Source: Bacillus multifaciens
GTDB lineage: Bacteria > Bacillota > Bacilli > Bacillales > Bacillaceae_G
DNA length: 64,000 nucleotides
Direction: 5' to 3'
Assembly (NCBI RefSeq): GCF_030756675.1
Contig: NZ_JAVBXD010000012.1
Location: forward strand, 1-64,000
Position 1 is the first letter of the stretch. Every line of letters starts with the position of its first letter. Position numbers and translations under genes: made by a program. Shown in pieces: positions 1 to 64,000 of the stretch. The notes beneath the pieces were generated by a model. That model had not been told where the DNA came from and searched no databases. It saw nothing but the letters and a program-made list of their open reading frames with translations.

Positions 1-107
1 TGCACGAACAAAATCTAATCGCGTAGTTTGTATCGATTTTATTAGCGGTAGGGACGCCGCGAATTCAAGGCTTTGGACATGAGCCGCTAGGCTTGTGGAT
101 GAATTAG
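1..107 (+). pseudogene. 3' end of a tnpB-type (IS200/IS605 OrfB) gene, degenerate
   Basis: Reading frame 3 gives a tail that I recognise as typical of IS605-family TnpB C-termini (residues AVGTPRIQGFGHEPLGL), ending at TAG 105-107. The same frame carries an in-frame TAG at 24-26, so this copy looks non-functional at its end, unless the protein stops there. The body of the gene lies upstream of the window. The family is an RNA-guided nuclease carried by transposons. The call rests on the tail sequence and on the element right end that follows. Confidence 0.5.
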
Positions 108-187
108 CAATAAAAGAGAAAGTCTTTTGACTTTTGAAGCCCCCACTTCAAACAGACCGTAAGGCCGTTAAGTGGTGGGTAGTTCAC
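108..187 (+). mobile_element. Right end of an IS200/IS605-type element with the reRNA hairpin
   Basis: A hairpin formed by CCCCCACTT (140-148) and AAGTGGTGGG (170-179) is followed by TAGTTCAC ending at 187. This is the usual layout of an IS605-family right end: subterminal hairpin, then a short conserved cleavage tetranucleotide or pentanucleotide. In TnpB elements this DNA also encodes the 3' scaffold of the guide RNA (omega/reRNA), and the guide is the flank just outside the end, here from 188. No left end or tnpA is visible because the element runs off the window. Confidence 0.5.
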
Positions 188-204
188 GGAGAGCTTTTTA
201 TCAT

Positions 205-678
205 TTATTTTTGATCGAACACAAATATTTCTTTATATTTTCTTGCTCGTATTTTTTGACCATTTTCTAACGTCTTTGGTAACTCCTCTTGCCATGTAAC
301 AATAACCGTAATACCTTTTGCTTTTACTGACACAGGAAAATTAGAAAAATGAAACTTATTAGTGGTGACGGTTCTCTCAGTCTCAAGTGCGTCTATATTT
401 CCCCGCAAAGTCTTGGAATCGTTAAAGTTACTGTATATATCTACATCTAAATTATAAACATCTTTTCCTAGGTTCTTTACATCTAGACTATATGTATTTA
501 CTATGCCTGGTTTTGGTTTCGAAAGCCTTTGGTCATCGTCAGCTTTATCAATTTTCAAATGCCAATGTTTAGAGGACTTTGATATAGGAAGATTACTAAA
601 CGAGGAAGCTTCCGCTAATATATTGCTACTGAATATAAAACACACCATACAAAAAAGAATAACAGTTATCTTTTGCAT
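205..678 (-). CDS. Secreted protein of unknown function
   Basis: A 157-residue protein with a clear signal peptide (residues 1-23, hydrophobic stretch ILFCMVCFIFSSNILA, likely cut after A22 or A25). The mature part is about 130 residues of alternating strand-like segments without cysteines and probably forms a beta-sandwich. A GGAGG-type ribosome site lies just upstream of ATG 678. The stop lies about 20 bases from the IS605-type right end, so the transposon sits immediately 3' of this gene. I do not recognise the family. It is transcribed alone, divergent from the MFS gene. Confidence 0.65.
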   Translation of the reverse strand: MQKITVILFCMVCFIFSSNILAEASSFSNLPISKSSKHWHLKIDKADDDQRLSKPKPGIVNTYSLDVKNLGKDVYNLDVDIYSNFNDSKTLRGNIDALETERTVTTNKFHFSNFPVSVKAKGITVIVTWQEELPKTLENGQKIRARKYKEIFVFDQK

Positions 679-751
679 ATTCTAACCTCCAAAGTACAGG
701 ATTTGATCTTATTTACTATTTCTTTAAAGATAAGATAATATGCAACCGTGA

Positions 752-815
752 TATCTACCTCCGATAGCACTGATTATGTGAAAGGAGAGTAGGCTGTAAT
801 GTATTCCTGTATACG
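752..815 (+). repeat. Dispersed repeat A, copy 1
   Basis: The shared core CACTGATTATGTGAAA starts at 768, followed by GAGAGTAG, then TAATG and TTCYTGTA. Two further copies with the same order of blocks lie at 3038-3100 and 8622-8685, all on the same strand. It lies between two divergent genes. It may be one of the bcr-type repeats of the B. cereus group, which I cannot confirm here. Confidence 0.65.
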
Positions 816-900
816 ATACGAATGGAAATACTACTGAATATGAAACAGTAATCATAGTACATTTAAAAAAGGGAGAATTTTTCATAAAGAAGGTGAGGAA

Positions 901-2175
901 ATGCTTGATAAAGCTGATAGTTCAATAAGGAGTCAAATGTATACAGAAGAAGAGCAAAGAATGTTATATAAACGGACGTTAGTAATCGTAAGTATTTCAC
1001 AAATGTTTGGAGGTGCGGGGTTAGCTGCTGGAATTACGGTTGGTGCACTTCTCGCACAGCAAATGCTTGGGACAGATGCATTCGCAGGATTGCCATCCGC
1101 TATACTTACAATGGGATCGGCAGGAGCCGCTTTTGTAGTAGGAAGGCTTTCGCAACGTTATGGGCGTCGAATAGGACTCGCGACAGGATTTATGGTAGGA
1201 GGGCTCGGGGCTATTGGTGTGGTAATTTCCGCTTTAACAAATAGTATTGTTCTCTTACTTGCTTCATTGCTGATTTATGGCGCGGGTACAGCTACAAATT
1301 TACAAGCTCGTTATGCCGGTACAGACTTAGCAAATGAGAAGCAACGGGCAACTGCTATTAGTATGACAATGGTTATGACGACCTTTGGTGCGGTAGCGGG
1401 ACCAAACTTAGTGGGGATAATGGGGAGTTTTGCTCTTTCTCTAGGTATTCCTGAACTTGCTGGTCCGTTCATATTATCGGCAGCTGCGTTTTTGTCAGCA
1501 GGCCTCGTGCTTTTCATTATGCTTTGTCCAGATCCATTACTTATAGCAAACGTGATAGAAACACATAAGCAAAAACGTATAAGTAAAGGGAATTCGATAA
1601 CTAAAAAATCAACAACAAATAATAGGGGCGTTACTGTTGGGGCAATCGTTATGATACTTACGCAAGTTGTCATGGTTGCTATTATGACGATGACTCCTAT
1701 ACATATGAAACACCATGGTCATGGCTTAAGTGAAGTGGGTCTTGTCATTGGATTTCATGTAGGGGCAATGTACCTTCCATCACTCGTTACAGGAATACTT
1801 GTTGATAAAATTGGTCGAATGGCGATGAGTATTGCTTCCGGCGTTATATTACTTAGTGCTGGGGTGTTAGCTGCTATTGCACCGAGCGATTCTTTAATAC
1901 TTCTGGTCGTCGCCCTTTCTTTACTTGGATTAGGATGGAACCTTGGATTAATAAGTGGTACGGCTCAAATTGTTGATTCAACAGAACCTGCAACACGTGC
2001 AAAAACGCAAGGAAAAGTGGATGTTTTTATTGCATTGGCAGGGGCTTCTGGTGGAGCGATGTCCGGCATGGTGGTAGCGAATTTAAGTTATGCAGCTTTA
2101 TCGTTAGCTGGAGGGGCGTTAGCCTTATTACTTATTCCTGTTGTGTTATGGTCTAGAAAAGGTGGAGAACAGTAA
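901..2175 (+). CDS. MFS transporter
   Basis: A 424-residue protein with about 12 hydrophobic segments. The MFS signature between helices 2 and 3 is visible (GRLSQRYGRRIGLATG, about residues 81-96). A charged cytoplasmic loop follows helix 6 (about residues 221-245, THKQKRISKGNS). It belongs to the drug or metabolite efflux and uptake branch of the Major Facilitator Superfamily, and the substrate cannot be read. Start ATG 901 has AAGGTGAGG just upstream; an internal Met at residue 13 is a possible alternative. It stands alone, with repeat A upstream. Confidence 0.8.
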   Translation: MLDKADSSIRSQMYTEEEQRMLYKRTLVIVSISQMFGGAGLAAGITVGALLAQQMLGTDAFAGLPSAILTMGSAGAAFVVGRLSQRYGRRIGLATGFMVGGLGAIGVVISALTNSIVLLLASLLIYGAGTATNLQARYAGTDLANEKQRATAISMTMVMTTFGAVAGPNLVGIMGSFALSLGIPELAGPFILSAAAFLSAGLVLFIMLCPDPLLIANVIETHKQKRISKGNSITKKSTTNNRGVTVGAIVMILTQVVMVAIMTMTPIHMKHHGHGLSEVGLVIGFHVGAMYLPSLVTGILVDKIGRMAMSIASGVILLSAGVLAAIAPSDSLILLVVALSLLGLGWNLGLISGTAQIVDSTEPATRAKTQGKVDVFIALAGASGGAMSGMVVANLSYAALSLAGGALALLLIPVVLWSRKGGEQ

Positions 2176-2268
2176 ATAAAATAGTCTAGAAAGTGTTGCA
2201 GATTTATTTGTACTGACAGAGAAAAAGAGATAGGTATTTACTAAAAAATCAAAGAAGTTACTGCATAA

Positions 2269-2997
2269 AATGAATCTCATATTATTGATTTTGACTTTCC
2301 AATTATCGAAAACCAAGGATATTTGCCCTCCAGTTATGTTGTAGAAGATTATCAAAATGAAACTGCTGATTTAAATGTATTAGGTGGAGCTATTGTATCA
2401 GGGTCATTCCAAGGATTTGACCAAGAATATTTATTAAAGGTACTTAAACAAATGGGTTCAACATTTTGTGGCGTAACACAATTACCTTTTACAGTAACGG
2501 ACAAAGAAATACTAAATTTAAATGAAAATGGGGTAAAGGCATTACGCTTTAATATTAAAAGAGGCGGTTCAGAAGATTTATCGAAGTTGGATTACTTTGC
2601 TAGAAGAGTTCATAATCTAGTAGGGTGGCATAGCGAGCTTTATATTGATGCAAAAGAGTTGCCCGAAATTGCATCAACTATTGAAAAATTACCAACAATA
2701 TCAATCGACCATTTAGGGTTATCTGAAGAAGGACTACCACATTTATTAAAGCTAGTTGACAAAGGGATACATGTAAAAGCTACTGGTTTTGGTCGTGTAG
2801 ATTTGAATGTTAAGAATGCTTTAAAAGCGATTTATGAAATTAATCCAGATGCTCTTATGTTTGGAACAGATTTACCATCTACAAGAGCAAAAAGATCTTT
2901 TGAGTATACAGATATTGAATTGATTCAACAGCTATTTGATGAACAAGCTACTGATAAAATCTTATACACGAATGCTTTCAAATGGTATTTCAAGTAA
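2269..2997 (+). pseudogene. Amidohydrolase (Amidohydro_2 type), 5' end lost
   Basis: The open frame runs from 2269 and reads HIIDFDFPIIENQGYLPSSY, which is the N-terminal block of TIM-barrel metal-dependent hydrolases (PF04909 type). The initiating Met and the first His of the usual HxH metal motif are missing. An ATG at 2270 is out of frame and its frame stops after 23 codons. The rest of the barrel is intact, including SIDHLG and the late MFGTDLPS segment with the catalytic Asp. A TTG at 2323 could start a 224-residue protein, but that would lack strand 1 and one metal ligand. I read it as a gene that lost its first codons through a small deletion. Confidence 0.6.
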
Positions 2998-3037
2998 TTC
3001 AGCTTTTATTAGATTTAGAATGGTAAAAAAACGAATC

Positions 3038-3100
3038 AGACAACTTCCAATAACACTGATTATGTGAAAGAAGGATAGTCCATAATGTTTTCTTGCATAT
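3038..3100 (+). repeat. Dispersed repeat A, copy 2
   Basis: The core CACTGATTATGTGAAAG starts at 3054, preceded by ACTTCC and followed by GGATAG, CATAATG and TTTCTTG. It has the same block order as the copies at 752 and 8622. It lies 40 bases after the broken amidohydrolase, in a 545-base stretch (2998-3542) with no gene. That stretch otherwise holds only hairpins. Confidence 0.65.
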
Positions 3101-3168
3101 ATTGGGGATGAGGTGATGTCTCATGACCAAAAAACATCCCCACTCAAACTTGGAAATGAATCATACGA

Positions 3169-3220
3169 CACAATAAAAGTTGAAGAAGCGTTTCTTCGAG
3201 CTTTTATTGTGTATTTTATA
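3169..3220 (+). terminator. Long inverted repeat, terminator-like
   Basis: The arms CACAATAAAAG...GAAGAA (3169-3188) and TTCTTCGAGCTTTTATTGTG (3192-3211) pair over about 19 bases with one bulge, followed by TATTTTAT. It could end transcription from either side, but no intact gene abuts it. Confidence 0.5.
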
Positions 3221-3397
3221 AAGAAGAAGGATAGTAAATCTCCTGGTTGAGCACGTCATTTGATAATTCTTGTTTCTACAAAATAGTTCAGGTTCCCTAT
3301 ATATGGTGCGCGTATTAAGAGATTTGAGAAGACAGGTGAGTAATCAAAAACAGGGTCGAGAACTAGTTCTCGGCTTCTTGTATATATGTAACCCAAA

Positions 3398-3446
3398 AGG
3401 CTGTCCTATAAACTGGTTTCACTGACTTATAGGCAGCCTCTTTTTA
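3398..3446 (+). terminator. Rho-independent terminator-like hairpin
   Basis: AAGGCTGTCCTATAA (3397-3411) pairs with TTATAGGCAGCCT (3427-3439), with one bulge, and is followed by CTTTTT. It stands about 100 bases downstream of the end of the DUF4003 gene on the opposite strand and has no upstream plus-strand gene. It may be left over from lost DNA. Confidence 0.5.
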
Positions 3447-3542
3447 GTTCAAGAAGCATGCAGGGACGTTATGCCTGCATTCATGTAGCAAATTGGACAG
3501 CGGAATAATGACAATGAACAAGTATGGAAGTACCATTGCACA

Positions 3543-4523
3543 TTATGAACTACTACTAGCAGAAGTTGCTACTGAGGAAGCGGTAATTGCAGCTATCATA
3601 GCGGCCTGTTGTGCTTGTATGAGGACCTCTATCATTGTTTGCAATCCAGTGGTAGCAGGATTTTCCTTGCCTTGCTCACTCATGAATAGTTGGATAACAA
3701 CAAGAATATTTGCATCCGCATGCCAGCGGAATAGCTTGTCCCCCTGCAATTTATCAATGAATGCCCTCAAAGAAGCGACCTCGTTCTCTCCATCTTCAAG
3801 CAACGCTAGTAGCCCGACAGCGGCGTAATGCATCTGCTTAACTTTTACCCCTTCTTGTCGCAGTAGGTTCCATATATTTGTGCAGCGTGCTACTAAAATA
3901 TCTTCACTGACATCCTTCTTTAGAGAAAGAATATGACTTAAAAACTGAAGGTCATTCCCCTTGTGAAAGACGGTTACCGCCAGTTTGCGATAGAGGAGTT
4001 CCACTCGATCCATTAGCACCCCTACTTCCTCGGGTTGTCCTGCCAGCAAAACAGCGAGTGGGTAATCAGATGCGCTTGTGAGAAAGAAGTGCTTCTCTTT
4101 CATACGTTTATATACTTGCAACGACCGCTGAATGCGTTCTTCATGTTGTTCATTTCCTTCCGATAAAAGCGTTGCTGCCGCCAGATAAGTAAAGATGCTG
4201 CGGCTAAAGCCACCCGCGACCAATCGTTCATATACGTCGAGAAACTGCTGAAACGCTTCCTCGTAATGTATAAAGTGAATATCCAATGTTGCTGCAATCA
4301 CAAAGCGATGATAGGACTTCAAATATGAAAACATCCCTACCTGCTCCTTAATATAGCTGCTGATTTGCAAAAAACGTTCAAGATGAAACGGCTTATTACT
4401 GCCTGCATACATAGCGGCAATCATCATCCATGTTCGGGAATCACCAGTTTTCCATCTTAGTTCTTCTTTCAATTGTGCATATATGTGTGTGTACTGCTCC
4501 AGCTTATGCTGTAATGTAATCAT
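3543..4523 (-). CDS. DUF4003 family protein
   Basis: A 326-residue soluble, helix-rich protein without a signal peptide or membrane segments. I recognise the overall sequence (MITLQHKLEQY start, then DSRTWMMIAAMYA) as DUF4003, a Bacillus family of unknown function. The C-terminus ends in a low-complexity Ala/Ser tail (about residues 305-326). GGGGG lies 8 bases before ATG 4523. Base composition is higher in GC than its neighbours in the middle of the gene. It is transcribed alone, divergent from the TauE gene. Confidence 0.7.
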   Translation of the reverse strand: MITLQHKLEQYTHIYAQLKEELRWKTGDSRTWMMIAAMYAGSNKPFHLERFLQISSYIKEQVGMFSYLKSYHRFVIAATLDIHFIHYEEAFQQFLDVYERLVAGGFSRSIFTYLAAATLLSEGNEQHEERIQRSLQVYKRMKEKHFFLTSASDYPLAVLLAGQPEEVGVLMDRVELLYRKLAVTVFHKGNDLQFLSHILSLKKDVSEDILVARCTNIWNLLRQEGVKVKQMHYAAVGLLALLEDGENEVASLRAFIDKLQGDKLFRWHADANILVVIQLFMSEQGKENPATTGLQTMIEVLIQAQQAAMIAAITASSVATSASSSS

Positions 4524-4665
4524 AGCCGTACCCCCATTTTTTCTTGTGATTTTCTTCTATTATACTATAATTCCATATTTAGGAATATAGTGATTTTGAT
4601 ACAAATTTTGCACTGCAGGATATACATAAATAAGAGAGATGACGATTCCACCTTTCTTGTTACAT

Positions 4666-4824
4666 TGTTGAAAAAGTCAATTGTTAGCAGAAAGCTGATT
4701 TTTTTCTTTGGGATTTACTAATAAATTTAGTCTTATCTAGGGAGGGTTCATTAAAAAACTCAAATGTGGAAGTTAAAACTTACTGAGTTCACTACTTCAT
4801 AATTGACAAATCCGTTTTTCAACA
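4666..4824. mobile_element. Possible 159-bp MITE-like element
   Basis: Imperfect terminal inverted repeats: the left end TGTTGAAAAA-GTCAATT (4666-4682) matches the reverse of the right end, where AATTGAC (4801-4807) and TTTTTCAACA (4815-4824) are separated by an extra 7 bases. There is no coding potential inside. I see no clear target duplication. It sits in the promoter region of the TauE/SafE gene. Confidence 0.35.
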
Positions 4825-4829
4825 GTGCC

Positions 4830-4858
4830 AAAAGCATCCTGTGTAGATGCTTTTTATT
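4830..4858 (+). terminator. Terminator hairpin in the TauE leader
   Basis: AAAAGCATC (4830-4838) pairs with GATGCTTTT (4846-4854), followed by TATTTG. It lies 50 bases before the TauE start and could act as a leader attenuator or simply be an inherited terminator. Confidence 0.5.
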
Positions 4859-4909
4859 TGCTTAAAATAAGAAATATATTCGATAATAGGGCTATTGGAG
4901 GGAAAGAAA

Positions 4910-5665
4910 GTGGCTATTATTATTACAATGTTTCTAATGGGTATTTTGTTAGGTTTTGTTGGGGCAGGTGGAGCTGGGTTTATTATTGCAGTGCTCACTC
5001 TCGTATTTCATGTGCCAATTCATGCAGCGCTCGCAACATCATTAACAGCGATGGCATTTACAACATTTTCTGGAGTGATAAGTCATTATCGAGAAAGAAA
5101 TGTTGTTATGAAAATTGGTTGTGTTGTAGGAGGATTTGGTGCGCTTGGATCATATGTTGGATCTAAAATTGGTGCTGGGATCCCTGCACAACTTCTTCAT
5201 TGGTTTACGGCTAGTATGTTATTTTTATCAGCCATATGTATGTTAATTCGTTTGTTTTTTGTGCAAAATCAAAAAGAGTTGTCTGCTAGTTTATCAGATC
5301 AGTTATCTTCATATGTATTGGGAAAAGGAGCTCTGTTAGGAATTGCAACTGGGATATTAGCAGGAGCATTTGGAATTGGTTCAGCACCGTTCATTCAACT
5401 TGGATTAATGGTGTTACTAGGTTTATCAATTCGTCAGTCAGTAGGGACTACAATGCTTGTTATTTTACCAATTGCAATTGGTGGAGGAGTTGGATATACT
5501 TCAGCAGGATATTTAGATTACATGTTATTAGTACAAGTTTTAATGGGAACAATGCTCGGAGCATATATAGGAGCGAAGTTTACAAATTATGCACCTCGTG
5601 TTATTTTGAAATTTTCGATGATTATGACACCTGTTTTGGCTGGATGTATGTTATTAATAGAATAA
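4910..5665 (+). CDS. TauE/SafE family membrane transporter
   Basis: A 251-residue protein with about eight hydrophobic segments and the two Gly-rich half-repeats of the TauE/SafE (formerly DUF81) family (GFVGAGGAGFI near residue 15; GILAGAFGIGSAPF near residue 145). The family exports sulfite, sulfoacetate and other small organic anions; the substrate here is unknown. GTG 4910 is the preferred start, because GGAGGG ends 8 bases before it, whereas a TTG at 4895 overlaps that ribosome site. A small truncated ORF follows. Confidence 0.8.
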   Translation: MAIIITMFLMGILLGFVGAGGAGFIIAVLTLVFHVPIHAALATSLTAMAFTTFSGVISHYRERNVVMKIGCVVGGFGALGSYVGSKIGAGIPAQLLHWFTASMLFLSAICMLIRLFFVQNQKELSASLSDQLSSYVLGKGALLGIATGILAGAFGIGSAPFIQLGLMVLLGLSIRQSVGTTMLVILPIAIGGGVGYTSAGYLDYMLLVQVLMGTMLGAYIGAKFTNYAPRVILKFSMIMTPVLAGCMLLIE

Positions 5666-5711
5666 GAAATAAAATACTGGGGAAAGTGAAGTATCTGTTT
5701 ATCTTTATAAA

Positions 5712-5822
5712 ATGTTGTGTGTAAGTTTTTCGGTGGCATTACTTATATCGGGAATATATCCAAAAGATTCTTTTACATGGCTTTTAGAGGTTACGCTTGC
5801 TTTAATATGGTGCAGAAAATAA
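5712..5822 (+). pseudogene. Fragment of a DUF2238-like membrane protein
   Basis: A 36-codon ORF whose middle (ISGIYPKDSFTWLLEV) resembles the N-terminal part of DUF2238 (YjdF-type) membrane proteins, which are normally around 200 residues. A GTG at 5686 with GGGGAAA before it is in another frame, which suggests a one-base frameshift near the start. The rest of the gene is absent. The similarity call is from memory and is tentative. Confidence 0.35.
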
Positions 5823-5843
5823 GAGTAGTCTTCTCGTAAAATG

Positions 5844-5893
5844 TACCCTATAGAATAGACACTTTAAAAAAAGTCTATTCTATAGGGTATTTC
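5844..5893 (+). terminator. Strong symmetrical terminator
   Basis: A perfect 17-base stem: TACCCTATAGAATAGAC (5844-5860) pairs with 5873-5889, loop ACTTTAAAAAAA, then TTTCTTA. It can work in both directions. Confidence 0.75.
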
Positions 5894-5935
5894 TTATATA
5901 AATAGGAGAAAAATTAGAATCGGAGAAATTTCAAA

Positions 5936-6148
5936 ATGACGAAAAAGCTGTTTACAGAAAAAGGAATCCAAACTCTATCAAGGAATCCATACGTAAAATC
6001 TGTGAGTGAGAAAGGAATTACTTATACAGATGAATTTAAACGCATTTTTATTGAAGAAAATGAAAAAGGAAAATTACCTCGAGACATTTTTGAAGAATGT
6101 GGTTTTGATATAGATATGATTGGAATGAAGGACGAAAAGTTAAATTGA
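5936..6148 (+). pseudogene. N-terminal HTH remnant of a transposase-type protein
   Basis: A 70-codon ORF beginning MTKKLFTEKGIQTLSRNPYV. I recognise it as the N-terminal helix-turn-helix segment of small IS3-type first-ORF or HTH proteins of the B. cereus group. In the intact family the sequence continues after MIGMK, but here it diverges into KDEKLN and a stop. AATCGGAGAAATT precedes the ATG. It has probably been cut by a deletion that joined it to the fragment at 6151. Confidence 0.5.
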
Positions 6149-6150
6149 TA

Positions 6151-6332
6151 GTGTCTGAACACACCAGAGCAATCGTTAAATACTATGCTCAATACGCTTT
6201 AACTATCCTTCGTACTTTCTACAACTTCTGTTTGCCATACAATTCATGGGATAAAGTGAAGGCTACACCAGCTCAAAGATGGGGATTGCCGATAAACAAT
6301 TTACGATGAAGGATATTATTTATTTTAAGTAG
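6151..6332 (+). pseudogene. C-terminal fragment of an integrase or transposase-like protein, frameshifted
   Basis: The frame from GTG 6151 reads VSEHTRAIVKYYAQYALTIL ... NSWDKVKATPAQRWG. After a one-base shift near 6280 the other frame continues ADKQFTMKDIIYFK to TAG 6330-6332. This looks like the tail of an IS transposase with a missing body. With the HTH fragment at 5936 it probably represents one or two decayed insertion sequences. The exact IS family cannot be fixed. Confidence 0.45.
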
Positions 6333-6420
6333 GTTCTGTTATCTTTCGTTGTTGATTTACTTTATTAAACTATTTGGAAGTTTTGTTGAACAAGTTGTAA
6401 ATTTAACATTGTAAAGTAAG

Positions 6421-6456
6421 AGCATTTCTTTGTAATGAGAAATGCTTTTTATTTTT
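6421..6456 (+). terminator. Rho-independent terminator
   Basis: AGCATTTCT (6421-6429) pairs with AGAAATGCT (6438-6446), followed by TTTTATTTTTG. It closes the transposon debris upstream of the DUF2975 gene. Confidence 0.7.
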
Positions 6457-6578
6457 GTTAAAATTAAAAGGATATTTCAATAACAATAATAATATAACAA
6501 GAAACAATACTATTTTATTGTAAAACGATAAATAATATAATAATATTATGTTGTTATTAAATAAGCGAGGTGCTTTTT

Positions 6579-7061
6579 ATGAAACAAGTTACGACACTCT
6601 TTTTAAAGCTAGCTGTTATTTTTATGGGAATCCCAGTTCTTGCATTGTGCATATTTTTGGTGCCTAAGATCGGGAATTTTGCTGGAGAATTGTATCCAGA
6701 TATTACTTATATGAAATCTCTCGTTTTAATCGATATGTATGCGGCAGCGATACCTTTTTACTTTGCTCTGTATCAAGCTTTTAAACTTTTAAGCTATATT
6801 GATAAGAACCAAGCGTTCTCGGAATTATCGGTAAAGGCTTTAAAGAATATAAAATGCTGTGCCATCACGATTAGTAGCTTGTACCTGCTAGGTATGCCAC
6901 TCTACTATCTCATGGCGGAAAAAGTTGACCCTCCAAGTTTCATACCAATCGGATTGATCATTATTTTCGCTTCTATGGTGATTGCCGTTTTTGCTGCTGT
7001 TCTCCAAAGACTTTTACAAGAAGCTATTAATATAAAACCAGAAAATGATTTAACGGTCTGA
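6579..7061 (+). CDS. DUF2975 membrane protein (YoaS-like)
   Basis: A 160-residue protein with four transmembrane segments (about residues 8-30, 47-67, 90-110 and 120-143). I recognise DUF2975, found with a small Xre regulator in many Firmicutes, as in B. subtilis yoaS-yozG. GAGGTG (6566-6571) is the ribosome site for ATG 6579; a GTG at 6570 lies within that site. The stop (7059-7061) is 10 bases before the next start, so the two genes form an operon. The biochemical role is unknown. Confidence 0.75.
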   Translation: MKQVTTLFLKLAVIFMGIPVLALCIFLVPKIGNFAGELYPDITYMKSLVLIDMYAAAIPFYFALYQAFKLLSYIDKNQAFSELSVKALKNIKCCAITISSLYLLGMPLYYLMAEKVDPPSFIPIGLIIIFASMVIAVFAAVLQRLLQEAINIKPENDLTV

Positions 7062-7071
7062 GGTGGAGGAT

Positions 7072-7287
7072 ATGGCAATTATTATTAATATTGATGTGAT
7101 GTTAGCAAAACGAAAAATGAGCGTAACGGAGCTTTCGGAGAGGGTTGGGATTACGATGGCGAATCTTTCCATTCTGAAAAATGGGAAAGCAAAAGCGGTT
7201 CGTTTTTCAACATTAGAAGCGATATGTAAGACTTTGGATTGTCAACCAGGTGATATTTTGGAGTACAAAAGCGACGAAGACACTTAA
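7072..7287 (+). CDS. Xre/Cro-type HTH regulator (YozG-like)
   Basis: A 71-residue protein made up almost wholly of one Cro/C1-type helix-turn-helix (ELSERVGITMANLSILKNGK near residues 18-37), followed by LEAICKTLDCQPGDILEY, a hallmark of the small YozG-type regulators. GAGGTGGAGG precedes ATG 7072; a GTG at 7063 is inside that site. It pairs with the upstream DUF2975 gene, a conserved two-gene module, and probably regulates it. Confidence 0.8.
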   Translation: MAIIINIDVMLAKRKMSVTELSERVGITMANLSILKNGKAKAVRFSTLEAICKTLDCQPGDILEYKSDEDT

Positions 7288-7343
7288 TAAAAACAGACAA
7301 CAATTTTCTTCAACCAACGGGATTAGATAGTGAAATTAAGATG

Positions 7344-7371
7344 AAGGGATAGCGGTTAAGCTATCCCTTCT
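7344..7371 (+). terminator. Terminator of the DUF2975-xre pair
   Basis: AAGGGATAGC (7344-7353) pairs perfectly with GCTATCCCTT (7360-7369). The T-run is short (CTCC follows). The 299 bases from 7288 to 7586 otherwise hold only a short frameshifted coding-like scrap (NLVQKLTRIYGL from TTG 7508) with no support as a gene. Confidence 0.6.
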
Positions 7372-7586
7372 CCGCGTTTATTATTGTTATTTAATTAGAG
7401 AATTCTATTGAGAATTGCATTGATATTAGTGACAAAAAATGTGATGTATCATATATTCTGTTAAAATTAAACAAAAATGTATATGAAAAATTGCAGGTGA
7501 GAAACTTTGAATTTAGTTCAAAAACTAACTCGTATTTATGGCTTAGGGCTTTGCTGATGGTACAATTAAGATAACGGAGGAATATT

Positions 7587-7889
7587 ATGGGATATCTTAA
7601 TCAGCTTTATGTAATACTGTATTTTATAATCGGTATTGCAATATTCTCATTCTTCAATTCTGATTCACCAAAAACTAAGGATAAAAATCTAACATTCATA
7701 ATGGTCAGTTTAGGGGTAAATCTATTCACAATTCCAGTGGCTTTTTTTATAGGTGTGATGGCAACAGATTCTCCAGATAGTACTGAACTTGATTTTTGGG
7801 GAGGGTTTCTCTTTATTCAGGCAATACCGCTCCTTATATTAATAATAGGAATCTTAAAATGGCTTATTGACAGAGGAAAAAATAAATGA
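7587..7889 (+). CDS. Small membrane protein, unknown
   Basis: A 100-residue protein with three hydrophobic segments (about residues 5-23, 36-59 and 73-92) and a basic C-terminus (DRGKNK). GGAGG lies 8 bases before ATG 7587. I do not recognise the family. It lies 74 bases upstream of a lipoprotein gene and may be co-transcribed with it, since no terminator separates them. Confidence 0.6.
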   Translation: MGYLNQLYVILYFIIGIAIFSFFNSDSPKTKDKNLTFIMVSLGVNLFTIPVAFFIGVMATDSPDSTELDFWGGFLFIQAIPLLILIIGILKWLIDRGKNK

Positions 7890-7963
7890 GCTTATAAATA
7901 GAATTGCTTTATAATATGTATAGTTGCACAAAATCGAGAAATTTAAGGAGACGGATAAATTTT

Positions 7964-8521
7964 ATGAGAAAATTATCCATATTACTTACTTTAAGTCTAG
8001 TATTTGTCAGTGTTACGGCTGCTTGCACACAAGATAAAAAAGATAGTGCAGTTGAAAATGGTTCAATAGAAGAATCAACTGCAAAAAATGAAAATAAAGA
8101 ATTAATAAATTTTGAAGAAAAAGAAACTATGAGCCGCTTGGAACAAGGTATTTTATTAGTTGGTGAGAGTATTAAGGGAGGCTATTACTTGACCACCGTT
8201 CAAAGTGCATATTTAAATGATAGCAACGATTCTATCGTTGTTAATGTCTCTGTAAAAAATGTACGAGGTCAAATGATTGGACTATCAGAATTAAAATATA
8301 CCTTAAAAGATGAAAAAAACGGTAAGGCGTATGAAGGAAAGGTGCTTGACCAAAACCCTTCTCCTTATGACATACAAGTTAAACCAAATGAAACGGTAGA
8401 ATTGAAAATAGCTTTTGAAGTACCAGGTACCGCAGATGAATATATGTTTTATATTGAAAGCTCTTTAGACCCTCTAGAAACACACTGGAAAATTGATAAG
8501 CTGCAATCACCAAAAAACTAA
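7964..8521 (+). CDS. Lipoprotein with Ig-like (DUF4352/DUF5067-type) domain
   Basis: A 185-residue protein. The signal peptide ends in a lipobox (VTAAC, Cys about residue 20), so it should be anchored to the outer membrane leaflet. An acidic, Asn/Glu-rich linker (residues 22-55) leads to a beta-sandwich of about 115 residues with the NVSVKNVRGQ and KPNETVELKIAFEVP features of DUF4352/DUF5067-like surface domains. ATG 7964 follows AAGGAG at good spacing; an upstream in-frame ATG at 7904 has no ribosome site and would hide the signal peptide. Function is unknown. Confidence 0.7.
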   Translation: MRKLSILLTLSLVFVSVTAACTQDKKDSAVENGSIEESTAKNENKELINFEEKETMSRLEQGILLVGESIKGGYYLTTVQSAYLNDSNDSIVVNVSVKNVRGQMIGLSELKYTLKDEKNGKAYEGKVLDQNPSPYDIQVKPNETVELKIAFEVPGTADEYMFYIESSLDPLETHWKIDKLQSPKN

Positions 8522-8621
8522 GTCTAAATATAATTTGGTGGAAGTGTTCTTTAATATGAATTATATATTCGAAAAGTAAACAATGCTAATTCCAAGCGAG
8601 CGGTTAACTTTTTGGACAAAT

Positions 8622-8685
8622 AATTTACTTCCGCTTTCACTGATTATGTGAAAAGAGAGTAGTTCGTAATGCTTTCTTGTACACC
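8622..8685 (+). repeat. Dispersed repeat A, copy 3
   Basis: The core CACTGATTATGTGAAAAG starts at 8638, preceded by ACTTCCG and followed by AGAGTAG, CGTAATG and TTTCTTGTACA. It is closest to copy 1. It lies between the lipoprotein gene and the DUF4241-like gene. Confidence 0.65.
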
Positions 8686-8757
8686 ATAGACATACACTAT
8701 AAAATGGGATTTAAGCTGTATTATTAAAGTAATTAATTTTTAATTGGAGTGTTTTAT

Positions 8758-9306
8758 ATGGCATTAAAAGAATTAGGTATCTTTGAAATAAAAAGTAATA
8801 AGATTGTTGTGAGTGACCCTTGTTATCCAATAGAATTTGCAGTTACTGAAGATGAATATGTAGAGGATGAGGATTTATCTTTAATGCTAACTCCCGCAAA
8901 ACAGGGCAACTGGAAAGCTACTGTATATTACTCCGAAGATGAAGTCGTTACAAAGCTCGTTGCTGCTCACGTTGAAGCAAATGAAGATAGTGCTTGGATA
9001 GGACTGGATAAAGGTATTGGAGTTGATGCTGCACAAGCGGGAATTTTCGATTCAACCATTTATGGAAAAGATGAGATGATTACATATGAGGTAAAAAACA
9101 CTTTCGATATAGATATGGATGAAGAAGGACTTAAATTTTATGTAGCTTGTAGCGATATAACTGCTGAAGATGATCAGGCAGGAATAATAATAGGTGGTGC
9201 AGTATCAGTTTCAGGTTTAGGAGACGGTTGGTATCCAGTTCACATTCAACGTGATGAAAGTGATCAAATTGTTGGTGTTCTGATAGATTTTTATGAGGAA
9301 GAATAA
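8758..9306 (+). CDS. DUF4241-like protein
   Basis: A 182-residue acidic, soluble protein. Residues 15-22 (IVVSDPCY) and the GQAGIFD-like block (VDAAQAGIFDSTIYG) resemble DUF4241, a family of unknown function often found in accessory regions. The protein has many Asp and Glu residues and only two or three Cys. GGAG lies 8 bases before ATG 8758, while a GTG at 8749 touches the ribosome site. It is followed by the wreckage of a cysteine-rich gene, so the locus looks like a decaying accessory cassette. Confidence 0.55.
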   Translation: MALKELGIFEIKSNKIVVSDPCYPIEFAVTEDEYVEDEDLSLMLTPAKQGNWKATVYYSEDEVVTKLVAAHVEANEDSAWIGLDKGIGVDAAQAGIFDSTIYGKDEMITYEVKNTFDIDMDEEGLKFYVACSDITAEDDQAGIIIGGAVSVSGLGDGWYPVHIQRDESDQIVGVLIDFYEEE

Positions 9307-9349
9307 CCTTGGGTAACGGAGCTTAGGTTAATTAGAACGAGGGAAATGA

Positions 9350-9557
9350 ATGGCTTACATATGTCTAGTTTGCGAATAAGATGGTTTAGAAGAGCCACCC
9401 TATGATGAGGCTGGAAATCGTTTTTACGAAATATGCTTTTGTTGTCGTTTTGAATATGAATTTGATAATCTAGATCCAGGATAGCTTTGAACAATCTAGA
9501 TGAGATTGGGCTGAACAAGGAGCAAACTGGTTCAGCGAGTATTTAAAACCATTTTAA
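9350..9557 (+). pseudogene. Cysteine-rich CPCC-type protein, broken by stops
   Basis: The frame from ATG 9350 reads MAYICLVCE, then TAA (9377-9379), then DGLEEPPYDEAGNRFYEICF and CCRFEYEFDNLDPG before TAG. After a frameshift the text continues WAEQGANWFSEYLKPF to TAA 9555-9557. This is the layout of the small CPCC (PF14206-type) proteins, with two Cys pairs forming a likely zinc site. There is at least one nonsense change and one frameshift, so no functional product is expected. Confidence 0.6.
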
Positions 9558-9627
9558 TGGAGCTTAAAAACAGTTAGAAAATATTAATGAAATAATAAAA
9601 AATTAATTTTCGAGTGAGGCATAAACT

Positions 9628-9726
9628 ATGTCAGTAACATTTTATATAGCTAGTACCAGAGAAGAAGTTAATCATTCTAAATATGGGGTTTATTTGGAAG
9701 TGTGTTTTAGATGGTTGAAAGACTGA
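9628..9726 (+). CDS. Short ORF, 32 codons, probable gene fragment
   Basis: ATG 9628 has GAGTGAGG upstream and encodes MSVTFYIASTREEVNHSKYG before ending at TGA 9724. The ribosome site is good, but the product is short and looks like the first part of a larger protein. It lies between the CPCC wreck and a terminator. It could equally be a real micro-protein. Confidence 0.35.
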   Translation: MSVTFYIASTREEVNHSKYGVYLEVCFRWLKD

Positions 9727-9736
9727 TAGCCTCCTA

Positions 9737-9766
9737 GCCTCCTAATTAATTAGGGAGGCTTTTAAG
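9737..9766 (+). terminator. Terminator
   Basis: AGCCTCCTA (9738-9746) pairs with TAGGGAGGCT (9751-9760), with one bulge, followed by TTTTAAG. It ends the decayed accessory stretch. Confidence 0.6.
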
Positions 9767-9863
9767 TTTGGATCAAAACTATATGCTACATTGTATATGT
9801 TAATACAAATTGATTATTAATTTAAAAATCCCAATATTTCCATCCAAAAGGTGAGGGGGGAAG

Positions 9864-10028
9864 ATGAATTATTTAATAAAAAGAAGGCTTGTCTGTAATC
9901 ATATTAATAATGTGATGCGAAAACTAATGAATAAGAGACTTCACATCGCCTACGTATTCATTTTACTTAAAACACTACTCCTGCTAAATATATTGTATAA
10001 GCAAGATGAACAAAAACGAGACCCCTAA
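9864..10028 (+). CDS. Small single-pass membrane protein, 54 residues
   Basis: ATG 9864 is preceded by GAGGGGGGAAG, a very strong ribosome site. The product is basic at the N-terminus (IKRRLVCN, then MRKLMNKR) with one hydrophobic helix (about residues 28-45, AYVFILLKTLLLLNILY) and a charged tail. Its stop codon lies inside the left arm of the terminator at 10013, which is typical of genuine compact genes. Size and topology suit a regulatory or stress micro-protein, or a type I toxin-like peptide. I do not recognise it. Confidence 0.5.
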   Translation: MNYLIKRRLVCNHINNVMRKLMNKRLHIAYVFILLKTLLLLNILYKQDEQKRDP

Positions 10029-10055
10029 CTTATTTATAGTTAGGGGTCTCGTTTT
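10013..10055. terminator. Bidirectional terminator
   Basis: AAAACGAGACCCCTAAC (10013-10029) pairs perfectly over 17 bases with 10039-10055; the arms end in A-runs and T-runs. It serves the 54-codon gene on the plus strand and the KimA-like gene on the minus strand. Confidence 0.85.
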
Positions 10056-10089
10056 ATAGAAAAATAGAATCTTATAACATTTCCAAACT

Positions 10090-11913
10090 CTATTTTTTAA
10101 ATCGATACGGAACAGTTGAAACAATAACATTCTTTTTATATAAAAGATAAATCCTTAATAAAACACTAGATTGGTTGTGTAAAATGTTATGCCAACTTTT
10201 CTTTGTAATAAACTGCGGAATGAGAACAGTAACGGAATGATGCTTTTCTTGTGCTTTCTCTTGAATCATTGCTACTAATTTTGTGATAGGTCTCATTAAG
10301 CTTCTGTATGAAGAGACGACTGTAATAAGACGAACATCTGGTTTCCATTCTTTCCATTTTTGCTGCATCTTTAATTCACTTTCTTTATCAAAGGCTACAT
10401 ATACAGCGATGACAGTATCACCGATAGCCTCAGCATAATTAATGGATTGTTCGACTACCTTTGTAATTCCAGCAACCGGTACGATGACAATGTTTTCTTC
10501 GATTTTGTGCGGAATTTCATTTGGATCGATACGTAATTGTTCTCCAACTGCATCGTAATGTTTATGGATACAATGGAAGATATACACAATAATTGGCAGG
10601 AAGATAACAACAGACCATACTTGTGTAAACTTTGTGATAAAGAAAATAAGTAATACAGATAATGAAATAAGTGCGCCTACTAAATTTGTTAGTAATTTCG
10701 GCAACCAACCTGCTGGTTTTTCACGCAACCATTTTATAATCATTCCCGTTTGTGACAAAGTGAAAGGAAGGAACACACCAACTGCGTACAGCGGGATTAA
10801 TTGTTCTGTTTTTCCTTGAAACGCAACAATTAAAATAATGGAAGCAATCCCCAGGGTCATAATTCCATTTGAGTATCCTAATCGATCACCGCGCATTAAA
10901 AACATGCGAGGCATGTATTTATCTGATGCTAGGTTGTAAGCTAATAATGGGAAAGCGGAGAATCCTGTATTAGCAGCTAATACTAAAATAAGTGCAGTTG
11001 TTCCTTGAATAAAGTAATACACATAATTTCTTCCGAATATATCCGAAGCAATTTGAGAAACAACAGTTTCATTGTGTTTCGGAGCAATACCGTACCAATA
11101 TGCTAAAACGGTGATACCAGTAAATAAGACTGCAAGAATTGCTCCCATCATCACTAAAGTAGTGGCTGCATTTTTAGCAGCTGGTGCCTTAAAGTTAGGG
11201 ATTGCATTTGAAATCGCTTCTACACCAGTTAATGCAGAACACCCAGATGAGAATGCTTTTAATAAAAAGAATAATGTAATTCCTGGCGCTACCGTACCAA
11301 TAGGTGTATGTAAAGATGCCGGCGCTTGTCCAGTGGCAATTTTAAAGACTCCAACAGAAATTAATACGATAAGTGCTAGTACAAAGAGATAGACAGGATA
11401 AGCTAGAATAGAAGCAGATTCTGTTACTCCTCTAAGGTTCAGAATTGTAATGAAAATAACAAGTATTACAGCAATTATTACTGTGTACTGATGTAATGCT
11501 GGAAATGCTGATGTAATTGCATCTGTCCCTGCAGACACACTTACAGCTACGGTAAGAATATAATCTACCAGTAAGGATCCCCCGGCAATAAGTCCAGCGT
11601 TTATTCCTATATTTGTTTTAGAAACAACGTAAGCTCCTCCGCCGTGTGGATAGGCATAAATGATTTGTCTGTACGATAAAATAAGTGCCGTTAACAAAAC
11701 GAGAACGCCAATTGCAATTGGAATAGAATACCAAAAAGCAATTGATCCAATTGTTGCAAGAACGATTAAAATTTGCTCAGTTCCGTATGCAACAGAAGAA
11801 AGAGCATCAGATGATAGAATGGCTAATGCCTTTAATTTATTTAATTTTTGTTCACCTAATGCATTTGATTTAAGAGGTCTACCAATTAAAAACCTTTTGA
11901 ATACTGAAAACAT
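10090..11913 (-). CDS. kimA: KimA-like APC-family potassium transporter
   Basis: A 607-residue protein: an APC-superfamily core of about 12 helices (residues 1-450) and a cytoplasmic C-terminal domain (about 460-607, starting near ENIVIVPVAGITKVVEQS) resembling a universal-stress-protein fold. Size, the start MFSVFKRFLIGRPLKSNALG and the C-terminal domain match B. subtilis KimA (YdaO), a proton-coupled high-affinity K+ importer inhibited by c-di-AMP. ATG 11913 follows GGTGGTG; the frame is open to 11958 but the added residues look like leader sequence. No ydaO-type c-di-AMP riboswitch is evident upstream. The gene is monocistronic. Confidence 0.65.
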   Translation of the reverse strand: MFSVFKRFLIGRPLKSNALGEQKLNKLKALAILSSDALSSVAYGTEQILIVLATIGSIAFWYSIPIAIGVLVLLTALILSYRQIIYAYPHGGGAYVVSKTNIGINAGLIAGGSLLVDYILTVAVSVSAGTDAITSAFPALHQYTVIIAVILVIFITILNLRGVTESASILAYPVYLFVLALIVLISVGVFKIATGQAPASLHTPIGTVAPGITLFFLLKAFSSGCSALTGVEAISNAIPNFKAPAAKNAATTLVMMGAILAVLFTGITVLAYWYGIAPKHNETVVSQIASDIFGRNYVYYFIQGTTALILVLAANTGFSAFPLLAYNLASDKYMPRMFLMRGDRLGYSNGIMTLGIASIILIVAFQGKTEQLIPLYAVGVFLPFTLSQTGMIIKWLREKPAGWLPKLLTNLVGALISLSVLLIFFITKFTQVWSVVIFLPIIVYIFHCIHKHYDAVGEQLRIDPNEIPHKIEENIVIVPVAGITKVVEQSINYAEAIGDTVIAVYVAFDKESELKMQQKWKEWKPDVRLITVVSSYRSLMRPITKLVAMIQEKAQEKHHSVTVLIPQFITKKSWHNILHNQSSVLLRIYLLYKKNVIVSTVPYRFKK

Positions 11914-12076
11914 GGATGCACCACCAATAAGTAAATTTTCCAATGAACAGAATATCACAATTGGTAGCGAGTGAATAGATATTTTTATGATGAATTTTTA
12001 CTTCTTTCATAATAAATTGACAAAACAGTGACAGAATAACTTTTTTACTTCATAAAAAGAATGTGATTTTACTTTA

Positions 12077-12526
12077 TTAAATATGGAATTCAATCGTTTC
12101 AATACCCATTTCTCGTGCAATTAATGTAAAATTTTCTTTGCTTATTTTGAGATGCCCATATCTAAATGGATAACCCCACTTTTTCTTATCTTGAATAAAA
12201 GATAGTTGATCAATAAGAGGGTGAATGTCTATTTCTTTACATGGATAAAATTTGATATTTCTACGAAAAGGAATAAAGCCGTTCCCCATATCAAACTCGT
12301 AAATATGGTCATCAATTACTTTACCAATAGCTGTGAACATTTGACATGGTGCCTTTTCATTTAATTTATATTTAGAAGAATAATATATAATCCAATCTCC
12401 AAATTTCATTCTTTTTAAAGGGAAGGATTTGCCATGGCAAAGTTGGGCGAATCCACCTTCCACACCTTTTAAAACATGATCCCTTGAAGCGACACCGATC
12501 CAATAGTTGATCTCGTTCATTGGCAT
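12077..12526 (-). CDS. EVE-domain protein (UPF0310 type)
   Basis: A 149-residue protein that is essentially one EVE domain: NYWIGVASRDHVLKG near residue 6, FAQLCHGK, then MKFGDWIIYYS. EVE domains are PUA-like folds that bind modified bases in nucleic acids. The start is ATG 12526, one base after the rhodanese stop (TAATATG junction), with GGGTG upstream inside the rhodanese gene, so translation is probably coupled. Third gene of a marR-rhodanese-EVE operon. The link between EVE and sulfur or redox genes is unusual and I cannot explain it. Confidence 0.75.
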   Translation of the reverse strand: MPMNEINYWIGVASRDHVLKGVEGGFAQLCHGKSFPLKRMKFGDWIIYYSSKYKLNEKAPCQMFTAIGKVIDDHIYEFDMGNGFIPFRRNIKFYPCKEIDIHPLIDQLSFIQDKKKWGYPFRYGHLKISKENFTLIAREMGIETIEFHI

Positions 12527-12527
12527 A

Positions 12528-12920
12528 TTAGCACCCGCATGATGAATTACTAGTTTCTTCAAAAAATAAAGATGAAGTTGGTAAATTCATTGTTTTCCAT
12601 GCGGCAATACCTCCAGCAAGTTCTTTCACATTATATCCATTTTCTAAAAGGAATAAAGCTGATTTCGCAGCTGTATTACACCATACGTCCCAGCAATATA
12701 AAATGATTATTTTGTCTTTTGGTAACTCTGATAACCGATTTTCTAATTCAGATTGTGGAATTTCCAGTGCTCCTGTTATGACTTCTTTTTTTAACTCCCG
12801 CGTTCCATTTCGCACATCAACTAACATGTAAGCATCAGGATTTAACTTTTTGACCTGTAAAAAATCCATTGGACTAAATGTAGAAGCAATACGACTTTTA
12901 AAATATTCCATTTTTAGCAT
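12528..12920 (-). CDS. Rhodanese-like sulfurtransferase
   Basis: A 130-residue single rhodanese domain. The usual landmarks are visible: VDVRNGTREL (residues 34-43), GALEIPQSEL, and the active-site loop YCWDVWCNTAAKSA with Cys76 as the likely catalytic residue and Cys81 close by. GGIAAW follows. The C-terminus ends SSCGC, adding a possible redox pair. Proteins of this family carry persulfide sulfur. GGAGG lies 9 bases before ATG 12920, within the end of marR, and the two genes are one base apart. Confidence 0.85.
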   Translation of the reverse strand: MLKMEYFKSRIASTFSPMDFLQVKKLNPDAYMLVDVRNGTRELKKEVITGALEIPQSELENRLSELPKDKIIILYCWDVWCNTAAKSALFLLENGYNVKELAGGIAAWKTMNLPTSSLFFEETSNSSCGC

Positions 12921-12921
12921 A

Positions 12922-13350
12922 TTAACATTCCTCCGCGTTTTTTAAGATTTTTAACAAACAAGTTTTTAGAAAGTGTTGTTCTTCTTTCGTTAAAGGAGAT
13001 AAAATCTCCATCTCCGATTGTGTTAACAATCCCCAACAATTTTCTAATACGTCCTGACCTTTGTCTGTAATTTGGATGCAATATGATCTGCGGTCTTTTG
13101 GATTTTTTATTCGAATTAAGTATTGTAGTGATTCTAAATGGTCAATAAAATCTACCATTGTTGTCCGATCGATTCTTAATTCGTCAGCAATTTCTTTTTG
13201 AGAAAGGTTCGGTTTTTCATTGATTTTAATTAAAACGCCATATTGTCTGGCATTAATGTCGTAAGGTTTTAATTTTTCAATCAAGTCGAGTTCTAGTAAT
13301 TGCTCTACTTTTCCTGTAAGGAATCCGTATGATTCTAGGATTCTGCTCAA
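12922..13350 (-). CDS. MarR family transcriptional regulator
   Basis: A winged-helix regulator of about 142 residues: dimerisation helices at both ends and the DNA-binding core KPNLSQKEIADELRIDRTTM, followed by the wing NPKDRRSYCIQITDKG. A Cys lies in the wing strand and another at the extreme C-terminus (AEEC), so redox sensing is possible. I prefer TTG 13350, which has AAAGGGGATG at good spacing; ATG 13374 in the same frame lacks a ribosome site. It leads the marR-rhodanese-EVE operon and probably represses it through the palindrome over its promoter. Confidence 0.8.
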   Translation of the reverse strand: MSRILESYGFLTGKVEQLLELDLIEKLKPYDINARQYGVLIKINEKPNLSQKEIADELRIDRTTMVDFIDHLESLQYLIRIKNPKDRRSYCIQITDKGQDVLENCWGLLTQSEMEILSPLTKEEQHFLKTCLLKILKNAEEC

Positions 13351-13384
13351 TGTATCATCCCCTTTAATAATCATCTTTACATAT

Positions 13385-13416
13385 AATCAGTATAACTGAC
13401 TATTTTTGAGTGTCAA
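13385..13416 (-). promoter_or_regulatory. Promoter and operator of the marR operon
   Basis: On the minus strand TTGACA (13416-13411) and TATACT (13394-13389) are 16 bases apart, a good sigma-A promoter. An imperfect palindrome AGTCAGTTATACTGATT (13401-13385) covers the -10 box. That placement suits autorepression by the MarR protein. Confidence 0.65.
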
Positions 13417-13524
13417 TCATTAAATGGTAAAAAAGAGAGTGGGAGATAAAAAATGGGAAAAAGTGAACTTTTTTCTAGTTTAATGGTAATAAATATATAG
13501 AATAAAAAATAAGGAGGGAAGAGT

Positions 13525-14100
13525 TTGGAGGAACAACGGTTAATTCAACAAGTAAAACAAGGAGACAAAGAGGCATTTAATCAACTACTTCAACCGTATA
13601 TACAAAAAGCATACCAAACATCTTATCTCATAGTAGATGACAAAGGGTTAGCAGAAGATGCGGTACAGGAATCACTTATACAAACATATGAATCTATCCA
13701 TCGTTTTAATGGAGAGATTGCTTCGTTTAAGACTTGGTTTCATCAAATTTTGATTCATACAACTTTAAAACAGAAACGAAAAAAACGTTTTGGTTTTTTG
13801 CAACCTGAAACATGGTTTCGTATAAAAGATGTGAAAACACCTGAACATAATTATCTCATACAAGAAGAGTCGCAGATGATCCTTGATGCGGTGCAGCAAT
13901 TATCTAGCAAGCATCAAATTGTTATTATACTTTTTTACTATCAAGATTTATCTATTTTAGAAATTTCGGAAGTGTTAAATGTAAAAGAAGGGACAGTAAA
14001 ATCGCGTCTTTATAAAGCGAAAGAAAAGCTGAAGGATTATTTAGCACATACTATTTTTTTAGACCGTGATACGGAGGTGAGTGTATGGATCGAAAAATAA
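13525..14100 (+). CDS. ECF-type RNA polymerase sigma factor
   Basis: A 191-residue protein with region 2 (residues 8-75, AEDAVQESLIQTYESIHRF and SFKTWFHQILIH) and region 4 (about 120-175, SSKHQIVIILFYYQDLSILE then VKEGTVKSRLYKAKEKL). The start is TTG 13525 with AAGGAGG 7 bases before it. It overlaps the downstream anti-sigma gene by 16 bases, the usual arrangement for translational coupling of an ECF factor with its inhibitor. The signal sensed and the regulon are unknown. Confidence 0.85.
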   Translation: MEEQRLIQQVKQGDKEAFNQLLQPYIQKAYQTSYLIVDDKGLAEDAVQESLIQTYESIHRFNGEIASFKTWFHQILIHTTLKQKRKKRFGFLQPETWFRIKDVKTPEHNYLIQEESQMILDAVQQLSSKHQIVIILFYYQDLSILEISEVLNVKEGTVKSRLYKAKEKLKDYLAHTIFLDRDTEVSVWIEK

Positions 14101-15203
14101 AGGAGGCATTTCATGAAAAAGCGAATGGAACTTCATTTCCACGGCACGTAAATATTGAACAACTGTTACATAGTAAGAAGAAAAAAATGACCGTCTGGAA
14201 ACAGTATGTTGCGATAGCCTCTGTCGTAATTTGTTTAGTAGCTACTATATTTGGATTAACGTTTCCTGCTTCTGCGGTAAGTATTCCTGTTATAAGAGAT
14301 ATTTTTAGATTTTTTGATAGCGAAAGAGTTGAACTTCATAACGAAGTTAAAATTAATAAAGAGGAGGGACCAGGACTTCATCATGAGTATAAGAAGTACT
14401 CGAATGAACTCAATCTTACTCAAGAGAGTAACGGAATTAAATTCACTATACATGATGCGATTTATGATGGGCAGACAGTATCTGTAACGTATTCTATTGA
14501 AAGTGATCAAGATTTAGGTGACAATCCACTTACTTTGGACTTTTTAAAAATAAAAGGGGCTGAAGGTACATCGGGAAGTAATGGGATTAAAAAAATAGAT
14601 AACTATAAGTATGTAGGTTTAGTTACTGCTAGTGCTTTGGAGGCTACTAAAGAAGAGAGTGTAAATATGCAATGGATAATAGATAGTATTAAAAACTTAG
14701 ATACGCAGAAAGAAATAAAAGGAAACTGGAAATTTGACTTCACTTTAAAGTCAACAGAACGTAAAGAAAAATTAATCCATAGTAGTGTAGAACAAGATGG
14801 AGTAAAAGTATTTATTGAGAAGTTATCCATATCACCGATGTCATTTATCATTTCGTATAAACAAGAAGTTTCCGAGTTTATGAAAAATAGGTGGGATGAA
14901 GTAAATGTTGATTTGAGAGTTAAAGATGATTTAGGGAATAGTTATGCTGGAGAAGGAAATGGGAGTATACGTGATGAAAGTTCTTATACTTTGAATGGAA
15001 GTAAAACATTTCAAAAAATTAATCCGAATGCAACAAAACTTATTATAACTCCTCATGTTATGTTAAGTAATCACAATGCTGATAACTATGGAGAAGCGGG
15101 AGGGACTGGAAGTGGAGGAAGTAAATTTAATATACTAAAGAAAATCGGTAGCCAAAAAGAAGACCTCCTATTAAAAGATATCGTTATCGAATTGGAAAAG
15201 TAA
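14085..15203 (+). CDS. DUF4179 anti-sigma factor
   Basis: A 372-residue single-pass membrane protein. The cytoplasmic N-terminus (residues 1-43) would bind the sigma factor. The membrane helix is about residues 44-66 (YVAIASVVICLVATIFG). The external part is mostly beta, with the DUF4179 domain after the helix and a second beta region to the end. GGAGGTGAG precedes ATG 14085. The pair resembles the sigma/DUF4179 operons common in Bacillus. The extracellular domain presumably senses a cell-envelope signal; that is inference. Confidence 0.8.
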   Translation: MDRKIKEAFHEKANGTSFPRHVNIEQLLHSKKKKMTVWKQYVAIASVVICLVATIFGLTFPASAVSIPVIRDIFRFFDSERVELHNEVKINKEEGPGLHHEYKKYSNELNLTQESNGIKFTIHDAIYDGQTVSVTYSIESDQDLGDNPLTLDFLKIKGAEGTSGSNGIKKIDNYKYVGLVTASALEATKEESVNMQWIIDSIKNLDTQKEIKGNWKFDFTLKSTERKEKLIHSSVEQDGVKVFIEKLSISPMSFIISYKQEVSEFMKNRWDEVNVDLRVKDDLGNSYAGEGNGSIRDESSYTLNGSKTFQKINPNATKLIITPHVMLSNHNADNYGEAGGTGSGGSKFNILKKIGSQKEDLLLKDIVIELEK

Positions 15204-15213
15204 CATAGTAAAC

Positions 15214-15252
15214 GAAAGGACCGTTTTTTTAGTAGGACGGTCCTTTCTATGA
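15214..15252 (+). terminator. Terminator of the sigma/anti-sigma operon
   Basis: GAAAGGACCGT (15214-15224) pairs with ACGGTCCTTTC (15237-15247). The T-run after the stem is weak, while the loop holds seven T. Confidence 0.65.
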
Positions 15253-15353
15253 TAGTAATTAGGTATTACGTGTCGATATTCGAGATGTGTATACACAAAA
15301 TACTGAAAATTATGTTAAAATAGTGTTAATTGCTTGAAAAGGAGGATTTTATT

Positions 15354-16154
15354 GTGAAAAAAGATCGTCTTGCAAAAATAGATTTAACGAAAAGAATGGA
15401 ATCAAAAAAAATATATAATAAGAAGCTGGAAAAATATCAAATGCGTTTACTTGCGTTGCAGCAGATTTTACGAAAAGAAAAAATAGCTGTTATTTTGGCT
15501 ATGGAAGGCTGGGATGCTGCTGGGAAGGGCGGAGCAATTAAGCGAATTACTGAGCATCTTGATCCGCGCGGATTTCAAGTAAATCCAATTGGTGCACCTG
15601 CTCCTCATGAAAAACGCTATCATTATATGCAACGATTTTGGCGGAAAATTCCGCAATATGGTCAAATTACTATTTTTGATCGCTCATGGTACGGTCGTGT
15701 ACTGGTTGAACGCGTAGAGGGTTTCGCTACAAAGGAAGAGTGGACTAGGGCATACAGTGAAATTAATGATTTTGAAAAACTATTAACGGATGATCGTTAC
15801 ATAGTAGCAAAGTTTTTCTATCATATTAGTAAGGATGAACAGTTAGCACGATTTAAAGAACGAGAGCAAAATCCTCTTAAAAAATGGAAAATTACAGATG
15901 AAGATTGGCGCAATCGAGAAAAATGGGATGAATATGTCGAGGCTATGGAAGATATGTTTGAAAAAACAGACAAACCAAATGCAAAGTGGCATATTATACC
16001 TGGCAATGATAAGTTGTATGCGCGTGTGAAAACATTGAAAGTGATCATTTCATTAATTGAAGATTATTTCTTAGAACATAGTATAGAACTGCCATCATAC
16101 TATCATGAAATGAAAGAAGAAAAGGAAGAGGAAGACGAACAAATAAAGATGTAA
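15354..16154 (+). CDS. ppk2: Polyphosphate kinase 2 (PPK2)
   Basis: A 266-residue enzyme of the PPK2 family, which uses polyphosphate to phosphorylate nucleotides (AMP, ADP or GDP according to subclass). Visible motifs are the Walker A loop GWDAAGKGG (residues 52-60), the Walker B-like DRSWYGR (109-115) and the lid region with REQNPLKKWK. GTG 15354 follows AAGGAGG at 8 bases and is preferred to TTG 15330, which lies upstream of the ribosome site. The Glu/Lys-rich tail (MKEEKEEEDEQ) is unstructured. Monocistronic with its own terminator. Confidence 0.85.
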   Translation: MKKDRLAKIDLTKRMESKKIYNKKLEKYQMRLLALQQILRKEKIAVILAMEGWDAAGKGGAIKRITEHLDPRGFQVNPIGAPAPHEKRYHYMQRFWRKIPQYGQITIFDRSWYGRVLVERVEGFATKEEWTRAYSEINDFEKLLTDDRYIVAKFFYHISKDEQLARFKEREQNPLKKWKITDEDWRNREKWDEYVEAMEDMFEKTDKPNAKWHIIPGNDKLYARVKTLKVIISLIEDYFLEHSIELPSYYHEMKEEKEEEDEQIKM

Positions 16155-16213
16155 GCTGTTAAAGATGGGAATAGTGGTGCAGGAGATAGTGGAAGGAAAA
16201 TAATATAGTAATA

Positions 16214-16256
16214 TAAAGGACTGTCTTATTTTAATGGGACAGTCCTTTATATTTTA
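16214..16256 (+). terminator. Terminator of ppk2
   Basis: TAAAGGACTGTC (16214-16225) pairs with GACAGTCCTTTA (16238-16249), followed by TATTTTA. Confidence 0.8.
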
Positions 16257-16271
16257 GGAACGGTCATTATG

Positions 16272-16319
16272 GAACAATCGTGCTACGATATTTAATTAAA
16301 TACCGTAGCACGATTGTTC
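16272..16319. repeat. Near-perfect 48-bp palindrome
   Basis: GAACAATCGTGCTACG (16272-16287) is mirrored by CGTAGCACGATTGTTC (16304-16319) and the centre TTAATTAA has no loop. Only one base pair mismatches over 24-base arms. It lies 16 bases beyond the ppk2 terminator and about 130 bases before the end of the opposite-strand aldo/keto reductase, and has no T-run. Confidence 0.7.
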
Positions 16320-16450
16320 AGTCTTTAGTACTCTTAATATAGCTGGATTGTTGAAAGAATAACCTATGAAAATAACACTATAATTCAATAATTTTCTAAG
16401 GTGCGCACTGAAGATAGTTCATATCATTAAAAATCCTTTTTATGGCTTCC

Positions 16451-17395
16451 TCATTTTAAAAGTACATTCTCAATTTCTATTAGAACTTCTTCAGGGATTT
16501 GTTTATAAACAGCTTTTACGGTTTCCTCAATTTGTTGAGGAGTGGAAGCACCTGTTAACGCACTTGCTACATTTTTTTGCCGTAGTACCCAAGCAATTGC
16601 TAATTCAGTTAAAGACATGTCGCAAGTTTTAGATATCTCTTCTAATCTTTGTGACGTGAGTAGTAATTCTTTTGTAAAAAGTTTTTTAAAGAACTTATTT
16701 ACATTTGGATTGTTGGCTCTACTTTTCTCAGGAATTTGCTTTTTATATTTACCAGTTAAGATACCTTGAGCAAGGGGACTAAAAACGATTTGTGATATGC
16801 CTAAATTTTCAGAGATAGGGATGATTTTGTCCTCTATGTCCCGCTTCAGCAAACTGTATTCGCATTGGTTCACAATAATTCGATTTATTAAATGCCTATC
16901 AGAGATATGTACTGCTTCCTTAATTTGTTCTGAGCTCCAGTTACTTACCCCAGCATATAGTATCTTACCTTACTTAATTAAATCATCAATTGCTCTTAGC
17001 GTTTCTTCTACTGGAGTTTCATAGTCGTAACTGTGACAATAAAAAATATCAATGTATTCAAGGTTCATTCTTTTTAAACTGGTATGTACTTGCTCAATAA
17101 CATGTTTACGTGATAGCCCTTTGCTGTTAGGACCTTCTCCAGTAGGCCAATATGCTTTTGTTGCTAACACATATTCGTCCCTAGTGAATGATTTTAAAGC
17201 AGATGCTAAAATTCTTTCAGCTTCACCATTTTGATACACGTTTGCAGTATCAAATGAATTAATTCCTACATCAAATGCCTTATGAATCGTTCGTACAGCA
17301 TCTTGTTCTGTCCCATTTTCTCCAAATGTTAAGTAACTCCCTAAACTAATTTCACTAATTTTTAAACCAGATTTTCCTAGTCTGTTATACTTCAA
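16451..17395 (-). pseudogene. Aldo/keto reductase, one in-frame stop
   Basis: A full-length reductase of the KCNAB/YqkF-like branch is readable in one frame from TTG 17395 to TGA/TAA at 16451, interrupted only by TAA at 16972-16970 (codon 142). Catalytic residues are visible before the stop: Asp49, Tyr54, Lys80 and His121. After the stop the same frame reads GKILYAGVSNWSSEQIKEA, the normal continuation, then NQCEYSLL and SPLAQGILTGKYK. A CAA-to-TAA change would explain it. GGGGG lies 7 bases before TTG 17395. NADPH-dependent carbonyl reduction would be its function if read through. Confidence 0.8.
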
Positions 17396-17780
17396 ACATA
17401 TTCCCCCATAATATAATTTAGTATGTATCAAAGTGGAGCGCGGTAGATGCCATTTCGTTTTTATCTGTGAGCGAAAAAAATGTTATTCTCTCAAAATCAC
17501 GGATTATTTTTGGAGTCATTAGTAATTGTGCTTGATGATTTGTATGTTTTTTTGAGAAAACCATATTTTCTAGTATTAAGAAAGGTTGCTACTTTATAAT
17601 GATTTTATCAGATTATTAATAACTTTTGGATTTTTGGTTTGTTTAAAGTGTATGAATGAAAGTGGTTATTCATATTATTGTTGCAGAAATTGGACACAAT
17701 AAATGAGAAACAGGTGCAAAAAATGATGAATAAAATAGAAAAATAGCGATTTTCTTTATGTTAATAAATGGGGTTTATTC

Positions 17781-17809
17781 TTGTGTCAGCTCTATAACTA
17801 TGCTAAAAT
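17781..17809 (+). promoter_or_regulatory. Likely sigma-A promoter of the hflX leader
   Basis: TTGTGT (17781-17786) and TAAAAT (17804-17809) are 17 bases apart. The transcript would start near 17816 and give a leader of about 380 bases before hflX, with an upstream ORF and two hairpins. Upstream, 17432-17780 shows nothing I can annotate. Confidence 0.55.
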
Positions 17810-17842
17810 TTATATAACTTTTAATGAACGGAGGGGTCTCCT

Positions 17843-17884
17843 TTGATCTTAATCAGATTACGTCTCAATACTTTGTGCCAATAA
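17843..17884 (+). CDS. Leader peptide upstream of hflX, 13 codons
   Basis: GGAGGGG (17830-17836) lies 6 bases before TTG 17843, giving MILIRLRLNTLCQ and TAA at 17882. A short peptide with a strong ribosome site in a long leader that also contains a terminator is the pattern of ribosome-mediated attenuation, known for antibiotic-resistance genes and reported for hflX relatives in Listeria. The CCAAT near the stop (17878-17882) can pair with ATTGG (17929-17933), which can alternatively pair with CCAAT at 17953-17957. This is a switch-like arrangement. Confidence 0.55.
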   Translation: MILIRLRLNTLCQ

Positions 17885-17972
17885 TTGAATAGCGCTCAAA
17901 GGCTCTGTCTGTGTACAGAGTAAACGGGATTGGTCTGTCTCTTTAAAGGAACCCAATTGAACTTATATGTGA

Positions 17973-18008
17973 AAAGAGGGGAGGACGAATACGCCCTCTT
18001 TTTGTTTT
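17973..18008 (+). terminator. Terminator inside the hflX leader (attenuator)
   Basis: AAGAGGG (17974-17980) pairs with CCCTCTT (17994-18000), followed by TTTGTTTT. It stands about 190 bases before the hflX start and after the leader peptide, so it must be passed for hflX to be expressed from the promoter at 17781. Confidence 0.65.
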
Positions 18009-18138
18009 GCCTTTAAAACAGAATGATGAGATGCATGTATACTAACATTTTTGTGTAGTATGGTGCTGGATTTGACGACCATTGAACAAGCAAGAAGCGA
18101 TGTTTTTATGTTTATTTGTCGCGTTTTCGTCCGTTTAT

Positions 18139-18166
18139 GAAAAACACAGGTAGGTGTTTTTTGTTT
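18139..18166 (+). terminator. Second hairpin before hflX
   Basis: AAAAACAC (18140-18147) pairs with GTGTTTTT (18154-18161), followed by TTGTTTG. It ends about 20 bases before the hflX ribosome site (ATGGAGGAAT) and is A/T-rich and weak, so it may be a second stop or merely a spacer structure. Confidence 0.4.
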
Positions 18167-18195
18167 GCGCGTAATCGAAATGGAGGAATAAATAT

Positions 18196-19458
18196 ATGGA
18201 ACAGGTAGTACAAAGAGCAATATTAGTCGGAGTGAATTTAAATAGCGAAAGTGATTTCGAATATTCAATGGAGGAGTTAGCGAATTTAACGGAAGCGTGC
18301 GATGTAGAAGTGATAGGGAAAGTAACACAAAATTTACATCGTGTAAATCCATCTCATTATATTGGAACGGGTAAGATTGAAGAAGTGGCAGCGTTCGTGA
18401 AAGAAGCGGATGCAAATTTGGTCATTTTCAATGATGAGTTATCGCCTTCGCAAATTCGAAATTTAGAAGCAGATTTAGATTGTAAAGTGATTGATCGTAC
18501 GATTTTAATTTTAGATATTTTTGCGCAGCGTGCAAAGACGAAAGAAGCGCAATTACAAGTTGAAGTAGCTCATTTGCAATATATGATGCCTCGTTTAATA
18601 GGCCTTCGTGAATCGTTAGGAAGACAAAGCGGCGGTGTTGGTACGAAAAACAAAGGTGTAGGGGAAAAGAAATTAGAGCTTGATCGCCGTAAGATTGAAG
18701 AGCAAATTGCAGCGTTAAATAAAGAGTTAGAAGCGCTTGTTGCACAGCGTCAAACACAGCGTAAACAGCGCAAGAAAAATGAAGTGCCTGTGGTTGCGTT
18801 AGTAGGATATACAAATTCCGGGAAATCAACAACGATGAATGCGATGCTTGAAATGTTTAACGGATCTGCAGAGAAACAAGTATTTGAAAAAGATATGTTG
18901 TTTGCGACGCTTGAAACAGCTGTGCGAAATATTCAATTGCCAGATAACAAATCGTTTTTATTAACAGATACCGTTGGATTCGTTAGTAAATTGCCGCATC
19001 ATCTTGTGAAAGCGTTCCGTTCGACGTTAGAAGAAGTGGCGGAGGCAGATTTATTGATTCATGTTGTGGATTATGCGAATCCGAACTATGAGCATCTGAT
19101 TGAGATTACGAATCAAACGTTAAAAAAAATCGGCGTGGAAAATATCCGGGCAATTTATGCTTATAATAAAGCAGACGTTATTGATATTGAAATTCCAAAA
19201 GTACAAGATGATCGTGTATATTTGTCTGCGAAACAAAAAGTAGGTATTGATGAGCTTGTGCATATGGTTCGCACGCAAATTTATAAAGATTATACAAAGT
19301 GTGAAATGTTAATTCCTTATGATCAAGGACACCTAATTTCTTATTTTAACGAGCATGCTAACGTTTTATTGACAGACTATGAAAATGAAGGCACGAGGAT
19401 TACCGTGGAATGTAAAATAAGTGATTTCGAAAAGTATAAAAGGTATGCAATACGCTAA
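18196..19458 (+). CDS. hflX: GTPase HflX
   Basis: A 420-residue protein of the Obg-HflX superfamily: N-terminal HflX domain (residues 1-170, with the Gly-rich RQSGGVGTKNKGVGEKKLEL region), a coiled-coil linker (160-192), and a G domain with G1 GYTNSGKST (204-212), G3 DTVGF (258-262), G4 NKAD (324-327) and a SAK-type G5. HflX binds the 50S subunit and splits stalled or hibernating 70S ribosomes, notably during heat or antibiotic stress. GGAGGAAT precedes ATG 18196. Expression is probably controlled by the attenuator-like leader. Monocistronic. Confidence 0.9.
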   Translation: MEQVVQRAILVGVNLNSESDFEYSMEELANLTEACDVEVIGKVTQNLHRVNPSHYIGTGKIEEVAAFVKEADANLVIFNDELSPSQIRNLEADLDCKVIDRTILILDIFAQRAKTKEAQLQVEVAHLQYMMPRLIGLRESLGRQSGGVGTKNKGVGEKKLELDRRKIEEQIAALNKELEALVAQRQTQRKQRKKNEVPVVALVGYTNSGKSTTMNAMLEMFNGSAEKQVFEKDMLFATLETAVRNIQLPDNKSFLLTDTVGFVSKLPHHLVKAFRSTLEEVAEADLLIHVVDYANPNYEHLIEITNQTLKKIGVENIRAIYAYNKADVIDIEIPKVQDDRVYLSAKQKVGIDELVHMVRTQIYKDYTKCEMLIPYDQGHLISYFNEHANVLLTDYENEGTRITVECKISDFEKYKRYAIR

Positions 19459-19476
19459 AAAGTTCACATGAAATAG

Positions 19477-19512
19477 GAAAAGAAGAGCTGCTGGAAAGTA
19501 GCTCTTCTTTTC
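19477..19512. terminator. Bidirectional terminator between hflX and the GNAT gene
   Basis: GAAAAGAAGAGCT (19477-19489) pairs perfectly with AGCTCTTCTTTTC (19500-19512). The right arm touches the stop codon of the opposite-strand GNAT gene. Confidence 0.8.
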
Positions 19513-20074
19513 ATGATCTTTTCGTTGCATATATACATGTATCTCTTAATTCAGCCCCATCTATTGATACACTATTATTCTCTAAAATACCTTCTAATTT
19601 AAAACCTAATCTTTCGGGTATGGCACGGCTTTTGACATTTCTTGAGTCACAACGAATTTCTATTCGATTTGCTTGTAATTCATGAAAAGCAAAATCTACA
19701 ATTTCTGTAACAGCTTCTGTCATGTAGCCTTTTCCGCTAAAACGAGAGTGAATCCAATAACCAATTTCAAATTTCGGAATATCCCAGTTAATGCGGTGTA
19801 ACCCTGAAGAGGCAACAAACTCCCCTGTGTCTTTAAGGAAAACGAGCAATCGTAAATCTTCACGTGCCAAAAATTTCACGTGAGAATCTCTAATATTTGC
19901 TTCTACTTCTTGTTCTGTTTGTTCTTTTTGAGCAAAAGGCATCCAAGGTTTTAATTCTTCGATAGATTCATTGATAGCGTTATATACTTCTTTTCCATCT
20001 CCAGGTCTTGGCATCCTTATGAGAAGTCTTTCCGTATAGAACTCAGAAGGGAAATTTAATAGCAGTGGATTCAT
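19511..20074 (-). CDS. RimJ/RimL-type GNAT acetyltransferase
   Basis: A 187-residue acetyl-CoA-dependent N-acetyltransferase. The N-terminal ERLLIRMPRPGDG and later FEIGYWIHSRFSGKGYMTEAV (acetyl-CoA binding loop, about residues 100-120), then ANRIEIRCDSRNVKSRAIPERLGF are the landmarks of the RimJ/RimL subfamily, which acetylates N-termini of ribosomal proteins or small molecules. The substrate is unknown. GGAGCG lies upstream of ATG 20074. It is transcribed alone. Confidence 0.8.
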   Translation of the reverse strand: MNPLLLNFPSEFYTERLLIRMPRPGDGKEVYNAINESIEELKPWMPFAQKEQTEQEVEANIRDSHVKFLAREDLRLLVFLKDTGEFVASSGLHRINWDIPKFEIGYWIHSRFSGKGYMTEAVTEIVDFAFHELQANRIEIRCDSRNVKSRAIPERLGFKLEGILENNSVSIDGAELRDTCIYATKRS

Positions 20075-20333
20075 AAGAAACGCTCCTTATTTGTTATTTT
20101 ATATTATGATACATGAATGGATGTATCTGGTAAATGTTTTTTCTGAATTTTAATAAAAATAAAGTTTTACTAGGTTTTAGGAATTATGTTTATTTTGAAA
20201 TGTTGTAAGCAGAGAAGTGGAAAAAAAGGAAGAAGAGGTATAGAATAGGTTTTGTTTAAAAAGTCAGAAAAATAAAAGTGTGTGAAACATATGCAGAGGT
20301 TGTTTTCAGCACAAGAGGAGAGGAGCGTGTAGG

Positions 20334-21536
20334 ATGCAGACAATAACAAAGCCGAATGCGGTGGAGGCACCAACGATTTACCGTATTTTATTTGCGATTA
20401 GTTTAGGGCACTTTCTTAATGATTCGATGCAGGCAGTTGTACCGGCGCTGTTTCCTATTTTAGAAAAGTCGATGAATTTATCCTATATGCAGGTGGGATG
20501 GATTGCCTTTGCTCTTAATATGACATCATCAATTATGCAGCCGGTGTTTGGGATGTATTCAGATAAGAAGCCTTCCCCGTATTTGCTGCCACTAGGAATG
20601 TTTTCAAGCATGCTTGGGATGATTGGGCTAGCGTTTGCACCGAACTTTTTTATTGTTATCTTATCTGTTTTATTCATTGGACTTGGATCCGCAGTCTTTC
20701 ATCCAGAAGGCGCACGTGTTGCTTATATGGCAGCAGGAGCAAAGCGTGGTTTAGCACAATCCATTTATCAAGTTGGAGGAAATACAGGAAATTCGCTTGC
20801 GCCAATTTTTACGGCACTTGTATTTGTTCCGCTTGGACAAATTGGAGCAGTATGGTTTACGGGCTTTGCGATGGTTGGAATTATCTTACTGTACTTTGTT
20901 TCAACGTGGTATAAAGGAGAGTTAGCAAGCGGGGCCGTAAGAAGGAAGAAACGTGCTGCATTAGAAGCTGACAGTTTAGTAATAAGCAGCCGAATTAAGT
21001 TTGTTATTGTATTACTTGTATTCTTAACGTTTGTTCGCTCATGGTACGGAGCAGGGATTGGAAACTTTTATCAGTTTTATTTGATCGAGCATTACGGATT
21101 ATCTATTAAAAATGCACAGTTTTACGTATTTGCTTTCATGATTGCCGGCGTACTTGGTACGTTCTTTGGCGGACCGTTAGCAGATCGGTTTGGAAAGCGA
21201 AATATTATTGTTTTTTCTATGCTTGGTTCAGCCCCATTAGCACTGTTATTACCGCACGTTTCACTCGTCTGGGTTGTTCCGTTGTTTATTTGCATTGGGT
21301 TTATTAGTTCGAGTAGCTTCAGTGTGATAGTTGTGTATGCCCAGGAGCTTGTTCCCGGGAAGGTTGGTATGGTATCTGGATTAATTGTCGGACTTGCATT
21401 TGGACTTGGAGCGTTAGGAGCAGTTGTACTTGGGAAATTGGCAGATATATATAGCCTTAACTTTATTATGATACTATGCAGTATGTTACCGTTAATTGGA
21501 TTATCATCATGGTTATTGCCAAATGACCGTAAATAG
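20334..21536 (+). CDS. MFS transporter, Fsr (fosmidomycin resistance) type
   Basis: A 400-residue protein with 12 predicted helices. The N-terminal SLGHFLNDSMQAVVPALFP and the following FGMYSDKKPSPYLLP are the distinctive helix 1 and loop 2-3 motifs of the Fsr-type drug exporters; GGPLADRFGKRNIIV is the second-half repeat. Members export fosmidomycin and related compounds, though many have unknown natural substrates. GAGGAGAGGAGCG precedes ATG 20334. Monocistronic, with a terminator shared with the MurJ-like gene. Confidence 0.8.
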   Translation: MQTITKPNAVEAPTIYRILFAISLGHFLNDSMQAVVPALFPILEKSMNLSYMQVGWIAFALNMTSSIMQPVFGMYSDKKPSPYLLPLGMFSSMLGMIGLAFAPNFFIVILSVLFIGLGSAVFHPEGARVAYMAAGAKRGLAQSIYQVGGNTGNSLAPIFTALVFVPLGQIGAVWFTGFAMVGIILLYFVSTWYKGELASGAVRRKKRAALEADSLVISSRIKFVIVLLVFLTFVRSWYGAGIGNFYQFYLIEHYGLSIKNAQFYVFAFMIAGVLGTFFGGPLADRFGKRNIIVFSMLGSAPLALLLPHVSLVWVVPLFICIGFISSSSFSVIVVYAQELVPGKVGMVSGLIVGLAFGLGALGAVVLGKLADIYSLNFIMILCSMLPLIGLSSWLLPNDRK

Positions 21537-21576
21537 ATGAAAAGAGTCTAGAGGTATATTTATTTCATATTCATAC

Positions 21577-21613
21577 AAAGAGGTGTAACTTATATTTCAA
21601 GTTACACCTCTTT
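21577..21613. terminator. Bidirectional terminator
   Basis: AAAGAGGTGTAACTT (21577-21591) pairs perfectly with 21599-21613. It separates the convergent Fsr-type and MurJ-like genes. Confidence 0.85.
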
Positions 21614-21618
21614 AATAG

Positions 21619-23253
21619 TTATCGCTTTAATTTTTTCAACAATGGTAGTCGATTAATACGATCACCGAGAATGTCAGAAGCAAGTCCGCTTGTAAATACA
21701 AAAGCGAAATAAACGAGTCCTCCAAGGGCACCACATACGACCACAATTAATAATGACTCCATATATGATTGGCCAGGAATTAACCATTTTAATAACGTTT
21801 TTGCACCAACTACTACAGCAGACATCGCAGCCGAGTAAATGGTAATAAGTAATATTGTTTTACCAGTCTTTACGATGTTAAACTTTGTATATTTCACAAT
21901 GCAGTATAACATGATGACATCAGAAACGAGGTAACCAAGTATAGTTCCTAATACAGCGCCGTGCCCACCGAGTAGGTATAGAAGCGGTGTGTTGGCAACA
22001 ACTTTTACAATAATACCAGCAGTAAAAGCAATCATTGTTTTACGTTGATAATCAATGCCTTGTAAAATTGCAGCTGATACGGTGAAGATCGCACTCATTA
22101 CAGCGGATGGTGCATACGAGATTAAATATTGTGACCCATCTAATGCTGTATTGTGATCAAAGTATACCATGCGAAATGCATCGTATGCGATGCTCGCAAG
22201 CCCAAATGAAGCTGGAATTGTGAAAAATAATAAGACTGTAAAAATCTTTTCAATTTGGTTTTGCAGTTCATCTAATTTACCACCCGTAAAGGACTGTGTA
22301 ATTGCCGGGATGATTGAAAGTGAAAATCCTGTTGCTAGTGATGCTGGTATCATAATCAACTTTTGAGCATAGTTCGTAATGTAAGCGAACACAGCGTTTG
22401 CTTTATCAAGCGGTGTGCCTATTGCTCGCAGTGCATCAGCAACTGTATATTGATCCACTAATGTATAAAGTGGAATGGCAATACCTACAAAGACAATTGG
22501 AATTGCATATCGAAGCAGTTCCATATAAATCTTTGTTAAGGAGAATGAAGAAGAGCGTGTTTTTCGTTCTCCTTCTGGCGCACGAAGTCCATTGTATTTT
22601 TTCCAGTACATAATGAGCATGGAAACACTGGCAATTGCTCCAATAACAGCGCCAAATGTTGCAACTGCTACAGAAGATGCGACTGATCCGCCCAATAGTT
22701 TAGAAACGATAAAGCTTCCAACTAAAATAAAAATAACACGTGCAATTTGTTCCACAACTTGTGAAACAGCACTTGGTTTCATATATTGAAAACCTTGGAA
22801 ATAACCGCGCGTAACGCTCATTGCTGGCACAATAATAAGTGCAAAGCTTAGTGCACGCATTGTTAATGTTACATCTTCGACGAATCCAGGCTCTGGTGTT
22901 TTAGAGCGAATAATTAATTCTGATACGTATGGTGCGCCGAAAAATAAAATTAAGAAACCGAGGAATCCCATAAACATCATTACTTTTAAGCTTGAGATGT
23001 ATAATTTTTTACTTGTACTGTAATCTCCTAAAGCGTTATATTTGGCAACAAATTTTGAAACGGCGATCGGAATACCTGCCGTTGAAAAACTTAGTAAAAT
23101 CCCATACCAGGAGTACGCATAAGAATATAAAGCAACTCCTTCGCTCCCAACTAAAGCTTGGAATGGGAAGAAATAAATAAAACCTAAAATACGTGAAATC
23201 ATTGTCGCACCGCTTAGCAGCGCAGTGCCTTTCAATACTTTTGAAGTAGACAA
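21619..23253 (-). CDS. MurJ/SpoVB-like flippase (YtgP type)
   Basis: A 544-residue polytopic protein with about 14 helices, of the MOP superfamily (polysaccharide_synt/MurJ). Length and the start LKGTALLSGATMISRILGF match B. subtilis YtgP, which has lipid II flippase activity. The conserved RGYFQGFQYMKPSAVSQVVEQ segment is present (about residues 150-170). TTG 23253 is the start, with AGGAGG 9 bases upstream. SpoVB is the close relative acting in the cortex, so the paralogue assignment is an inference from length. Transcribed alone. Confidence 0.75.
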   Translation of the reverse strand: MSTSKVLKGTALLSGATMISRILGFIYFFPFQALVGSEGVALYSYAYSWYGILLSFSTAGIPIAVSKFVAKYNALGDYSTSKKLYISSLKVMMFMGFLGFLILFFGAPYVSELIIRSKTPEPGFVEDVTLTMRALSFALIIVPAMSVTRGYFQGFQYMKPSAVSQVVEQIARVIFILVGSFIVSKLLGGSVASSVAVATFGAVIGAIASVSMLIMYWKKYNGLRAPEGERKTRSSSFSLTKIYMELLRYAIPIVFVGIAIPLYTLVDQYTVADALRAIGTPLDKANAVFAYITNYAQKLIMIPASLATGFSLSIIPAITQSFTGGKLDELQNQIEKIFTVLLFFTIPASFGLASIAYDAFRMVYFDHNTALDGSQYLISYAPSAVMSAIFTVSAAILQGIDYQRKTMIAFTAGIIVKVVANTPLLYLLGGHGAVLGTILGYLVSDVIMLYCIVKYTKFNIVKTGKTILLITIYSAAMSAVVVGAKTLLKWLIPGQSYMESLLIVVVCGALGGLVYFAFVFTSGLASDILGDRINRLPLLKKLKR

Positions 23254-23501
23254 AATACTTCCTCCTACTCTGGTTGCTTAAGAATCATCTTTTTCTACTA
23301 TAAACTTGTCTTAGTATTTTATAAAGTAAAATAATCAATTTATTATTACAGAATTTTTACAAAGTGTGTTTGTTTGGGGAATTTTAATAGATGGTTTGGG
23401 TATTCGTAATAATACAATCGTTTACAGAACATGAAGATGCAATTAGGAAAAATTTATCATATAATAAGGGTAATTCAAAAGAGATATTAGGGGGTGTGGA
23501 T

Positions 23502-23585
23502 ATGGCAATTACAATGAAATTGCTAGATACTGCAGCGTCTCATGCAAAGCCAAGTATGGAAAAGGCGATACTTTGTGTGAGGTAG
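23502..23585 (+). CDS. Possible micro-ORF, 27 codons
   Basis: ATG 23502 follows GGGGGTG at 4 to 5 bases and encodes MAITMKLLDTAASHAKPSME plus seven residues. It has good ribosome-site quality, but I recognise nothing. The frame is open upstream to 23391 with no better start. It could be a real small protein or the start of a lost gene. Confidence 0.3.
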   Translation: MAITMKLLDTAASHAKPSMEKAILCVR

Positions 23586-23685
23586 AGATGTAACATACAA
23601 TCGCCTAAATGGATTTGTATCATTTCTCTTATATTTGGCTTTGCACCTTATTTAAATGAAACATAAAAATAAGGGGCGAGCGGAA

Positions 23686-23949
23686 ATGAAATATGTAAAA
23701 GCAGCGACTGTTTTACCTGAACAGTTAATTATAGAAATTCAAAAGTATGTACAAGGTGAAACGATTTATATTCCAAAACAAGAAGATGCTTATCATAAGT
23801 GGGGTACACGCTCTGGAGGGAGAAAGCAACTTGATGATCGAAATAAAGCAATTAAATATGCTTTTAAAAACGGAACAGCAATTTGTCAATTAGCTGAAGA
23901 ATATTTTCTCTCCATTGAAACCATTAAAAAAATCGTGTACTCAAAATAA
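23686..23949 (+). CDS. CD3324-family (Mor-like HTH) protein
   Basis: An 87-residue basic protein. The N-terminal half (LPEQLIIEIQKYVQGETIYI then KWGTRSGGRKQLDDRNK) and the C-terminal helix-turn-helix (GTAICQLAEEYFLSIETIKKI) match the CD3324 family of small Mor-like regulators. ATG 23686 has AAGGGGCGAGCGGA upstream; the frame is open to 23656 with a weaker start. The role is unknown, and DNA binding is likely. Confidence 0.7.
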   Translation: MKYVKAATVLPEQLIIEIQKYVQGETIYIPKQEDAYHKWGTRSGGRKQLDDRNKAIKYAFKNGTAICQLAEEYFLSIETIKKIVYSK

Positions 23950-24101
23950 ATAAAGATAAATTGATGGCGCTGCGTACTTTATATAAATATGCAGTGCTTT
24001 TTTATGTAGAGTTTGATTCTAAATTATCTTCTGCATTTTATAAAAAAAATTAATCGTATAAAATAAAAAATAGATAAACAATTTTGTATGGAGTGATAGG
24101 A

Positions 24102-24740
24102 ATGAATGCTTTTATTAGAAGTGATCAATACAACTTTATAAAATCACAAGCTTATATTTTAGTGAATGGACATGCAACTGCCAATGATAAGGGAGTTATT
24201 GCTGCATTGAAATCACTAGCGATAGAAAAAGTACTACATCTGTTTGAGGATCTGACCGATGAACAAAAAGAATTAATGGACATGATTTTGATGATTGACA
24301 ATAGAGAGGATGCAGAATCATTTTTGCATAAGTTATCGCCATATGTCATACCGTTTCATGAGGTGACTCAGCAGACATTAAAAAAATTATTCCCTAAGGC
24401 AAAAAAGCTTAAACTGCCTAAAATGGAAGAAATCAATATGAAAGAAACATCTTACTTAAGTTGGATTGATGCAGGAACAAATAGGAAACTTATTATAATT
24501 CGGAATAATAACAAGTTTGTAGGTGTGCAAGGTACATTTCAAAGTATAAATAAAAAAGGGATTTGTTCATTATGCCACAAACATGAAGAAGTGGGAATGT
24601 TTCTTGTTGAAATAAAAGGTGATGTACCAGGTACTTTTGTGAAAAAGGGAAACTATATTTGTCGGGATAGTACAGTGTGTAATTGTAACATCACTTCACT
24701 CGATAAATTATATGATTTTATTGAGAGAGTGAGAAAATAA
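24102..24740 (+). CDS. FusB/FusC-type elongation factor G-binding protein
   Basis: A 212-residue protein: N-terminal four-helix domain (residues 1-80) and a C-terminal treble-clef zinc domain with Cys155, Cys158, Cys187 and Cys193 or Cys195. This is the FusB fold, which binds EF-G on the ribosome and speeds its release, giving fusidic acid resistance in staphylococci. In Bacillus it is an intrinsic gene of unclear role. GGAG lies 7 bases before ATG 24102; a TTG at 24084 is less likely. It stands near hflX, another ribosome-rescue factor, but about 4.6 kb away. Confidence 0.75.
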   Translation: MNAFIRSDQYNFIKSQAYILVNGHATANDKGVIAALKSLAIEKVLHLFEDLTDEQKELMDMILMIDNREDAESFLHKLSPYVIPFHEVTQQTLKKLFPKAKKLKLPKMEEINMKETSYLSWIDAGTNRKLIIIRNNNKFVGVQGTFQSINKKGICSLCHKHEEVGMFLVEIKGDVPGTFVKKGNYICRDSTVCNCNITSLDKLYDFIERVRK

Positions 24741-24773
24741 GTAATAGATAAAGATGTGAATTGGGAAAAGAAA

Positions 24774-24800
24774 AAGGACACTGCTATTTGTGTCCTTCTA
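24774..24800. terminator. Terminator between fusB-like gene and msrA
   Basis: AAGGACAC (24774-24781) pairs with GTGTCCTT (24790-24797). On the minus strand it is followed by TTTTTCTTTT, so it mainly serves msrA. Confidence 0.7.
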
Positions 24801-24811
24801 TCCTTATTGTA

Positions 24812-25348
24812 TTATTTCTTTTGCCAGTTTGCTTTAATAAAGTCTTCGCGACCAGACTCTTTCCGTTCTTGTGCATATTTCTCTGGATTCTTTTTATAAA
24901 AATGTTGATGATATTCTTCAGCCACGTAAAAGGGGGCAGCTGGGCAAATTTCTGTTACAATTGGGTCTTTAAACATACCGCTGTCTGCTAATGTTAGCTT
25001 TGATTTTTCAGCTAGCTCTTTTTGTATTTCATTATGATAAAAAATTGCTGTACGGTAAGATGGACCGCGGTCAAAAAATTGTCCACCGTCATCTGTTGGA
25101 TCGATTTGTGGCCAATATAAATCTAATAACTTTTGATAAGGAAATATAGTAGGATCAAATGTAATTTGAACGACTTCTAAATGTCCAGATTCCCCCGATT
25201 TTACATCTTCATAAGTTGGATTTTCAACATGTCCTCCTGCATAGCCTGAAAGGACTTTGTGTATACCAGCTAGTTCATCGAATGGTTTGACCATACACCA
25301 AAAGCAACCGCCCGCAAAAGTTGCAAGTTCATATTGTTTTTCTTCCAT
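24812..25348 (-). CDS. msrA: Peptide methionine-S-sulfoxide reductase MsrA
   Basis: A 178-residue enzyme that reduces methionine-S-sulfoxide in oxidised proteins. The catalytic GCFWC motif is at residues 14-18 (Cys15 catalytic). The family blocks [20 protein letters not shown] and [20 protein letters not shown] are intact, as is [19 protein letters not shown] lies upstream of ATG 25348. There is no MsrB fusion and no msrB next to it. Monocistronic. Confidence 0.92.
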
Positions 25349-25439
25349 CGCAATTAATCCCCCTAAATTGATATGTTTTATCTAGTATCGTATATGTTTT
25401 GTATCATCGCAAGAGAAAAGTCAGGAAGAATAAAAAAAT

Positions 25440-26573
25440 TTATTGTGCTCGTTTATTCATAATATCCCCATTTTGATTAATTTGTACATCGTTTGAAATC
25501 GATTGTAAATATTGCAGCATGTTTTGTTTTTCTGTACCTTGAAGCGGGGTAATTTGATTATTACGAATCATATAAGGGTTAAATGACATACGGACGTCTT
25601 GTCCCTTAAATTTAATTGTTAGTACACCAGTTTCTGCACTATGTCCTTTTACATAATCAGGGAAGAGGAAGTTTCCAAGTGAATATGCAACAGGAACTTT
25701 GTTGTAATATTCAAAGCCTTGTAACCAGTGAGGGTGACTTCCAACAATCGCATTTGCACCTGCATCTACTATTTTTTGTACATATTCTTTTTGATAAGCA
25801 GCAGGACGATTTGTTTTTTCGACTCCCCAATGCATATACACGATCATATAATCGGCATCTTTCTTTTGTTCTTTAATTGTTTTTGTGACTAGGTTTAAAT
25901 CGTAACCATTTGCAACCCCAGGTTTATTATCTGTAGCTATCCATGCAGTATCAGGCATAAATCGAACGAAAGAGAGGAATTTGAATTTTTTACCTTTAAT
26001 TGTAACTTCTCTTGCTGTGTATGCATCTTTTGCATTTTTTCCTGCCCCAATGTACGGAAATCCCATTTTTTCAACATGGGAAATTGTATCCAATAATCCA
26101 TCTTGATAATAATCGAGTGTATGATTATTTCCAATATTAACAATATCATAGCCTGTATTTTTAATAGCTTTTAGCGTAGAGGGATCACTTTTAATCCAAA
26201 ATAGTTGGCCAGGATATTTTTTCTCGCGAGTTGTAAACGCAGATTCTAGATTAATAAATGAGTAGTCTGCTTTTTCTATTTCCGGTTTTACATGCTGAAA
26301 TGGATAATCAGCACCTTTACTTTGAATAACAGGGCGTAATTGCCAATCAAACATTGTATCACCTGAAAATGTAAGGGTAATCTCAGGATCTTCTTTCGGT
26401 TTTTTTGTTTGTTCTTTTCCTTTTGCCTTTTCTGTTTGTTTATTTTTTACTCCTGTATTTTGCTCGTTTTTCGTTTCTGAACTTAGCGCATAGTTAATCA
26501 ATAAAATTATCGGGGTAAAAAGTACAGCTAATACTATAATACGTTTTAGTAATGTTCTTTTGCGAATTTTCAT
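25440..26573 (-). CDS. CapA/PgsA-type metallophosphatase-fold protein
   Basis: A 377-residue membrane-anchored protein: one N-terminal helix (residues 12-30), a Lys/Glu-rich linker (32-62) and an extracellular PGA_cap domain with FSGDTMFDWQLRP, NLESAFTT, NIGNNHTLDY, YMHWGVEK and GSHPHWLQGFEYY, which carry the metal-binding Asp, Asn and His residues. The family acts in poly-gamma-glutamate synthesis or release. No capB or capC is near, so this is a solitary homologue. AAAGGAC lies upstream of ATG 26573. Confidence 0.8.
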   Translation of the reverse strand: MKIRKRTLLKRIIVLAVLFTPIILLINYALSSETKNEQNTGVKNKQTEKAKGKEQTKKPKEDPEITLTFSGDTMFDWQLRPVIQSKGADYPFQHVKPEIEKADYSFINLESAFTTREKKYPGQLFWIKSDPSTLKAIKNTGYDIVNIGNNHTLDYYQDGLLDTISHVEKMGFPYIGAGKNAKDAYTAREVTIKGKKFKFLSFVRFMPDTAWIATDNKPGVANGYDLNLVTKTIKEQKKDADYMIVYMHWGVEKTNRPAAYQKEYVQKIVDAGANAIVGSHPHWLQGFEYYNKVPVAYSLGNFLFPDYVKGHSAETGVLTIKFKGQDVRMSFNPYMIRNNQITPLQGTEKQNMLQYLQSISNDVQINQNGDIMNKRAQ

Positions 26574-26847
26574 AAGTAGTCCTTTCTTTATAAGGTTAAT
26601 AGTATGTAACGATATTAATTTTGAAATACATTTAAATATTAATTTTTAGTGATTTAAATAGTAAGGTAACTCGAGAGGTTTCATTAGAGCAATGAGGGTG
26701 TTTAATAAACTAGATTTTTATTAATCTATAATTCTACTTATAACTTTATATGAAAATGGATCTTATGGAAAGTAACAAAATTGAAATTTTTAGCAAAGTA
26801 TCAAAAAATGAAGGAATATTCAATGTCATAATAATAGCTATTTAAAG

Positions 26848-27345
26848 ATGGGGATTGAATTGAAGTCAAATGTTCCATCACCAATATGGCCAAAAGGTAT
26901 TACTATACGACATTACATACCAGGTGTGGATGATGAGAAGTTGCATCAAGCTTTTAATGAATCCTTTGCAGACCACTGGAATTCGCATCCTTCTACGTTA
27001 GAAGAGTTTTTGAAACGTACCGAAAGAGAGGGTTTCCATCCTTCATTATGGTCACTTGCGATGGATGAGGAGGAAGTGGTTGGCTTTATTTTTAGTAAAA
27101 AGGATACTGACAATAAAGCTGAAATTACACATATAGGTGTGCGCCGTTCTCATCGTAAACAAGGATTGGGATTGGCACTATTACATCATGTATTTGGTCA
27201 ATTGCAACAAGAAGGAATTTCAAAAGTTTATCTACATGTAGATTCTGAGAATATTACAGGCGCACCTCGCGTATACGAAACAGCTAGAATGAAAGTGCAG
27301 AGTAAATTTGCTCGCTTTGATAAGGAAGTTTCGATTAGAAAATAA
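26848..27345 (+). CDS. GNAT acetyltransferase, probably the C-terminal half of a two-domain protein
   Basis: A 165-residue protein with a complete GNAT core: VVGFIFSKKD (beta4), THIGVRRSHRKQGLGLALLHH (acetyl-CoA loop, about residues 92-112) and VYETARMKV. It starts in the middle of what I recall as a tandem-GNAT protein of about 290 residues, where the segment IELKSNVPSP links the two domains; ATG 26848 has no ribosome site, while TTG 26860 has GGGG nearby. A 5' deletion is therefore likely. The 274 bases upstream show nothing else. Confidence 0.6.
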   Translation: MGIELKSNVPSPIWPKGITIRHYIPGVDDEKLHQAFNESFADHWNSHPSTLEEFLKRTEREGFHPSLWSLAMDEEEVVGFIFSKKDTDNKAEITHIGVRRSHRKQGLGLALLHHVFGQLQQEGISKVYLHVDSENITGAPRVYETARMKVQSKFARFDKEVSIRK

Positions 27346-27348
27346 AGA

Positions 27349-27382
27349 AGAAGTCCAGTGATGAAATGCTGGACTTCTTTGA
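27349..27382 (+). terminator. Terminator of the GNAT gene
   Basis: AGAAGTCCAG (27349-27358) pairs with CTGGACTTCT (27369-27378), followed by TTGACTTT. Confidence 0.75.
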
Positions 27383-27471
27383 CTTTATATGACTATATAT
27401 GTGTATTTTTATTTTTTGATATATGATTGAAATAGAGTTATGATGTTTATAAAAAAGATGCGATGCTTTAT

Positions 27472-27508
27472 CCCTTTAGGTAATTATATCTAAAGGGGTG
27501 TTTTTTAT
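27472..27508 (+). terminator. Terminator
   Basis: CCCTTTAG (27472-27479) pairs with CTAAAGGG (27490-27497), followed by GTGTTTTTTATT. No gene lies directly upstream; it is 90 bases after the GNAT terminator. Confidence 0.65.
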
Positions 27509-27653
27509 TCTAGAAGTGAAATTATGTCGCTTGGATACCTGTCTTCCTGTAATCCATCGATTTATTTAATTCCTCATGAAAATGAAGGTTGTAAGTGACG
27601 TTACGTGATCTATTATAGTTAGGATATAGAATACAAAGAAAGAGGAATGGTGA

Positions 27654-28365
27654 ATGAAGAAAAGCGACATGAATTGGAAGGAGCAAGACCATTGGGGATT
27701 AAAAGAATTTTTATTAATGATGCTACTTGAATTTGTATTTGTTATAGGATGCATAAAATTCTTAGTAAAGCCTATTTATTCTCAGTGGTTTGATAATGAG
27801 TTATATTCAGGAACTTTAATAGGATTAACAATAGCGATTGTTTTAGCTTTAGGTGTATATTTTATCGTTCTTCGTCCAAAGAAGCTTTCTTGGAGTGAAG
27901 TAGGAATCAGGAATCAGGTCATTGTCTATGAAGGATTGGAAAATTATTGTCTTACTAACTATTATATTAATGGTTGGTGATGTAATAGTGATGGCACTTA
28001 CTAGCTTTATTGGGAATACTTATGAGAACAGCAAAACTGAGGCTATGCAGCAAAACGTAAATTTCTTTACAGTTCTTATTGCCTTTATTTCTGCGGCGGT
28101 CATTTCACCAGTATATGAGGAAATATTTTATCGTGGTTTTTTATATCGATGGTTACGTACACGCTTAGGTATGATAGTGGCCATTTTTCTAAGCTCAGTA
28201 ATCTTTACAATTATCCACATTCCAACTTATAACGCGATGCCTGTAAACTTCTTGAGTGGTATAGTCTTTGCATGGGCGTATGAACGAACCAATTCAATTT
28301 TGGCACCAGTCATCATTCATGGTCTAACTAATGGAATTATGGTGCTGCTGACAACGATGGGATAG
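27654..28365 (+). pseudogene. CPBP intramembrane protease, frameshifted by a 7-bp duplication
   Basis: Two overlapping frames together spell one CPBP (Abi, PF02517-type) protease of about 234 residues: 27654-27980 (membrane N-terminal part, ending in junk) and 27922-28365 (C-terminal part). The C-terminal part carries the catalytic motifs EEIFYRGF, FTIIH and HGLTNG. The tandem AGGAATC-AGGAATC (27902-27915) shifts the frame; removing one copy restores VGIRSLSMKDWK. AGAGGAATGG precedes ATG 27654. The second ORF has no ribosome site of its own. Function (prenyl-protein or immunity-related protease) would need the intact frame. Confidence 0.8.
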
Positions 28366-28534
28366 TAAAAGTTGTTGTCAGCAGGTGAAGTATCCAATGC
28401 TACTTTATACATGCTTTTAAAGCATCCTATTTTCACTTTAGATAGTGAACTATATTCAAAATCAACTATCGTGGAGTTTTAGTTGAGTAAAAATAATCAA
28501 ACTTTTTTATAAAGTACTATACTAATTAATAAGC

Positions 28535-28582
28535 AAAGAAACCATTTTAATCAAAGTTTTTTCAAAATGGTTTCTTTTTATT
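28535..28582 (+). terminator. Terminator
   Basis: AAAGAAACCATTTT (28535-28548) pairs with AAAATGGTTTCTTT (28564-28577), followed by TTATTTA. It lies 170 bases after the CPBP gene; 28366-28802 otherwise contains only repeat B. Confidence 0.7.
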
Positions 28583-28639
28583 TATCATAAATTAAGGGTT
28601 TATGAGGTGTTTTTAATCAAACTTTATTCCAAACCTACA

Positions 28640-28776
28640 TCAACACATAAGTCGCTGCTATGCAGAATACAATATGCCCTCGCACTCGCTTACTCCTATT
28701 GTTTTAAATATGGCATGTGGTAGGGAAAGGCTCCGACCGTTTCTATGCGCGGCCAAATGCTCTCGCCCCTCTCAAA
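28640..28776 (-). repeat. Dispersed repeat B, long copy
   Basis: Read on the minus strand it begins GAGAGGGGCGAGAGCAT, continues GCATAGAAACGGTC and ends CATAGCAGCGACTTATGTG. Both ends match the copy at 36005-36083, which lies on the opposite strand and lacks about 60 internal bases. GC content is higher than its surroundings. It may be a bcr-type repeat of the B. cereus group, not verified. Confidence 0.65.
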
Positions 28777-28802
28777 AGAAAGAGGTGTGTCGGTTTTTAC
28801 TT

Positions 28803-29564
28803 TTAAAATTGTAAACAAAGATAACTTAAAGTTCCAAATTCATAGCTTCGATGAATTACTTTTGGCTTTTCATTACCACTTCCCATTGCAATGAATAGAG
28901 GAACAAAATGTTCTGCTCTTGGAACGGCTAAACGTGCATGAGGAGCTTCAGATTCCCAGTTAAATAACGCATCTGTGTTGTTGTTTTGGATTTGATCAAT
29001 GAGCCATTCGTCAAATTCAACAGCCCATTGTTCAGGTGTAGTTTGTTCCCACTTTAACATTCGCAAATTGTGTACGGTAACACCGCTTCCGATGACTAAA
29101 ATATTTTCTTCCCCAAGTCCTTGAAGGGCTTTTCCAATTTCATATTGTTCTCTCGCAGGTAGGAATGGATTTACTGAGATTTGAACAACGGGTATATCAG
29201 CTTTTGGATACATACGGTGCAGAAGTGTCCAAGAACCATGATCTAATCCGCGTGTTGTATCTTTGTGAACTGGAATCCCTTGTTTTTTGAATTTTTCTTC
29301 TAACATAGCTGCAATAGATGACGAACCTTTTGCCCTGTATTTTATTTCATATAGTTCAGGAGGAAAACCACCAAAGTCATAAATCGTTTCATATTCATTA
29401 TTTGAAGAAGAAATAGTTAAAATCTCACTTTCCCAATGAGCCGTAAAAATGACAATTGCCTTTGGTTTATATGTCTCCCCAAGTGTTTGTAAAAAACTTG
29501 TATAGTCTGTATCTTGAATGGCTAACATAGGTGACCCATGTGCTAAAAAAAGAGATGGCATCAT
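28803..29564 (-). CDS. DODA-type extradiol ring-opening dioxygenase (LigB/YgiD-like)
   Basis: A 253-residue enzyme of the class III extradiol dioxygenase family. Metal ligands are in LAHGSPMLAI (His9), FTAHWES (His43), GLDHGSW and VPRAEHFVPLF. In plants and bacteria these enzymes open DOPA-like catechols; the native substrate in Bacillus is unknown. GGAGG lies 8 bases before ATG 29564. It stands alone beside repeat B. Confidence 0.8.
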   Translation of the reverse strand: MMPSLFLAHGSPMLAIQDTDYTSFLQTLGETYKPKAIVIFTAHWESEILTISSSNNEYETIYDFGGFPPELYEIKYRAKGSSSIAAMLEEKFKKQGIPVHKDTTRGLDHGSWTLLHRMYPKADIPVVQISVNPFLPAREQYEIGKALQGLGEENILVIGSGVTVHNLRMLKWEQTTPEQWAVEFDEWLIDQIQNNNTDALFNWESEAPHARLAVPRAEHFVPLFIAMGSGNEKPKVIHRSYEFGTLSYLCLQF

Positions 29565-29786
29565 GTTGATTACCTCCGATAATTTAATTACTTTATATTA
29601 GTAACCATATAACTTTATTTTGGTTTCGTCAAGAATGAAGTAAAAGAAATTTAAATATTATGATTTGTAATAAGGAAAGCTTTTACATATAATTTATAGT
29701 AAGAAATATGAATGGTGATTCATTTTATGAAGGTGTAGATTTGGATCGTTGAGTAATAGATGAGAGATTTGGGGGGGACATTCAAA

Positions 29787-30710
29787 ATGAATAAACAAGA
29801 AAGCTTTATTATGACATCGGATGGATCGGAAATTTATTTATGTAAATGGTTACCAGAAAATAAGCCTCGTGGGGTTGTTCAAATTGCACATGGTATGGCG
29901 GAACATGCTGGTGCATATTCAGAATGTATTGAAGCGCTTTTAGATGCTGGATATGGGGTATATGCTCATGATCATCGCGGACATGGAAAAACAGTAAAGC
30001 AGGAGGACGATTATGGCCATTTTGAGCCGAATGTGGGCTGGGATCAAGCTATCTCTGACGTAATTTTCGTTTCAGAGCTTATTCAGAAGGAACATACTTG
30101 TCCACTTTTCTTATTAGGGCATAGTATGGGTTCTTTCTTATCAAGGCGTGCTGTGCAGATTCGCGGTGAATTATATAATGGATTTCTTATTTCAGGAACA
30201 GGAGGGAATCCAGGACTTTTAGGAGTCATCGGTCATAAAGTGGCAACAGTTGAAATGAAACTACGCGGTGCAAAAACGAAAAGCCCGATGCTGAACTTTT
30301 TATCATTTGGTAATTTTAATTCGCATTTTAAGCCAAACCGTACGAAATTTGATTGGCTGTCTTCTGATACGAATCAAGTTGATAGATACATAGAGGATTC
30401 ATTATGTGGATTTATTTGTACAACGAGTTTTTACCGTGAATTATTTAACGGTGTGCTGACTGTGAACAAGCTTGAAGCATTTAAAAAAACACCAAAAGAT
30501 TTACCTATCTATATTTTTTCGGGAGACCGTGATCCAGTTGGAAATATGGGCAAAGGTGTACAAGAAGTGTATGACATGTATAAAAAATGTGGTGTCAATG
30601 ACGTAACAATCCGTTTATATGAGAACGGAAGGCACGAAATGCTTCATGAGGTAAACAGACAGGACGTGTTCCAAGATGTGATTTCTTGGTTAGACGAGCA
30701 TGTAAAATAG
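29787..30710 (+). CDS. Alpha/beta hydrolase, lysophospholipase-like
   Basis: A 307-residue serine hydrolase of the Hydrolase_4/monoglyceride lipase branch. Visible elements are the oxyanion region AHGMAEHAG, the DHRGHGKT turn, the nucleophile elbow GHSMGS, the acid in FSGDRDPVG and the base in ENGRHEMLHE near the C-terminus. No signal peptide, so it acts in the cytoplasm on monoacyl lipids or similar esters. GGGGGGG lies 9 bases before ATG 29787; the in-frame ATG at 29760 lacks a site. Confidence 0.85.
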   Translation: MNKQESFIMTSDGSEIYLCKWLPENKPRGVVQIAHGMAEHAGAYSECIEALLDAGYGVYAHDHRGHGKTVKQEDDYGHFEPNVGWDQAISDVIFVSELIQKEHTCPLFLLGHSMGSFLSRRAVQIRGELYNGFLISGTGGNPGLLGVIGHKVATVEMKLRGAKTKSPMLNFLSFGNFNSHFKPNRTKFDWLSSDTNQVDRYIEDSLCGFICTTSFYRELFNGVLTVNKLEAFKKTPKDLPIYIFSGDRDPVGNMGKGVQEVYDMYKKCGVNDVTIRLYENGRHEMLHEVNRQDVFQDVISWLDEHVK

Positions 30711-30924
30711 TGGTTTGTAACAAATGAAGATTCAACAATTAGGAGTGAGTGGTATTAGCTGTTGTGTTTAACAAAGAATTGTAAACAAGCGATGCCATCA
30801 TTTCTTAAGCAAAGTGTACCGAGAAAATACAAGATGATTATCAAGAGTAACGATTCTAAGAACTTTCTAAAATATTTGTTTGGCAAATAAAAACAGCGGA
30901 ATTTACTATGAAAGACTTTATTTT

Positions 30925-30982
30925 ACTGCTCCTTTGATTGAGGATACAATATTATTTCCTCAATCAAAGGAGCAGTTTTTTG
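30925..30982 (+). terminator. Very strong terminator
   Basis: A perfect 20-base stem: 30925-30944 (begins ACTGCTCCTTTG) pairs with 30957-30976, followed by TTTTTT. It ends only about 25 bases before the ribosome site of the next gene, so it acts as a leader terminator or insulates that gene. The 214 bases before it (30711-30924) hold nothing I can support. Confidence 0.85.
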
Positions 30983-31017
30983 GAATAAGTTTTGCTGTAA
31001 CAATGGAGGTTGAAGTT

Positions 31018-31584
31018 ATGAAAAGGTTAGTAATTATTACAGTAGGTAAAACGCATAGTGGGAAAACTACATTTGCAAGAGCTTTAGAAAAAGAGTTATA
31101 TAACTCTTTTGTAATGGACCAAGATAACCACGCTGAATTTATAAACACTTATTATAAGAACTTACAACCAAAACAAGGACCTAATACTCTTAAGCATGCT
31201 CTTTCAAAGCTAATTGTCGATTATGCCAAAGAACACACTGATTTAAATCTGATTATTTGTAACTCAAATCGAAGTCGAAATGGACGATTGTATTTGCTTG
31301 AAGAGTTGTTTAATAAAGATGAATTTGTCCGCATCTTGGTTCATTTTGATATTTCAGATGATGTTCTTCATAAACGAGTTATTCAAAGCGGGCGAAGTAC
31401 CAATATATTTAGGGGTGCTTATTCTAATTTTGAGGAAGTGCTTGTTCGGCAACAAGCTGAATCCCTAAAAGAAGATGTAATAGATCCAGTAGAAGGTGAA
31501 GCAGACCATTTATTTGTAATTAAAGATAGTAAAGAAGTTGATTCTGTTATTAAAGAAGTAGTTCATATTGCTGAATGTTTATGA
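31018..31584 (+). CDS. P-loop kinase-like ATPase
   Basis: A 188-residue protein beginning MKRLVIITVGKTHSGKTT, so the Walker A loop GKTHSGKTT is at residues 10-18. The layout (NRSRNGRLYLLEELF, then LVHFDISDDVLHKRVIQSGRS) is that of small AAA_33/zeta-toxin-like nucleotide or sugar kinases. GGAGG lies 9 bases before ATG 31018; the longer frame from 30880 would translate through the terminator and is rejected. Substrate unknown. Confidence 0.75.
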   Translation: MKRLVIITVGKTHSGKTTFARALEKELYNSFVMDQDNHAEFINTYYKNLQPKQGPNTLKHALSKLIVDYAKEHTDLNLIICNSNRSRNGRLYLLEELFNKDEFVRILVHFDISDDVLHKRVIQSGRSTNIFRGAYSNFEEVLVRQQAESLKEDVIDPVEGEADHLFVIKDSKEVDSVIKEVVHIAECL

Positions 31585-31630
31585 TTATTCTCAGTTCGTT
31601 GATAATTATCAAGTGACATTTGAATTTTTG

Positions 31631-31664
31631 AAGAGCTTGGAGGAAATTCCAAGCTCTTTTTGTG
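31631..31664 (+). terminator. Terminator of the P-loop ATPase gene
   Basis: AAGAGCTTGGA (31631-31641) pairs with TCCAAGCTCTT (31648-31658), followed by TTTTGTG. Confidence 0.8.
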
Positions 31665-31864
31665 TGTGGATTTACTTGTGAATTAGCTGCTATTTGTACT
31701 AAAAAATAGCGTGTTATTTTATATTTTGCACCGTGCAATTAAACCGGTTATTGATATAGATAGATTTCTTTCTTCGAGGAGAGAAAATAATGTTACAATG
31801 AAAATTCAGAAATAAAAGAATTTTTGATTCTTTATGTAAGAAGAGAACAAAAGGAGGGAAATCA

Positions 31865-32326
31865 ATGATTGTTAAGGAAGCGCTTTTAAAAGAAGCAAAT
31901 AAGCTAAGTAACCTTGCATTATCCTCAAAAGCAACTTGGAATTATAGTGAAGAATTTATATTAGCATGTAAGGAAGACTTAACAATTACTCAGCAATATA
32001 TGAAGGATAATTATGTTTACGTTTTAGAAGAAAACCAGGAATTGATTGGCTTTTTTTCCTTTCAGAGAAAAGAAGTAGACAGCCTTGATTTTTTATATTT
32101 AGATCCAGCGTATAAAGGAAAAGGCTATGGCAGAATTCTTTGGGAAAGCGTTGTTCAAAAAGCAGTTGAATTAAACATTAAGAGTTTTACGATCGATAGT
32201 GACCCAAATGCGAAAGGGTATTACATAAAAATGGGAGCGAAATTAATAGGAGAAACACCTTCTACTGTTTTTAAAAATCGCCTATTGCCACTTTTTCGTT
32301 ATGATGTGCAAATTGAATCAGTCTAA
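31865..32326 (+). CDS. GNAT family acetyltransferase
   Basis: A 153-residue GNAT protein. The core runs from VYVLEENQELIGFFSF to LDFLYLDPAYKGKGYGRILWE, whose GKGYGR is the acetyl-CoA pyrophosphate loop (about residues 79-84). The end FKNRLLPLFRYDV is typical of the PhnO/YitI-like group. GGAGGG lies upstream of ATG 31865. It is 35 bases upstream of the YunG-like gene and probably co-transcribed. Substrate unknown. Confidence 0.8.
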   Translation: MIVKEALLKEANKLSNLALSSKATWNYSEEFILACKEDLTITQQYMKDNYVYVLEENQELIGFFSFQRKEVDSLDFLYLDPAYKGKGYGRILWESVVQKAVELNIKSFTIDSDPNAKGYYIKMGAKLIGETPSTVFKNRLLPLFRYDVQIESV

Positions 32327-32361
32327 TCGGATATTTTGAATTCAGTTAGGAGATGCTAAGT

Positions 32362-32709
32362 TTGACGTATATGGAAATGGAAAAGATGAGAGAGGTTTTA
32401 TTTCAATCTTGGTCAAAAGAGACAAGTTCAAAATGGACTTTAGATAATCCAGCGAAAGGGCAATGTGGTGTAACATCCTTAGTAGTTCATGATTTCTTTG
32501 GAGGAGAGATCATGAAAACGAAAGTTCCTGAAGGTTGGCATTTTTATAACAGAATCAATGGTAAAAGATATGATTTTACAGCATCACAATTTTTAGAAGA
32601 AGTTACATATATGGATGTTCCTTCAAATAGTGAAGAAGCATTTGCTGATACAAATGAAATGCAATATGATGCTTTAAAGGAAAAGGTTCGTATCCAAATA
32701 AAGGAATAG
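32362..32709 (+). CDS. YunG-like protein
   Basis: A 115-residue soluble protein. The motif NPAKGQCGVTSLVVHDFFGG (about residues 29-48) and the following EGWHFYNRINGKRYDFTASQF match the B. subtilis YunG family, with a Cys and His reminiscent of papain-like (NlpC-type) folds. The start is TTG 32362, because GGAG ends 8 bases before it; an ATG at 32353 directly abuts the ribosome site. Function unknown. Second gene after the GNAT. Confidence 0.65.
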   Translation: MTYMEMEKMREVLFQSWSKETSSKWTLDNPAKGQCGVTSLVVHDFFGGEIMKTKVPEGWHFYNRINGKRYDFTASQFLEEVTYMDVPSNSEEAFADTNEMQYDALKEKVRIQIKE

Positions 32710-32729
32710 ATTTTATATTAATTTATCTT

Positions 32730-32758
32730 TTGACTCTTATTGTTAAATAGGTTACTAT
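32730..32758 (+). promoter_or_regulatory. Promoter of mtaD with an overlapping inverted repeat
   Basis: TTGACT (32730-32735) and TACTAT (32753-32758) are 17 bases apart. The inverted repeat GTTACTA...TAGTAAC (32751-32770) covers the -10 box and start region and may be an operator or a 5' stem. Confidence 0.6.
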
Positions 32759-32820
32759 AACGGTAGTAACTTAGTTAAGAGGTATGATTATTTCTAAAAG
32801 AGTCGAGAGGGGAAATATTT

Positions 32821-34128
32821 GTGAAAACAGCATATGTAAGCGCTACAATCGTGACTTTGAATGAAAAAAATGAAGTGTTAAAAAATGGATATATCATTGT
32901 AGAAGATGATCGAATTATAGAGGTACAATCAGGAGAATTACCGAGCGGAAAAGAAGTGGATCAAGTCATTAATCTACATGGAAAGTGGGTATTGCCAGGT
33001 TTGGTGAATGCGCATACGCACGTCTTGATGAGCATTTTACGTGGAATAGGTGACGATATGCTCTTAAAGCCATGGCTTGAAACGAGAATTTGGCCGCTTG
33101 AAAGTCAATTTACACCAGAGCTTGCTGTTGCTAGCACAGAGCTTGGTTTATTAGAAATGGTGAAAAGCGGAACAACAACATTTTCTGATATGTTTAATCC
33201 AATTGGAGTAGATCAAGATTCTATTATGGAAGCTGTTCGTAAAAGTGGCATGCGTGCTGCTGTTTCTCGAACATTATTTAGCTTCGGAACGAAAGAAGAT
33301 GAAAAGAAGGCAATTCAAGAAGCGGAGAAGTATGTGAAACGTTATTCCAATAAGGATGATATGTTAACTACAATGGTTGCTCCTCATAGTCCATATGCAT
33401 GTTCTACGGAAATGTTAGAAGAGTGTGCCCGAATTGCAGTGGAAAATAAGACGATGGTTCATATTCATCTTTCCGAAACAGACCGTGAAGTTCAGGACAT
33501 TGAAGCGCAATATGGAAAACGTCCAGTAGAGTATGTAGCAGATTGTGGATTGTTCAAGAGACCGGCTGTAATTGCCCACGGTGTTGTGTTGAATGATAAT
33601 GAGCGTACTTTCTTAGCGGAACATGATGTACGTGTTGCTCATAATCCGATTAGTAATTTAAAATTAGGATCGGGTATCGCGAACGTTCGCGCAATGTTAG
33701 AGAGCGGCATAAAAGTCGGAATTGCAACAGACAGTGTTGCTTCTAATAACAATTTAGATATGTTTGAAGAAATGCGCATTGCTACTTTATTACAAAAAGG
33801 TGTTCATAAAGACGCGACAACATTACCTGTTGAAACACTTCTCACGTTAGCAACAAAAGTAGGAGCAGAGGTAATCGGGATGAGCCAAACAGGTTCATTA
33901 GAAGTAGGCAAGTGTGCCGACTTTATTACAATTGATCCATCTAAAAAGCCGCATTTACAACCAGCGGAAGAAGTATTGTCACATCTTGTATACGCAGCGA
34001 GCGGCAAAGACGTTTCAGATGTTGTTATTAATGGAAAACATATTGTTTGGAACGGTGAGTGTAAAACGTTAGATGAAGAACGTATTATTTTTGAAGCGAG
34101 TCGTTATAAACAAGGCTTGAATATGTAA
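32821..34128 (+). CDS. mtaD: 5-methylthioadenosine/S-adenosylhomocysteine deaminase
   Basis: A 435-residue amidohydrolase of the TrzN/MtaD family that deaminates methylthioadenosine or S-adenosylhomocysteine to the inosyl form. Metal ligands: NAHTHVLM (His65, His67), VHIHLSETD (mid-protein His) and ATDSVASNNN (Asp). The substrate-binding Glu in HLSE and the second His in IAHGV are present. GTG 32821 follows GAGGGG at 8 bases. Monocistronic, with a strong promoter and terminator. Confidence 0.88.
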   Translation: MKTAYVSATIVTLNEKNEVLKNGYIIVEDDRIIEVQSGELPSGKEVDQVINLHGKWVLPGLVNAHTHVLMSILRGIGDDMLLKPWLETRIWPLESQFTPELAVASTELGLLEMVKSGTTTFSDMFNPIGVDQDSIMEAVRKSGMRAAVSRTLFSFGTKEDEKKAIQEAEKYVKRYSNKDDMLTTMVAPHSPYACSTEMLEECARIAVENKTMVHIHLSETDREVQDIEAQYGKRPVEYVADCGLFKRPAVIAHGVVLNDNERTFLAEHDVRVAHNPISNLKLGSGIANVRAMLESGIKVGIATDSVASNNNLDMFEEMRIATLLQKGVHKDATTLPVETLLTLATKVGAEVIGMSQTGSLEVGKCADFITIDPSKKPHLQPAEEVLSHLVYAASGKDVSDVVINGKHIVWNGECKTLDEERIIFEASRYKQGLNM

Positions 34129-34138
34129 GTAAAAAGAG

Positions 34139-34177
34139 AACACTATCCTTTCATTTAATGAAAGGATAGTGTTTTTG
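34139..34177 (+). terminator. Terminator of mtaD
   Basis: AACACTATCCTTTCAT (34139-34154) pairs perfectly with ATGAAAGGATAGTGTT (34158-34173), followed by TTTG. Confidence 0.85.
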
Positions 34178-34280
34178 TATATATTTGGAAGAATAAAAAT
34201 TCAGTGAAATGTAACACTTTTATGATAATTATTCTGTTATAATATAAAGCGCTTTATTATTTCATTAAAGGAGCCGATTT

Positions 34281-35915
34281 ATGAAACAACATGAACGACT
34301 ACTGATAGGAATTATACTTGCCACCTCATTATTGATTTCAGCTTGTAGTAATCATTCGAGTAAATCGAAGGAAGTAAGTGAAAAACAAGTATTAAATGTA
34401 ACAATCTCAGAAGAAATTCCGTCCTTAGATACGGCAAAATCTATGAATGGTACATCAGCGCATGTCATGCAAAACATATTTGAAGGATTATATGTACTTG
34501 ATGAGAAAGATAACCCAGTGCCTGGTGTTGCAAAATCTTTTGAGAAAAGTACAGATGGAAAAACATATATATTTCATTTGCGTAAAGATGCAAAATGGTC
34601 GAATGGGGATGCTGTAACAGCACATGATTTTGTTTATTCGTGGCAGCGTACAATGAACTCGCAAACGGCATCACAATATGCATATATGTTATTTTGTATA
34701 AAAAATGCGGAAATAATAAATAGAGGAGCTTTAGCTGTAGATCAACTAGGTGTAAAAGCGATTGACGATGTTACATTAGAGGTACAGTTGGAGAAACCAA
34801 CTCCTTACTTCCTCCATTTACTGACACTTCCTATTTATTTACCACAGCACAAATCGTTTGTTGAGGGAAAAGGAAGTAAATATGGATTAGAACCAGAAGA
34901 TATGATTTACAACGGTCCATTTGTATTATCGGAATGGAAACATGAACAAGAATTTAAGTTGAAGAGAAATGATACATATTGGGATAAAAATAATGTGAAA
35001 TTAGAAGAAATTAATTTTCATATTGTAAAAGATACAGCGACAGCAGTTAATTTATATGAAACAGGTAGTATTGATCGTACGCCAATTAATTCTTCGTTTG
35101 TTGATAAATATAAAGGGAAAAGTGATTTTCATACAACGGAAGATTCTGCTATAGCTATGTTACGATTTAACCAAAAGAATTCTGCACTAGCAAACACAAA
35201 ATTACGACAATCGCTTTCTATGGCTTTAAATAAAGAAGCAGTAGTAACTCATTTTCTAAACAACGGTGCAACAGCAGCTGAAGGACTTGTACCAGAAGGG
35301 TATAAAAATGAAAAAGATGGGAAAGATTTCAGAAAAGAAAATGGTGACCTTTCCGTATATAATGTTGAAAAGGCAAAGAATCTTTGGGAAGATGCGAAAA
35401 AAGAGCTTGGTGTCGAACAAATAACACTTGAATTTTTAACGTTTGAACAAGATCAAGCGAAGCAAACGGCAGAATATATAAAAGGAGAACTTGAAAAGAA
35501 TTTACAAGGATTAACAATAAAAATAAAACCGCAACCATTTAAGCAAAAATTACAACTTGAACAAACAGGACAGTATGATATATCGATGGTTGTATGGGGT
35601 CCCGATTACAAAGATCCGATTAGTTATTTAGAATTATTTACGACAGATAATCCAAATAATAAAATGAGTTATTCCAATAAGGGATATGATAGGCTTATAA
35701 ATAGTGCGAAAAATGATTTTGTATTAGATGAGCAAAAACGCTGGAAAGCTATGCAAGAAGCAGAAAAAATCTTATTACAAGACGCTGCTATAGCACCGCT
35801 TTACCATACTGGCTCAGCATACCTTCAAAAGGAATATGTAAAAGGTATTGCAAAACATCAATTTGGCGGTGTTTATACGTATAAACATGCTTATATAGGT
35901 GGAAAAGAGAAATAG
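34281..35915 (+). CDS. Oligopeptide ABC transporter substrate-binding lipoprotein (OppA-like)
   Basis: A 544-residue lipoprotein: signal peptide ending LISACS (Cys about residue 22), then a SBP_bac_5 domain with EIPSLDTAKSMNGTSAHVMQ, GLYVLDEKDNPVPGVA and WSNGDAVTAHDFVYSWQR, the SBP_bac_5 signature (about residues 110-130). It binds oligopeptides outside the membrane. No permease or ATPase genes adjoin it, so it is an orphan receptor using a complex encoded elsewhere. AAAGGAG precedes ATG 34281. Confidence 0.85.
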   Translation: MKQHERLLIGIILATSLLISACSNHSSKSKEVSEKQVLNVTISEEIPSLDTAKSMNGTSAHVMQNIFEGLYVLDEKDNPVPGVAKSFEKSTDGKTYIFHLRKDAKWSNGDAVTAHDFVYSWQRTMNSQTASQYAYMLFCIKNAEIINRGALAVDQLGVKAIDDVTLEVQLEKPTPYFLHLLTLPIYLPQHKSFVEGKGSKYGLEPEDMIYNGPFVLSEWKHEQEFKLKRNDTYWDKNNVKLEEINFHIVKDTATAVNLYETGSIDRTPINSSFVDKYKGKSDFHTTEDSAIAMLRFNQKNSALANTKLRQSLSMALNKEAVVTHFLNNGATAAEGLVPEGYKNEKDGKDFRKENGDLSVYNVEKAKNLWEDAKKELGVEQITLEFLTFEQDQAKQTAEYIKGELEKNLQGLTIKIKPQPFKQKLQLEQTGQYDISMVVWGPDYKDPISYLELFTTDNPNNKMSYSNKGYDRLINSAKNDFVLDEQKRWKAMQEAEKILLQDAAIAPLYHTGSAYLQKEYVKGIAKHQFGGVYTYKHAYIGGKEK

Positions 35916-35929
35916 ATAAGAGGTCAAGT

Positions 35930-35963
35930 AGCTAAGTGCTTTGGAGAAGCCTTAGCTTTTTTT
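35930..35963 (+). terminator. Terminator of the OppA-like gene
   Basis: AGCTAAG (35930-35936) pairs with CTTAGCT (35951-35957), followed by TTTTTTC. Confidence 0.65.
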
Positions 35964-36004
35964 CTTATATATACAAGTTAAAAAAATGACAAAAAACCAT
36001 TTTT

Positions 36005-36083
36005 TTAGAGGGAGACGAGAGCATCTTGCCGTGCATAGAAGCGGTCAGGGCTTGTTTTGCACAGCAGCGACTTATATGTTGAG
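36005..36083 (+). repeat. Dispersed repeat B, short copy
   Basis: It begins TAGAGGGAGACGAGAGCAT, continues GCATAGAAGCGGTC, and ends CACAGCAGCGACTTATATG. The two ends match the copy at 28640-28776 on the other strand, while the middle is shorter by about 60 bases. It lies between the OppA-like gene and the two-component operon. Confidence 0.65.
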
Positions 36084-36197
36084 TAAAATAGATTTATATA
36101 GTTTAACGTCTAGAATATTTCGAAGTTTTTATGTTTTGAACATGATACTATGAGGATATGGAATATATTTCAAAACTATATAAAAAGAGGCTTGATT

Positions 36198-36896
36198 ATG
36201 AAACAACAATCTATATTAGTCGTAGACGATGATAAGGATATTGCTCAAATGATTGAAGTGTACTTGCAGCGAGAAGGTTACAAAGTTGTAAAAACTTACA
36301 ACGGAGAACAAGCATTACAGTTGTTTTTGAATAACGATATTGAACTGGTTATTCTTGATATTATGATGCCAATTATGGATGGAATTGAAGTGTGCAGGAG
36401 AATTCGAGAAAATTATAATATACTTATTATGTTTTTAAGTGCGAAATCAACGGATGTAGATAAAGTCATTGGATTAAGCACAGGGGCAGACGATTATATT
36501 GAGAAGCCATTTAGTGTAATTGAGCTGATAGCACGAGTGAAAGCACAGTTAAGAAGATATACGTATTTAAATCAATCTTCAAAACAAGTGCATGAGAAGA
36601 AGATACAAATTAGGGGATTAGAAATAGATGAAGCCTCTAGAAAGGTAATGTTATATGGAGAAGATATTAATCTTACAAAGACAGAGTATGAGATTTTGTA
36701 TCTGATGGTAACACATCCAAACCGCGTATTTACATTAGAAGAAATTTATGAAAGTGTTTGGCGAGAAACTGCCTATGAAAGCAATAATACGGTTATGGTT
36801 CATCTAGCAAGATTAAGAGGGAAGATAGACGCGAATTCAAGAGAATCAAAATTTATCCAAAATGTATGGGGAGTAGGATATAAAATTGAGAGCTAA
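36198..36896 (+). CDS. OmpR-family response regulator (VanR-like)
   Basis: A 232-residue protein: receiver domain (residues 1-120; acidic pocket VDDDKD, phospho-acceptor Asp in VILDIMMP, Lys in DDYIEKPF) and an OmpR winged helix (about 135-232; TKTEYEILYLM, NNTVMVHLARLRGKI). The start ATG 36198 follows AAAGAGG; the longer frame from 36150 has no ribosome site. The gene overlaps the kinase start by 11 bases. Sequence style is closest to VanR-type regulators, and the downstream peptidase fits a cell-wall role. Confidence 0.85.
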   Translation: MKQQSILVVDDDKDIAQMIEVYLQREGYKVVKTYNGEQALQLFLNNDIELVILDIMMPIMDGIEVCRRIRENYNILIMFLSAKSTDVDKVIGLSTGADDYIEKPFSVIELIARVKAQLRRYTYLNQSSKQVHEKKIQIRGLEIDEASRKVMLYGEDINLTKTEYEILYLMVTHPNRVFTLEEIYESVWRETAYESNNTVMVHLARLRGKIDANSRESKFIQNVWGVGYKIES

Positions 36897-37956
36897 GCTA
36901 TTTCAAGGGTTAAGAATGAAGTTATTTTTCATTTTTATATGCAGTATTGTATTAGCAACCATATGTATTGTCTTCTTTCAAAGTGCTATTAGTCATGTAT
37001 ATGGAAATATAGCAGAATTAGAGGAGAAATATTCTGTTGTATATTTTGTTATTTTTCTTATCTTCACTTCATTCTTCTTCTGTTTATTATCAAAAAATAT
37101 GATAACAAGATTAGAACAAATTAATCAAAGTGTGAAAGAAATAAGTAAGGGAAATTTAGATGTACAGATACAGACGAAGAAGAATGATGAAATTGGACAA
37201 TTAGCAATAAACATTAATAAAATGACAAACGGTTTGAAAGAGTCAATTGAAAAGGAAAAGTTGGCACAAAAGATGAAAAATGAAATGATTAGTAATATTT
37301 CTCATGATCTACGGACGCCAGTAACATCGATAATTGGTTATGTTGATTTAATAGAACGTAACCTTGATATGAACAAAGCAAATTGTCAGCAATATGTAGG
37401 CGTTGTAAAACGTAAAAGCTTTGAGTTGAAAAATCAAATAGATGATTTACTTGAATATAGTCAAATTAATTATAGAGAAATTCAGTTACATAAAGAAATA
37501 GTTTGGATAAAACAAGTAGTAGAACAAGTTATGCTTGATTTTATTCCTAAATTAGAAGCAGTTCAAATGAATTTTCATATAGAGTGTAGTGAAGACTTAC
37601 AAATAGAAGCAGATATCAGTTTGCTAGTAAGGTTGATGCAAAATGTAATTAGTAACAGCATTTTTTATGGGAAATCTGGAAAGAAAATTGATGTGCAAAT
37701 TTTTCAGGAAGATAGGAATGTTAAGATAAACATTAAAAATTACGGAAAGAGAATTTTACAAGAAGATCTCCCTTATATATTTGAAAAATTTTATCGGGGT
37801 GAAAAGTCACGAAGTGCTAATACTGGTGGAAAAGGGATGGGACTTGCGATTGCTAAAAGCATTGCCAATATTCATAAAGGTGATATTACAGTATGCAGCG
37901 ATGACAAGGGAACTGTATTTACAATCATTTTACCGCAATCTTCAACAAAACCGTAA
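36886..37956 (+). CDS. Sensor histidine kinase (VanS-like)
   Basis: A 356-residue membrane kinase: two helices (about residues 11-34 and 47-68) with a very short outer loop, a HAMP segment (70-125, ending KNDEIGQLAININKM), the H-box SNISHDLRTPVTSI with the phosphorylated His, an N-box NVISNSIFYG and a GGKGMGLAI G-box. The start is TTG 36886, overlapping the regulator gene; ATG 36916 is an alternative with AAGGG upstream. The short sensor loop suggests sensing within or next to the membrane. Confidence 0.85.
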   Translation: MRAKLFQGLRMKLFFIFICSIVLATICIVFFQSAISHVYGNIAELEEKYSVVYFVIFLIFTSFFFCLLSKNMITRLEQINQSVKEISKGNLDVQIQTKKNDEIGQLAININKMTNGLKESIEKEKLAQKMKNEMISNISHDLRTPVTSIIGYVDLIERNLDMNKANCQQYVGVVKRKSFELKNQIDDLLEYSQINYREIQLHKEIVWIKQVVEQVMLDFIPKLEAVQMNFHIECSEDLQIEADISLLVRLMQNVISNSIFYGKSGKKIDVQIFQEDRNVKINIKNYGKRILQEDLPYIFEKFYRGEKSRSANTGGKGMGLAIAKSIANIHKGDITVCSDDKGTVFTIILPQSSTKP

Positions 37957-38040
37957 GAAAGTTGTAAGTATTTCTTTCAAATGTCGTATTGATTATTTTG
38001 TACGATCTTAATATGAGACACTACAAATGGAGGGAATACG

Positions 38041-38955
38041 ATGTGGAAGAAATGGATAATAATCATGTTAATTACAATTTTAGCAGTAGGTTGGGGTTCT
38101 GTTTATTTAGCTAAGGGGATTGTTTCTGCTCTAGCTTGGTGGGGGATGCAAGCCTTTAGTTTTGTAGGTTTTATTAGTGTAATGATTTCGTTATGTGTAA
38201 TGGTAGGTAAATTGTTTTCTAGAAGTAAAATACATAAAACAACCGTTACGATATTTATTCTATCCACAGCAGCAGCTTGGCCGGCATGCTGGTTTGTTGG
38301 AATTGGACAAATCGCTTATCCGGTAAATGTTAATTCAGCTACACCGAAAGTAACAATTCGACTTCCATTTAATGAAACTGTTCGAGTAGGGTGGGGAGGA
38401 GATCGACTTCAAACAAATTACCATGCTATTGAACCAAATCAACGCTGGGCGTATGATTTTATTGCTCCGCAAAAAGGAGTGACAAATTCACAACTAGAGG
38501 ATTATGGTATATTCGGAGTGGAGGTAATAGCACCTGCATCAGGAACAGTTATATCAGTAAAAGATTCAGAAGTTGATTTAACACCAGGAAATGATAATTT
38601 TCAGTCTATGGTAGGTAATCATATATATATACGCTTGGATGAGACTGGAACATACCTTGTCCTTGCTCACCTAAAACAGGAATCTATCAAAGTGAAAGCA
38701 GGACAACACATAGAGGAAGGAACAGTAATTGCTCGAGTTGGCAACTCTGGAAATTCTAGTGAACCACATTTACACATACATCATCAACGGCAAGATCCAT
38801 CTAAGACGAGTATGTTTCTTTCTGAAGGATTACCGTTATATTTTCGTGATATAGACGGACCATCTATGCCAAAAGGGGGAAATCGTATAGAAGCTGGAAG
38901 GGATGTACCGACAGGGGATGTCATTTCTCCAAGTAAAAAAATAATAAATTCATAA
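38041..38955 (+). CDS. Membrane-anchored M23-family peptidase
   Basis: A 304-residue protein with three N-terminal helices (about residues 5-25, 33-60 and 68-93) and an external LytM/M23 domain (about 150-260). The HxH of the second zinc motif is in EPHLHIHHQ, and the region QRWAYDF supplies the Asp of the first motif; the usual first-motif His is not obvious. GGAGGG precedes ATG 38041. It follows the kinase by 84 bases and is probably in the same operon, so the TCS may control a cell-wall hydrolase. Confidence 0.75.
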   Translation: MWKKWIIIMLITILAVGWGSVYLAKGIVSALAWWGMQAFSFVGFISVMISLCVMVGKLFSRSKIHKTTVTIFILSTAAAWPACWFVGIGQIAYPVNVNSATPKVTIRLPFNETVRVGWGGDRLQTNYHAIEPNQRWAYDFIAPQKGVTNSQLEDYGIFGVEVIAPASGTVISVKDSEVDLTPGNDNFQSMVGNHIYIRLDETGTYLVLAHLKQESIKVKAGQHIEEGTVIARVGNSGNSSEPHLHIHHQRQDPSKTSMFLSEGLPLYFRDIDGPSMPKGGNRIEAGRDVPTGDVISPSKKIINS

Positions 38956-38981
38956 TTGTATGGTTTGTGTGTATTAGTATC

Positions 38982-39029
38982 ATAGGCAAAAGAATCTTCG
39001 GTATTGTACAAAGGTTCTTTTGCCTATAG
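38982..39029 (+). terminator. Terminator after the M23 gene
   Basis: ATAGGCAAAAGAATC (38982-38996) pairs with 39013-39027, with one mismatch. The stem is long but no T-run follows. Confidence 0.6.
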
Positions 39030-39117
39030 AGTAAAAATTCAAAGCATAATTGCTAACAAGAAACTGTAAAACGAAAAAGGGGCTATTTTTCGTTTTTACA
39101 TAAGTGCAGATTTTATT

Positions 39118-39158
39118 AAACAAAGGAGACCCTACCAGTTCCTACTGATAAGGTCTCC
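39118..39158 (-). terminator. Terminator of the HEXXH peptidase gene
   Basis: On the minus strand GGAGACC (39158-39152) pairs with GGTCTCC (39131-39125), followed by TTTGTTT. It stands 24 bases after the stop of the peptidase gene. Confidence 0.6.
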
Positions 39159-39182
39159 AACCTCTCACTAATTTTTAGAACG

Positions 39183-40469
39183 TTAACTACGTAAAATGTC
39201 TTGAGACCCCATTTCGTTAGCAACTGATAAAGTTATTAACTCATCAACTATGTGTGTTTTCAGAAGTGGTCGGTCAATTGCAGTTTCAGTGATTTCTCGC
39301 CAATCAAAGCAGCTACGAATTGTTTGTTTATATTTTCCGTTGCTTAATTCCTGATCTGCATCAATCATACTGTTTACGACCTTCCAATATCGCAAACCTT
39401 CAGGAGATGTCTTGTTCCAAGCTCCAGCCATTAGTTTACCAAAATAGTCACGTGCATCAAGTAAAGCATTTTTGAAATCAGTTTCTTTTCCTTGATAACG
39501 ATGTTCAAATTCTCTTTGAACATCTGGTACTTCTTCAAAGTGAGCATCATAGGCATGTTTTCCTAAATCTTGTGAAATAAGTCCTCTTTCAATCAAGTTA
39601 TTTTGGAAGATTTCCACCAAAACATCAAAAGCCCCACCAGTAAATGGTTCAGATAAATCATGTGCCTCTCTACCAACATCAGACATTTTCTTATTATTAA
39701 AAGCTTTTCGGATTTCACGTGCTTTACTTAATTCTCCCACACGTGATAGCTCGTTAACAGAGAATAAGTTTCCTTTTGTGTTCTTAAGTAGATGATTAAG
39801 TACCGAATCAAAATGCATTGAGGAGGTAATTGCAACTATGTCCCCAAACGCCTCATGGTGTCCATGATATTCCTCAGTTTCTTGACTTGTACGTGGCCAC
39901 CCAATTACAGAGTTTTTAATTGTATGTCCAGTTTCATGAGCCAGTACATCAAAATTTTCACAATATGGGTTACTGTGATCAATGCTACCATCAGGGTTAC
40001 GTCCGAAGCCAAATTCTAGAAACCCATTTCCAGAGTGAGCATTATCCCATTCTACTCGTGGAATGAGCTCAAGTTTAGGGAAGTCTCTATGGAAAAACCA
40101 CTGAATAGGGTGTCCAAAGTAATCTTCCCAGATATCTAAGACACGTCTAACCGTAGCAAACATGGTCATTGAGGAAAATGCACGATCATTAGGACTAATG
40201 TAATCAAAATGCCCCTGTGCATCAGGTTTTACAGGTGGAAAACGAGGACCTTTGTAAGGAGGACCTTCATTTGCAAATCTGTATTCCCTTTTGTCCTTAG
40301 CATCGATTACATACATCTTATCATCTTCTGGACCAGCTTTAATTGAACCTGGTGTTGCGTTAAGATAAACTATTTCTGGTTGTGCAAATCCATCTAATTT
40401 TTTATTTTGCGGATAAATAAGGAATCTTGTCCCATTTTGTATTGTATGAGCGTCTAATAATTGAGACAT
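39183..40469 (-). CDS. HEXXH (gluzincin-type) metallopeptidase without signal peptide
   Basis: A 428-residue protein with HETGH at residues 178-182 and a second motif HHEAFGD (Glu206, Asp210) 24 residues later, the layout of M4/M36-type gluzincins where that Glu is the third zinc ligand. There is no signal peptide, propeptide or membrane helix, unlike secreted thermolysin-like enzymes, so the protein is cytoplasmic or released by lysis. GGAG lies upstream of ATG 40469. It is divergent from the YukJ-family gene. Subfamily and substrate unknown. Confidence 0.7.
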   Translation of the reverse strand: MSQLLDAHTIQNGTRFLIYPQNKKLDGFAQPEIVYLNATPGSIKAGPEDDKMYVIDAKDKREYRFANEGPPYKGPRFPPVKPDAQGHFDYISPNDRAFSSMTMFATVRRVLDIWEDYFGHPIQWFFHRDFPKLELIPRVEWDNAHSGNGFLEFGFGRNPDGSIDHSNPYCENFDVLAHETGHTIKNSVIGWPRTSQETEEYHGHHEAFGDIVAITSSMHFDSVLNHLLKNTKGNLFSVNELSRVGELSKAREIRKAFNNKKMSDVGREAHDLSEPFTGGAFDVLVEIFQNNLIERGLISQDLGKHAYDAHFEEVPDVQREFEHRYQGKETDFKNALLDARDYFGKLMAGAWNKTSPEGLRYWKVVNSMIDADQELSNGKYKQTIRSCFDWREITETAIDRPLLKTHIVDELITLSVANEMGSQDILRS

Positions 40470-40910
40470 AGAACTCTCCTTTCTAAATTAAATTTCAATC
40501 TTTATTTTTAATAAAGCTGTGTTTTTTTATGCACTTCTTCAAAATAGAAAAGGAAAGGGGAAAATCTTGCATTTAAGATTATCGAATGGGCTAAACTAAC
40601 TAGAATAAATATATTTTTAGTGTGATGTAACAGTTTTGCATTGTAATGAGAATTTTAAAACTATTTTAGTTTAGTGAATTCAACTACATCATGCGAATTT
40701 TTGTTTTAATTTTATGATTAGAGTGTATAATACTAAATTTTCCCCCATTGGATTTCCTTTTGAAAGAAAGTGAATGCTAATATTAGTACTTTTTTAAACT
40801 GACTAGTCAATGATCTTTTAAAATTTCTTCTTCTGAAAACATTAAATAAGAAATTTTAAACAATAATATAATTGTTCTTAAAATAATTTATTAAACAGGA
40901 GGTTATAGAA

Positions 40911-41603
40911 ATGTCTTTAAGAAAAGGATATGGGGTTTTAAAAGGAAGAGTATTTGATACAAAAATGGGAACTTCATCAAATCCCCATTATGAAGTTCAT
41001 ATTAAAGGGGAAAAAGAAGTTGACTATCGTATAGCAATTAACATTGCATCAAAACAAGAACCATCAGAGGTATTATATTTCGTAAGCGAGGATTTTAAAT
41101 CACAAAATATCAAGATATTACCAACTTTAGAATATGGATATACTCGTATAACAAAGGAAAATCAGAATATAGCTTTAGATTATATAAGGGGAGGATTATT
41201 TAATCCCAAAAAAATGATTCCTCTTCCTGCTGAGATCGAAGGCGAAAATAATGATTTAAACGAAAAAATTCAACATTATATAGGTCAAGCACAAGAGAAG
41301 GATGCAGTGGTATATGCTTTCGGAGAAAGGTGGGGCCCAGTTTCAGAGGCGGATAAGTACTTTCACTTTTCTCCAGGTAACGGTATACACGATATTCATA
41401 TGAATCAAGGTAATGTTGGAAGATGGAAAAGCGATGATGGAATTTGGCAAGACGGAGGCATTTTGATTTACTTTGAAGAAGAAAAGAAATGGATAGGAAT
41501 ATTCTTGGCATTTCAATCACAATCTTGGTGTACAGATGAAAATGGACATGCTATAAAGTCAGTAAAAGAATGTAATCACGAGAACACTGATATTCAAGGA
41601 TAG
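40911..41603 (+). CDS. YukJ family (DUF2278) protein
   Basis: A 230-residue soluble protein. The start SLRKGYGVLKGRVFDTKMG and the block NPHYEVHIKGEKEVDYRIAIN mark the YukJ/DUF2278 family; GNGIHDIHMNQGN and WQDGGILIYFEEEKKWIGIFLAFQSQ are its conserved C-terminal motifs, with several His and acidic residues that could bind metal. GGAGG lies 9 bases before ATG 40911. Function unknown. The 441 bases upstream (40470-40910) contain no gene or clear element. Confidence 0.8.
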   Translation: MSLRKGYGVLKGRVFDTKMGTSSNPHYEVHIKGEKEVDYRIAINIASKQEPSEVLYFVSEDFKSQNIKILPTLEYGYTRITKENQNIALDYIRGGLFNPKKMIPLPAEIEGENNDLNEKIQHYIGQAQEKDAVVYAFGERWGPVSEADKYFHFSPGNGIHDIHMNQGNVGRWKSDDGIWQDGGILIYFEEEKKWIGIFLAFQSQSWCTDENGHAIKSVKECNHENTDIQG

Positions 41604-41641
41604 ATTAGTTGTTATTGTAAAAGAGGTCACGTGTAGTACAA

Positions 41642-41690
41642 AAAAGATAGATAAAACAGAATTCATCTGTTTTTATCTATCTTTTTCTTT
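41642..41690 (+). terminator. Terminator of the YukJ-family gene
   Basis: AAAAGATAGATAAAACAGA (41642-41660) pairs with 41666-41684, with one bulge; CTTTTTC follows. Confidence 0.75.
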
Positions 41691-41968
41691 TGTTATATGT
41701 TGGAACTAATGTGGAATATTGAATGAGTTTATCTTTTCTTCTAATAAAAATGTGTATGATTCTTTTCGATTTTGTAAATAAGGGATTGCTGTCTAAATGT
41801 ATATATTTATGTATTGTGTTTTGGAGAGAGTTCAACTGTTTAGTGTGATGGCGATTTGGTGCTATCTATAGTTGTCTACATTTCTTTGCATTAAAAACTA
41901 TACAGTATATGTGGCAAAAGAGATATAATAGGAGATTTTTTGTATAAAAATAGGCATTTTGACGATTC

Positions 41969-41995
41969 ACTTAAAATACACTTGAGCATAGTATT
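41969..41995 (+). promoter_or_regulatory. Possible sigma-K promoter of the SpoIID-like pair
   Basis: CAC (41968-41970) and CATAGTATT (41987-41995) are spaced by 16 bases after the AC. This resembles the sigma-K consensus (AC, 16 bases, CATAnnnTA) with one mismatch in the last base. It lies about 100 bases before the gene start. Mother-cell expression would suit a SpoIID-like product. Weak evidence alone. Confidence 0.3.
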
Positions 41996-42095
41996 TTGGA
42001 TAAAGGCTCTTATTTGTTTTGTTCATGTACTAGAAGAGGTGTGTTTAAGTAAATATTTATAAAGAAAATGAAATTTGTGAAAGGAGAGAGTAAAA

Positions 42096-43898
42096 TTGAC
42101 AAGTTATAAGTCTAATCAAGTTTCTTCAGAGAACAGTATAATAGACTCCTTTATAGAAGGAGTTTATGGCGATATAAAATCTGTGAGTAGACCTAGCGAT
42201 ATGAATGATATTCATGAACCATTGTATCGACAACCGAGCGGTAAATTCTTTGCAAAAATATATGAAAAGGATACAGAAAAGCCTATTAAGGATGCCAAAA
42301 TCTCAATTTATGAAATGACAGAAGAAGGACAAATTGCGAGACAAAATAATGTTATTACAATAAATACTGATGAATTAGGTGAGACTTCTACGGTTGCTTT
42401 ACCAGCACCTTCTAAAGAACATACCTTAGACCCTTTAGGTCCTAAGCCGTACTTTGAATATACGATAGCAATTGAAGCGGCTGGTTATGTACCTATAATA
42501 GTTCGTGGTACACAAATTTTTGCGGATGTTACGGCGAAACAAACAATGGAATTGATACCTGTTAGTGAGACGGGAGAGCGGCAGTCGGTGGGAGTAATCG
42601 ATATTCCTGAACATACATTAATTGGGCAATATCCACAGCAGATACAACAGCCGCAAGCGCATTCTACAAGACCAACTGGTAGTTATGATGTTTTTATACC
42701 TGAATTTGTTATTGTTCATGATGGGCATCCTAATGCTCCCGCGCCAAGATACAAGGTGAAATTTAAGGAGTATATAAAAAATGTGCTTGCTTCTGAAGTG
42801 TATCCTTCGTGGGGAAAGGAAGCACTTCTAGCTAATGCTCTTTGTGTGATGTCTTTTACGTTAAACCGTATATATACAGAATATTATGAAGCGAAAGGAT
42901 TTACGATTACAGGTATCACACAGTTTGATCATAAATATACTCACGGTAGGAATACTTTTGAAGAAACGGATAATGTAGTAGACGAAATATTTAAACACTA
43001 TATTGCGAAACCTGGAAAAGTTGAACCGCTTTTTGCACAATATCGTGCTGGTAAGAAGAATCCATGTCCGTATGGGAGTCAACCGGGAATGCTATATCAG
43101 TGGGGAACTGCATGTCTGGCAGAGCAAGGGAAGAATTATATGGAAATTTTGAAATATTATTACAAGGATGTGGAAATTCGTTTAGCTGAATTTATACAAG
43201 TTATTAAGCCGTTCCCTGGATTTAATTTAAAAGAGGGAGATGAAAAAGAAGCTGTTCGCACAATCCAAATGTATTTATATCACATAAGAAAAAAATACAA
43301 ATATATTCCAGAAATAAATATAAATGGAATATTCGACATGAATACAATACAAGCAGTAAAAAGCTTTCAGAAAAATTTTAAACTTGCTGAAAATGGAATT
43401 GTAGATGAACTAGCTTGGAATAAAATTACTGATATATATGTATATGTGATAAATCTTCCAGGAACTTTTCCAATTCTGCAAGCAGGTAGCAGTGGAGAAA
43501 GTGTTAAAATATTGCAAGTTCTGTTAAAAAGATTTGGATTTTATGCAGGAGAGGTCGATGGGGTTTTTGGACTGGGAACTGAGAAATCAGTGAAAGAATT
43601 TCAGAAAATTAAGAGCTTTACTGTTACAGGAGTGGTAAGGAAAGAATTATGGAGAGTTCTTGAGGAATTGCAATTTTCTATAAGGGAGTCACGAACTTCT
43701 TTACCTAACGTAACCGACAGTTCGATGCCGAATGGGACATATGAAAATGAAAATGAAAATCAACAGAGTCCTTATTTGTTTACAAACTCATCGTCTATAC
43801 ATTCATCTCCTACACCATTTATACCGGATACATCAATATATCAAAAAATATCATATCCTTATTATGGGAATTATTATTATCCTTTTATTCATTACTGA
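42096..43898 (+). CDS. SpoIID/LytB-like protein with two peptidoglycan-binding domains
   Basis: A 600-residue protein without signal peptide. Domains: disordered N-terminus (1-47), a carboxypeptidase-regulatory/transthyretin-like beta domain (48-155), a SpoIID-like domain (203-363; EYIKNVLASEVYPSWGKEAL carries the probable catalytic Glu234), two PG_binding_1 repeats (about 375-445 and 458-525), and a Ser/Asn/Tyr-rich tail (530-600). SpoIID is a lytic transglycosylase acting in spore engulfment; this protein lacks its membrane anchor. TTG 42096 follows AAAGGAGAG. A paralogue lies 63 bases downstream. Confidence 0.7.
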   Translation: MTSYKSNQVSSENSIIDSFIEGVYGDIKSVSRPSDMNDIHEPLYRQPSGKFFAKIYEKDTEKPIKDAKISIYEMTEEGQIARQNNVITINTDELGETSTVALPAPSKEHTLDPLGPKPYFEYTIAIEAAGYVPIIVRGTQIFADVTAKQTMELIPVSETGERQSVGVIDIPEHTLIGQYPQQIQQPQAHSTRPTGSYDVFIPEFVIVHDGHPNAPAPRYKVKFKEYIKNVLASEVYPSWGKEALLANALCVMSFTLNRIYTEYYEAKGFTITGITQFDHKYTHGRNTFEETDNVVDEIFKHYIAKPGKVEPLFAQYRAGKKNPCPYGSQPGMLYQWGTACLAEQGKNYMEILKYYYKDVEIRLAEFIQVIKPFPGFNLKEGDEKEAVRTIQMYLYHIRKKYKYIPEININGIFDMNTIQAVKSFQKNFKLAENGIVDELAWNKITDIYVYVINLPGTFPILQAGSSGESVKILQVLLKRFGFYAGEVDGVFGLGTEKSVKEFQKIKSFTVTGVVRKELWRVLEELQFSIRESRTSLPNVTDSSMPNGTYENENENQQSPYLFTNSSSIHSSPTPFIPDTSIYQKISYPYYGNYYYPFIHY

Positions 43899-43961
43899 TA
43901 TTATTAAATGTGTGATAGGGGTTGATCAATTAAAATAGTTGTTTAGGAAGGAGGGATTGTA

Positions 43962-44957
43962 TTGATTGGATATGATCCGTATGATCCGTGCTTTTTAAGG
44001 AGAGAATATTTGTCTCGTGCTTCGACAGGGAAGTTGATTGTATCCGTTTATGAAATAAATACAGAAAAGCCGATTAAGGGAGCGAAAGTATCCATTCGTA
44101 AGCAAGGGGGAAACGAACATATTATTGCCACACTTCAAACGAATGAGATTGGTCAAACTAATGTCGTTTCATTACCAGCTCCCCCTAAAGAATATGCTTC
44201 AGATCCTTTAGGACCAAAACCTTATTTTGAGTATATTCTAGCTATTGAAGCTCCTAATTATGGAGTTAAAGTAATTCGAGGTGTACAAATTTTTGCGGAT
44301 ACTACAGCAAAACAAAAAGTCGAACTTACTCCTATCATTCGGGCAGTAGAGCCTCAATCTATAAAAATTATTGATATACCTAAGCATAAATTAACTGAAC
44401 AATATATAGAACGGCAACTTTACCCGCAGTATTATAGTCCTAGTTGGGTTCCTTCAAATTTCTACAGCAATGTCCAAATACCGGAGTTTATTATAGTACA
44501 TGATGGTAATCCTCACGCAAAAGCTCCGAGATATAGGGTGACATTTAAAGATTATATAAAAAATGTAGCCGCTTCTGAAATTTATCCCACGTGGCCAAAA
44601 GAGGCTATTAAGGCTAACATCGTTTGTATGACATCTTTTGTATTGAATCGTATATATAGAGAGCATTATTTTGTAAGAGGATTTACAATTAGTAGCTCTG
44701 CTCAATTTGATCAATCTTATAATCATGGCAAAAATACTTTTGTGGAAATAGATGATATCGTTGATGAGGTATTGAACCAGTATATTGCCAATCCTTACAG
44801 TATCGAACCGGTGTTAATTCCGTATTGTAATAGAATAAGGGATTGTCCTATTGGATATTTTAGTAGGTGGGGAAGTAAGCATCTTGCTGATCAAGGAAGA
44901 GATTATTTGAGTATTATTAGAGCATATTACCCAATAGCAGAGATTCGTTTGGTGTAA
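43962..44957 (+). CDS. SpoIID/LytB-like protein, shorter paralogue
   Basis: A 331-residue paralogue of the preceding protein: the transthyretin-like domain (about 20-125, sharing DPLGPKPYFEY and RGVQIFAD) and the SpoIID-like domain (about 170-331; DYIKNVAASEIYPTWPKEAI) are conserved, but the peptidoglycan-binding repeats and tail are missing. It ends at ...PIAEIRLV, exactly where the first protein continues into its binding domains. TTG 43962 follows AAGGAGGG at 6 bases. Probably co-transcribed with the larger gene. The pair looks like an old duplication with loss or gain of the wall-binding module. Confidence 0.7.
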   Translation: MIGYDPYDPCFLRREYLSRASTGKLIVSVYEINTEKPIKGAKVSIRKQGGNEHIIATLQTNEIGQTNVVSLPAPPKEYASDPLGPKPYFEYILAIEAPNYGVKVIRGVQIFADTTAKQKVELTPIIRAVEPQSIKIIDIPKHKLTEQYIERQLYPQYYSPSWVPSNFYSNVQIPEFIIVHDGNPHAKAPRYRVTFKDYIKNVAASEIYPTWPKEAIKANIVCMTSFVLNRIYREHYFVRGFTISSSAQFDQSYNHGKNTFVEIDDIVDEVLNQYIANPYSIEPVLIPYCNRIRDCPIGYFSRWGSKHLADQGRDYLSIIRAYYPIAEIRLV

Positions 44958-45055
44958 TTTGGTATTAATGGAGAAAACCTGAAAGGTATATTTTACGAGA
45001 TTAAGAATAAAAATCTAAAACATGATCGTTAACAGGAAACGATAAATAGCAAAAT

Positions 45056-45112
45056 AAAAAGAGAATACCCTACAAATCTAATATTTTATATTTGTAGGGT
45101 ATTCTCTTTTTT
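45056..45112. terminator. Bidirectional terminator
   Basis: AAAAAGAGAATACCCTAC (45056-45073) pairs with the reverse arm ending at 45111; total stem about 22 bases with A- and T-runs at the ends. It serves the SpoIID-like pair and mntH. Confidence 0.85.
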
Positions 45113-46406
45113 AACCAGCAAATGTTTGATACAACAAAAATATATTTAAAGCGATAATTAATGCGGCAATTATCGATGCAAGAGCTGTTGTAAAGCGATG
45201 ATTGACAAGACCACCCATAATGCTCTTTTTACTTGTAAAGACAATGAGGGGAATTAAGGCAAATGCAATCCCAAATGATAAAACGACTTGACTCATTACG
45301 AGCGCATGAGTTGGATTCACACCTAAAGCGATAATAACAAGAGGTGGAACCATTGTAATAAATCGTCGCACATATAAAGGAATGTGCATACGGATAAATC
45401 CTTGCATAATAATATCACCGGACATCGTACCAACGGAAGAACTTGATAAACCGGCAGCTAGTAAACCAATTCCGAAAAGAGCTGCTGATGCAGGTCCGAC
45501 TAAATGCCCAAATTGATGAAAAGCGACATCTAAATCTTCAACATGTAGTCCGTTTTTGAAGAATAGGGAAGCTGCTACAATTAACATACTTGCGTTAATT
45601 GCTCCAGCAATGCCCATTGCGATTACAATATCGATAAACTCAAATCGGAAAATTTGCTTTCGCTCTGCCTCTGTCGTTCCTACAACACGCCTCTGTGTTA
45701 AAGCAGAATGTAAATAAATTGCATGTGGCATTACAGTTGCGCCTAAAATTCCTGCCGCCAGTAAAATACTATTCACACCTTGAAAGTGAGGAACGAAAAG
45801 TCCTGATAGAAGAGGACTTAGTTCTGGCTTTGCGTAAAAGACTTGGACACCAAAGGCAATAACGACGATAAAGACCATCCCAGTAATGACTGCTTCTAGT
45901 GGACGAAATCCTCTGCGTTGAAATTCTAGAATAATGAATGATCCTACTGCTGTAATGAGTGCAGCGGGTAGCAATGGAATATTAAATAATAAATTTAATC
46001 CTAAAGCAGCACCGATAAACTCAGCAAGGTCTGTTGCCATAATTACTAATTCCCCTTGTATCCATAAACCGACGGAAACAGGTTTTGGAAAATGTTCCCG
46101 AGCAACTTCGGGAAGGTTTTTTCCAGTAGCAATTCCTAATTTTGCTGATAAAGATTGAATTAACACGGCCATTAAATTTGAAACAAGGATAACCCAAAGT
46201 AGTAAATAACCGTACTGGGATCCTGCTGCAATATTTGTGGCGAAATTCCCTGGATCAATATAAGCAACAGAAGCGATGAAAGCAGGGCCTAAAAAAGGTA
46301 ATAATCGTTTCAATCCTTTTGTTTCCCCGCTTAAAGCTAATTGTGCCGATTGCATCGTCCTATTATTTGGCGGAAGGTGTTCTCGTTCTTTTGTGTTTTC
46401 TGTCAT
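45111..46406 (-). CDS. mntH: NRAMP-family manganese transporter MntH
   Basis: A 431-residue proton-coupled divalent metal importer with 11 helices. Signature motifs: DPGNFATNI in helix 1 (metal-binding Asp and Asn), the MPHAIYLHS segment in helix 6 (Met and His) and GLSSSSVGTMSG. ATG 46406 has AAGGGG 9 bases upstream and is preferred to ATG 46442. A MntR-like palindrome lies 94-113 bases upstream, so repression by MntR with Mn2+ is likely. Monocistronic. Confidence 0.88.
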   Translation of the reverse strand: MTENTKEREHLPPNNRTMQSAQLALSGETKGLKRLLPFLGPAFIASVAYIDPGNFATNIAAGSQYGYLLLWVILVSNLMAVLIQSLSAKLGIATGKNLPEVAREHFPKPVSVGLWIQGELVIMATDLAEFIGAALGLNLLFNIPLLPAALITAVGSFIILEFQRRGFRPLEAVITGMVFIVVIAFGVQVFYAKPELSPLLSGLFVPHFQGVNSILLAAGILGATVMPHAIYLHSALTQRRVVGTTEAERKQIFRFEFIDIVIAMGIAGAINASMLIVAASLFFKNGLHVEDLDVAFHQFGHLVGPASAALFGIGLLAAGLSSSSVGTMSGDIIMQGFIRMHIPLYVRRFITMVPPLVIIALGVNPTHALVMSQVVLSFGIAFALIPLIVFTSKKSIMGGLVNHRFTTALASIIAALIIALNIFLLYQTFAG

Positions 46407-46499
46407 GTTTTGTTTCCCCTTTTGCTCGTTAACTTGATGCAATTTGTTCTATTTTCTTAATACAAATACGTAAATTATATTTCTTTTATTTGAACATAA

Positions 46500-46519
46500 A
46501 TTTTTCCTTTGTGCAAATT
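46500..46519 (-). promoter_or_regulatory. MntR-like operator upstream of mntH
   Basis: On the minus strand AATTTGCACAAAGGAAAAAT (46519-46500) matches the known MntR box pattern TTTGC, 4-5 bases, AGGAAA. Its position upstream of mntH supports the regulation, but binding is inferred from similarity. Confidence 0.55.
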
Positions 46520-46627
46520 ATATTACATTAGGAAAAAAAGTGTTAGATTATTTATGTATATAATGATGAATCAAATATTTAGGAAGAATGAAAGAATAGA
46601 GTGTTCTGCCATGAACGTTTGCATGTA

Positions 46628-46789
46628 TTAAGATAAAAGGTGCCTTTTGAGGTCAGCCCCTTTATTAATTTGTTTCCATGTTTTCTCTTTATTAGTAGTA
46701 AGAAATACATTTGTCTTAGTCCTAGCAAATACTATTTCAGCTGGAGTTTGAGGGTTTTGTGAAATATATATGATTTGATCTTTAGAATC
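46628..46789 (-). pseudogene. C-terminal fragment of a BNR-repeat (F510_1955-type) protein
   Basis: The minus-strand frame from 46789 to the stop at 46628 encodes DQIIYISQNPQTPAEIVFAR and, later, NVFLTTNKEKTWKQINKGAD, the strand and Asp-box-like pattern of BNR/sialidase-type beta-propeller repeats. A stop precedes it directly, so only the last repeat is left. I recall these proteins as F510_1955-type glycosylhydrolase-like secreted proteins. It is a gene relic. The surrounding 46443-46938 shows nothing else. Confidence 0.45.
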
Positions 46790-46938
46790 TCAAGAGGGAT
46801 GTAATAGCTAAACTGTTGATTAGAAATTTCTGCAAATGTTTAGTTTCCTTTCTAATATACGATTAACGCCCTAAGTATAATAGATGATTATCAAGAAATT
46901 ATGGAGAAGTAAAAAGGAGCGTTAATCGTTTGTAAGTA

Positions 46939-47223
46939 CTATTGTTTATGTATATGTTGCTCATGTTGTGAAGAATTTGGTGAAGTATGCTCTGGGAATG
47001 TTATGAAAACGGTTAGAAGAATTCCGATGCTAACTGAAAGAAAAAATAGAAATCGGCGGTGAATATAAGAAGAATAAGTTTCTGATAGGAATTGAATAAT
47101 ACATGACGTAGTAATAGTAATTGTGAGCAAGATGCTAGTGAGAAGTATACTGTGTGCTTGTTGCGCATTTAACATTTTCGTCATCATAGCCCCCATCATA
47201 CCTGCCATCAATCCGGAGAACAT
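46939..47223 (-). CDS. Membrane protein, probably 5'-truncated
   Basis: A 94-residue product with a Gly/Met-rich helix (MFSGLMAGMMGAMMTKM) and two further hydrophobic helices (about residues 26-44 and 55-75), ending in a His-rich tail (HEQHIHKQ). The frame continues upstream of ATG 47223 to about 47274 as EPIGLRFHLYSALEG, which reads like the middle of a protein, and there is no ribosome site at the ATG. The His-rich tail and place next to csoR hint at metal, with no proof. It may be a relic of an operon with the BNR fragment. Confidence 0.4.
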   Translation of the reverse strand: MFSGLMAGMMGAMMTKMLNAQQAHSILLTSILLTITITTSCIIQFLSETYSSYIHRRFLFFLSVSIGILLTVFITFPEHTSPNSSQHEQHIHKQ

Positions 47224-47275
47224 GCCTTCTAAAGCAGAATATAGATGAAAGCGAAGCCCGATTGGTTCAACTAAT

Positions 47276-47323
47276 AATCAGTGGAGGATGAAGAAAACCC
47301 CCACTGATTAAAGTTTCACTTTA
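47276..47323. repeat. Dispersed repeat C, copy 1, with hairpin
   Basis: AATCAGTGG (47276-47284) pairs with CCACTGATT (47301-47309). From 47292 the sequence AAAACCCCCACTGATTAAAG then TTTCACTTTAT is shared, with five or so differences, with 53078-53110 upstream of the liv genes. It stands just before the copper promoter. Confidence 0.5.
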
Positions 47324-47369
47324 TATACATTTTCTTTGAAAAAATTTCAAAAAATAGGCATTTAAACAG

Positions 47370-47399
47370 TTGTTTTTTTATACCCCCTACCCGTATAAT
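47370..47399 (+). promoter_or_regulatory. Copper operon promoter with CsoR operator
   Basis: TTGTTT (47370-47375) and TATAAT (47394-47399) are 18 bases apart. TATACCCCCTACCCGTATA (47379-47397) fills the spacer and is a typical CsoR box (a G/C-rich centre flanked by TATAC and GTATA). Apo-CsoR would block the promoter; Cu(I) would release it. Confidence 0.75.
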
Positions 47400-47440
47400 G
47401 TATAGAAAGATTGATAATTCCAATACATGAGGTGATAGTA

Positions 47441-47752
47441 ATGGATCATTGCGAAGGAAATCATATAGATAAAAAAATGGTTCCTCGAACTGAAGAGGAA
47501 ATTCAAAGTGTGATAAAACGTTTAAAACGTATTGAAGGGCAAGTACGTGGTGTACAAAAGATGGTTGAAGATAACCGCTACTGTGTTGATGTTTTAATTC
47601 AAATTTCAGCGATTAATGCAGCGTTAAATAAGGTCGGTTTTTCTTTGTTGGAGCGTCATACAAAGCATTGCGTTGCAAAGGCAATTCATGAGGGAAATGG
47701 AGACGAATCGATTCAAGAATTAATGAATGTAATTAAGCAGTTTTCAAAATAG
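47441..47752 (+). CDS. csoR: Copper-sensing repressor CsoR
   Basis: A 103-residue all-helical repressor. The Cu(I) ligands Cys48, His73 and Cys77 keep the exact 25 and 29 spacing of B. subtilis CsoR (Cys45, His70, Cys74). The core KRLKRIEGQVRGVQKMVED is the family signature. GAGGTGA precedes ATG 47441; the frame is open to 47411 without a site. First gene of csoR-copA-copZ, 12 bases before copA, under its own operator. Confidence 0.93.
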   Translation: MDHCEGNHIDKKMVPRTEEEIQSVIKRLKRIEGQVRGVQKMVEDNRYCVDVLIQISAINAALNKVGFSLLERHTKHCVAKAIHEGNGDESIQELMNVIKQFSK

Positions 47753-47764
47753 GAGGGGTATACA

Positions 47765-50161
47765 ATGGAGAGTCAAAAACATGTTACTCTTGGAGTAACA
47801 GGAATGACATGTGCAGCATGCGCCACTCGAATTGAAAAAGTACTAAATAAAATGGATGGGGTAGAAGCTAACGTAAACTTAGCGATGGAAAAGGCAAGTA
47901 TTAAATATGATCCGTCTCAGCAAGAAATCTCTAATATAAAAGTAAAAATTGAAAAATTGGGGTATATCGTATCCGCAGAAAAAGTTACTCTTGATATTGA
48001 AGGGATGACATGTGCAGCTTGTACCACTCGAATTGAAAAAGTATTAAATAAAATGGAAGGCGTTTCACAGGCTACTGTTAATTTAGCTACCAATAGCGCT
48101 GTTGTCGAATACAATGAAGGTTTAGTTTCAACAGAAAGTATTGTCGAAAAGATAAAGAAAATTGGATATAAGGCGCAAATACGCAACGAGAATGAAAAGC
48201 ATTCAAATAGAAAAGAAGAAATAATTAAGACGAAAAAGCGTCAATTGATTATTTCGATTCTTTTGTCCTTACCGTTACTTTATACAATGTTTGGACATAT
48301 GCCGTTTGATACAGGGTTACCAATGCCGCATATTCTTATGAATCCGTGGTTTCAACTTTTATTAGCAACACCTGTTCAATTTTATATTGGAGGACACTTC
48401 TATGTAGGTGCTTATCGTGCGCTTCGAAATAAAAGTGCCAATATGGACGTGTTAGTTGCCTTAGGAACATCAGCAGCTTATTTCTACAGTCTATATGAAA
48501 CATTGAAAACAGTAGGGAATCATGAATATGTGCCTGATCTATATTTTGAAACAAGTGCAGTGTTAATTACGTTAATTTTGGTCGGGAAGTATTTTGAAAC
48601 AATGGCAAAAGGACGGACAACTGAAGCAATTTCTAAATTGCTTAGTTTACAGGCGAAAGATGCGCTTGTTGTGCGGAATGGTGAAGAAGTAAGAGTACCG
48701 CTTGAAAATGTCGTGATTGGAGATAGGATTATTGTAAAGCCAGGGGAGAAAATACCCGTAGATGGTATTGTCATTTCGGGGATATCTTCTGTCGATGAAT
48801 CTATGATTACTGGAGAGTCTATTCCAGTAGATAAAAAAGAAGGAGATCCTGTTATTGGAGCAACTATTAATGCTAACGGACTGCTGACGATTCAAGCTGA
48901 AAAGGTTGGAAAGGACACAGCATTGGCCGGCATTATTAAAATTGTTGAAGAAGCGCAAGGATCTAAAGCACCTATTCAAAGATTAGCTGATATCATTTCA
49001 GGTATTTTTGTTCCTATTGTTGTAGCGATCGCTGTGGTTGCCTTTATTGTATGGTATTTCTTTATAACATCAGGAGATTTACCAAAAGCATTGGAAGTAG
49101 GAATTGCGATTCTTGTTATTGCATGTCCGTGTGCGTTAGGTCTGGCTACACCAACTTCGATTATGGTTGGTACGGGAAAAGGAGCAGAGAAGGGTATTCT
49201 CTTTAAAGGAGGTGAATACCTAGAAGGGACGCATAAAATCAATGCAGTGTTGTTGGATAAAACAGGAACAGTAACAAAAGGGAAACCAGAAGTTACTGAC
49301 GTGTTACAATTTCAAGATGGCATGGTCCATTATGCGATTTCAGCTGAAAGTGCTTCCGAACATCCATTAGCTCATGCAATAGTTGAGTATGGGAAACAAA
49401 ATAAGATAGAATTAAAAGAGCTGCAGCATTTTTCAGCCATTCCAGGACACGGCATTGAAGCAAACATTGAAGACAAAAAAGTTCTTGTGGGAACGCGCAA
49501 GTTGATGAATGAACAATTAGTAGAAATTTCACAGCATGAAGAAATGATGAAAGAACTAGAGCTTCAAGGTAAAACAGCGATGCTTGTCGCAATTGATGGG
49601 GAACTTGCTGGAATCATCGCTGTTGCTGACACAGTAAAAGAAAGTTCAAAGACGGCAATCCAAACCCTTAAACAAATGGGAATTGAAGTATACATGGTAA
49701 CAGGTGATAATAAACGTACTGCTGAGGCGATTGCAAAGCAAGTTCATATTGATCATGTATTTGCGGAAGTATTGCCAGAGGATAAGGCGAAAATTGTAGA
49801 GGATTTACAAAAACAAGGAAAGAGAGTAGCAATGGTAGGTGATGGTATTAATGATGCACCAGCTCTTGCAAAATCTGATATTGGTATGGCAATTGGAACA
49901 GGTGCAGATGTAGCGATTGAAACTGCAGATGTTACGTTAGTTGGCGGTGACTTATCACATATACCAAAAGCAATTGAGTTAAGTCGTAAGACGATGAAAA
50001 ATATTCGTCAAAACTTGTTTTGGGCTTTATTCTATAACGCAATCGGTATTCCTGTGGCGGTATTTGGATTATTAGAGCCTTGGGTAGCCGGAGCAGCGAT
50101 GGCATTTAGCTCTGTATCGGTTGTGACGAACGCACTTCGCTTGAAACGCGTTAAAATATAA
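47765..50161 (+). CDS. copA: Copper-exporting P1B-type ATPase CopA
   Basis: A 798-residue Cu(I) exporter. Two N-terminal heavy-metal-associated domains (GMTCAAC at 13-19 and about 81-87), eight helices, the transmembrane CPC motif ([11 protein letters not shown]), the phosphorylation site [15 protein letters not shown] ([13 protein letters not shown]) and the [10 protein letters not shown] hinge are all present. AGGAGGGG precedes ATG 47765. It pumps Cu(I) out with CopZ as donor. Second gene of the csoR operon. Confidence 0.95.
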
Positions 50162-50178
50162 ATATGGAGGAATTTAAT

Positions 50179-50382
50179 ATGACTACTACATTAAACGTAC
50201 AAGGAATGACATGTAATCATTGCAAAATGGCAGTAACAAATGCACTTTCAGAGTTAGCAGGAGTACAACAAGTAGAAGTAAACTTGCAAGAAGGAACTGT
50301 AAATGTTGAATATGATGAAGCAAAAGTAGATGTAGAAAAAATGAAAGAAGCTATTGAAGATCAAGGATATGACGTGCAATAA
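50179..50382 (+). CDS. copZ: Copper chaperone CopZ
   Basis: A 67-residue single HMA domain with the Cu(I) motif GMTCNHC (residues 9-15). It carries Cu(I) to the CopA N-terminal domains. GGAGGAATTTAAT leads to ATG 50179, 17 bases after the copA stop; an ATG at 50164 abuts the copA end and precedes the ribosome site. Last gene of csoR-copA-copZ, followed by a terminator. Confidence 0.93.
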   Translation: MTTTLNVQGMTCNHCKMAVTNALSELAGVQQVEVNLQEGTVNVEYDEAKVDVEKMKEAIEDQGYDVQ

Positions 50383-50409
50383 GTAAGGAAATTCAATGAT
50401 TTATAGTAA

Positions 50410-50447
50410 ACAGGCCGTTTTATTAAAAACGGCCTGTCGTTTTTAAA
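50410..50447 (+). terminator. Terminator of the copper operon
   Basis: ACAGGCCGTTTT (50410-50421) pairs perfectly with AAAACGGCCTGT (50426-50437), followed by CGTTTTT. Confidence 0.88.
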
Positions 50448-50493
50448 ATTTGGATTTATATAGTAAGAAACATGGAAATGGATGGTTGATCAT

Positions 50494-51417
50494 ATGAACA
50501 AAGTAGAAATTCATATTTTAGGTGGATTTTTAGGGAGCGGGAAATCAACGCTGCTTCAAAATCTTCTATTAGCGGAAAAGAAGAAAAATCGAAAAGTAGC
50601 AGTACTAATGAACGAAATCGGTGAATACTCCGTAGATACAGATATTGTAGGACGCGAAAATATTTTAAGAGAACTTTTAAAAGGCTGTATTTGCTGCACG
50701 ATGAAAGATGAATTAGAAATTCAGTTACATTCTTTATATCAAGAGGAAAGACCGGATGTAGTTTATATAGAAACAACTGGAGTGGCTCATCCGATTGAAG
50801 TATTAGACGCTTGTCTTTCGCCTATTTTAGCTCCTTATATTGAAGTGAAGTCCATTATTGTTGTATTAGATGCAATTAGGTGGTTAAATCGGGAAACATT
50901 AAGTAAAAGCATACAACAACTTCTAAACGAACAAATGAAATATGGAAGTCATATTTTGATCAATAAATCAGATTTGCTTAAGGGCGAAGAGAAGAAACAG
51001 ATTGTTGAGGAAGTAGCGTTAATAAATAAACATGCAAAATTATACGAAACGCAGTATTGTAATATATCTTTAGAGGATTTCGAAGATGTAAAACTCGCTA
51101 GTAATCAAAATCATGAAAAGTTACATGTGAAACAGCATTTACATATTCAAACGATGACCTATCCATTTACAAAATCAATTGATCAGGGCAAATTGTACGA
51201 ATGGCTTTCTAATTTACCTGAGGGAATTTATCGTGTAAAAGGATTTGTGAAATTTCATGGCGATAAATACCCAACTTTGCTGCAATATTCATATGGTGTT
51301 CCATCTTTATTGGAACAGGATTTTGGGTTCCCTACAAACCTTGTCATTATTGGAGAGAACTTAGATAAGGCGAAACTGAAGAAAGAGCTAGAAATTTTGG
51401 AACAAGTTGAATTGTAA
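50494..51417 (+). CDS. CobW/COG0523-type G3E GTPase
   Basis: A 307-residue metal-chaperone-like GTPase. Walker A GGFLGSGKST (residues 9-18), the metal motif GCICC (near 65-69), IETTGVAHP and INKSDLL (G4 NKSD) are present, followed by a CobW_C-type domain (HGDKYPTLLQYSYG). COG0523 proteins insert or traffic Zn, Co or other metals; YciC-like members act in zinc stress. ATG 50494 has only GGATGG upstream and ATG 50482 is possible. It lies after the copper operon terminator, so it is a separate unit. No Zur box is evident. Confidence 0.82.
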   Translation: MNKVEIHILGGFLGSGKSTLLQNLLLAEKKKNRKVAVLMNEIGEYSVDTDIVGRENILRELLKGCICCTMKDELEIQLHSLYQEERPDVVYIETTGVAHPIEVLDACLSPILAPYIEVKSIIVVLDAIRWLNRETLSKSIQQLLNEQMKYGSHILINKSDLLKGEEKKQIVEEVALINKHAKLYETQYCNISLEDFEDVKLASNQNHEKLHVKQHLHIQTMTYPFTKSIDQGKLYEWLSNLPEGIYRVKGFVKFHGDKYPTLLQYSYGVPSLLEQDFGFPTNLVIIGENLDKAKLKKELEILEQVEL

Positions 51418-51454
51418 AGTTTGTGTACGGTTGTTTTTAGATGAATATTTTAAT

Positions 51455-51497
51455 AAAGAGGGAATGACTTATTTTTTAGTCATTCCCTTTTTTATTT
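51455..51497 (+). terminator. Terminator of the CobW-type gene
   Basis: AAAGAGGGAATGACT (51455-51469) pairs with AGTCATTCCCTTT (51478-51490), followed by TTTATTTA. Confidence 0.8.
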
Positions 51498-51682
51498 AAG
51501 ATATAAACTTTTTCTTAGTGAATATTTATAAATGAACTGGAAGGGATTTGGGAATGGTTGGAGAAGTTAGAGATACTTCAAGAAATTTTGTTTCATCGTA
51601 GCGGTTGATAAATGTCATGATTACGGGTGTTTCGCTTCAGTGTATTCAATTCTCTAGGAAGGTAAATGATAGGGGAGGAATT

Positions 51683-52903
51683 ATGATGTCAGTGAAAAGA
51701 CGTAAGTGGCTAAAGATGGTGTGTACGGGTTGTATACTTGGATCACTGCTTGTATCAGCTGGGTGCTCTGGAAAGAAAACAAGTACAAGTAATGAGGAAA
51801 CAGTTAAGGTAGGTGTACTTGCTTCGTTAACTGGCCCGCTTGAATCGTATGGTAAACAAACAGTAAATGGATTTGAGCTTGGTCTTGATTATGCAACAGG
51901 TGGAACAGGAAAAGTAGAAGGGAAAAAGATTAAGTTTGTTGTAGAAGATACGGAAACAAAAGCAGATGTAGCTGTTAAGAAGGCTACGAAACTATTAGAA
52001 GAAGATAAAGTAGATTTTTTAGTTGGTTCATCTAGTTCAAGTGATACGTTAGCAGTTTTACCATTGGCTGAAGAATATAAAAAAATAATGGTTGTTGAGC
52101 CTGCTGTAGCAGATAGTATTACAGGGAAGAACTGGAATAAATATATTTTTAGAACAGGACGAAATTCATCTCAAGATGCAATTGCTGGTGCAGCATCAAT
52201 TGCCAAGAAAGATGTAAAAATTGCGACCCTAGCTCAAGACAATGCATTCGGAAGAGAAGGGATTGCAGCATTTAAAGATGCAGCAAAGAAGTTAGGCGCA
52301 AACATTGTAAATGAGCAATATGCTGATGCGAATTCTACTGATTTTACAGCAAATATCCAAAATATTATAAGCTCCAAACCAGATTATTTATTTATTGTTT
52401 GGGCAGGCGCAAATTCGCCGTGGAAGCAATTAAAAGATATGAATGTTGAGCAGCAAGGCATTAAAATTTCAACGGGTGCACCTGATATTGCAGCGTTAAA
52501 AACAATGAATGCGTTAGTTGGCATGCAAGGATTTTCAGTGTATTATAATACGCTTCCAAAAAATAAAGTGAATGATTGGTTAGTAGAAGAACATAAAAAG
52601 CGATTTAACGGTGCTGTTCCAGACTTGTTTACAGCTGGGGGGATGTCAGCTGCTATTTCAGTCGTTGAGGCCTTAAAGAAAACAAAAGGTGATACGGATG
52701 CTGATACGCTCATTAAGAAAATGGAAGGAATGGAATTTGAAACACCAAAAGGAACAATGAAATTCCGTGCGCAAGATCATCAAGCTTTGCAAACGCTTTA
52801 TTCCATTACATTGAAAAAACAAGATGGGATTGATTATCCAGTCCCAGTTTTAGAGAGGGAATTAAAAATGTCAGAAACAGAACCGCCAATTCGCAATAAA
52901 TAA
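51683..52903 (+). CDS. livJ: Branched-chain amino acid ABC transporter substrate-binding lipoprotein
   Basis: A 406-residue lipoprotein: signal peptide with lipobox VSAGC (Cys about residue 28), then a periplasmic-binding-protein type I (LivJ-like) fold starting VKVGVLASLTGPLESYGKQT. It captures leucine, isoleucine, valine or a related ligand such as an amide. GGGGAGG lies 5 bases before ATG 51683; the longer frame from 51605 is not supported. First gene of a five-gene importer. A hairpin separates it from the ATPase genes, which would give more receptor than transporter. Confidence 0.85.
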   Translation: MMSVKRRKWLKMVCTGCILGSLLVSAGCSGKKTSTSNEETVKVGVLASLTGPLESYGKQTVNGFELGLDYATGGTGKVEGKKIKFVVEDTETKADVAVKKATKLLEEDKVDFLVGSSSSSDTLAVLPLAEEYKKIMVVEPAVADSITGKNWNKYIFRTGRNSSQDAIAGAASIAKKDVKIATLAQDNAFGREGIAAFKDAAKKLGANIVNEQYADANSTDFTANIQNIISSKPDYLFIVWAGANSPWKQLKDMNVEQQGIKISTGAPDIAALKTMNALVGMQGFSVYYNTLPKNKVNDWLVEEHKKRFNGAVPDLFTAGGMSAAISVVEALKKTKGDTDADTLIKKMEGMEFETPKGTMKFRAQDHQALQTLYSITLKKQDGIDYPVPVLERELKMSETEPPIRNK

Positions 52904-52978
52904 TCAGAATAATTAGAAAAATAAAGGTATACAAATTATCTAGTAGAGTCAATTGAGTATAAAGACTATTGGATGATA

Positions 52979-53016
52979 GTTATCCATTCCTATATAAAGG
53001 GATGGATAACTTCTTA
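52979..53016 (+). terminator. Hairpin after livJ, partial terminator
   Basis: GTTATCCATTCC (52979-52990) pairs with GGATGGATAAC (53000-53010), with one bulge, then TTCTTAAC. The weak T-run suits partial read-through to the downstream transporter genes. Confidence 0.55.
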
Positions 53017-53077
53017 ACTTACGTAAGATTTACGGATAGATAAAGAGGAAATAACAACTAGTATAGTTTAAGTTGTG

Positions 53078-53110
53078 AATAAAACCACCGCTGATAAAAT
53101 TTCACTTTAT
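53078..53110 (+). repeat. Dispersed repeat C, copy 2
   Basis: AATAAAACCACCGCTGATAA then AATTTTCACTTTAT matches 47292-47323 at about 28 of 33 positions. It lies 30 bases before the livG ribosome site. Confidence 0.45.
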
Positions 53111-53139
53111 AAAGGAATCCTTTGTGAGGAGGACATAGT

Positions 53140-53913
53140 GTGGAGAAATTGTTAGAGACTCGCAACCTGTCAGTTTCATTTGGAGAGCATCATGTTATAA
53201 AAGATGTAAATTTGATAATACAAAAAGGAAAGTTTATTTCCATTATCGGGCCAAATGGAGCAGGGAAAACGACCCTTTTTAATTTGTTAAGTGGTCAACT
53301 TTCTCCAACAAAAGGGGAGATTTATTTTAAGGAACGTGACATTACAAAACGAACGGTTCCAGAGCGAACACGTCTTGGCATGGGACGTTCTTTTCAGCTT
53401 ACGAACATTTTTCCAGAATTAACGGTTCTTGAAAATGTTCGGCTCGGTGTACAGTCTTATGCGAAAGATTACTATAGTTTCTTTCCGCGATTACCACGAT
53501 ATAAGCAGCAACAAGAAGAAGCGCGTCATTTACTCGAGGATGTATTGCTGAATGAAAAGGAAGAAGTACTTGCAAAAGATTTAGCCCATGGGGAAAAGCG
53601 AAAATTGGAACTTGCAATGCTTTTAGCACTAAAAACTGACCTGTTGTTGTTAGATGAACCGACAGCTGGTATTTCTATTGAAGAAGTTCCCGCAATTCTA
53701 CAAGTGATTGAAAATATAAAAAATGATCGTGAAAAAACAATTGTATTAATTGAGCACAAAATGGATATGGTTCTTCAATTATCTGATCATCTCGTTGTGT
53801 TATTTCAGGGAGAGTTATTAGCTGAAGGATTACCAGAAGAGATTATGAAGGATGAGCGTGTGCAAACTGCCTATTTAGGGGGATTATACAGTGACACTAT
53901 TAAAAGTGGATAA
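53140..53913 (+). CDS. livG: Branched-chain amino acid ABC transporter ATPase
   Basis: A 257-residue ABC ATPase of the LivG branch: Walker A GPNGAGKTT (about residues 38-46), Q-loop near LGMGRSFQLTNIFPEL, a poorly conserved signature (DLAHGEKRKLELAM), Walker B LLLLDEPTAG and the H-loop IEHKMD. The MGRSFQ motif is characteristic of LivG. GTG 53140 follows GAGGAGG at 7 bases. It overlaps livF by 23 bases. It powers import together with livF and the permeases livH and livM. Confidence 0.88.
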   Translation: MEKLLETRNLSVSFGEHHVIKDVNLIIQKGKFISIIGPNGAGKTTLFNLLSGQLSPTKGEIYFKERDITKRTVPERTRLGMGRSFQLTNIFPELTVLENVRLGVQSYAKDYYSFFPRLPRYKQQQEEARHLLEDVLLNEKEEVLAKDLAHGEKRKLELAMLLALKTDLLLLDEPTAGISIEEVPAILQVIENIKNDREKTIVLIEHKMDMVLQLSDHLVVLFQGELLAEGLPEEIMKDERVQTAYLGGLYSDTIKSG

Positions 53914-54595
53914 TATCGAAACGTATTTAGATCAGTTTCATATTTTACAAGGTGTTTCTTTTGAAGTAGAGAAAGGGACAATTACAGTCTTATTTGGAAG
54001 AAACGGAGCAGGGAAAACAACAACGCTGCGCTCAATAATGGGATTTTATACAATTTCTAACGGAGCTGTTTATTTTGGTGGTGAGAAAGTAAATGGGCTA
54101 TCAACACATGTAATTTCTCGAAAAGGTATGGGGTATGTACCGGAAAATCAAGGGATATTTTCCGATTTAACGGTTGAAGAAACATTCGCTCTTGCGCAAA
54201 CGAAAAAAAATGAAGAAACAGATGAAAAAGTGGAATGGATGCTGAATCTTTTTCCTGACTTAAAACAATTTTGGCAGAAAAAGAGTGGATTATTAAGTGG
54301 AGGGCAAAAGCAAATGCTTGCTATTGCAAGGGCTTATATTAATAGCGAAGGTCTACTGCTTATTGATGAGCCTAGTAAAGGTTTATCACCAATTATGATC
54401 GAGAAGTTGATGATCTCAATTTTGAAAATGAAGGAAAAAACAACTGTTTTACTTGTTGAACAAAACTTTATGATGGCCAGTCAAATTGGTGATTATTTTT
54501 ACATTATGGATAATGGGAAGATTGTGCATAATGGCCCGATGAGTGAGCTGAAGGGAAATAAGGAAACGTGCCATAAGTATTTAGGGATTTCTTAA
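53891..54595 (+). CDS. livF: Branched-chain amino acid ABC transporter ATPase, second subunit
   Basis: A 234-residue ABC ATPase of the LivF branch: Walker A GRNGAGKTTTLRSIMG (about residues 36-51), MGYVPENQGIFSDLTVEE, signature LLSGGQKQMLAIARA, Walker B LLLIDEPSKGLSP and the H-loop VEQNFMM. GTG 53891 overlaps the end of livG by 23 bases with AGGGGG upstream, so translation is likely coupled. It forms a heterodimer with LivG. Confidence 0.9.
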   Translation: MTLLKVDNIETYLDQFHILQGVSFEVEKGTITVLFGRNGAGKTTTLRSIMGFYTISNGAVYFGGEKVNGLSTHVISRKGMGYVPENQGIFSDLTVEETFALAQTKKNEETDEKVEWMLNLFPDLKQFWQKKSGLLSGGQKQMLAIARAYINSEGLLLIDEPSKGLSPIMIEKLMISILKMKEKTTVLLVEQNFMMASQIGDYFYIMDNGKIVHNGPMSELKGNKETCHKYLGIS

Positions 54596-54620
54596 CCTTT
54601 ATATGGGTGAGGTGAAAGAT

Positions 54621-55481
54621 ATGGATGTGTTAGTGAATTTATTTGTAAATGGTGTTTCGACAGGTGTACTTATTTTTTTATTAGCATCTGGCTTAACACT
54701 TATTTTCGGTTTGATGGACGTTCTTAATTTCGCTCATGGTGGGTTATTTGCGTGGGGCGCTTTTACTGGGGTGTGGTTGTTTCAAGTAACAGACAATTAC
54801 ATGTTTGCATTATTTGGTGCTATTGTGATTGGCATGTTTCTTGGCCTGCTATTAGAAAGGTTTCTCATTCGTCCTGTTTATGGAAATCATGTTCGACAGC
54901 TATTAGTTACACTTGGTGGCATGCTTGTGCTTAGTGAGTGTATAAAAATATTTTGGGGACCAAATCCGATTGGAGCTAAATTACCGAATTGGTTACAAGG
55001 AAGTTTTACATTTGATGGGATTATATTAATCAAGTATCGCTTATTTGTTATTGTAATTGGTTTATTCGTTTACGTCGGATTTGTATTGTTACTTCGGAAG
55101 ACAAAAATTGGACTTATGATTCGTGCGGGTGTAATGGATAAAGAAATGGTGCAAGCACTTGGAATTAATGTGAAGGCTATCTTTTCTTTCGTGTTTTTAT
55201 TAGGAGCCGGAATGGCGGCGTTAGGTGGGTTTCTTCTTGCACCTTATTCAGGAGTTATTTTTGCTGAAATGGGAATGCAGTATGCTATTTTAGCTTTTAT
55301 CGTTGTAATCATTGGCGGATTAGGTAGTGTGCAAGGCTCGGTAATCGCATCATTAATTGTTGGCTTGGCAGGAGCTTTTACAGCGTATTATGTGCCAGAT
55401 TTATCACTTGCGATAAACATGTTAATGCTGTTATTTATCTTATTAGTTAAGCCGACAGGAATTGTTGGTGAAAAGGGGTGA
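54621..55481 (+). CDS. livH: Branched-chain amino acid ABC permease LivH
   Basis: A 286-residue permease with about eight helices. Landmarks of LivH are FGLMDVLNFAHGGLFAWGAF near the N-terminus and GIVIGGLGSVQGSVIA-like (VVIIGGLGSVQGSVIA) near residue 240, the EAA-type loop region. ATG 54621 follows GAGGTGAAAGAT; the ATG at 54603 has no site. It is 25 bases after livF and 7 bases before livM. Confidence 0.88.
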   Translation: MDVLVNLFVNGVSTGVLIFLLASGLTLIFGLMDVLNFAHGGLFAWGAFTGVWLFQVTDNYMFALFGAIVIGMFLGLLLERFLIRPVYGNHVRQLLVTLGGMLVLSECIKIFWGPNPIGAKLPNWLQGSFTFDGIILIKYRLFVIVIGLFVYVGFVLLLRKTKIGLMIRAGVMDKEMVQALGINVKAIFSFVFLLGAGMAALGGFLLAPYSGVIFAEMGMQYAILAFIVVIIGGLGSVQGSVIASLIVGLAGAFTAYYVPDLSLAINMLMLLFILLVKPTGIVGEKG

Positions 55482-55488
55482 GATTGTT

Positions 55489-56490
55489 ATGAGCACATTA
55501 TCTAATCGAATTAGTTTGTATTTTGGAGGTGCAGTTCTTTTCTTTTTTATCATATTTCCTTTCTTAAACGATTCAAGGAGCATGTTAATCTTGTTTACAC
55601 AAATTTTCATCTTCGCAATCTTTGCAATGAGTTTTGATATTTTATTAGGTTATACGGGAATCGTTTCGTTTGGACACTGTATGTTCTTCGGGATTGGTGC
55701 TTATTGTGTCGCACTCTTATTCGATCGACAAGAAGCATCCATATCAACTTTTTTAATAGGGATTATAGTAGCAGTCGTTTTATCAGCAGTTATTAGTTAT
55801 ATGATTGGTATGCTTTCCTTACGATTAAAAAGTCACTTTTATGCGATGCTAACACTTGCGATTTCTCAACTATTCTTTGTGCTCGCTGAAAAGTGGAGAA
55901 CCGTCACGCATGGGGGAGATGGTTTTACATTCCGTGTGCCTGATATATTTCGAGACCGCTTCACATTTTACTATATTACATTAATGAGTCTTTTGATTAT
56001 TTTTTTATCACTACAACTGTTTACGAAATCTTCAATTGGAAAAGTATTGAAAGCGATTTCGCAAAATGAACAACGTGTGGAGGCACTTGGTTATAAAATC
56101 CTCCATTATAAAGTAATTGCGAGTGTTGTAGCTGGAATTGTAGCATCTGTGAGCGGTGCACTATTTGTTATTACACTTCGATTTGTAAATACGACCGTTT
56201 TCTCAATTGACATGACGCTAAATGCTTTATTAATGACAACAATCGGCGGCATTGGAACATTAGTAGGAGGGATCATAGGGGCAGGCATCATTGAATCGTT
56301 GAAATACTATTTGTCAGAGCTTGCTGCGCAGTACCCAATATTTGAACGATGGACAATTTTTCTTGGTTTATTGTACATCATCGTTTTATTAGGTCTTCCA
56401 ACAGGGATGTTAGGAACAGTCAGGAAGCTGGTGAATTGGAAACGACATAAGAATAAAGCGAAGAAGGAGCAAATTGAGCATGGTGTTTAA
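55489..56490 (+). CDS. livM: Branched-chain amino acid ABC permease LivM
   Basis: A 333-residue permease with about nine helices. LLGYTGIVSFGHCMFFGIGAY (N-terminal) and TTIGGIGTLVGGIIGAG (C-terminal) are the LivM landmarks. AAAGGGGTGAG precedes ATG 55489; a TTG at 55462 lies inside livH. The last gene of the importer, followed by a terminator; its Lys-rich C-terminus (KRHKNKAKKEQ) is cytoplasmic. Confidence 0.88.
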   Translation: MSTLSNRISLYFGGAVLFFFIIFPFLNDSRSMLILFTQIFIFAIFAMSFDILLGYTGIVSFGHCMFFGIGAYCVALLFDRQEASISTFLIGIIVAVVLSAVISYMIGMLSLRLKSHFYAMLTLAISQLFFVLAEKWRTVTHGGDGFTFRVPDIFRDRFTFYYITLMSLLIIFLSLQLFTKSSIGKVLKAISQNEQRVEALGYKILHYKVIASVVAGIVASVSGALFVITLRFVNTTVFSIDMTLNALLMTTIGGIGTLVGGIIGAGIIESLKYYLSELAAQYPIFERWTIFLGLLYIIVLLGLPTGMLGTVRKLVNWKRHKNKAKKEQIEHGV

Positions 56491-56497
56491 TATTATA

Positions 56498-56535
56498 AAA
56501 ACGGACTTTTCAATTGAAGAGTCCGTTTTAATTTC
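56498..56535 (+). terminator. Terminator of the liv operon
   Basis: AAAACGGACTTTTC (56498-56511) pairs with GAAGAGTCCGTTTT (56516-56529), with one G-T pair, followed by AATTTC. Confidence 0.8.
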
Positions 56536-56622
56536 CCATTTAGATAGTCGAATTTTACAACATGAAATGTTATGATGCCATTAAGGTAGAATAAGTTAGG
56601 AAGGGGAATAGAAATAACGAAT

Positions 56623-57570
56623 ATGGATAAAGAAAAACAACAATTGAGCGTGGAAGTCGCAAGGTTATATTATCAATCCGATTATAGTCAACAAGAAATT
56701 GCAAATAAATTGAACATTTCGAGGCCGACTATTTCCAGATTGTTAAAATATGCAAAAGAAAAAGGGTTTGTTCAAATTCAAATTGCTGATCCATTTGCTG
56801 ATTTAGATAATGTAGGAAACTTACTTAAAGAAAAATATAATTTGTTAGAGGCACATGTCGTATTTTCTCCAATACCAGAATATACGGTCATTACGGAGTA
56901 TATAAGTAAGTTTGCTGCTGAGTATATGGAGAAGACCGTTGCAAATGGTGATATTGTTGGTGTGAGCTGGGGAACGACTATGTATGAAATCGCCAGAAAA
57001 ATTATACCCCAGCATGTAAAAGGAGTGGAGGTTGTCCAATTAAAAGGGGGCATCAGTCATTCAAGTGTAAATACATATGCGAATGAGACAATTGCTTTAT
57101 TTGCAGATGCTTTTCAAACGACACCGCGAAATTTACCACTCCCAGTTATATTTGATAATGCAGTGACAAAGGAATTAGTGGAACAGGATAGACATATCCA
57201 CCATATTATTGCAATGGGAAAACAAGCGAACATTGCAATTTTTACTGTCGGAACTGTTCGAGATGAAGCGTTATTATTCCGATTAGGTTATTTGGATAAG
57301 GACGAAATGGATCTATTGAAAAAGCAAGCTGTTGGTGACATTTGTTCACGCTTTTTTGATGGAGACGGCAACATTTGTAGCGAAGAAATTAATCAGCGTA
57401 CAATTGGAATTGATTTAGAAGAGTTACGATTAAAAAAACGCTCTGTTCTCGTTGCTGGAGGATCTAGAAAAGTAAAGGCAATTGATGGTGCGTTAAGAGG
57501 CGGATATGCGAATGTGTTAATTATAGATCAGTATACCGCAAAAGAATTGTTACATTATCAAAAAGATTAG
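56623..57570 (+). CDS. deoR: Deoxyribonucleoside regulator DeoR (SorC type)
   Basis: A 315-residue regulator: N-terminal HTH (residues 18-42, DYSQQEIANKLNISRPTISR) and a C-terminal sugar-binding SorC domain (65-315) with VSWGTTMYEIA, VVQLKGGISHS and VLVAGGSRKVKAIDGALRGG. Size and motifs match B. subtilis DeoR, which represses the dra-nupC-pdp operon and is relieved by deoxyribose-5-phosphate. ATG 56623 is preceded by AAGGGG at an unusually long distance of 16 bases. It lies upstream of deoC with an unrelated minus-strand gene between. Confidence 0.85.
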   Translation: MDKEKQQLSVEVARLYYQSDYSQQEIANKLNISRPTISRLLKYAKEKGFVQIQIADPFADLDNVGNLLKEKYNLLEAHVVFSPIPEYTVITEYISKFAAEYMEKTVANGDIVGVSWGTTMYEIARKIIPQHVKGVEVVQLKGGISHSSVNTYANETIALFADAFQTTPRNLPLPVIFDNAVTKELVEQDRHIHHIIAMGKQANIAIFTVGTVRDEALLFRLGYLDKDEMDLLKKQAVGDICSRFFDGDGNICSEEINQRTIGIDLEELRLKKRSVLVAGGSRKVKAIDGALRGGYANVLIIDQYTAKELLHYQKD

Positions 57571-57576
57571 AAATAG

Positions 57577-57615
57577 AAGGCTCCCTCAAAAGTAGTATTT
57601 TGAGGGAGCCTTTTT
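57577..57615 (+). terminator. Terminator of deoR
   Basis: AAGGCTCCCTCAAAA (57577-57591) pairs perfectly with TTTTGAGGGAGCCTT (57598-57612), followed by TTTC. Confidence 0.88.
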
Positions 57616-57633
57616 CTTGAATACATGATTTTT

Positions 57634-57996
57634 TTAGTATGAGTAAATAAGTGTATAGTACCTCGTATAGTATTTATAAGGAATACTTTTCGTTTCATTT
57701 CCCTTTTCAAAAACTAAAGCGTTAGTAGTCTCTATTCTTTCTACAAAATTCCAACCATCTTTCTCCATCATATTAATGAAAGGTTCCATTTTTCCTCGTT
57801 TTACTAAGTAAGGATATTCATTATCTATTGGTTCTACTGCCACCATTTCTTTATCATGGACAATCATTTTTGAAATAGCTATAGCAAATGGTATTGGGTT
57901 ACCTTCCTGGAAAATTACTTTCCTTTTTTGAAAGACAAACACAGACAAAATAATACATATTAGTAATGCTAGTATAAAGGGTTTAGATTTGAGCAA
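57634..57996 (-). CDS. Small membrane-anchored protein, unknown
   Basis: A 120-residue protein with one N-terminal helix (about residues 6-23, PFILALLICIILSVFVF) followed by a soluble 95-residue domain rich in Tyr, Lys and Glu, with FINMMEKDGWNFVERIE in the middle. TTG 57996 has AAAGG upstream. I do not recognise the family. It lies between deoR and deoC on the opposite strand. Confidence 0.55.
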   Translation of the reverse strand: MLKSKPFILALLICIILSVFVFQKRKVIFQEGNPIPFAIAISKMIVHDKEMVAVEPIDNEYPYLVKRGKMEPFINMMEKDGWNFVERIETTNALVFEKGNETKSIPYKYYTRYYTLIYSY

Positions 57997-58240
57997 ATGA
58001 GTTCACAACCTTTGTTTTCCATTTTAAACTACAGTTTAAGATTCTTCTTTTTAATGGAATAATCCTCTTTAAAGAGTTTCGTAAAAGGAACGTAATTCAT
58101 GTATATTGCTATTTATAGTTTAATAAATATTCTATACTGAAATCGAAAATGAAAAGGGGGCTGTTATGATGACAGCTCTCTATTGTCTTTTTAGAATGAT
58201 TCTCTTTTTTGTCTAAATAAAGAATTCACTAAAAAAGATA

Positions 58241-58276
58241 TGAACAAAATTTCAAAAGTATGTTTACAATTGTTCA
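58241..58276 (+). promoter_or_regulatory. Possible DeoR operator and deoC promoter
   Basis: TGAACAA (58241-58247) and TTGTTCA (58270-58276) form an inverted repeat 48-83 bases before deoC. The B. subtilis DeoR operator is a similar TTGAA/TTCAA-type palindrome. A TACAAT (58265-58270) may be the -10 box. The 318 bases between the small membrane gene and deoC contain a 16-codon ORF from ATG 58166 with AAAGGGGG, not called as a gene. Confidence 0.45.
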
Positions 58277-58323
58277 AGGGAGAGTTAAAATGAAGTTGTT
58301 AAAAGATATGAGGAGTGAAGAAA

Positions 58324-58995
58324 ATGAACATTGCAAAGTTAATTGATCATACAGTTTTGAAACCGGATACTAAAAAAGAAGACGTTATGAAAGTTTTAGA
58401 AGAGGCAAAAAAATACAATTTCGCTTCTGTTTGTATTAATCCTACATGGGTGAAATTAGCAGCTGAAGAATTAGCAGGGCATGATGTAGATGTTTGTACA
58501 GTTATTGGTTTCCCTTTAGGTGCAAACACAACTGAGACGAAAGTATTTGAAACAAAAGATGTAATTGCAAAAGGTGCTACTGAAGTAGATATGGTAATCA
58601 ATGTTGGTGCTCTAAAAGATGGAAATAATGAATTAGTAGAAAAAGATATTTATGAAGTTGTACAAGCTGCAAAAGGAAAAGCACTTGTAAAAGTTATCAT
58701 TGAAACTTGCTTATTAACGGATGAAGAAAAAGTTCGTGCATGTCAATTAGCTGTTAAAGCTGGTACTGATTTTGTCAAAACTTCAACTGGATTCTCAACT
58801 GGCGGGGCAACTGCGGAAGATATTGCATTAATGCGCAAAACTGTTGGAGAAAACGTTGGTGTGAAAGCATCTGGGGGAGTTCGTACACGTGAAGATGCAG
58901 AAAAGATGATTGAAGCAGGTGCTTCTAGAATTGGTGCAAGTGCTAGCGTTGCAATTGTGTTAAATGATAAAGAAGGCGCTTCAGATAACTATTAA
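58324..58995 (+). CDS. deoC: Deoxyribose-phosphate aldolase
   Basis: A 223-residue TIM-barrel aldolase that splits deoxyribose-5-phosphate into acetaldehyde and glyceraldehyde-3-phosphate. Schiff-base Lys152 (FVKTSTGFS), Lys181 (GVKASGGVR) and Asp89 (EVDMVIN) are in place. GGAG lies 8 bases before ATG 58324. First gene of the deo operon, under a candidate DeoR operator. The C-terminus ends SDNY, and terminal Tyr is conserved in the family. Confidence 0.95.
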
Positions 58996-59014
58996 TCTAT
59001 AAGAGTTTGAAAGC

Positions 59015-59057
59015 AATAGATACACGAAATGTAAAGAAATAGTGTATCTATTACTTT
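59015..59057 (+). terminator. Hairpin after deoC
   Basis: AATAGATACAC (59015-59025) pairs perfectly with GTGTATCTATT (59042-59052), followed by ACTTTCTT. A weak terminator that would let deoC exceed the downstream genes. Confidence 0.6.
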
Positions 59058-59070
59058 CTTATCAATATAT

Positions 59071-59085
59071 ATGTAAGCGGATACA
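59071..59085 (+). promoter_or_regulatory. cre site (CcpA binding) inside the deo operon
   Basis: ATGTAAGCGGATACA fits the consensus WTGNAANCGNWNNCW at every fixed position. It lies between deoC and the nupC remnant, where CcpA would act as a roadblock. Catabolite repression of this operon is known in B. subtilis. Confidence 0.65.
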
Positions 59086-59105
59086 AAGAGTAGGGAGAGA
59101 ATCTT

Positions 59106-59162
59106 ATGAAGTACTTAATGGGTATTCTAGACCTCGTTATTATTTACAGGATTTATTTTTAA
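59106..59162 (+). pseudogene. nupC: Remnant of nupC (nucleoside transporter)
   Basis: ATG 59106 with AGGGAGAG upstream encodes MKYLMGILDLVIIYRIYF and stops at TAA 59160. The first seven residues match the start of the NupC nucleoside:H+ symporters (MKYLIGI...), which are about 390 residues and sit at this exact place between deoC and pdp in B. subtilis. The rest of the gene is missing. An internal deletion of about 1.1 kb is the simplest explanation. Confidence 0.6.
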
Positions 59163-59193
59163 TAATTAAAAATAAAAAGGACTGGTGATCAAG

Positions 59194-60495
59194 ATGAGAA
59201 TGGTTGATATCATTGCGAAAAAACGTGACGGTAAAGAATTAACAACAGAAGAAATTCAATTTTTTATTAAAGGATATACAGATGGAACAATCCCTGATTA
59301 TCAAGTAAGCGCACTTGCGATGGCTATCTTTTTCCAAGATATGAATGATCGTGAGCGTGCAGACTTAACGATGGCAATGGTTGAATCTGGAGAAACAATT
59401 GATTTATCAGAGATTGAAGGGGTTAAAGTAGATAAACATTCAACTGGCGGTGTTGGTGATACAACAACATTAGTTTTAGGCCCGTTAGTGGCAGCTTTAG
59501 ATGTACCAGTTGCGAAAATGTCTGGGCGCGGTTTAGGACATACAGGTGGAACGATTGATAAATTAGAAGCTGTAGAAGGATTCCACGTTGAAATTACGAA
59601 AGAACAATTTATCGACATCGTAAACCGTGATAAAGTTGCAGTCATTGGACAAACTGGAAATTTAACACCTGCTGATAAAAAGATTTATGCATTGCGTGAC
59701 GTGACAGGAACAGTAAACTCTATTCCATTAATCGCAAGTTCCATTATGAGTAAAAAAATTGCAGCTGGTGCTGATGCAATTGTCCTTGACGTGAAAACAG
59801 GTGCAGGTGCATTTATGAAAACAGAAGAAGATGCAATCGAATTAGCCCATGCAATGGTGCGAATCGGAAACAATGTTGGACGTCAAACAATGGCTGTTAT
59901 CTCTGATATGTCACAACCTCTTGGATTTGCAATTGGTAATTCCCTTGAAGTGAAAGAGGCGATTGACACATTAAGAGGAGAAGGGCCAGAAGACTTAACA
60001 GAATTGGTGCTTGTATTAGGAAGCCAAATGGTTGTACTTGCTAAAAAAGCAAATACACTAGAAGAAGCGCGTGAAATGTTAAAAGAAGTTATGAAAAATG
60101 GTAAAGCAATTGAGAAGTTCAAACAATTTTTACACAATCAAGGCGGAGACAGTTCAATTGTTGATCAACCGGAAAAATTACCACAAGCGAAATATGTAAT
60201 TGATGTACCAGCTAAAACTTCAGGAGTTGTGTCTAACATTGTTGCTGATGAAATTGGTATTGCTGCGATGCTACTAGGAGCAGGCCGAGCAACGAAAGAA
60301 GATGAAATTGACTTAGCTGTTGGCTTAATGTTACGTAAAAAAGTTGGTGACGCTGTTAAAGAAGGAGAGCCATTAGTAACGATTTATGCAAATCGCGAAG
60401 ATGTTGAAGAGGTAAAAGCGAAAATTTACGAAAATATCTCTATATCAGAAAAGGCGGAAGCCCCAAAATTAATCTACACTGTTATCACTGATTAA
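59194..60495 (+). CDS. pdp: Pyrimidine-nucleoside phosphorylase
   Basis: A 433-residue enzyme that phosphorolyses uridine, thymidine and deoxyuridine. The family signature [20 protein letters not shown] (about residues 108-127) and the phosphate-binding KHSTGGVGD loop (about 81-89) are intact, as is the C-terminal PYNP_C domain. GGACTGGTGAT lies upstream of ATG 59194. Third position of the deo operon, directly behind the nupC remnant. Confidence 0.95.
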
Positions 60496-60520
60496 TACTT
60501 AATAATCACATTTACTTTGA

Positions 60521-60928
<408 letters not shown>

Positions 60929-60958
60929 TAAAATATAAATATTGTAAAATGAACTGTT

Positions 60959-61003
60959 CCTCGAATCATGGATATTTAAAAGTCCTCGATTCGGGGTTTT
61001 TGC
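60959..61003 (+). terminator. Terminator of the deo operon
   Basis: CCTCGAATC (60959-60967) pairs with GATTCGGGG (60988-60996), followed by TTTTTGC. Confidence 0.75.
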
Positions 61004-61015
61004 ATTTTCATAAAA

Positions 61016-61171
61016 GTGTCAGAAGATATTAAAAATCTAACAAAAGAACTTTCAAATGCAGAATCACGGGTATTTGCATTAACAGCCTATCTCAAGGATA
61101 CTGAATACCATAAACTATTAATACATTACAAGATATTTAAACTAGTGAGCTGCAGTGGGATCAAAATATAA
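61016..61171 (+). other. Coding-like fragment, 51 codons
   Basis: The frame from GTG 61016 to TAA 61169 reads VSEDIKNLTKELSNAESRVF and continues with natural-looking protein sequence (AYLKDTEYHKLLIHYKIF). There is no ribosome site. It may be a relic of a gene lost when the APH-type gene was truncated. Unrecognised. Confidence 0.25.
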
Positions 61172-61210
61172 TTCTTTACTTAAATTTAAATAGAAGAGGA
61201 CTAATTTACT

Positions 61211-62098
61211 TTGACAGGAAAGTATGCAATAAAACTTTTAAATCCTCAAATAATGCTTAGACCAACGGCAATACGAAACTATATCAATTCAGAAAAAATA
61301 GCCAATTTCTTGTCTAATAACATTCCAACTCTCCCAGCAAAAAAAATTAATGGAGATGTTTTACAAAAAGTAGACCATCAGTTTTATCTTGTGTTTGATT
61401 GGATGGAAGGCGAAAGTCTGAAACCATATGAAATTAATAATATTCATTGCGGAAAAATAGGTGCAATTCTTGCAGAAATACATAAAGTTGATTTTTCTGA
61501 GTTAGTCATAACAAATACTGGATTTGATAATGGACAATTAATTAATTGGAATTATTATTTGCAAAGAGGTAAAGAAAATAGTTCAGAATGGGTTAAGTTA
61601 TTCCTTGAAAATCTCGATAATCTTAGTAAATGGAATTCGAAGGAAATTTGTGCATCTGAGTCTCTTTCATCAAATATGGTTATTAGCCATAGGGATTTAG
61701 ATTCTAAGAATGTTATGTGGAACCAATACAATGCAGTTCTTATTGATTGGGAATCAGCTGGTTATATAAATCCAATGCAAGACTTAATTGAAACGGCAAT
61801 CTATTGGTCTGAAAATGAAAAAGGGGATATTGATAAACAAAGATTCTTCTCTTTTATAAGCGGATATAAAAAGAGATATGGTGAACTACAAGCAGACTGG
61901 AGAAAAGTATTAGCAAATGGCTTTTTAGGCAAGTTAGGATGGCTTGAATACAATTTAAAACGTTCTTTATGGATTGAATGTACAGATGAAGAAGAACAGA
62001 AGATGGGAACTATCCAAGTAATAGAAACAATAAATGAGATTAGATGCTATGCAGATACAATTCCTAAATTATTGAATTGGTTAAATAATGAGTTGTAA
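61211..62098 (+). CDS. APH-type kinase (aminoglycoside/choline-kinase fold), N-terminally short
   Basis: A 295-residue protein kinase-like phosphotransferase. The catalytic loop SHRDLDSKNVMW (His-x-Asp with Asn) and the metal motif IDWES are intact. It begins at TTG 61211 in the third strand of the N-lobe (TGKYAIKLLNPQ, containing the ATP-binding Lys). The first 40 or so residues with the Gly-rich loop found in the family are missing, and a stop lies just upstream in frame. AGAGGA lies 11 bases before the TTG. Probably a truncated, weak or dead kinase. Substrate unknown. Confidence 0.6.
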   Translation: MTGKYAIKLLNPQIMLRPTAIRNYINSEKIANFLSNNIPTLPAKKINGDVLQKVDHQFYLVFDWMEGESLKPYEINNIHCGKIGAILAEIHKVDFSELVITNTGFDNGQLINWNYYLQRGKENSSEWVKLFLENLDNLSKWNSKEICASESLSSNMVISHRDLDSKNVMWNQYNAVLIDWESAGYINPMQDLIETAIYWSENEKGDIDKQRFFSFISGYKKRYGELQADWRKVLANGFLGKLGWLEYNLKRSLWIECTDEEEQKMGTIQVIETINEIRCYADTIPKLLNWLNNEL

Positions 62099-62143
62099 AC
62101 TAAGGTTCTTCAACTACAGGTAGCTTTAATGGAATAACGAATA

Positions 62144-62176
62144 CAACCGTTCCACAATGGAATGGCTGTTTTTTTA
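62144..62176 (+). terminator. Terminator of the APH-type gene
   Basis: CAACCGTTCCA (62144-62154) pairs with TGGAATGGCTG (62158-62168), with mismatches, followed by TTTTTTTA. The rest of 62099-62481 shows no gene. Confidence 0.7.
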
Positions 62177-62481
62177 TACCTCACGCAGAAAATTCGCAGT
62201 AATACTATTTGAATTTTGGCAGACACTGAGCAACATCTGGTTTATCTGTTCTTTTTCCGCCATTTTCTTACTATGTTGAATGAAACTGAAGCAATAGTGG
62301 TAATTGTCCAAATACTTGGTGACTACTTCCTAAAATCTATCCATCCCTTTAGTCGTTTGTGGTAGTTTCTCTAGAAAGGGTATAATAAAATGGTAGAAGT
62401 AGACATTAAAAGGGATTGTTTTGCATTGGTGTAGAAAAACTTTGTTTGATATAAAAAGATAAGATAAGAGACGGTGATACG

Positions 62482-63954
62482 ATGACGAAGAAAGAAAGAA
62501 TAGAAGCAGGATGGAACTTTGATAACAGTTATGCCCGTCTACCGAAATCGTTTTTTTCGGGTCGCAGTCCAACGCCTGTTCGCTCACCAAAATTGACTAT
62601 TCTCAATCATTCGTTGGCAACATCATTGGGATTGAATGCCAAAGAACTAGAAAGTGACGAGGGGGTAGCGGTACTGGCAGGAAATCGGATTCCTGAAGGT
62701 GCGTTTCCTCTTGCACAAGCATATGCAGGTCATCAATTTGGACATTTTAACAGGTTAGGAGACGGCAGGGCTTTGCTACTTGGCGAGCAGATTACGCCTT
62801 TAGATGAGAGGTTTGATATTCATCTGAAAGGTTCTGGCCGTACGCCATACTCCCGCAGAGGAGATGGACGAGCGGCATTAGGACCAATGTTACGTGAATA
62901 TATTATTAGTGAAGCAATGCATGCGCTTGGTATTGCTACGACCCGTAGTCTAGCGGTAGTAACAACCGGGGAGTCAATTATTCGTGAAACGGAACTGCCT
63001 GGTGCAATTCTCGTTCGTGTGGCTGCAAGTCACCTGCGCGTTGGCACTTTTCAGTATGCTGCTCAGTGGGGGACTGTTGAAGAGCTTCAAACTTTAGCTG
63101 ACTATACATTAGATCGGCATTATCCAGGCGGTGATGCAGCTGAAAATCGCTATCTTTTCTTGCTTGAGGAAGTAATTAAGCGTCAAGCTTCCTTGATTGC
63201 GAAATGGCAACTAGTTGGTTTTATTCACGGAGTAATGAATACTGATAATATGACTATAAGCGGAGAAACAATTGATTACGGTCCTTGCGCCTTCATGGAT
63301 ACTTATGATCTGGAAACAGTATTCAGCTCCATTGATATTCAAGGGCGTTATGCTTATGGAAATCAGCCGTATATTGGTGGATGGAATCTTGCAAGATTTG
63401 CTGAAACGTTATTACCGCTATTGCATAGTGATTATGCAAAATCAATGGAAATGGCTCAAAATGCAATTTTAAATTTTAATGAGTTATATCAATCAAACTG
63501 GCTTGCTGGTATGAGAGCGAAATTAGGGATATTTAACGAAGAAGTACAAGATAAATCCCTTATTGAAGATCTCCTTACTATCATGCAGAAGTATCATGCG
63601 GACTATACGAATACCTTCCGTGCGTTAACTTTTGATAAGCTGGAGGACATGGCTTTGTTTGGAACGCCAGAGTTTGCCGAGTGGCATGAGCGGTGGCAGG
63701 AAAGACTAAGTAGACAGGAAGAATCGAAAGCTTCCTCAAACATATTAATGCGAAAAAGCAATCCGGCGATAATCCCTCGGAATCACAGGGTAGAAGAAGC
63801 ATTAGAAGCTGCTGTAGAACATGGAGATTACAGCGTGATGGAACGTCTTCTTAATGTCCTTTCAAATCCTTACGAGCACTCACCTGAACAGGAGGAGTAT
63901 GCGGCGCTACCTGAACCATTATCCTGTCCTTACCGAACGTATTGTGGTACTTGA
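62482..63954 (+). CDS. selO: SelO/YdiU protein AMPylase
   Basis: A 490-residue pseudokinase-fold enzyme that transfers AMP from ATP to protein Ser, Thr or Tyr. Family blocks: [18 protein letters not shown] (about residues 81-98), [17 protein letters not shown] (about 115-131), [11 protein letters not shown] (catalytic loop) and [10 protein letters not shown] (metal Asp). The C-terminal PYRTYCGT keeps the conserved redox Cys. GAGACGGTGA lies upstream of ATG 62482. Full length for the family. Confidence 0.92.
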
Positions 63955-64000
63955 TAGAAGCATTAAGTATCCTATTTTCTACAATATAGTTTACGAATCG

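Follow-up and report, generated by a model that had tools for sequence, protein, structure and literature searches.

The window, i.e., the whole stretch of 64,000 nucleotides of Bacillus multifaciens analyzed here (assembly GCF_030756675.1, contig NZ_JAVBXD010000012.1, positions 1 to 64,000 of the forward strand), contains a gene for an HflX-type GTPase that is preceded by a leader with a putative promoter, a short upstream open reading frame (uORF), four predicted helices (P1 to P4) and two terminator-like hairpins (T1 and T2). The parts of the leader, including a strand (AT2) that could serve as an antiterminator, are located as follows:

17781-17809, plus strand: putative promoter, with a -35-like TTGTGT (17781-17786) and an extended -10, TGCTAAAAT (17801-17809)
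17830-17836, plus strand: Shine-Dalgarno sequence of the uORF, GGAGGGG, its 3′ part overlapping helix P1
17833-17846, plus strand: 5′ strand of P1, in the Shine-Dalgarno, spacer and start region of the uORF
17843-17884, plus strand: uORF of 13 codons plus stop, MILIRLRLNTLCQ, with a TTG start; RLR codons at 17855-17863
17849-17937, plus strand: match to covariance model R1 (90.7 bits), the sole one in the window at E ≤1; the window is itself a training row of R1
17854-17866, plus strand: 5′ strand of P2, overlapping the arrest-motif codons (from pairing in the window and the family swap test)
17871-17901, plus strand: predicted hairpin P3, CTTTGTGC (17871-17878) with GCTCAAAG (17894-17901), with the uORF stop codon inside (from the family alignment)
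17902-17921, plus strand: predicted hairpin P4, 17902-17908 with 17915-17921, which in the family would hide the antiterminator strand AT2
17904-17914, plus strand: 5′ strand of AT2, complementary to the 5′ arm of T2 (11 pairs, three of them G-U)
17926-17937, plus strand: 3′ strand of P2 and conserved anchor, GGGATTGGTCTG (from family comparison)
17942-17954, plus strand: 3′ strand of P1, TTTAAAGGAACCC (from pairing and swap tests)
17971-18003, plus strand: predicted terminator T1, GAAAAGAGGGG...CCCTCTTTTT (-12.5 kcal/mol by folding)
18140-18162, plus strand: terminator-like hairpin T2, just 5′ of hflX, with the 3′ strand of AT2 at 18144-18154
18196-19458, plus strand: HflX GTPase of the hflXr clade, 420 aa

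This succession of promoter, uORF, T1 and T2 is the one described in a sequence-only reading of the locus, which had recognized the layout of an attenuator, and the layout is conserved beyond chance (see below). The strong ribosome site and the 13-codon frame proposed there were recovered, the latter with its TTG start, as was the second hairpin at 18140, which is weak in the window (T2, -5.6) and ends 34 nt upstream of hflX. A generic sigma-70 scan did not list the promoter at 17801-17809, and a consensus terminator scan listed no plus-strand terminator in the leader region, T1 included; the promoter and T1 therefore rest on folding and comparison, which for T1 means the predicted hairpin and the T1-type hairpins of other elements. 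The stretch 17816-18012 folds more stably than its shuffles (z -2.72), with one of 200 shuffles reaching the same quality. The CCAAT and ATTGG letters, in which alternative pairings had been seen, could pair in the window by their sequence, but this pairing is conserved in just two of 49 related elements and was rejected as the switch. No Rfam 15 family reached its gathering threshold in the whole window, and at E ≤5 the region 17750-18250 gave a lone minus-strand match (17.8 bits, E 4.3). Beside the leader, two adjoining open frames lie on the minus strand between 16451 and 17431, of 140 aa (16451-16873) and 153 aa (16970-17431); they look like one aldo/keto reductase split in two, so that this neighbor of the leader is apparently a broken gene.

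The protein encoded downstream of the leader belongs to the HflX family (TIGR03156, 457.9 bits). Its closest solved structure is 8a57, listed as GTPase HflX and presumably the Listeria HflXr on the ribosome, with 490.3 bits as against 272.6 for the next one. In a tree of 87 proteins, the window protein, 8a57 and 70 relatives are separated from 15 second copies with full support (100/100), and the window protein is 54.6% identical to Listeria HflXr and 40-45% to the second copies; HflX matches above the cut-off number two in 15 of 20 genomes and one in the remaining five. Because the window protein falls with the Listeria chain and apart from the second copies, the gene is, as judged from its sequence, hflXr rather than the general hflX copy. 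The highest identity to the window protein among the 70 loci is 77% (Paenibacillus), no close relative of the window being among them, and the hflXr product of Priestia taiwanensis pairs with it in the tree (96/86). A megablast search of window positions 14000-24000 against plasmids gave no match, and no match from Listeria was found at E 1e-150 among 398 genomes. In Listeria, hflXr is reported to protect against erythromycin and lincomycin (Duval 2018; PMC6310831).

An element of the kind seen in the window precedes hflXr at 49 of 70 loci by pattern search and at 51 of 70 by R1 at ≥39 bits. R1 was trained on 26 leaders over 89 positions and gave no match in the 15 loci of second hflX copies. 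Counting the window and 48 loci, 49 distinct elements were available for comparison. In 48 of them, the 45 nt upstream of CGGAGG contain an extended -10 (TGnTAnnnT), a pattern present in 3.2% of random 45-mers drawn from these loci; this bears out the promoter of the sequence-only reading. A K/R-x-K/R motif (+X+), which is the macrolide/ketolide arrest motif, is found in the uORFs of 46 elements and is absent in L007, L042 and L066; the second basic codon sits 10 nt before P3 in 39 of these 46 uORFs, among which that of the window alone starts with TTG. In L007 (4591-4728), the uORF is frame-shifted (MIYIIPVSPLCAAN) and without +X+, and the R1 match still amounts to 81.6 bits.

At ≥39 bits, the element is missing at 19 of the 70 hflXr loci, which include the main Peribacillus clade, Priestia taiwanensis, five Lachnospiraceae-type loci, and a locus with just 249 nt of upstream sequence (L029). 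The Peribacillus and Priestia taiwanensis loci in question are L011, L016, L022, L023, L025, L026, L027, L034, L037, L057, L070, and L009. Weak R1 matches of 19-23 bits lie about 3-5 kb upstream of Peribacillus-type hflXr genes (L023:1801-1889, L025:1758-1845, L034:254-340, L011:1801-1889) and are probably due to chance.

Pairing within the leader was assessed by a swap test, which sets the own partner of a helix against partners exchanged between species. P1, in which the Shine-Dalgarno and spacer region of the uORF pairs with a strand shortly 3′ of the GGTCTG anchor, gave z -12.2 (n = 49) and z -7.0 (n = 18, thinned), and P2, in which the arrest codons pair with CGGGATTGG, gave z -8.4 (n = 49) and z -4.6 (n = 18, thinned), with none of 2000 permutations as good for either helix. 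At the hardest thinning (seven elements), z was -3.9 for P1 (0/2000) and -2.5 for P2 (7/2000). The P2-P4 structure has 88.4% paired cells on a 26-row alignment (A2), as compared to at most 50.3% for slid versions, P4 alone reaching 96.6%; 10 of its pairs show two-sided change, as against 4.6 in shuffles that leave kinship in place (0/500). RNAalifold on the full alignment (A1) recovered P4 alone (seven pairs). In the window, P1 pairs at -12.5 (swap mean, -10.3), P2 pairs in a shifted register, and the minimum-energy fold is without P3 and P4, with other pairing in their place. By these comparisons, the leader belongs to a family of structured RNAs, of which it represents one copy.

Both terminator-like hairpins were examined for upstream strands that might compete with them. 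T1 is present in 22 of the 49 elements, the window included, and none of seven upstream segments paired with its arms in an own-specific manner. The GGTCTG linker is a doubtful candidate for a T1 antiterminator (AT1): it complements the T1 arms better than shuffled arms (-9.75 vs. -7.51, 19 loci), but the pairing is not own-specific (z ~0), and in the window with a stalled ribosome it is unfavorable, costing 8.7 kcal/mol (-22.8 vs. -31.5). For T2, a hairpin was assigned in 46 of 49 elements, of the CACAG type in 43 of the 46. Complementarity exists between its 5′ arm (CACAGGCAG type) and the part of P4 formed by the 5′ strand and the loop (CTGCCTGTG type), which would make P4, the P4:T2 pairing and T2 mutually exclusive. 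The swap test for P4:T2 gave z -8.0 (n = 46) and z -4.3 (n = 17, thinned; 0/3000 permutations), and among the seven upstream segments only P4 paired so strongly with the T2 arm, the others reaching z -2.5 at most. Matching changes on both sides are illustrated by L024 (CACCTGTG/CACAGGTG) and L069 (CACCCGTG/CACGGGTG).

The competition was also modeled by folding nascent transcripts as far as the T2 5′ arm while masking the nucleotides that a ribosome would cover. A ribosome stalled at +X+ raised P4:T2 by more than 0.5 pairs in 31 of 46 RNAs and lowered it in one; with a threshold of two pairs and RNAs of ≤400 nt (35 of 46), the stall mask gave 22 increases and no decrease, as against 2 and 13, respectively, of 105 random masks. 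Since masks for initiation and for the stop codon raised AT2 as well (24 and 16 of 35 RNAs), folding does not single out the stall. In the model, occupancy of the uORF by a ribosome, stalled or otherwise, would free the antiterminator. For the window itself, the switch was not predicted by folding: under the stall mask, AT2 went from 0.0 to 0.4 pairs and P4 from 0.1 to 6.5, a shift contrary to the one required by the T2 model, and the P4:T2 pairing of the window is weaker than that with swapped partners (-12.9 vs. a mean of -14.8). An exclusive terminator/antiterminator pair is supported by swap tests and folding at the level of the family, not by the window copy.

The same leader occurs in front of other genes. 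A blastn search against plasmids returned 12 records at 79-83%, and the same search against phages gave no match. The leader is followed by a putative RNA methyltransferase gene and then msr on two Priestia plasmids, by erm(D) on a Bacillus licheniformis plasmid, by mef(F)-msr(G) on plasmids of Lysinibacillus, Exiguobacterium and Macrococcoides, and by an MFS gene with an msr(G)-like gene on a Metabacillus plasmid. All seven plasmid leaders inspected have an RLR uORF (e.g., MTHSMRLRFPTLNQ), the P1 pairing and at least two U-tailed hairpins; the 5′ arm of the last hairpin contains CACA, and P4 pairs with T2 at -11.0 to -16.8 kcal/mol.

In the order of G004, 134 of 397 genomes gave R1 matches at E ≤0.001, as did 156 of 296 in the order of G001 and 96 of 398 in the class of G004; the three draws overlap. 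From the matches listed, 160 loci were examined, 60 of them best-first (30 + 30, about one per genome) and 100 hand-picked further down; the downstream gene was taken as the longest ORF within 900 nt, which was missing in three cases. Among these matches, 154 of the 157 copies with a downstream ORF precede a gene of a macrolide/lincosamide-resistance type, in eight classes: HflXr (67), Msr (20), Mph (20), Mef (14), RlmA-like (13), Erm (13), macrolide esterase (4), and Lmr(B)-like (3), with three others. The names HflXr, Msr, Mef and RlmA-like rest on blastp against a single reference per class, those of Mph, esterase and Lmr(B) on one representative and that of Erm on two, most of them below exact-name cut-offs. 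Because six of the 26 training leaders of R1 are plasmid leaders of erm, msr, mef and methyltransferase genes, the recovery of those classes is in part built in; the training set included no Mph, esterase or Lmr(B)-like leaders.

Several properties of the leader hold across these classes. The P1 swap test over all classes gave z -20.4 (152 non-redundant of 154 copies), and P1 was significant in each class of at least four copies bar the esterases (n = 4; 93/500). P4:T2 reached z -8.1 (140 copies, 132 non-redundant) and, without hflXr, z -6.3 (76 copies), values that are blurred by the choice of hairpin: of the 140 copies, 78 were assigned a CACAG-type hairpin and 20 a T1-like one. By class, z was -4.3 for Erm, -3.5 for Msr, -2.5 for RlmA-like and -2.0 for Mph genes; P4:T2 was not significant for Mef (-1.2) and esterase genes (0.3), and Lmr(B)-like copies were too few. 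A +X+ uORF was assigned in 146 of 157 copies by a picker that favors +X+, including none of the four esterase and one of the three Lmr(B)-like leaders, which have other short peptides in its place. These leaders (L167, L229, L239, L248, L208, L215; e.g., MGTVNFDRLYAAN) look as if the sensor peptide had been exchanged within the same RNA body.

Several of these features have precedents in characterized or predicted systems. The nearest system in print, as far as its published description goes, is uORFC-6-1, a predicted motif of Bacillales that combines an RLR uORF with a structured RNA, primarily before hflX (PMC8632094). Like the window leader, it has a covarying RNA 3′ of the start codon; the structure described for its 51 representatives lies wholly downstream of the start codon, whereas P1 of the window uses the region upstream of it, and compared with the text description, the family described here adds the P4:T2 pairing and seven further gene classes. 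That an attenuated hflX is known from Listeria, as the sequence-only reading had stated, is borne out by the experimental work on rli80-hflXr of L. monocytogenes, in which an hflXr-clade gene is under transcription attenuation with an RLR uORF (14 aa, as compared to 13 in the window), a terminator upstream of the gene and alternative structures overlapping the uORF, and for which the drug response and mutants of start codon and structure are described (PMC6310831). The further suggestion that the present version had not been described holds in part: B. cereus is already named among the carriers of the hflXr subfamily (Duval 2018; PMC6310831) and uORFC-6-1 is known (PMC8632094), but in a search that covered few subscription journals and preprints, no paper was found that unites the leaders of hflXr, erm, msr, mef, mph and esterase genes as one structured RNA. 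As far as searched, an RNA family with P1 over the ribosome site of the uORF, P2 on the stall codons, P3 with the stop codon and P4 hiding a T2-complementary strand, as predicted here from sequence comparison, appears to be new.

Among leaders of other genes, the erm(D) leader of B. licheniformis (NZ_CP021671.1) matches the window leader at 79.8% over 97 nt (blastn E 5e-12) and is also in the training set of R1. The erm(K)/erm(D) leaders share the RLR uORF with the window, and L102 shows P1, hairpins of the T1 and T2 kinds with U-tails, and P4:T2; the gene is a different one, and the letters of P1 and T1 differ. Two adjacent terminators are reported for erm(K) (PMC4335068, citing Kwak 1991), an arrangement resembled by the two U-tailed hairpins upstream of the gene in L102 and in the window (T2 being weak there), where termination is predicted. 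Streptococcal mef(E)/mef(A) resemble the window in an RLR peptide (MTASMRLR) and in transcription attenuation, and the mef(E) leader is described as having no homology to erm(K) beyond the peptide (PMC4335068). A likeness between Erm(D/K) and Mef leader peptides is noted in two papers (PMC4335068; PMC10314930), the former including Msr(A). In B. subtilis, tlrB (yxjB) has an RYR uORF before a 23S rRNA methyltransferase gene and, as predicted for the window, a structure that shuts the leader's own translation, a hairpin being proposed to repress further leader translation; unlike the window model, tlrB also hides the ribosome site of the gene and needs NusG pausing (PMC6851288).

Given the hflXr clade of the gene, the conserved +X+, the homology of the leader and the partner genes of 154 of 157 copies among the matches listed, as well as the P4:T2 pairing, the leader is very probably a ribosome-mediated transcription attenuator, in which the stalling of a ribosome on the uORF by drugs of the macrolide or lincosamide type would turn on hflXr. 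Drug-induced attenuation of this known kind is the best reading by far. The model draws on features that emerge from comparison, i.e., the uORF, the promoter, P1, P2, P3/P4, the P4:T2 complementarity, the gene clade, and the partner genes. Without drug, a ribosome would complete the 13 codons and depart, whereupon the RNA would close into P2, P3 and P4; P1 would then cover the uORF's own Shine-Dalgarno region, and transcription would stop at T1 or T2. With drug, the ribosome would stall at R-L-R with the L codon in the P site and the second R in the A site, comparable to the arrest of ErmDL at R-L-R, for which Leu7 in the P site and Arg8 in the A site are described (PMC8298421). The stalled ribosome would cover the 5′ strands of P2 and P3; in most relatives, the freed P4 strand might then pair with the T2 5′ arm, and RNA polymerase would continue into hflXr, the product of which presumably splits stalled ribosomes. 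By limiting access to the uORF, P1 might restrict drug sensing to early ribosomes, as proposed for tlrB. The drug response, the order of events and, for the window, which terminator matters and how it is overcome are what we infer here.

Three other explanations were weighed. The window leader could be a decayed relic, in which T1 nearly always ends transcription and the switch is dead. Such decay would fit its TTG start, the weakness of T2, a P4:T2 pairing that falls short of the swap mean, and folding that yields no AT2 switch and an increase of P4 under the stall mask; a relic is nevertheless unlikely, as the R1 score still amounts to 90.7 bits (for a training row), the leader retains the arrest codons as well as both hairpins, and P1 still pairs more favorably than the swap mean. 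A leader that senses translational trouble in general, such as slow-down, heat or starvation, rather than drugs in particular, would suit HflX as a general, heat-shock rescue factor (PMC6310831), and the initiation and stop-codon masks favor the antiterminator in folding, too. However, the conserved arrest motif (46/49) is of the macrolide/ketolide type, the RNA is likewise found before genes of the Erm, Mph, Mef, Msr and esterase types, and the leader is absent from the 15 second-copy hflX loci examined, which makes a general sensor very improbable.

Slightly less probable still is a leader that works on translation, by hiding the ribosome site of hflX, rather than by termination. Systems of the erm(C) type act in this way (PMC6310831), and tlrB and vmlR combine both modes (PMC6851288; PMC9226507). 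Against this stands the position of the hairpins with U-runs, which end tens of bases 5′ of the gene, as T2 does in the window; the distance from U-run hairpin to gene has class medians of 25-97 nt in the six largest classes.

Drug-induced attenuation in the window might be one instance of a broader arrangement. A tree of 155 leader rows shows 34 changes of gene label as compared to a minimum of seven, and starred branches force at least five label changes for Mph and at least three each for Msr and HflXr, at the low resolution given by 90 columns and 20 starred branches of 144 inner ones; judged by these sequences, the leader has probably been exchanged between genes. On balance, we favor, with some reservation, the reading that in Bacillales and Paenibacillales one attenuator RNA, related by descent, serves the macrolide/lincosamide resistome as a modular chassis. 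Such a chassis would combine a swappable sensor peptide (RLR, KFR, RVR, RIR, and, in front of esterase and some Lmr(B)-like genes, even peptides without +X+), a fixed body of P1 to P4 that closes the ribosome site of the uORF and thereby confines drug sensing to the first ribosomes, a T2 antiterminator provided by a strand of P4, and a swappable effector of at least eight unrelated classes, and it would have been exchanged several times, also on plasmids.

The hflX copy of the window, a second copy of a ribosome-splitting factor, would share its kind of drug-sensing RNA with classical macrolide-resistance genes, and the macrolide-type leader in front of hflXr supports the idea of this HflX clade as a dedicated resistance factor. 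The pairing of P4 against T2 is a testable switch offered by the leader family. Since R1 flags resistance-type genes outside its training set (Mph, esterase, Lmr(B)-like), it can also point to unrecognized resistance genes. Three family leaders, L172, L231 and L210, lie next to a sugar ABC ATPase gene, a short ORF and an OsmF-like gene, respectively, with no macrolide-type gene found there and, in L210, no uORF found by the picker; these are possibly remnants.
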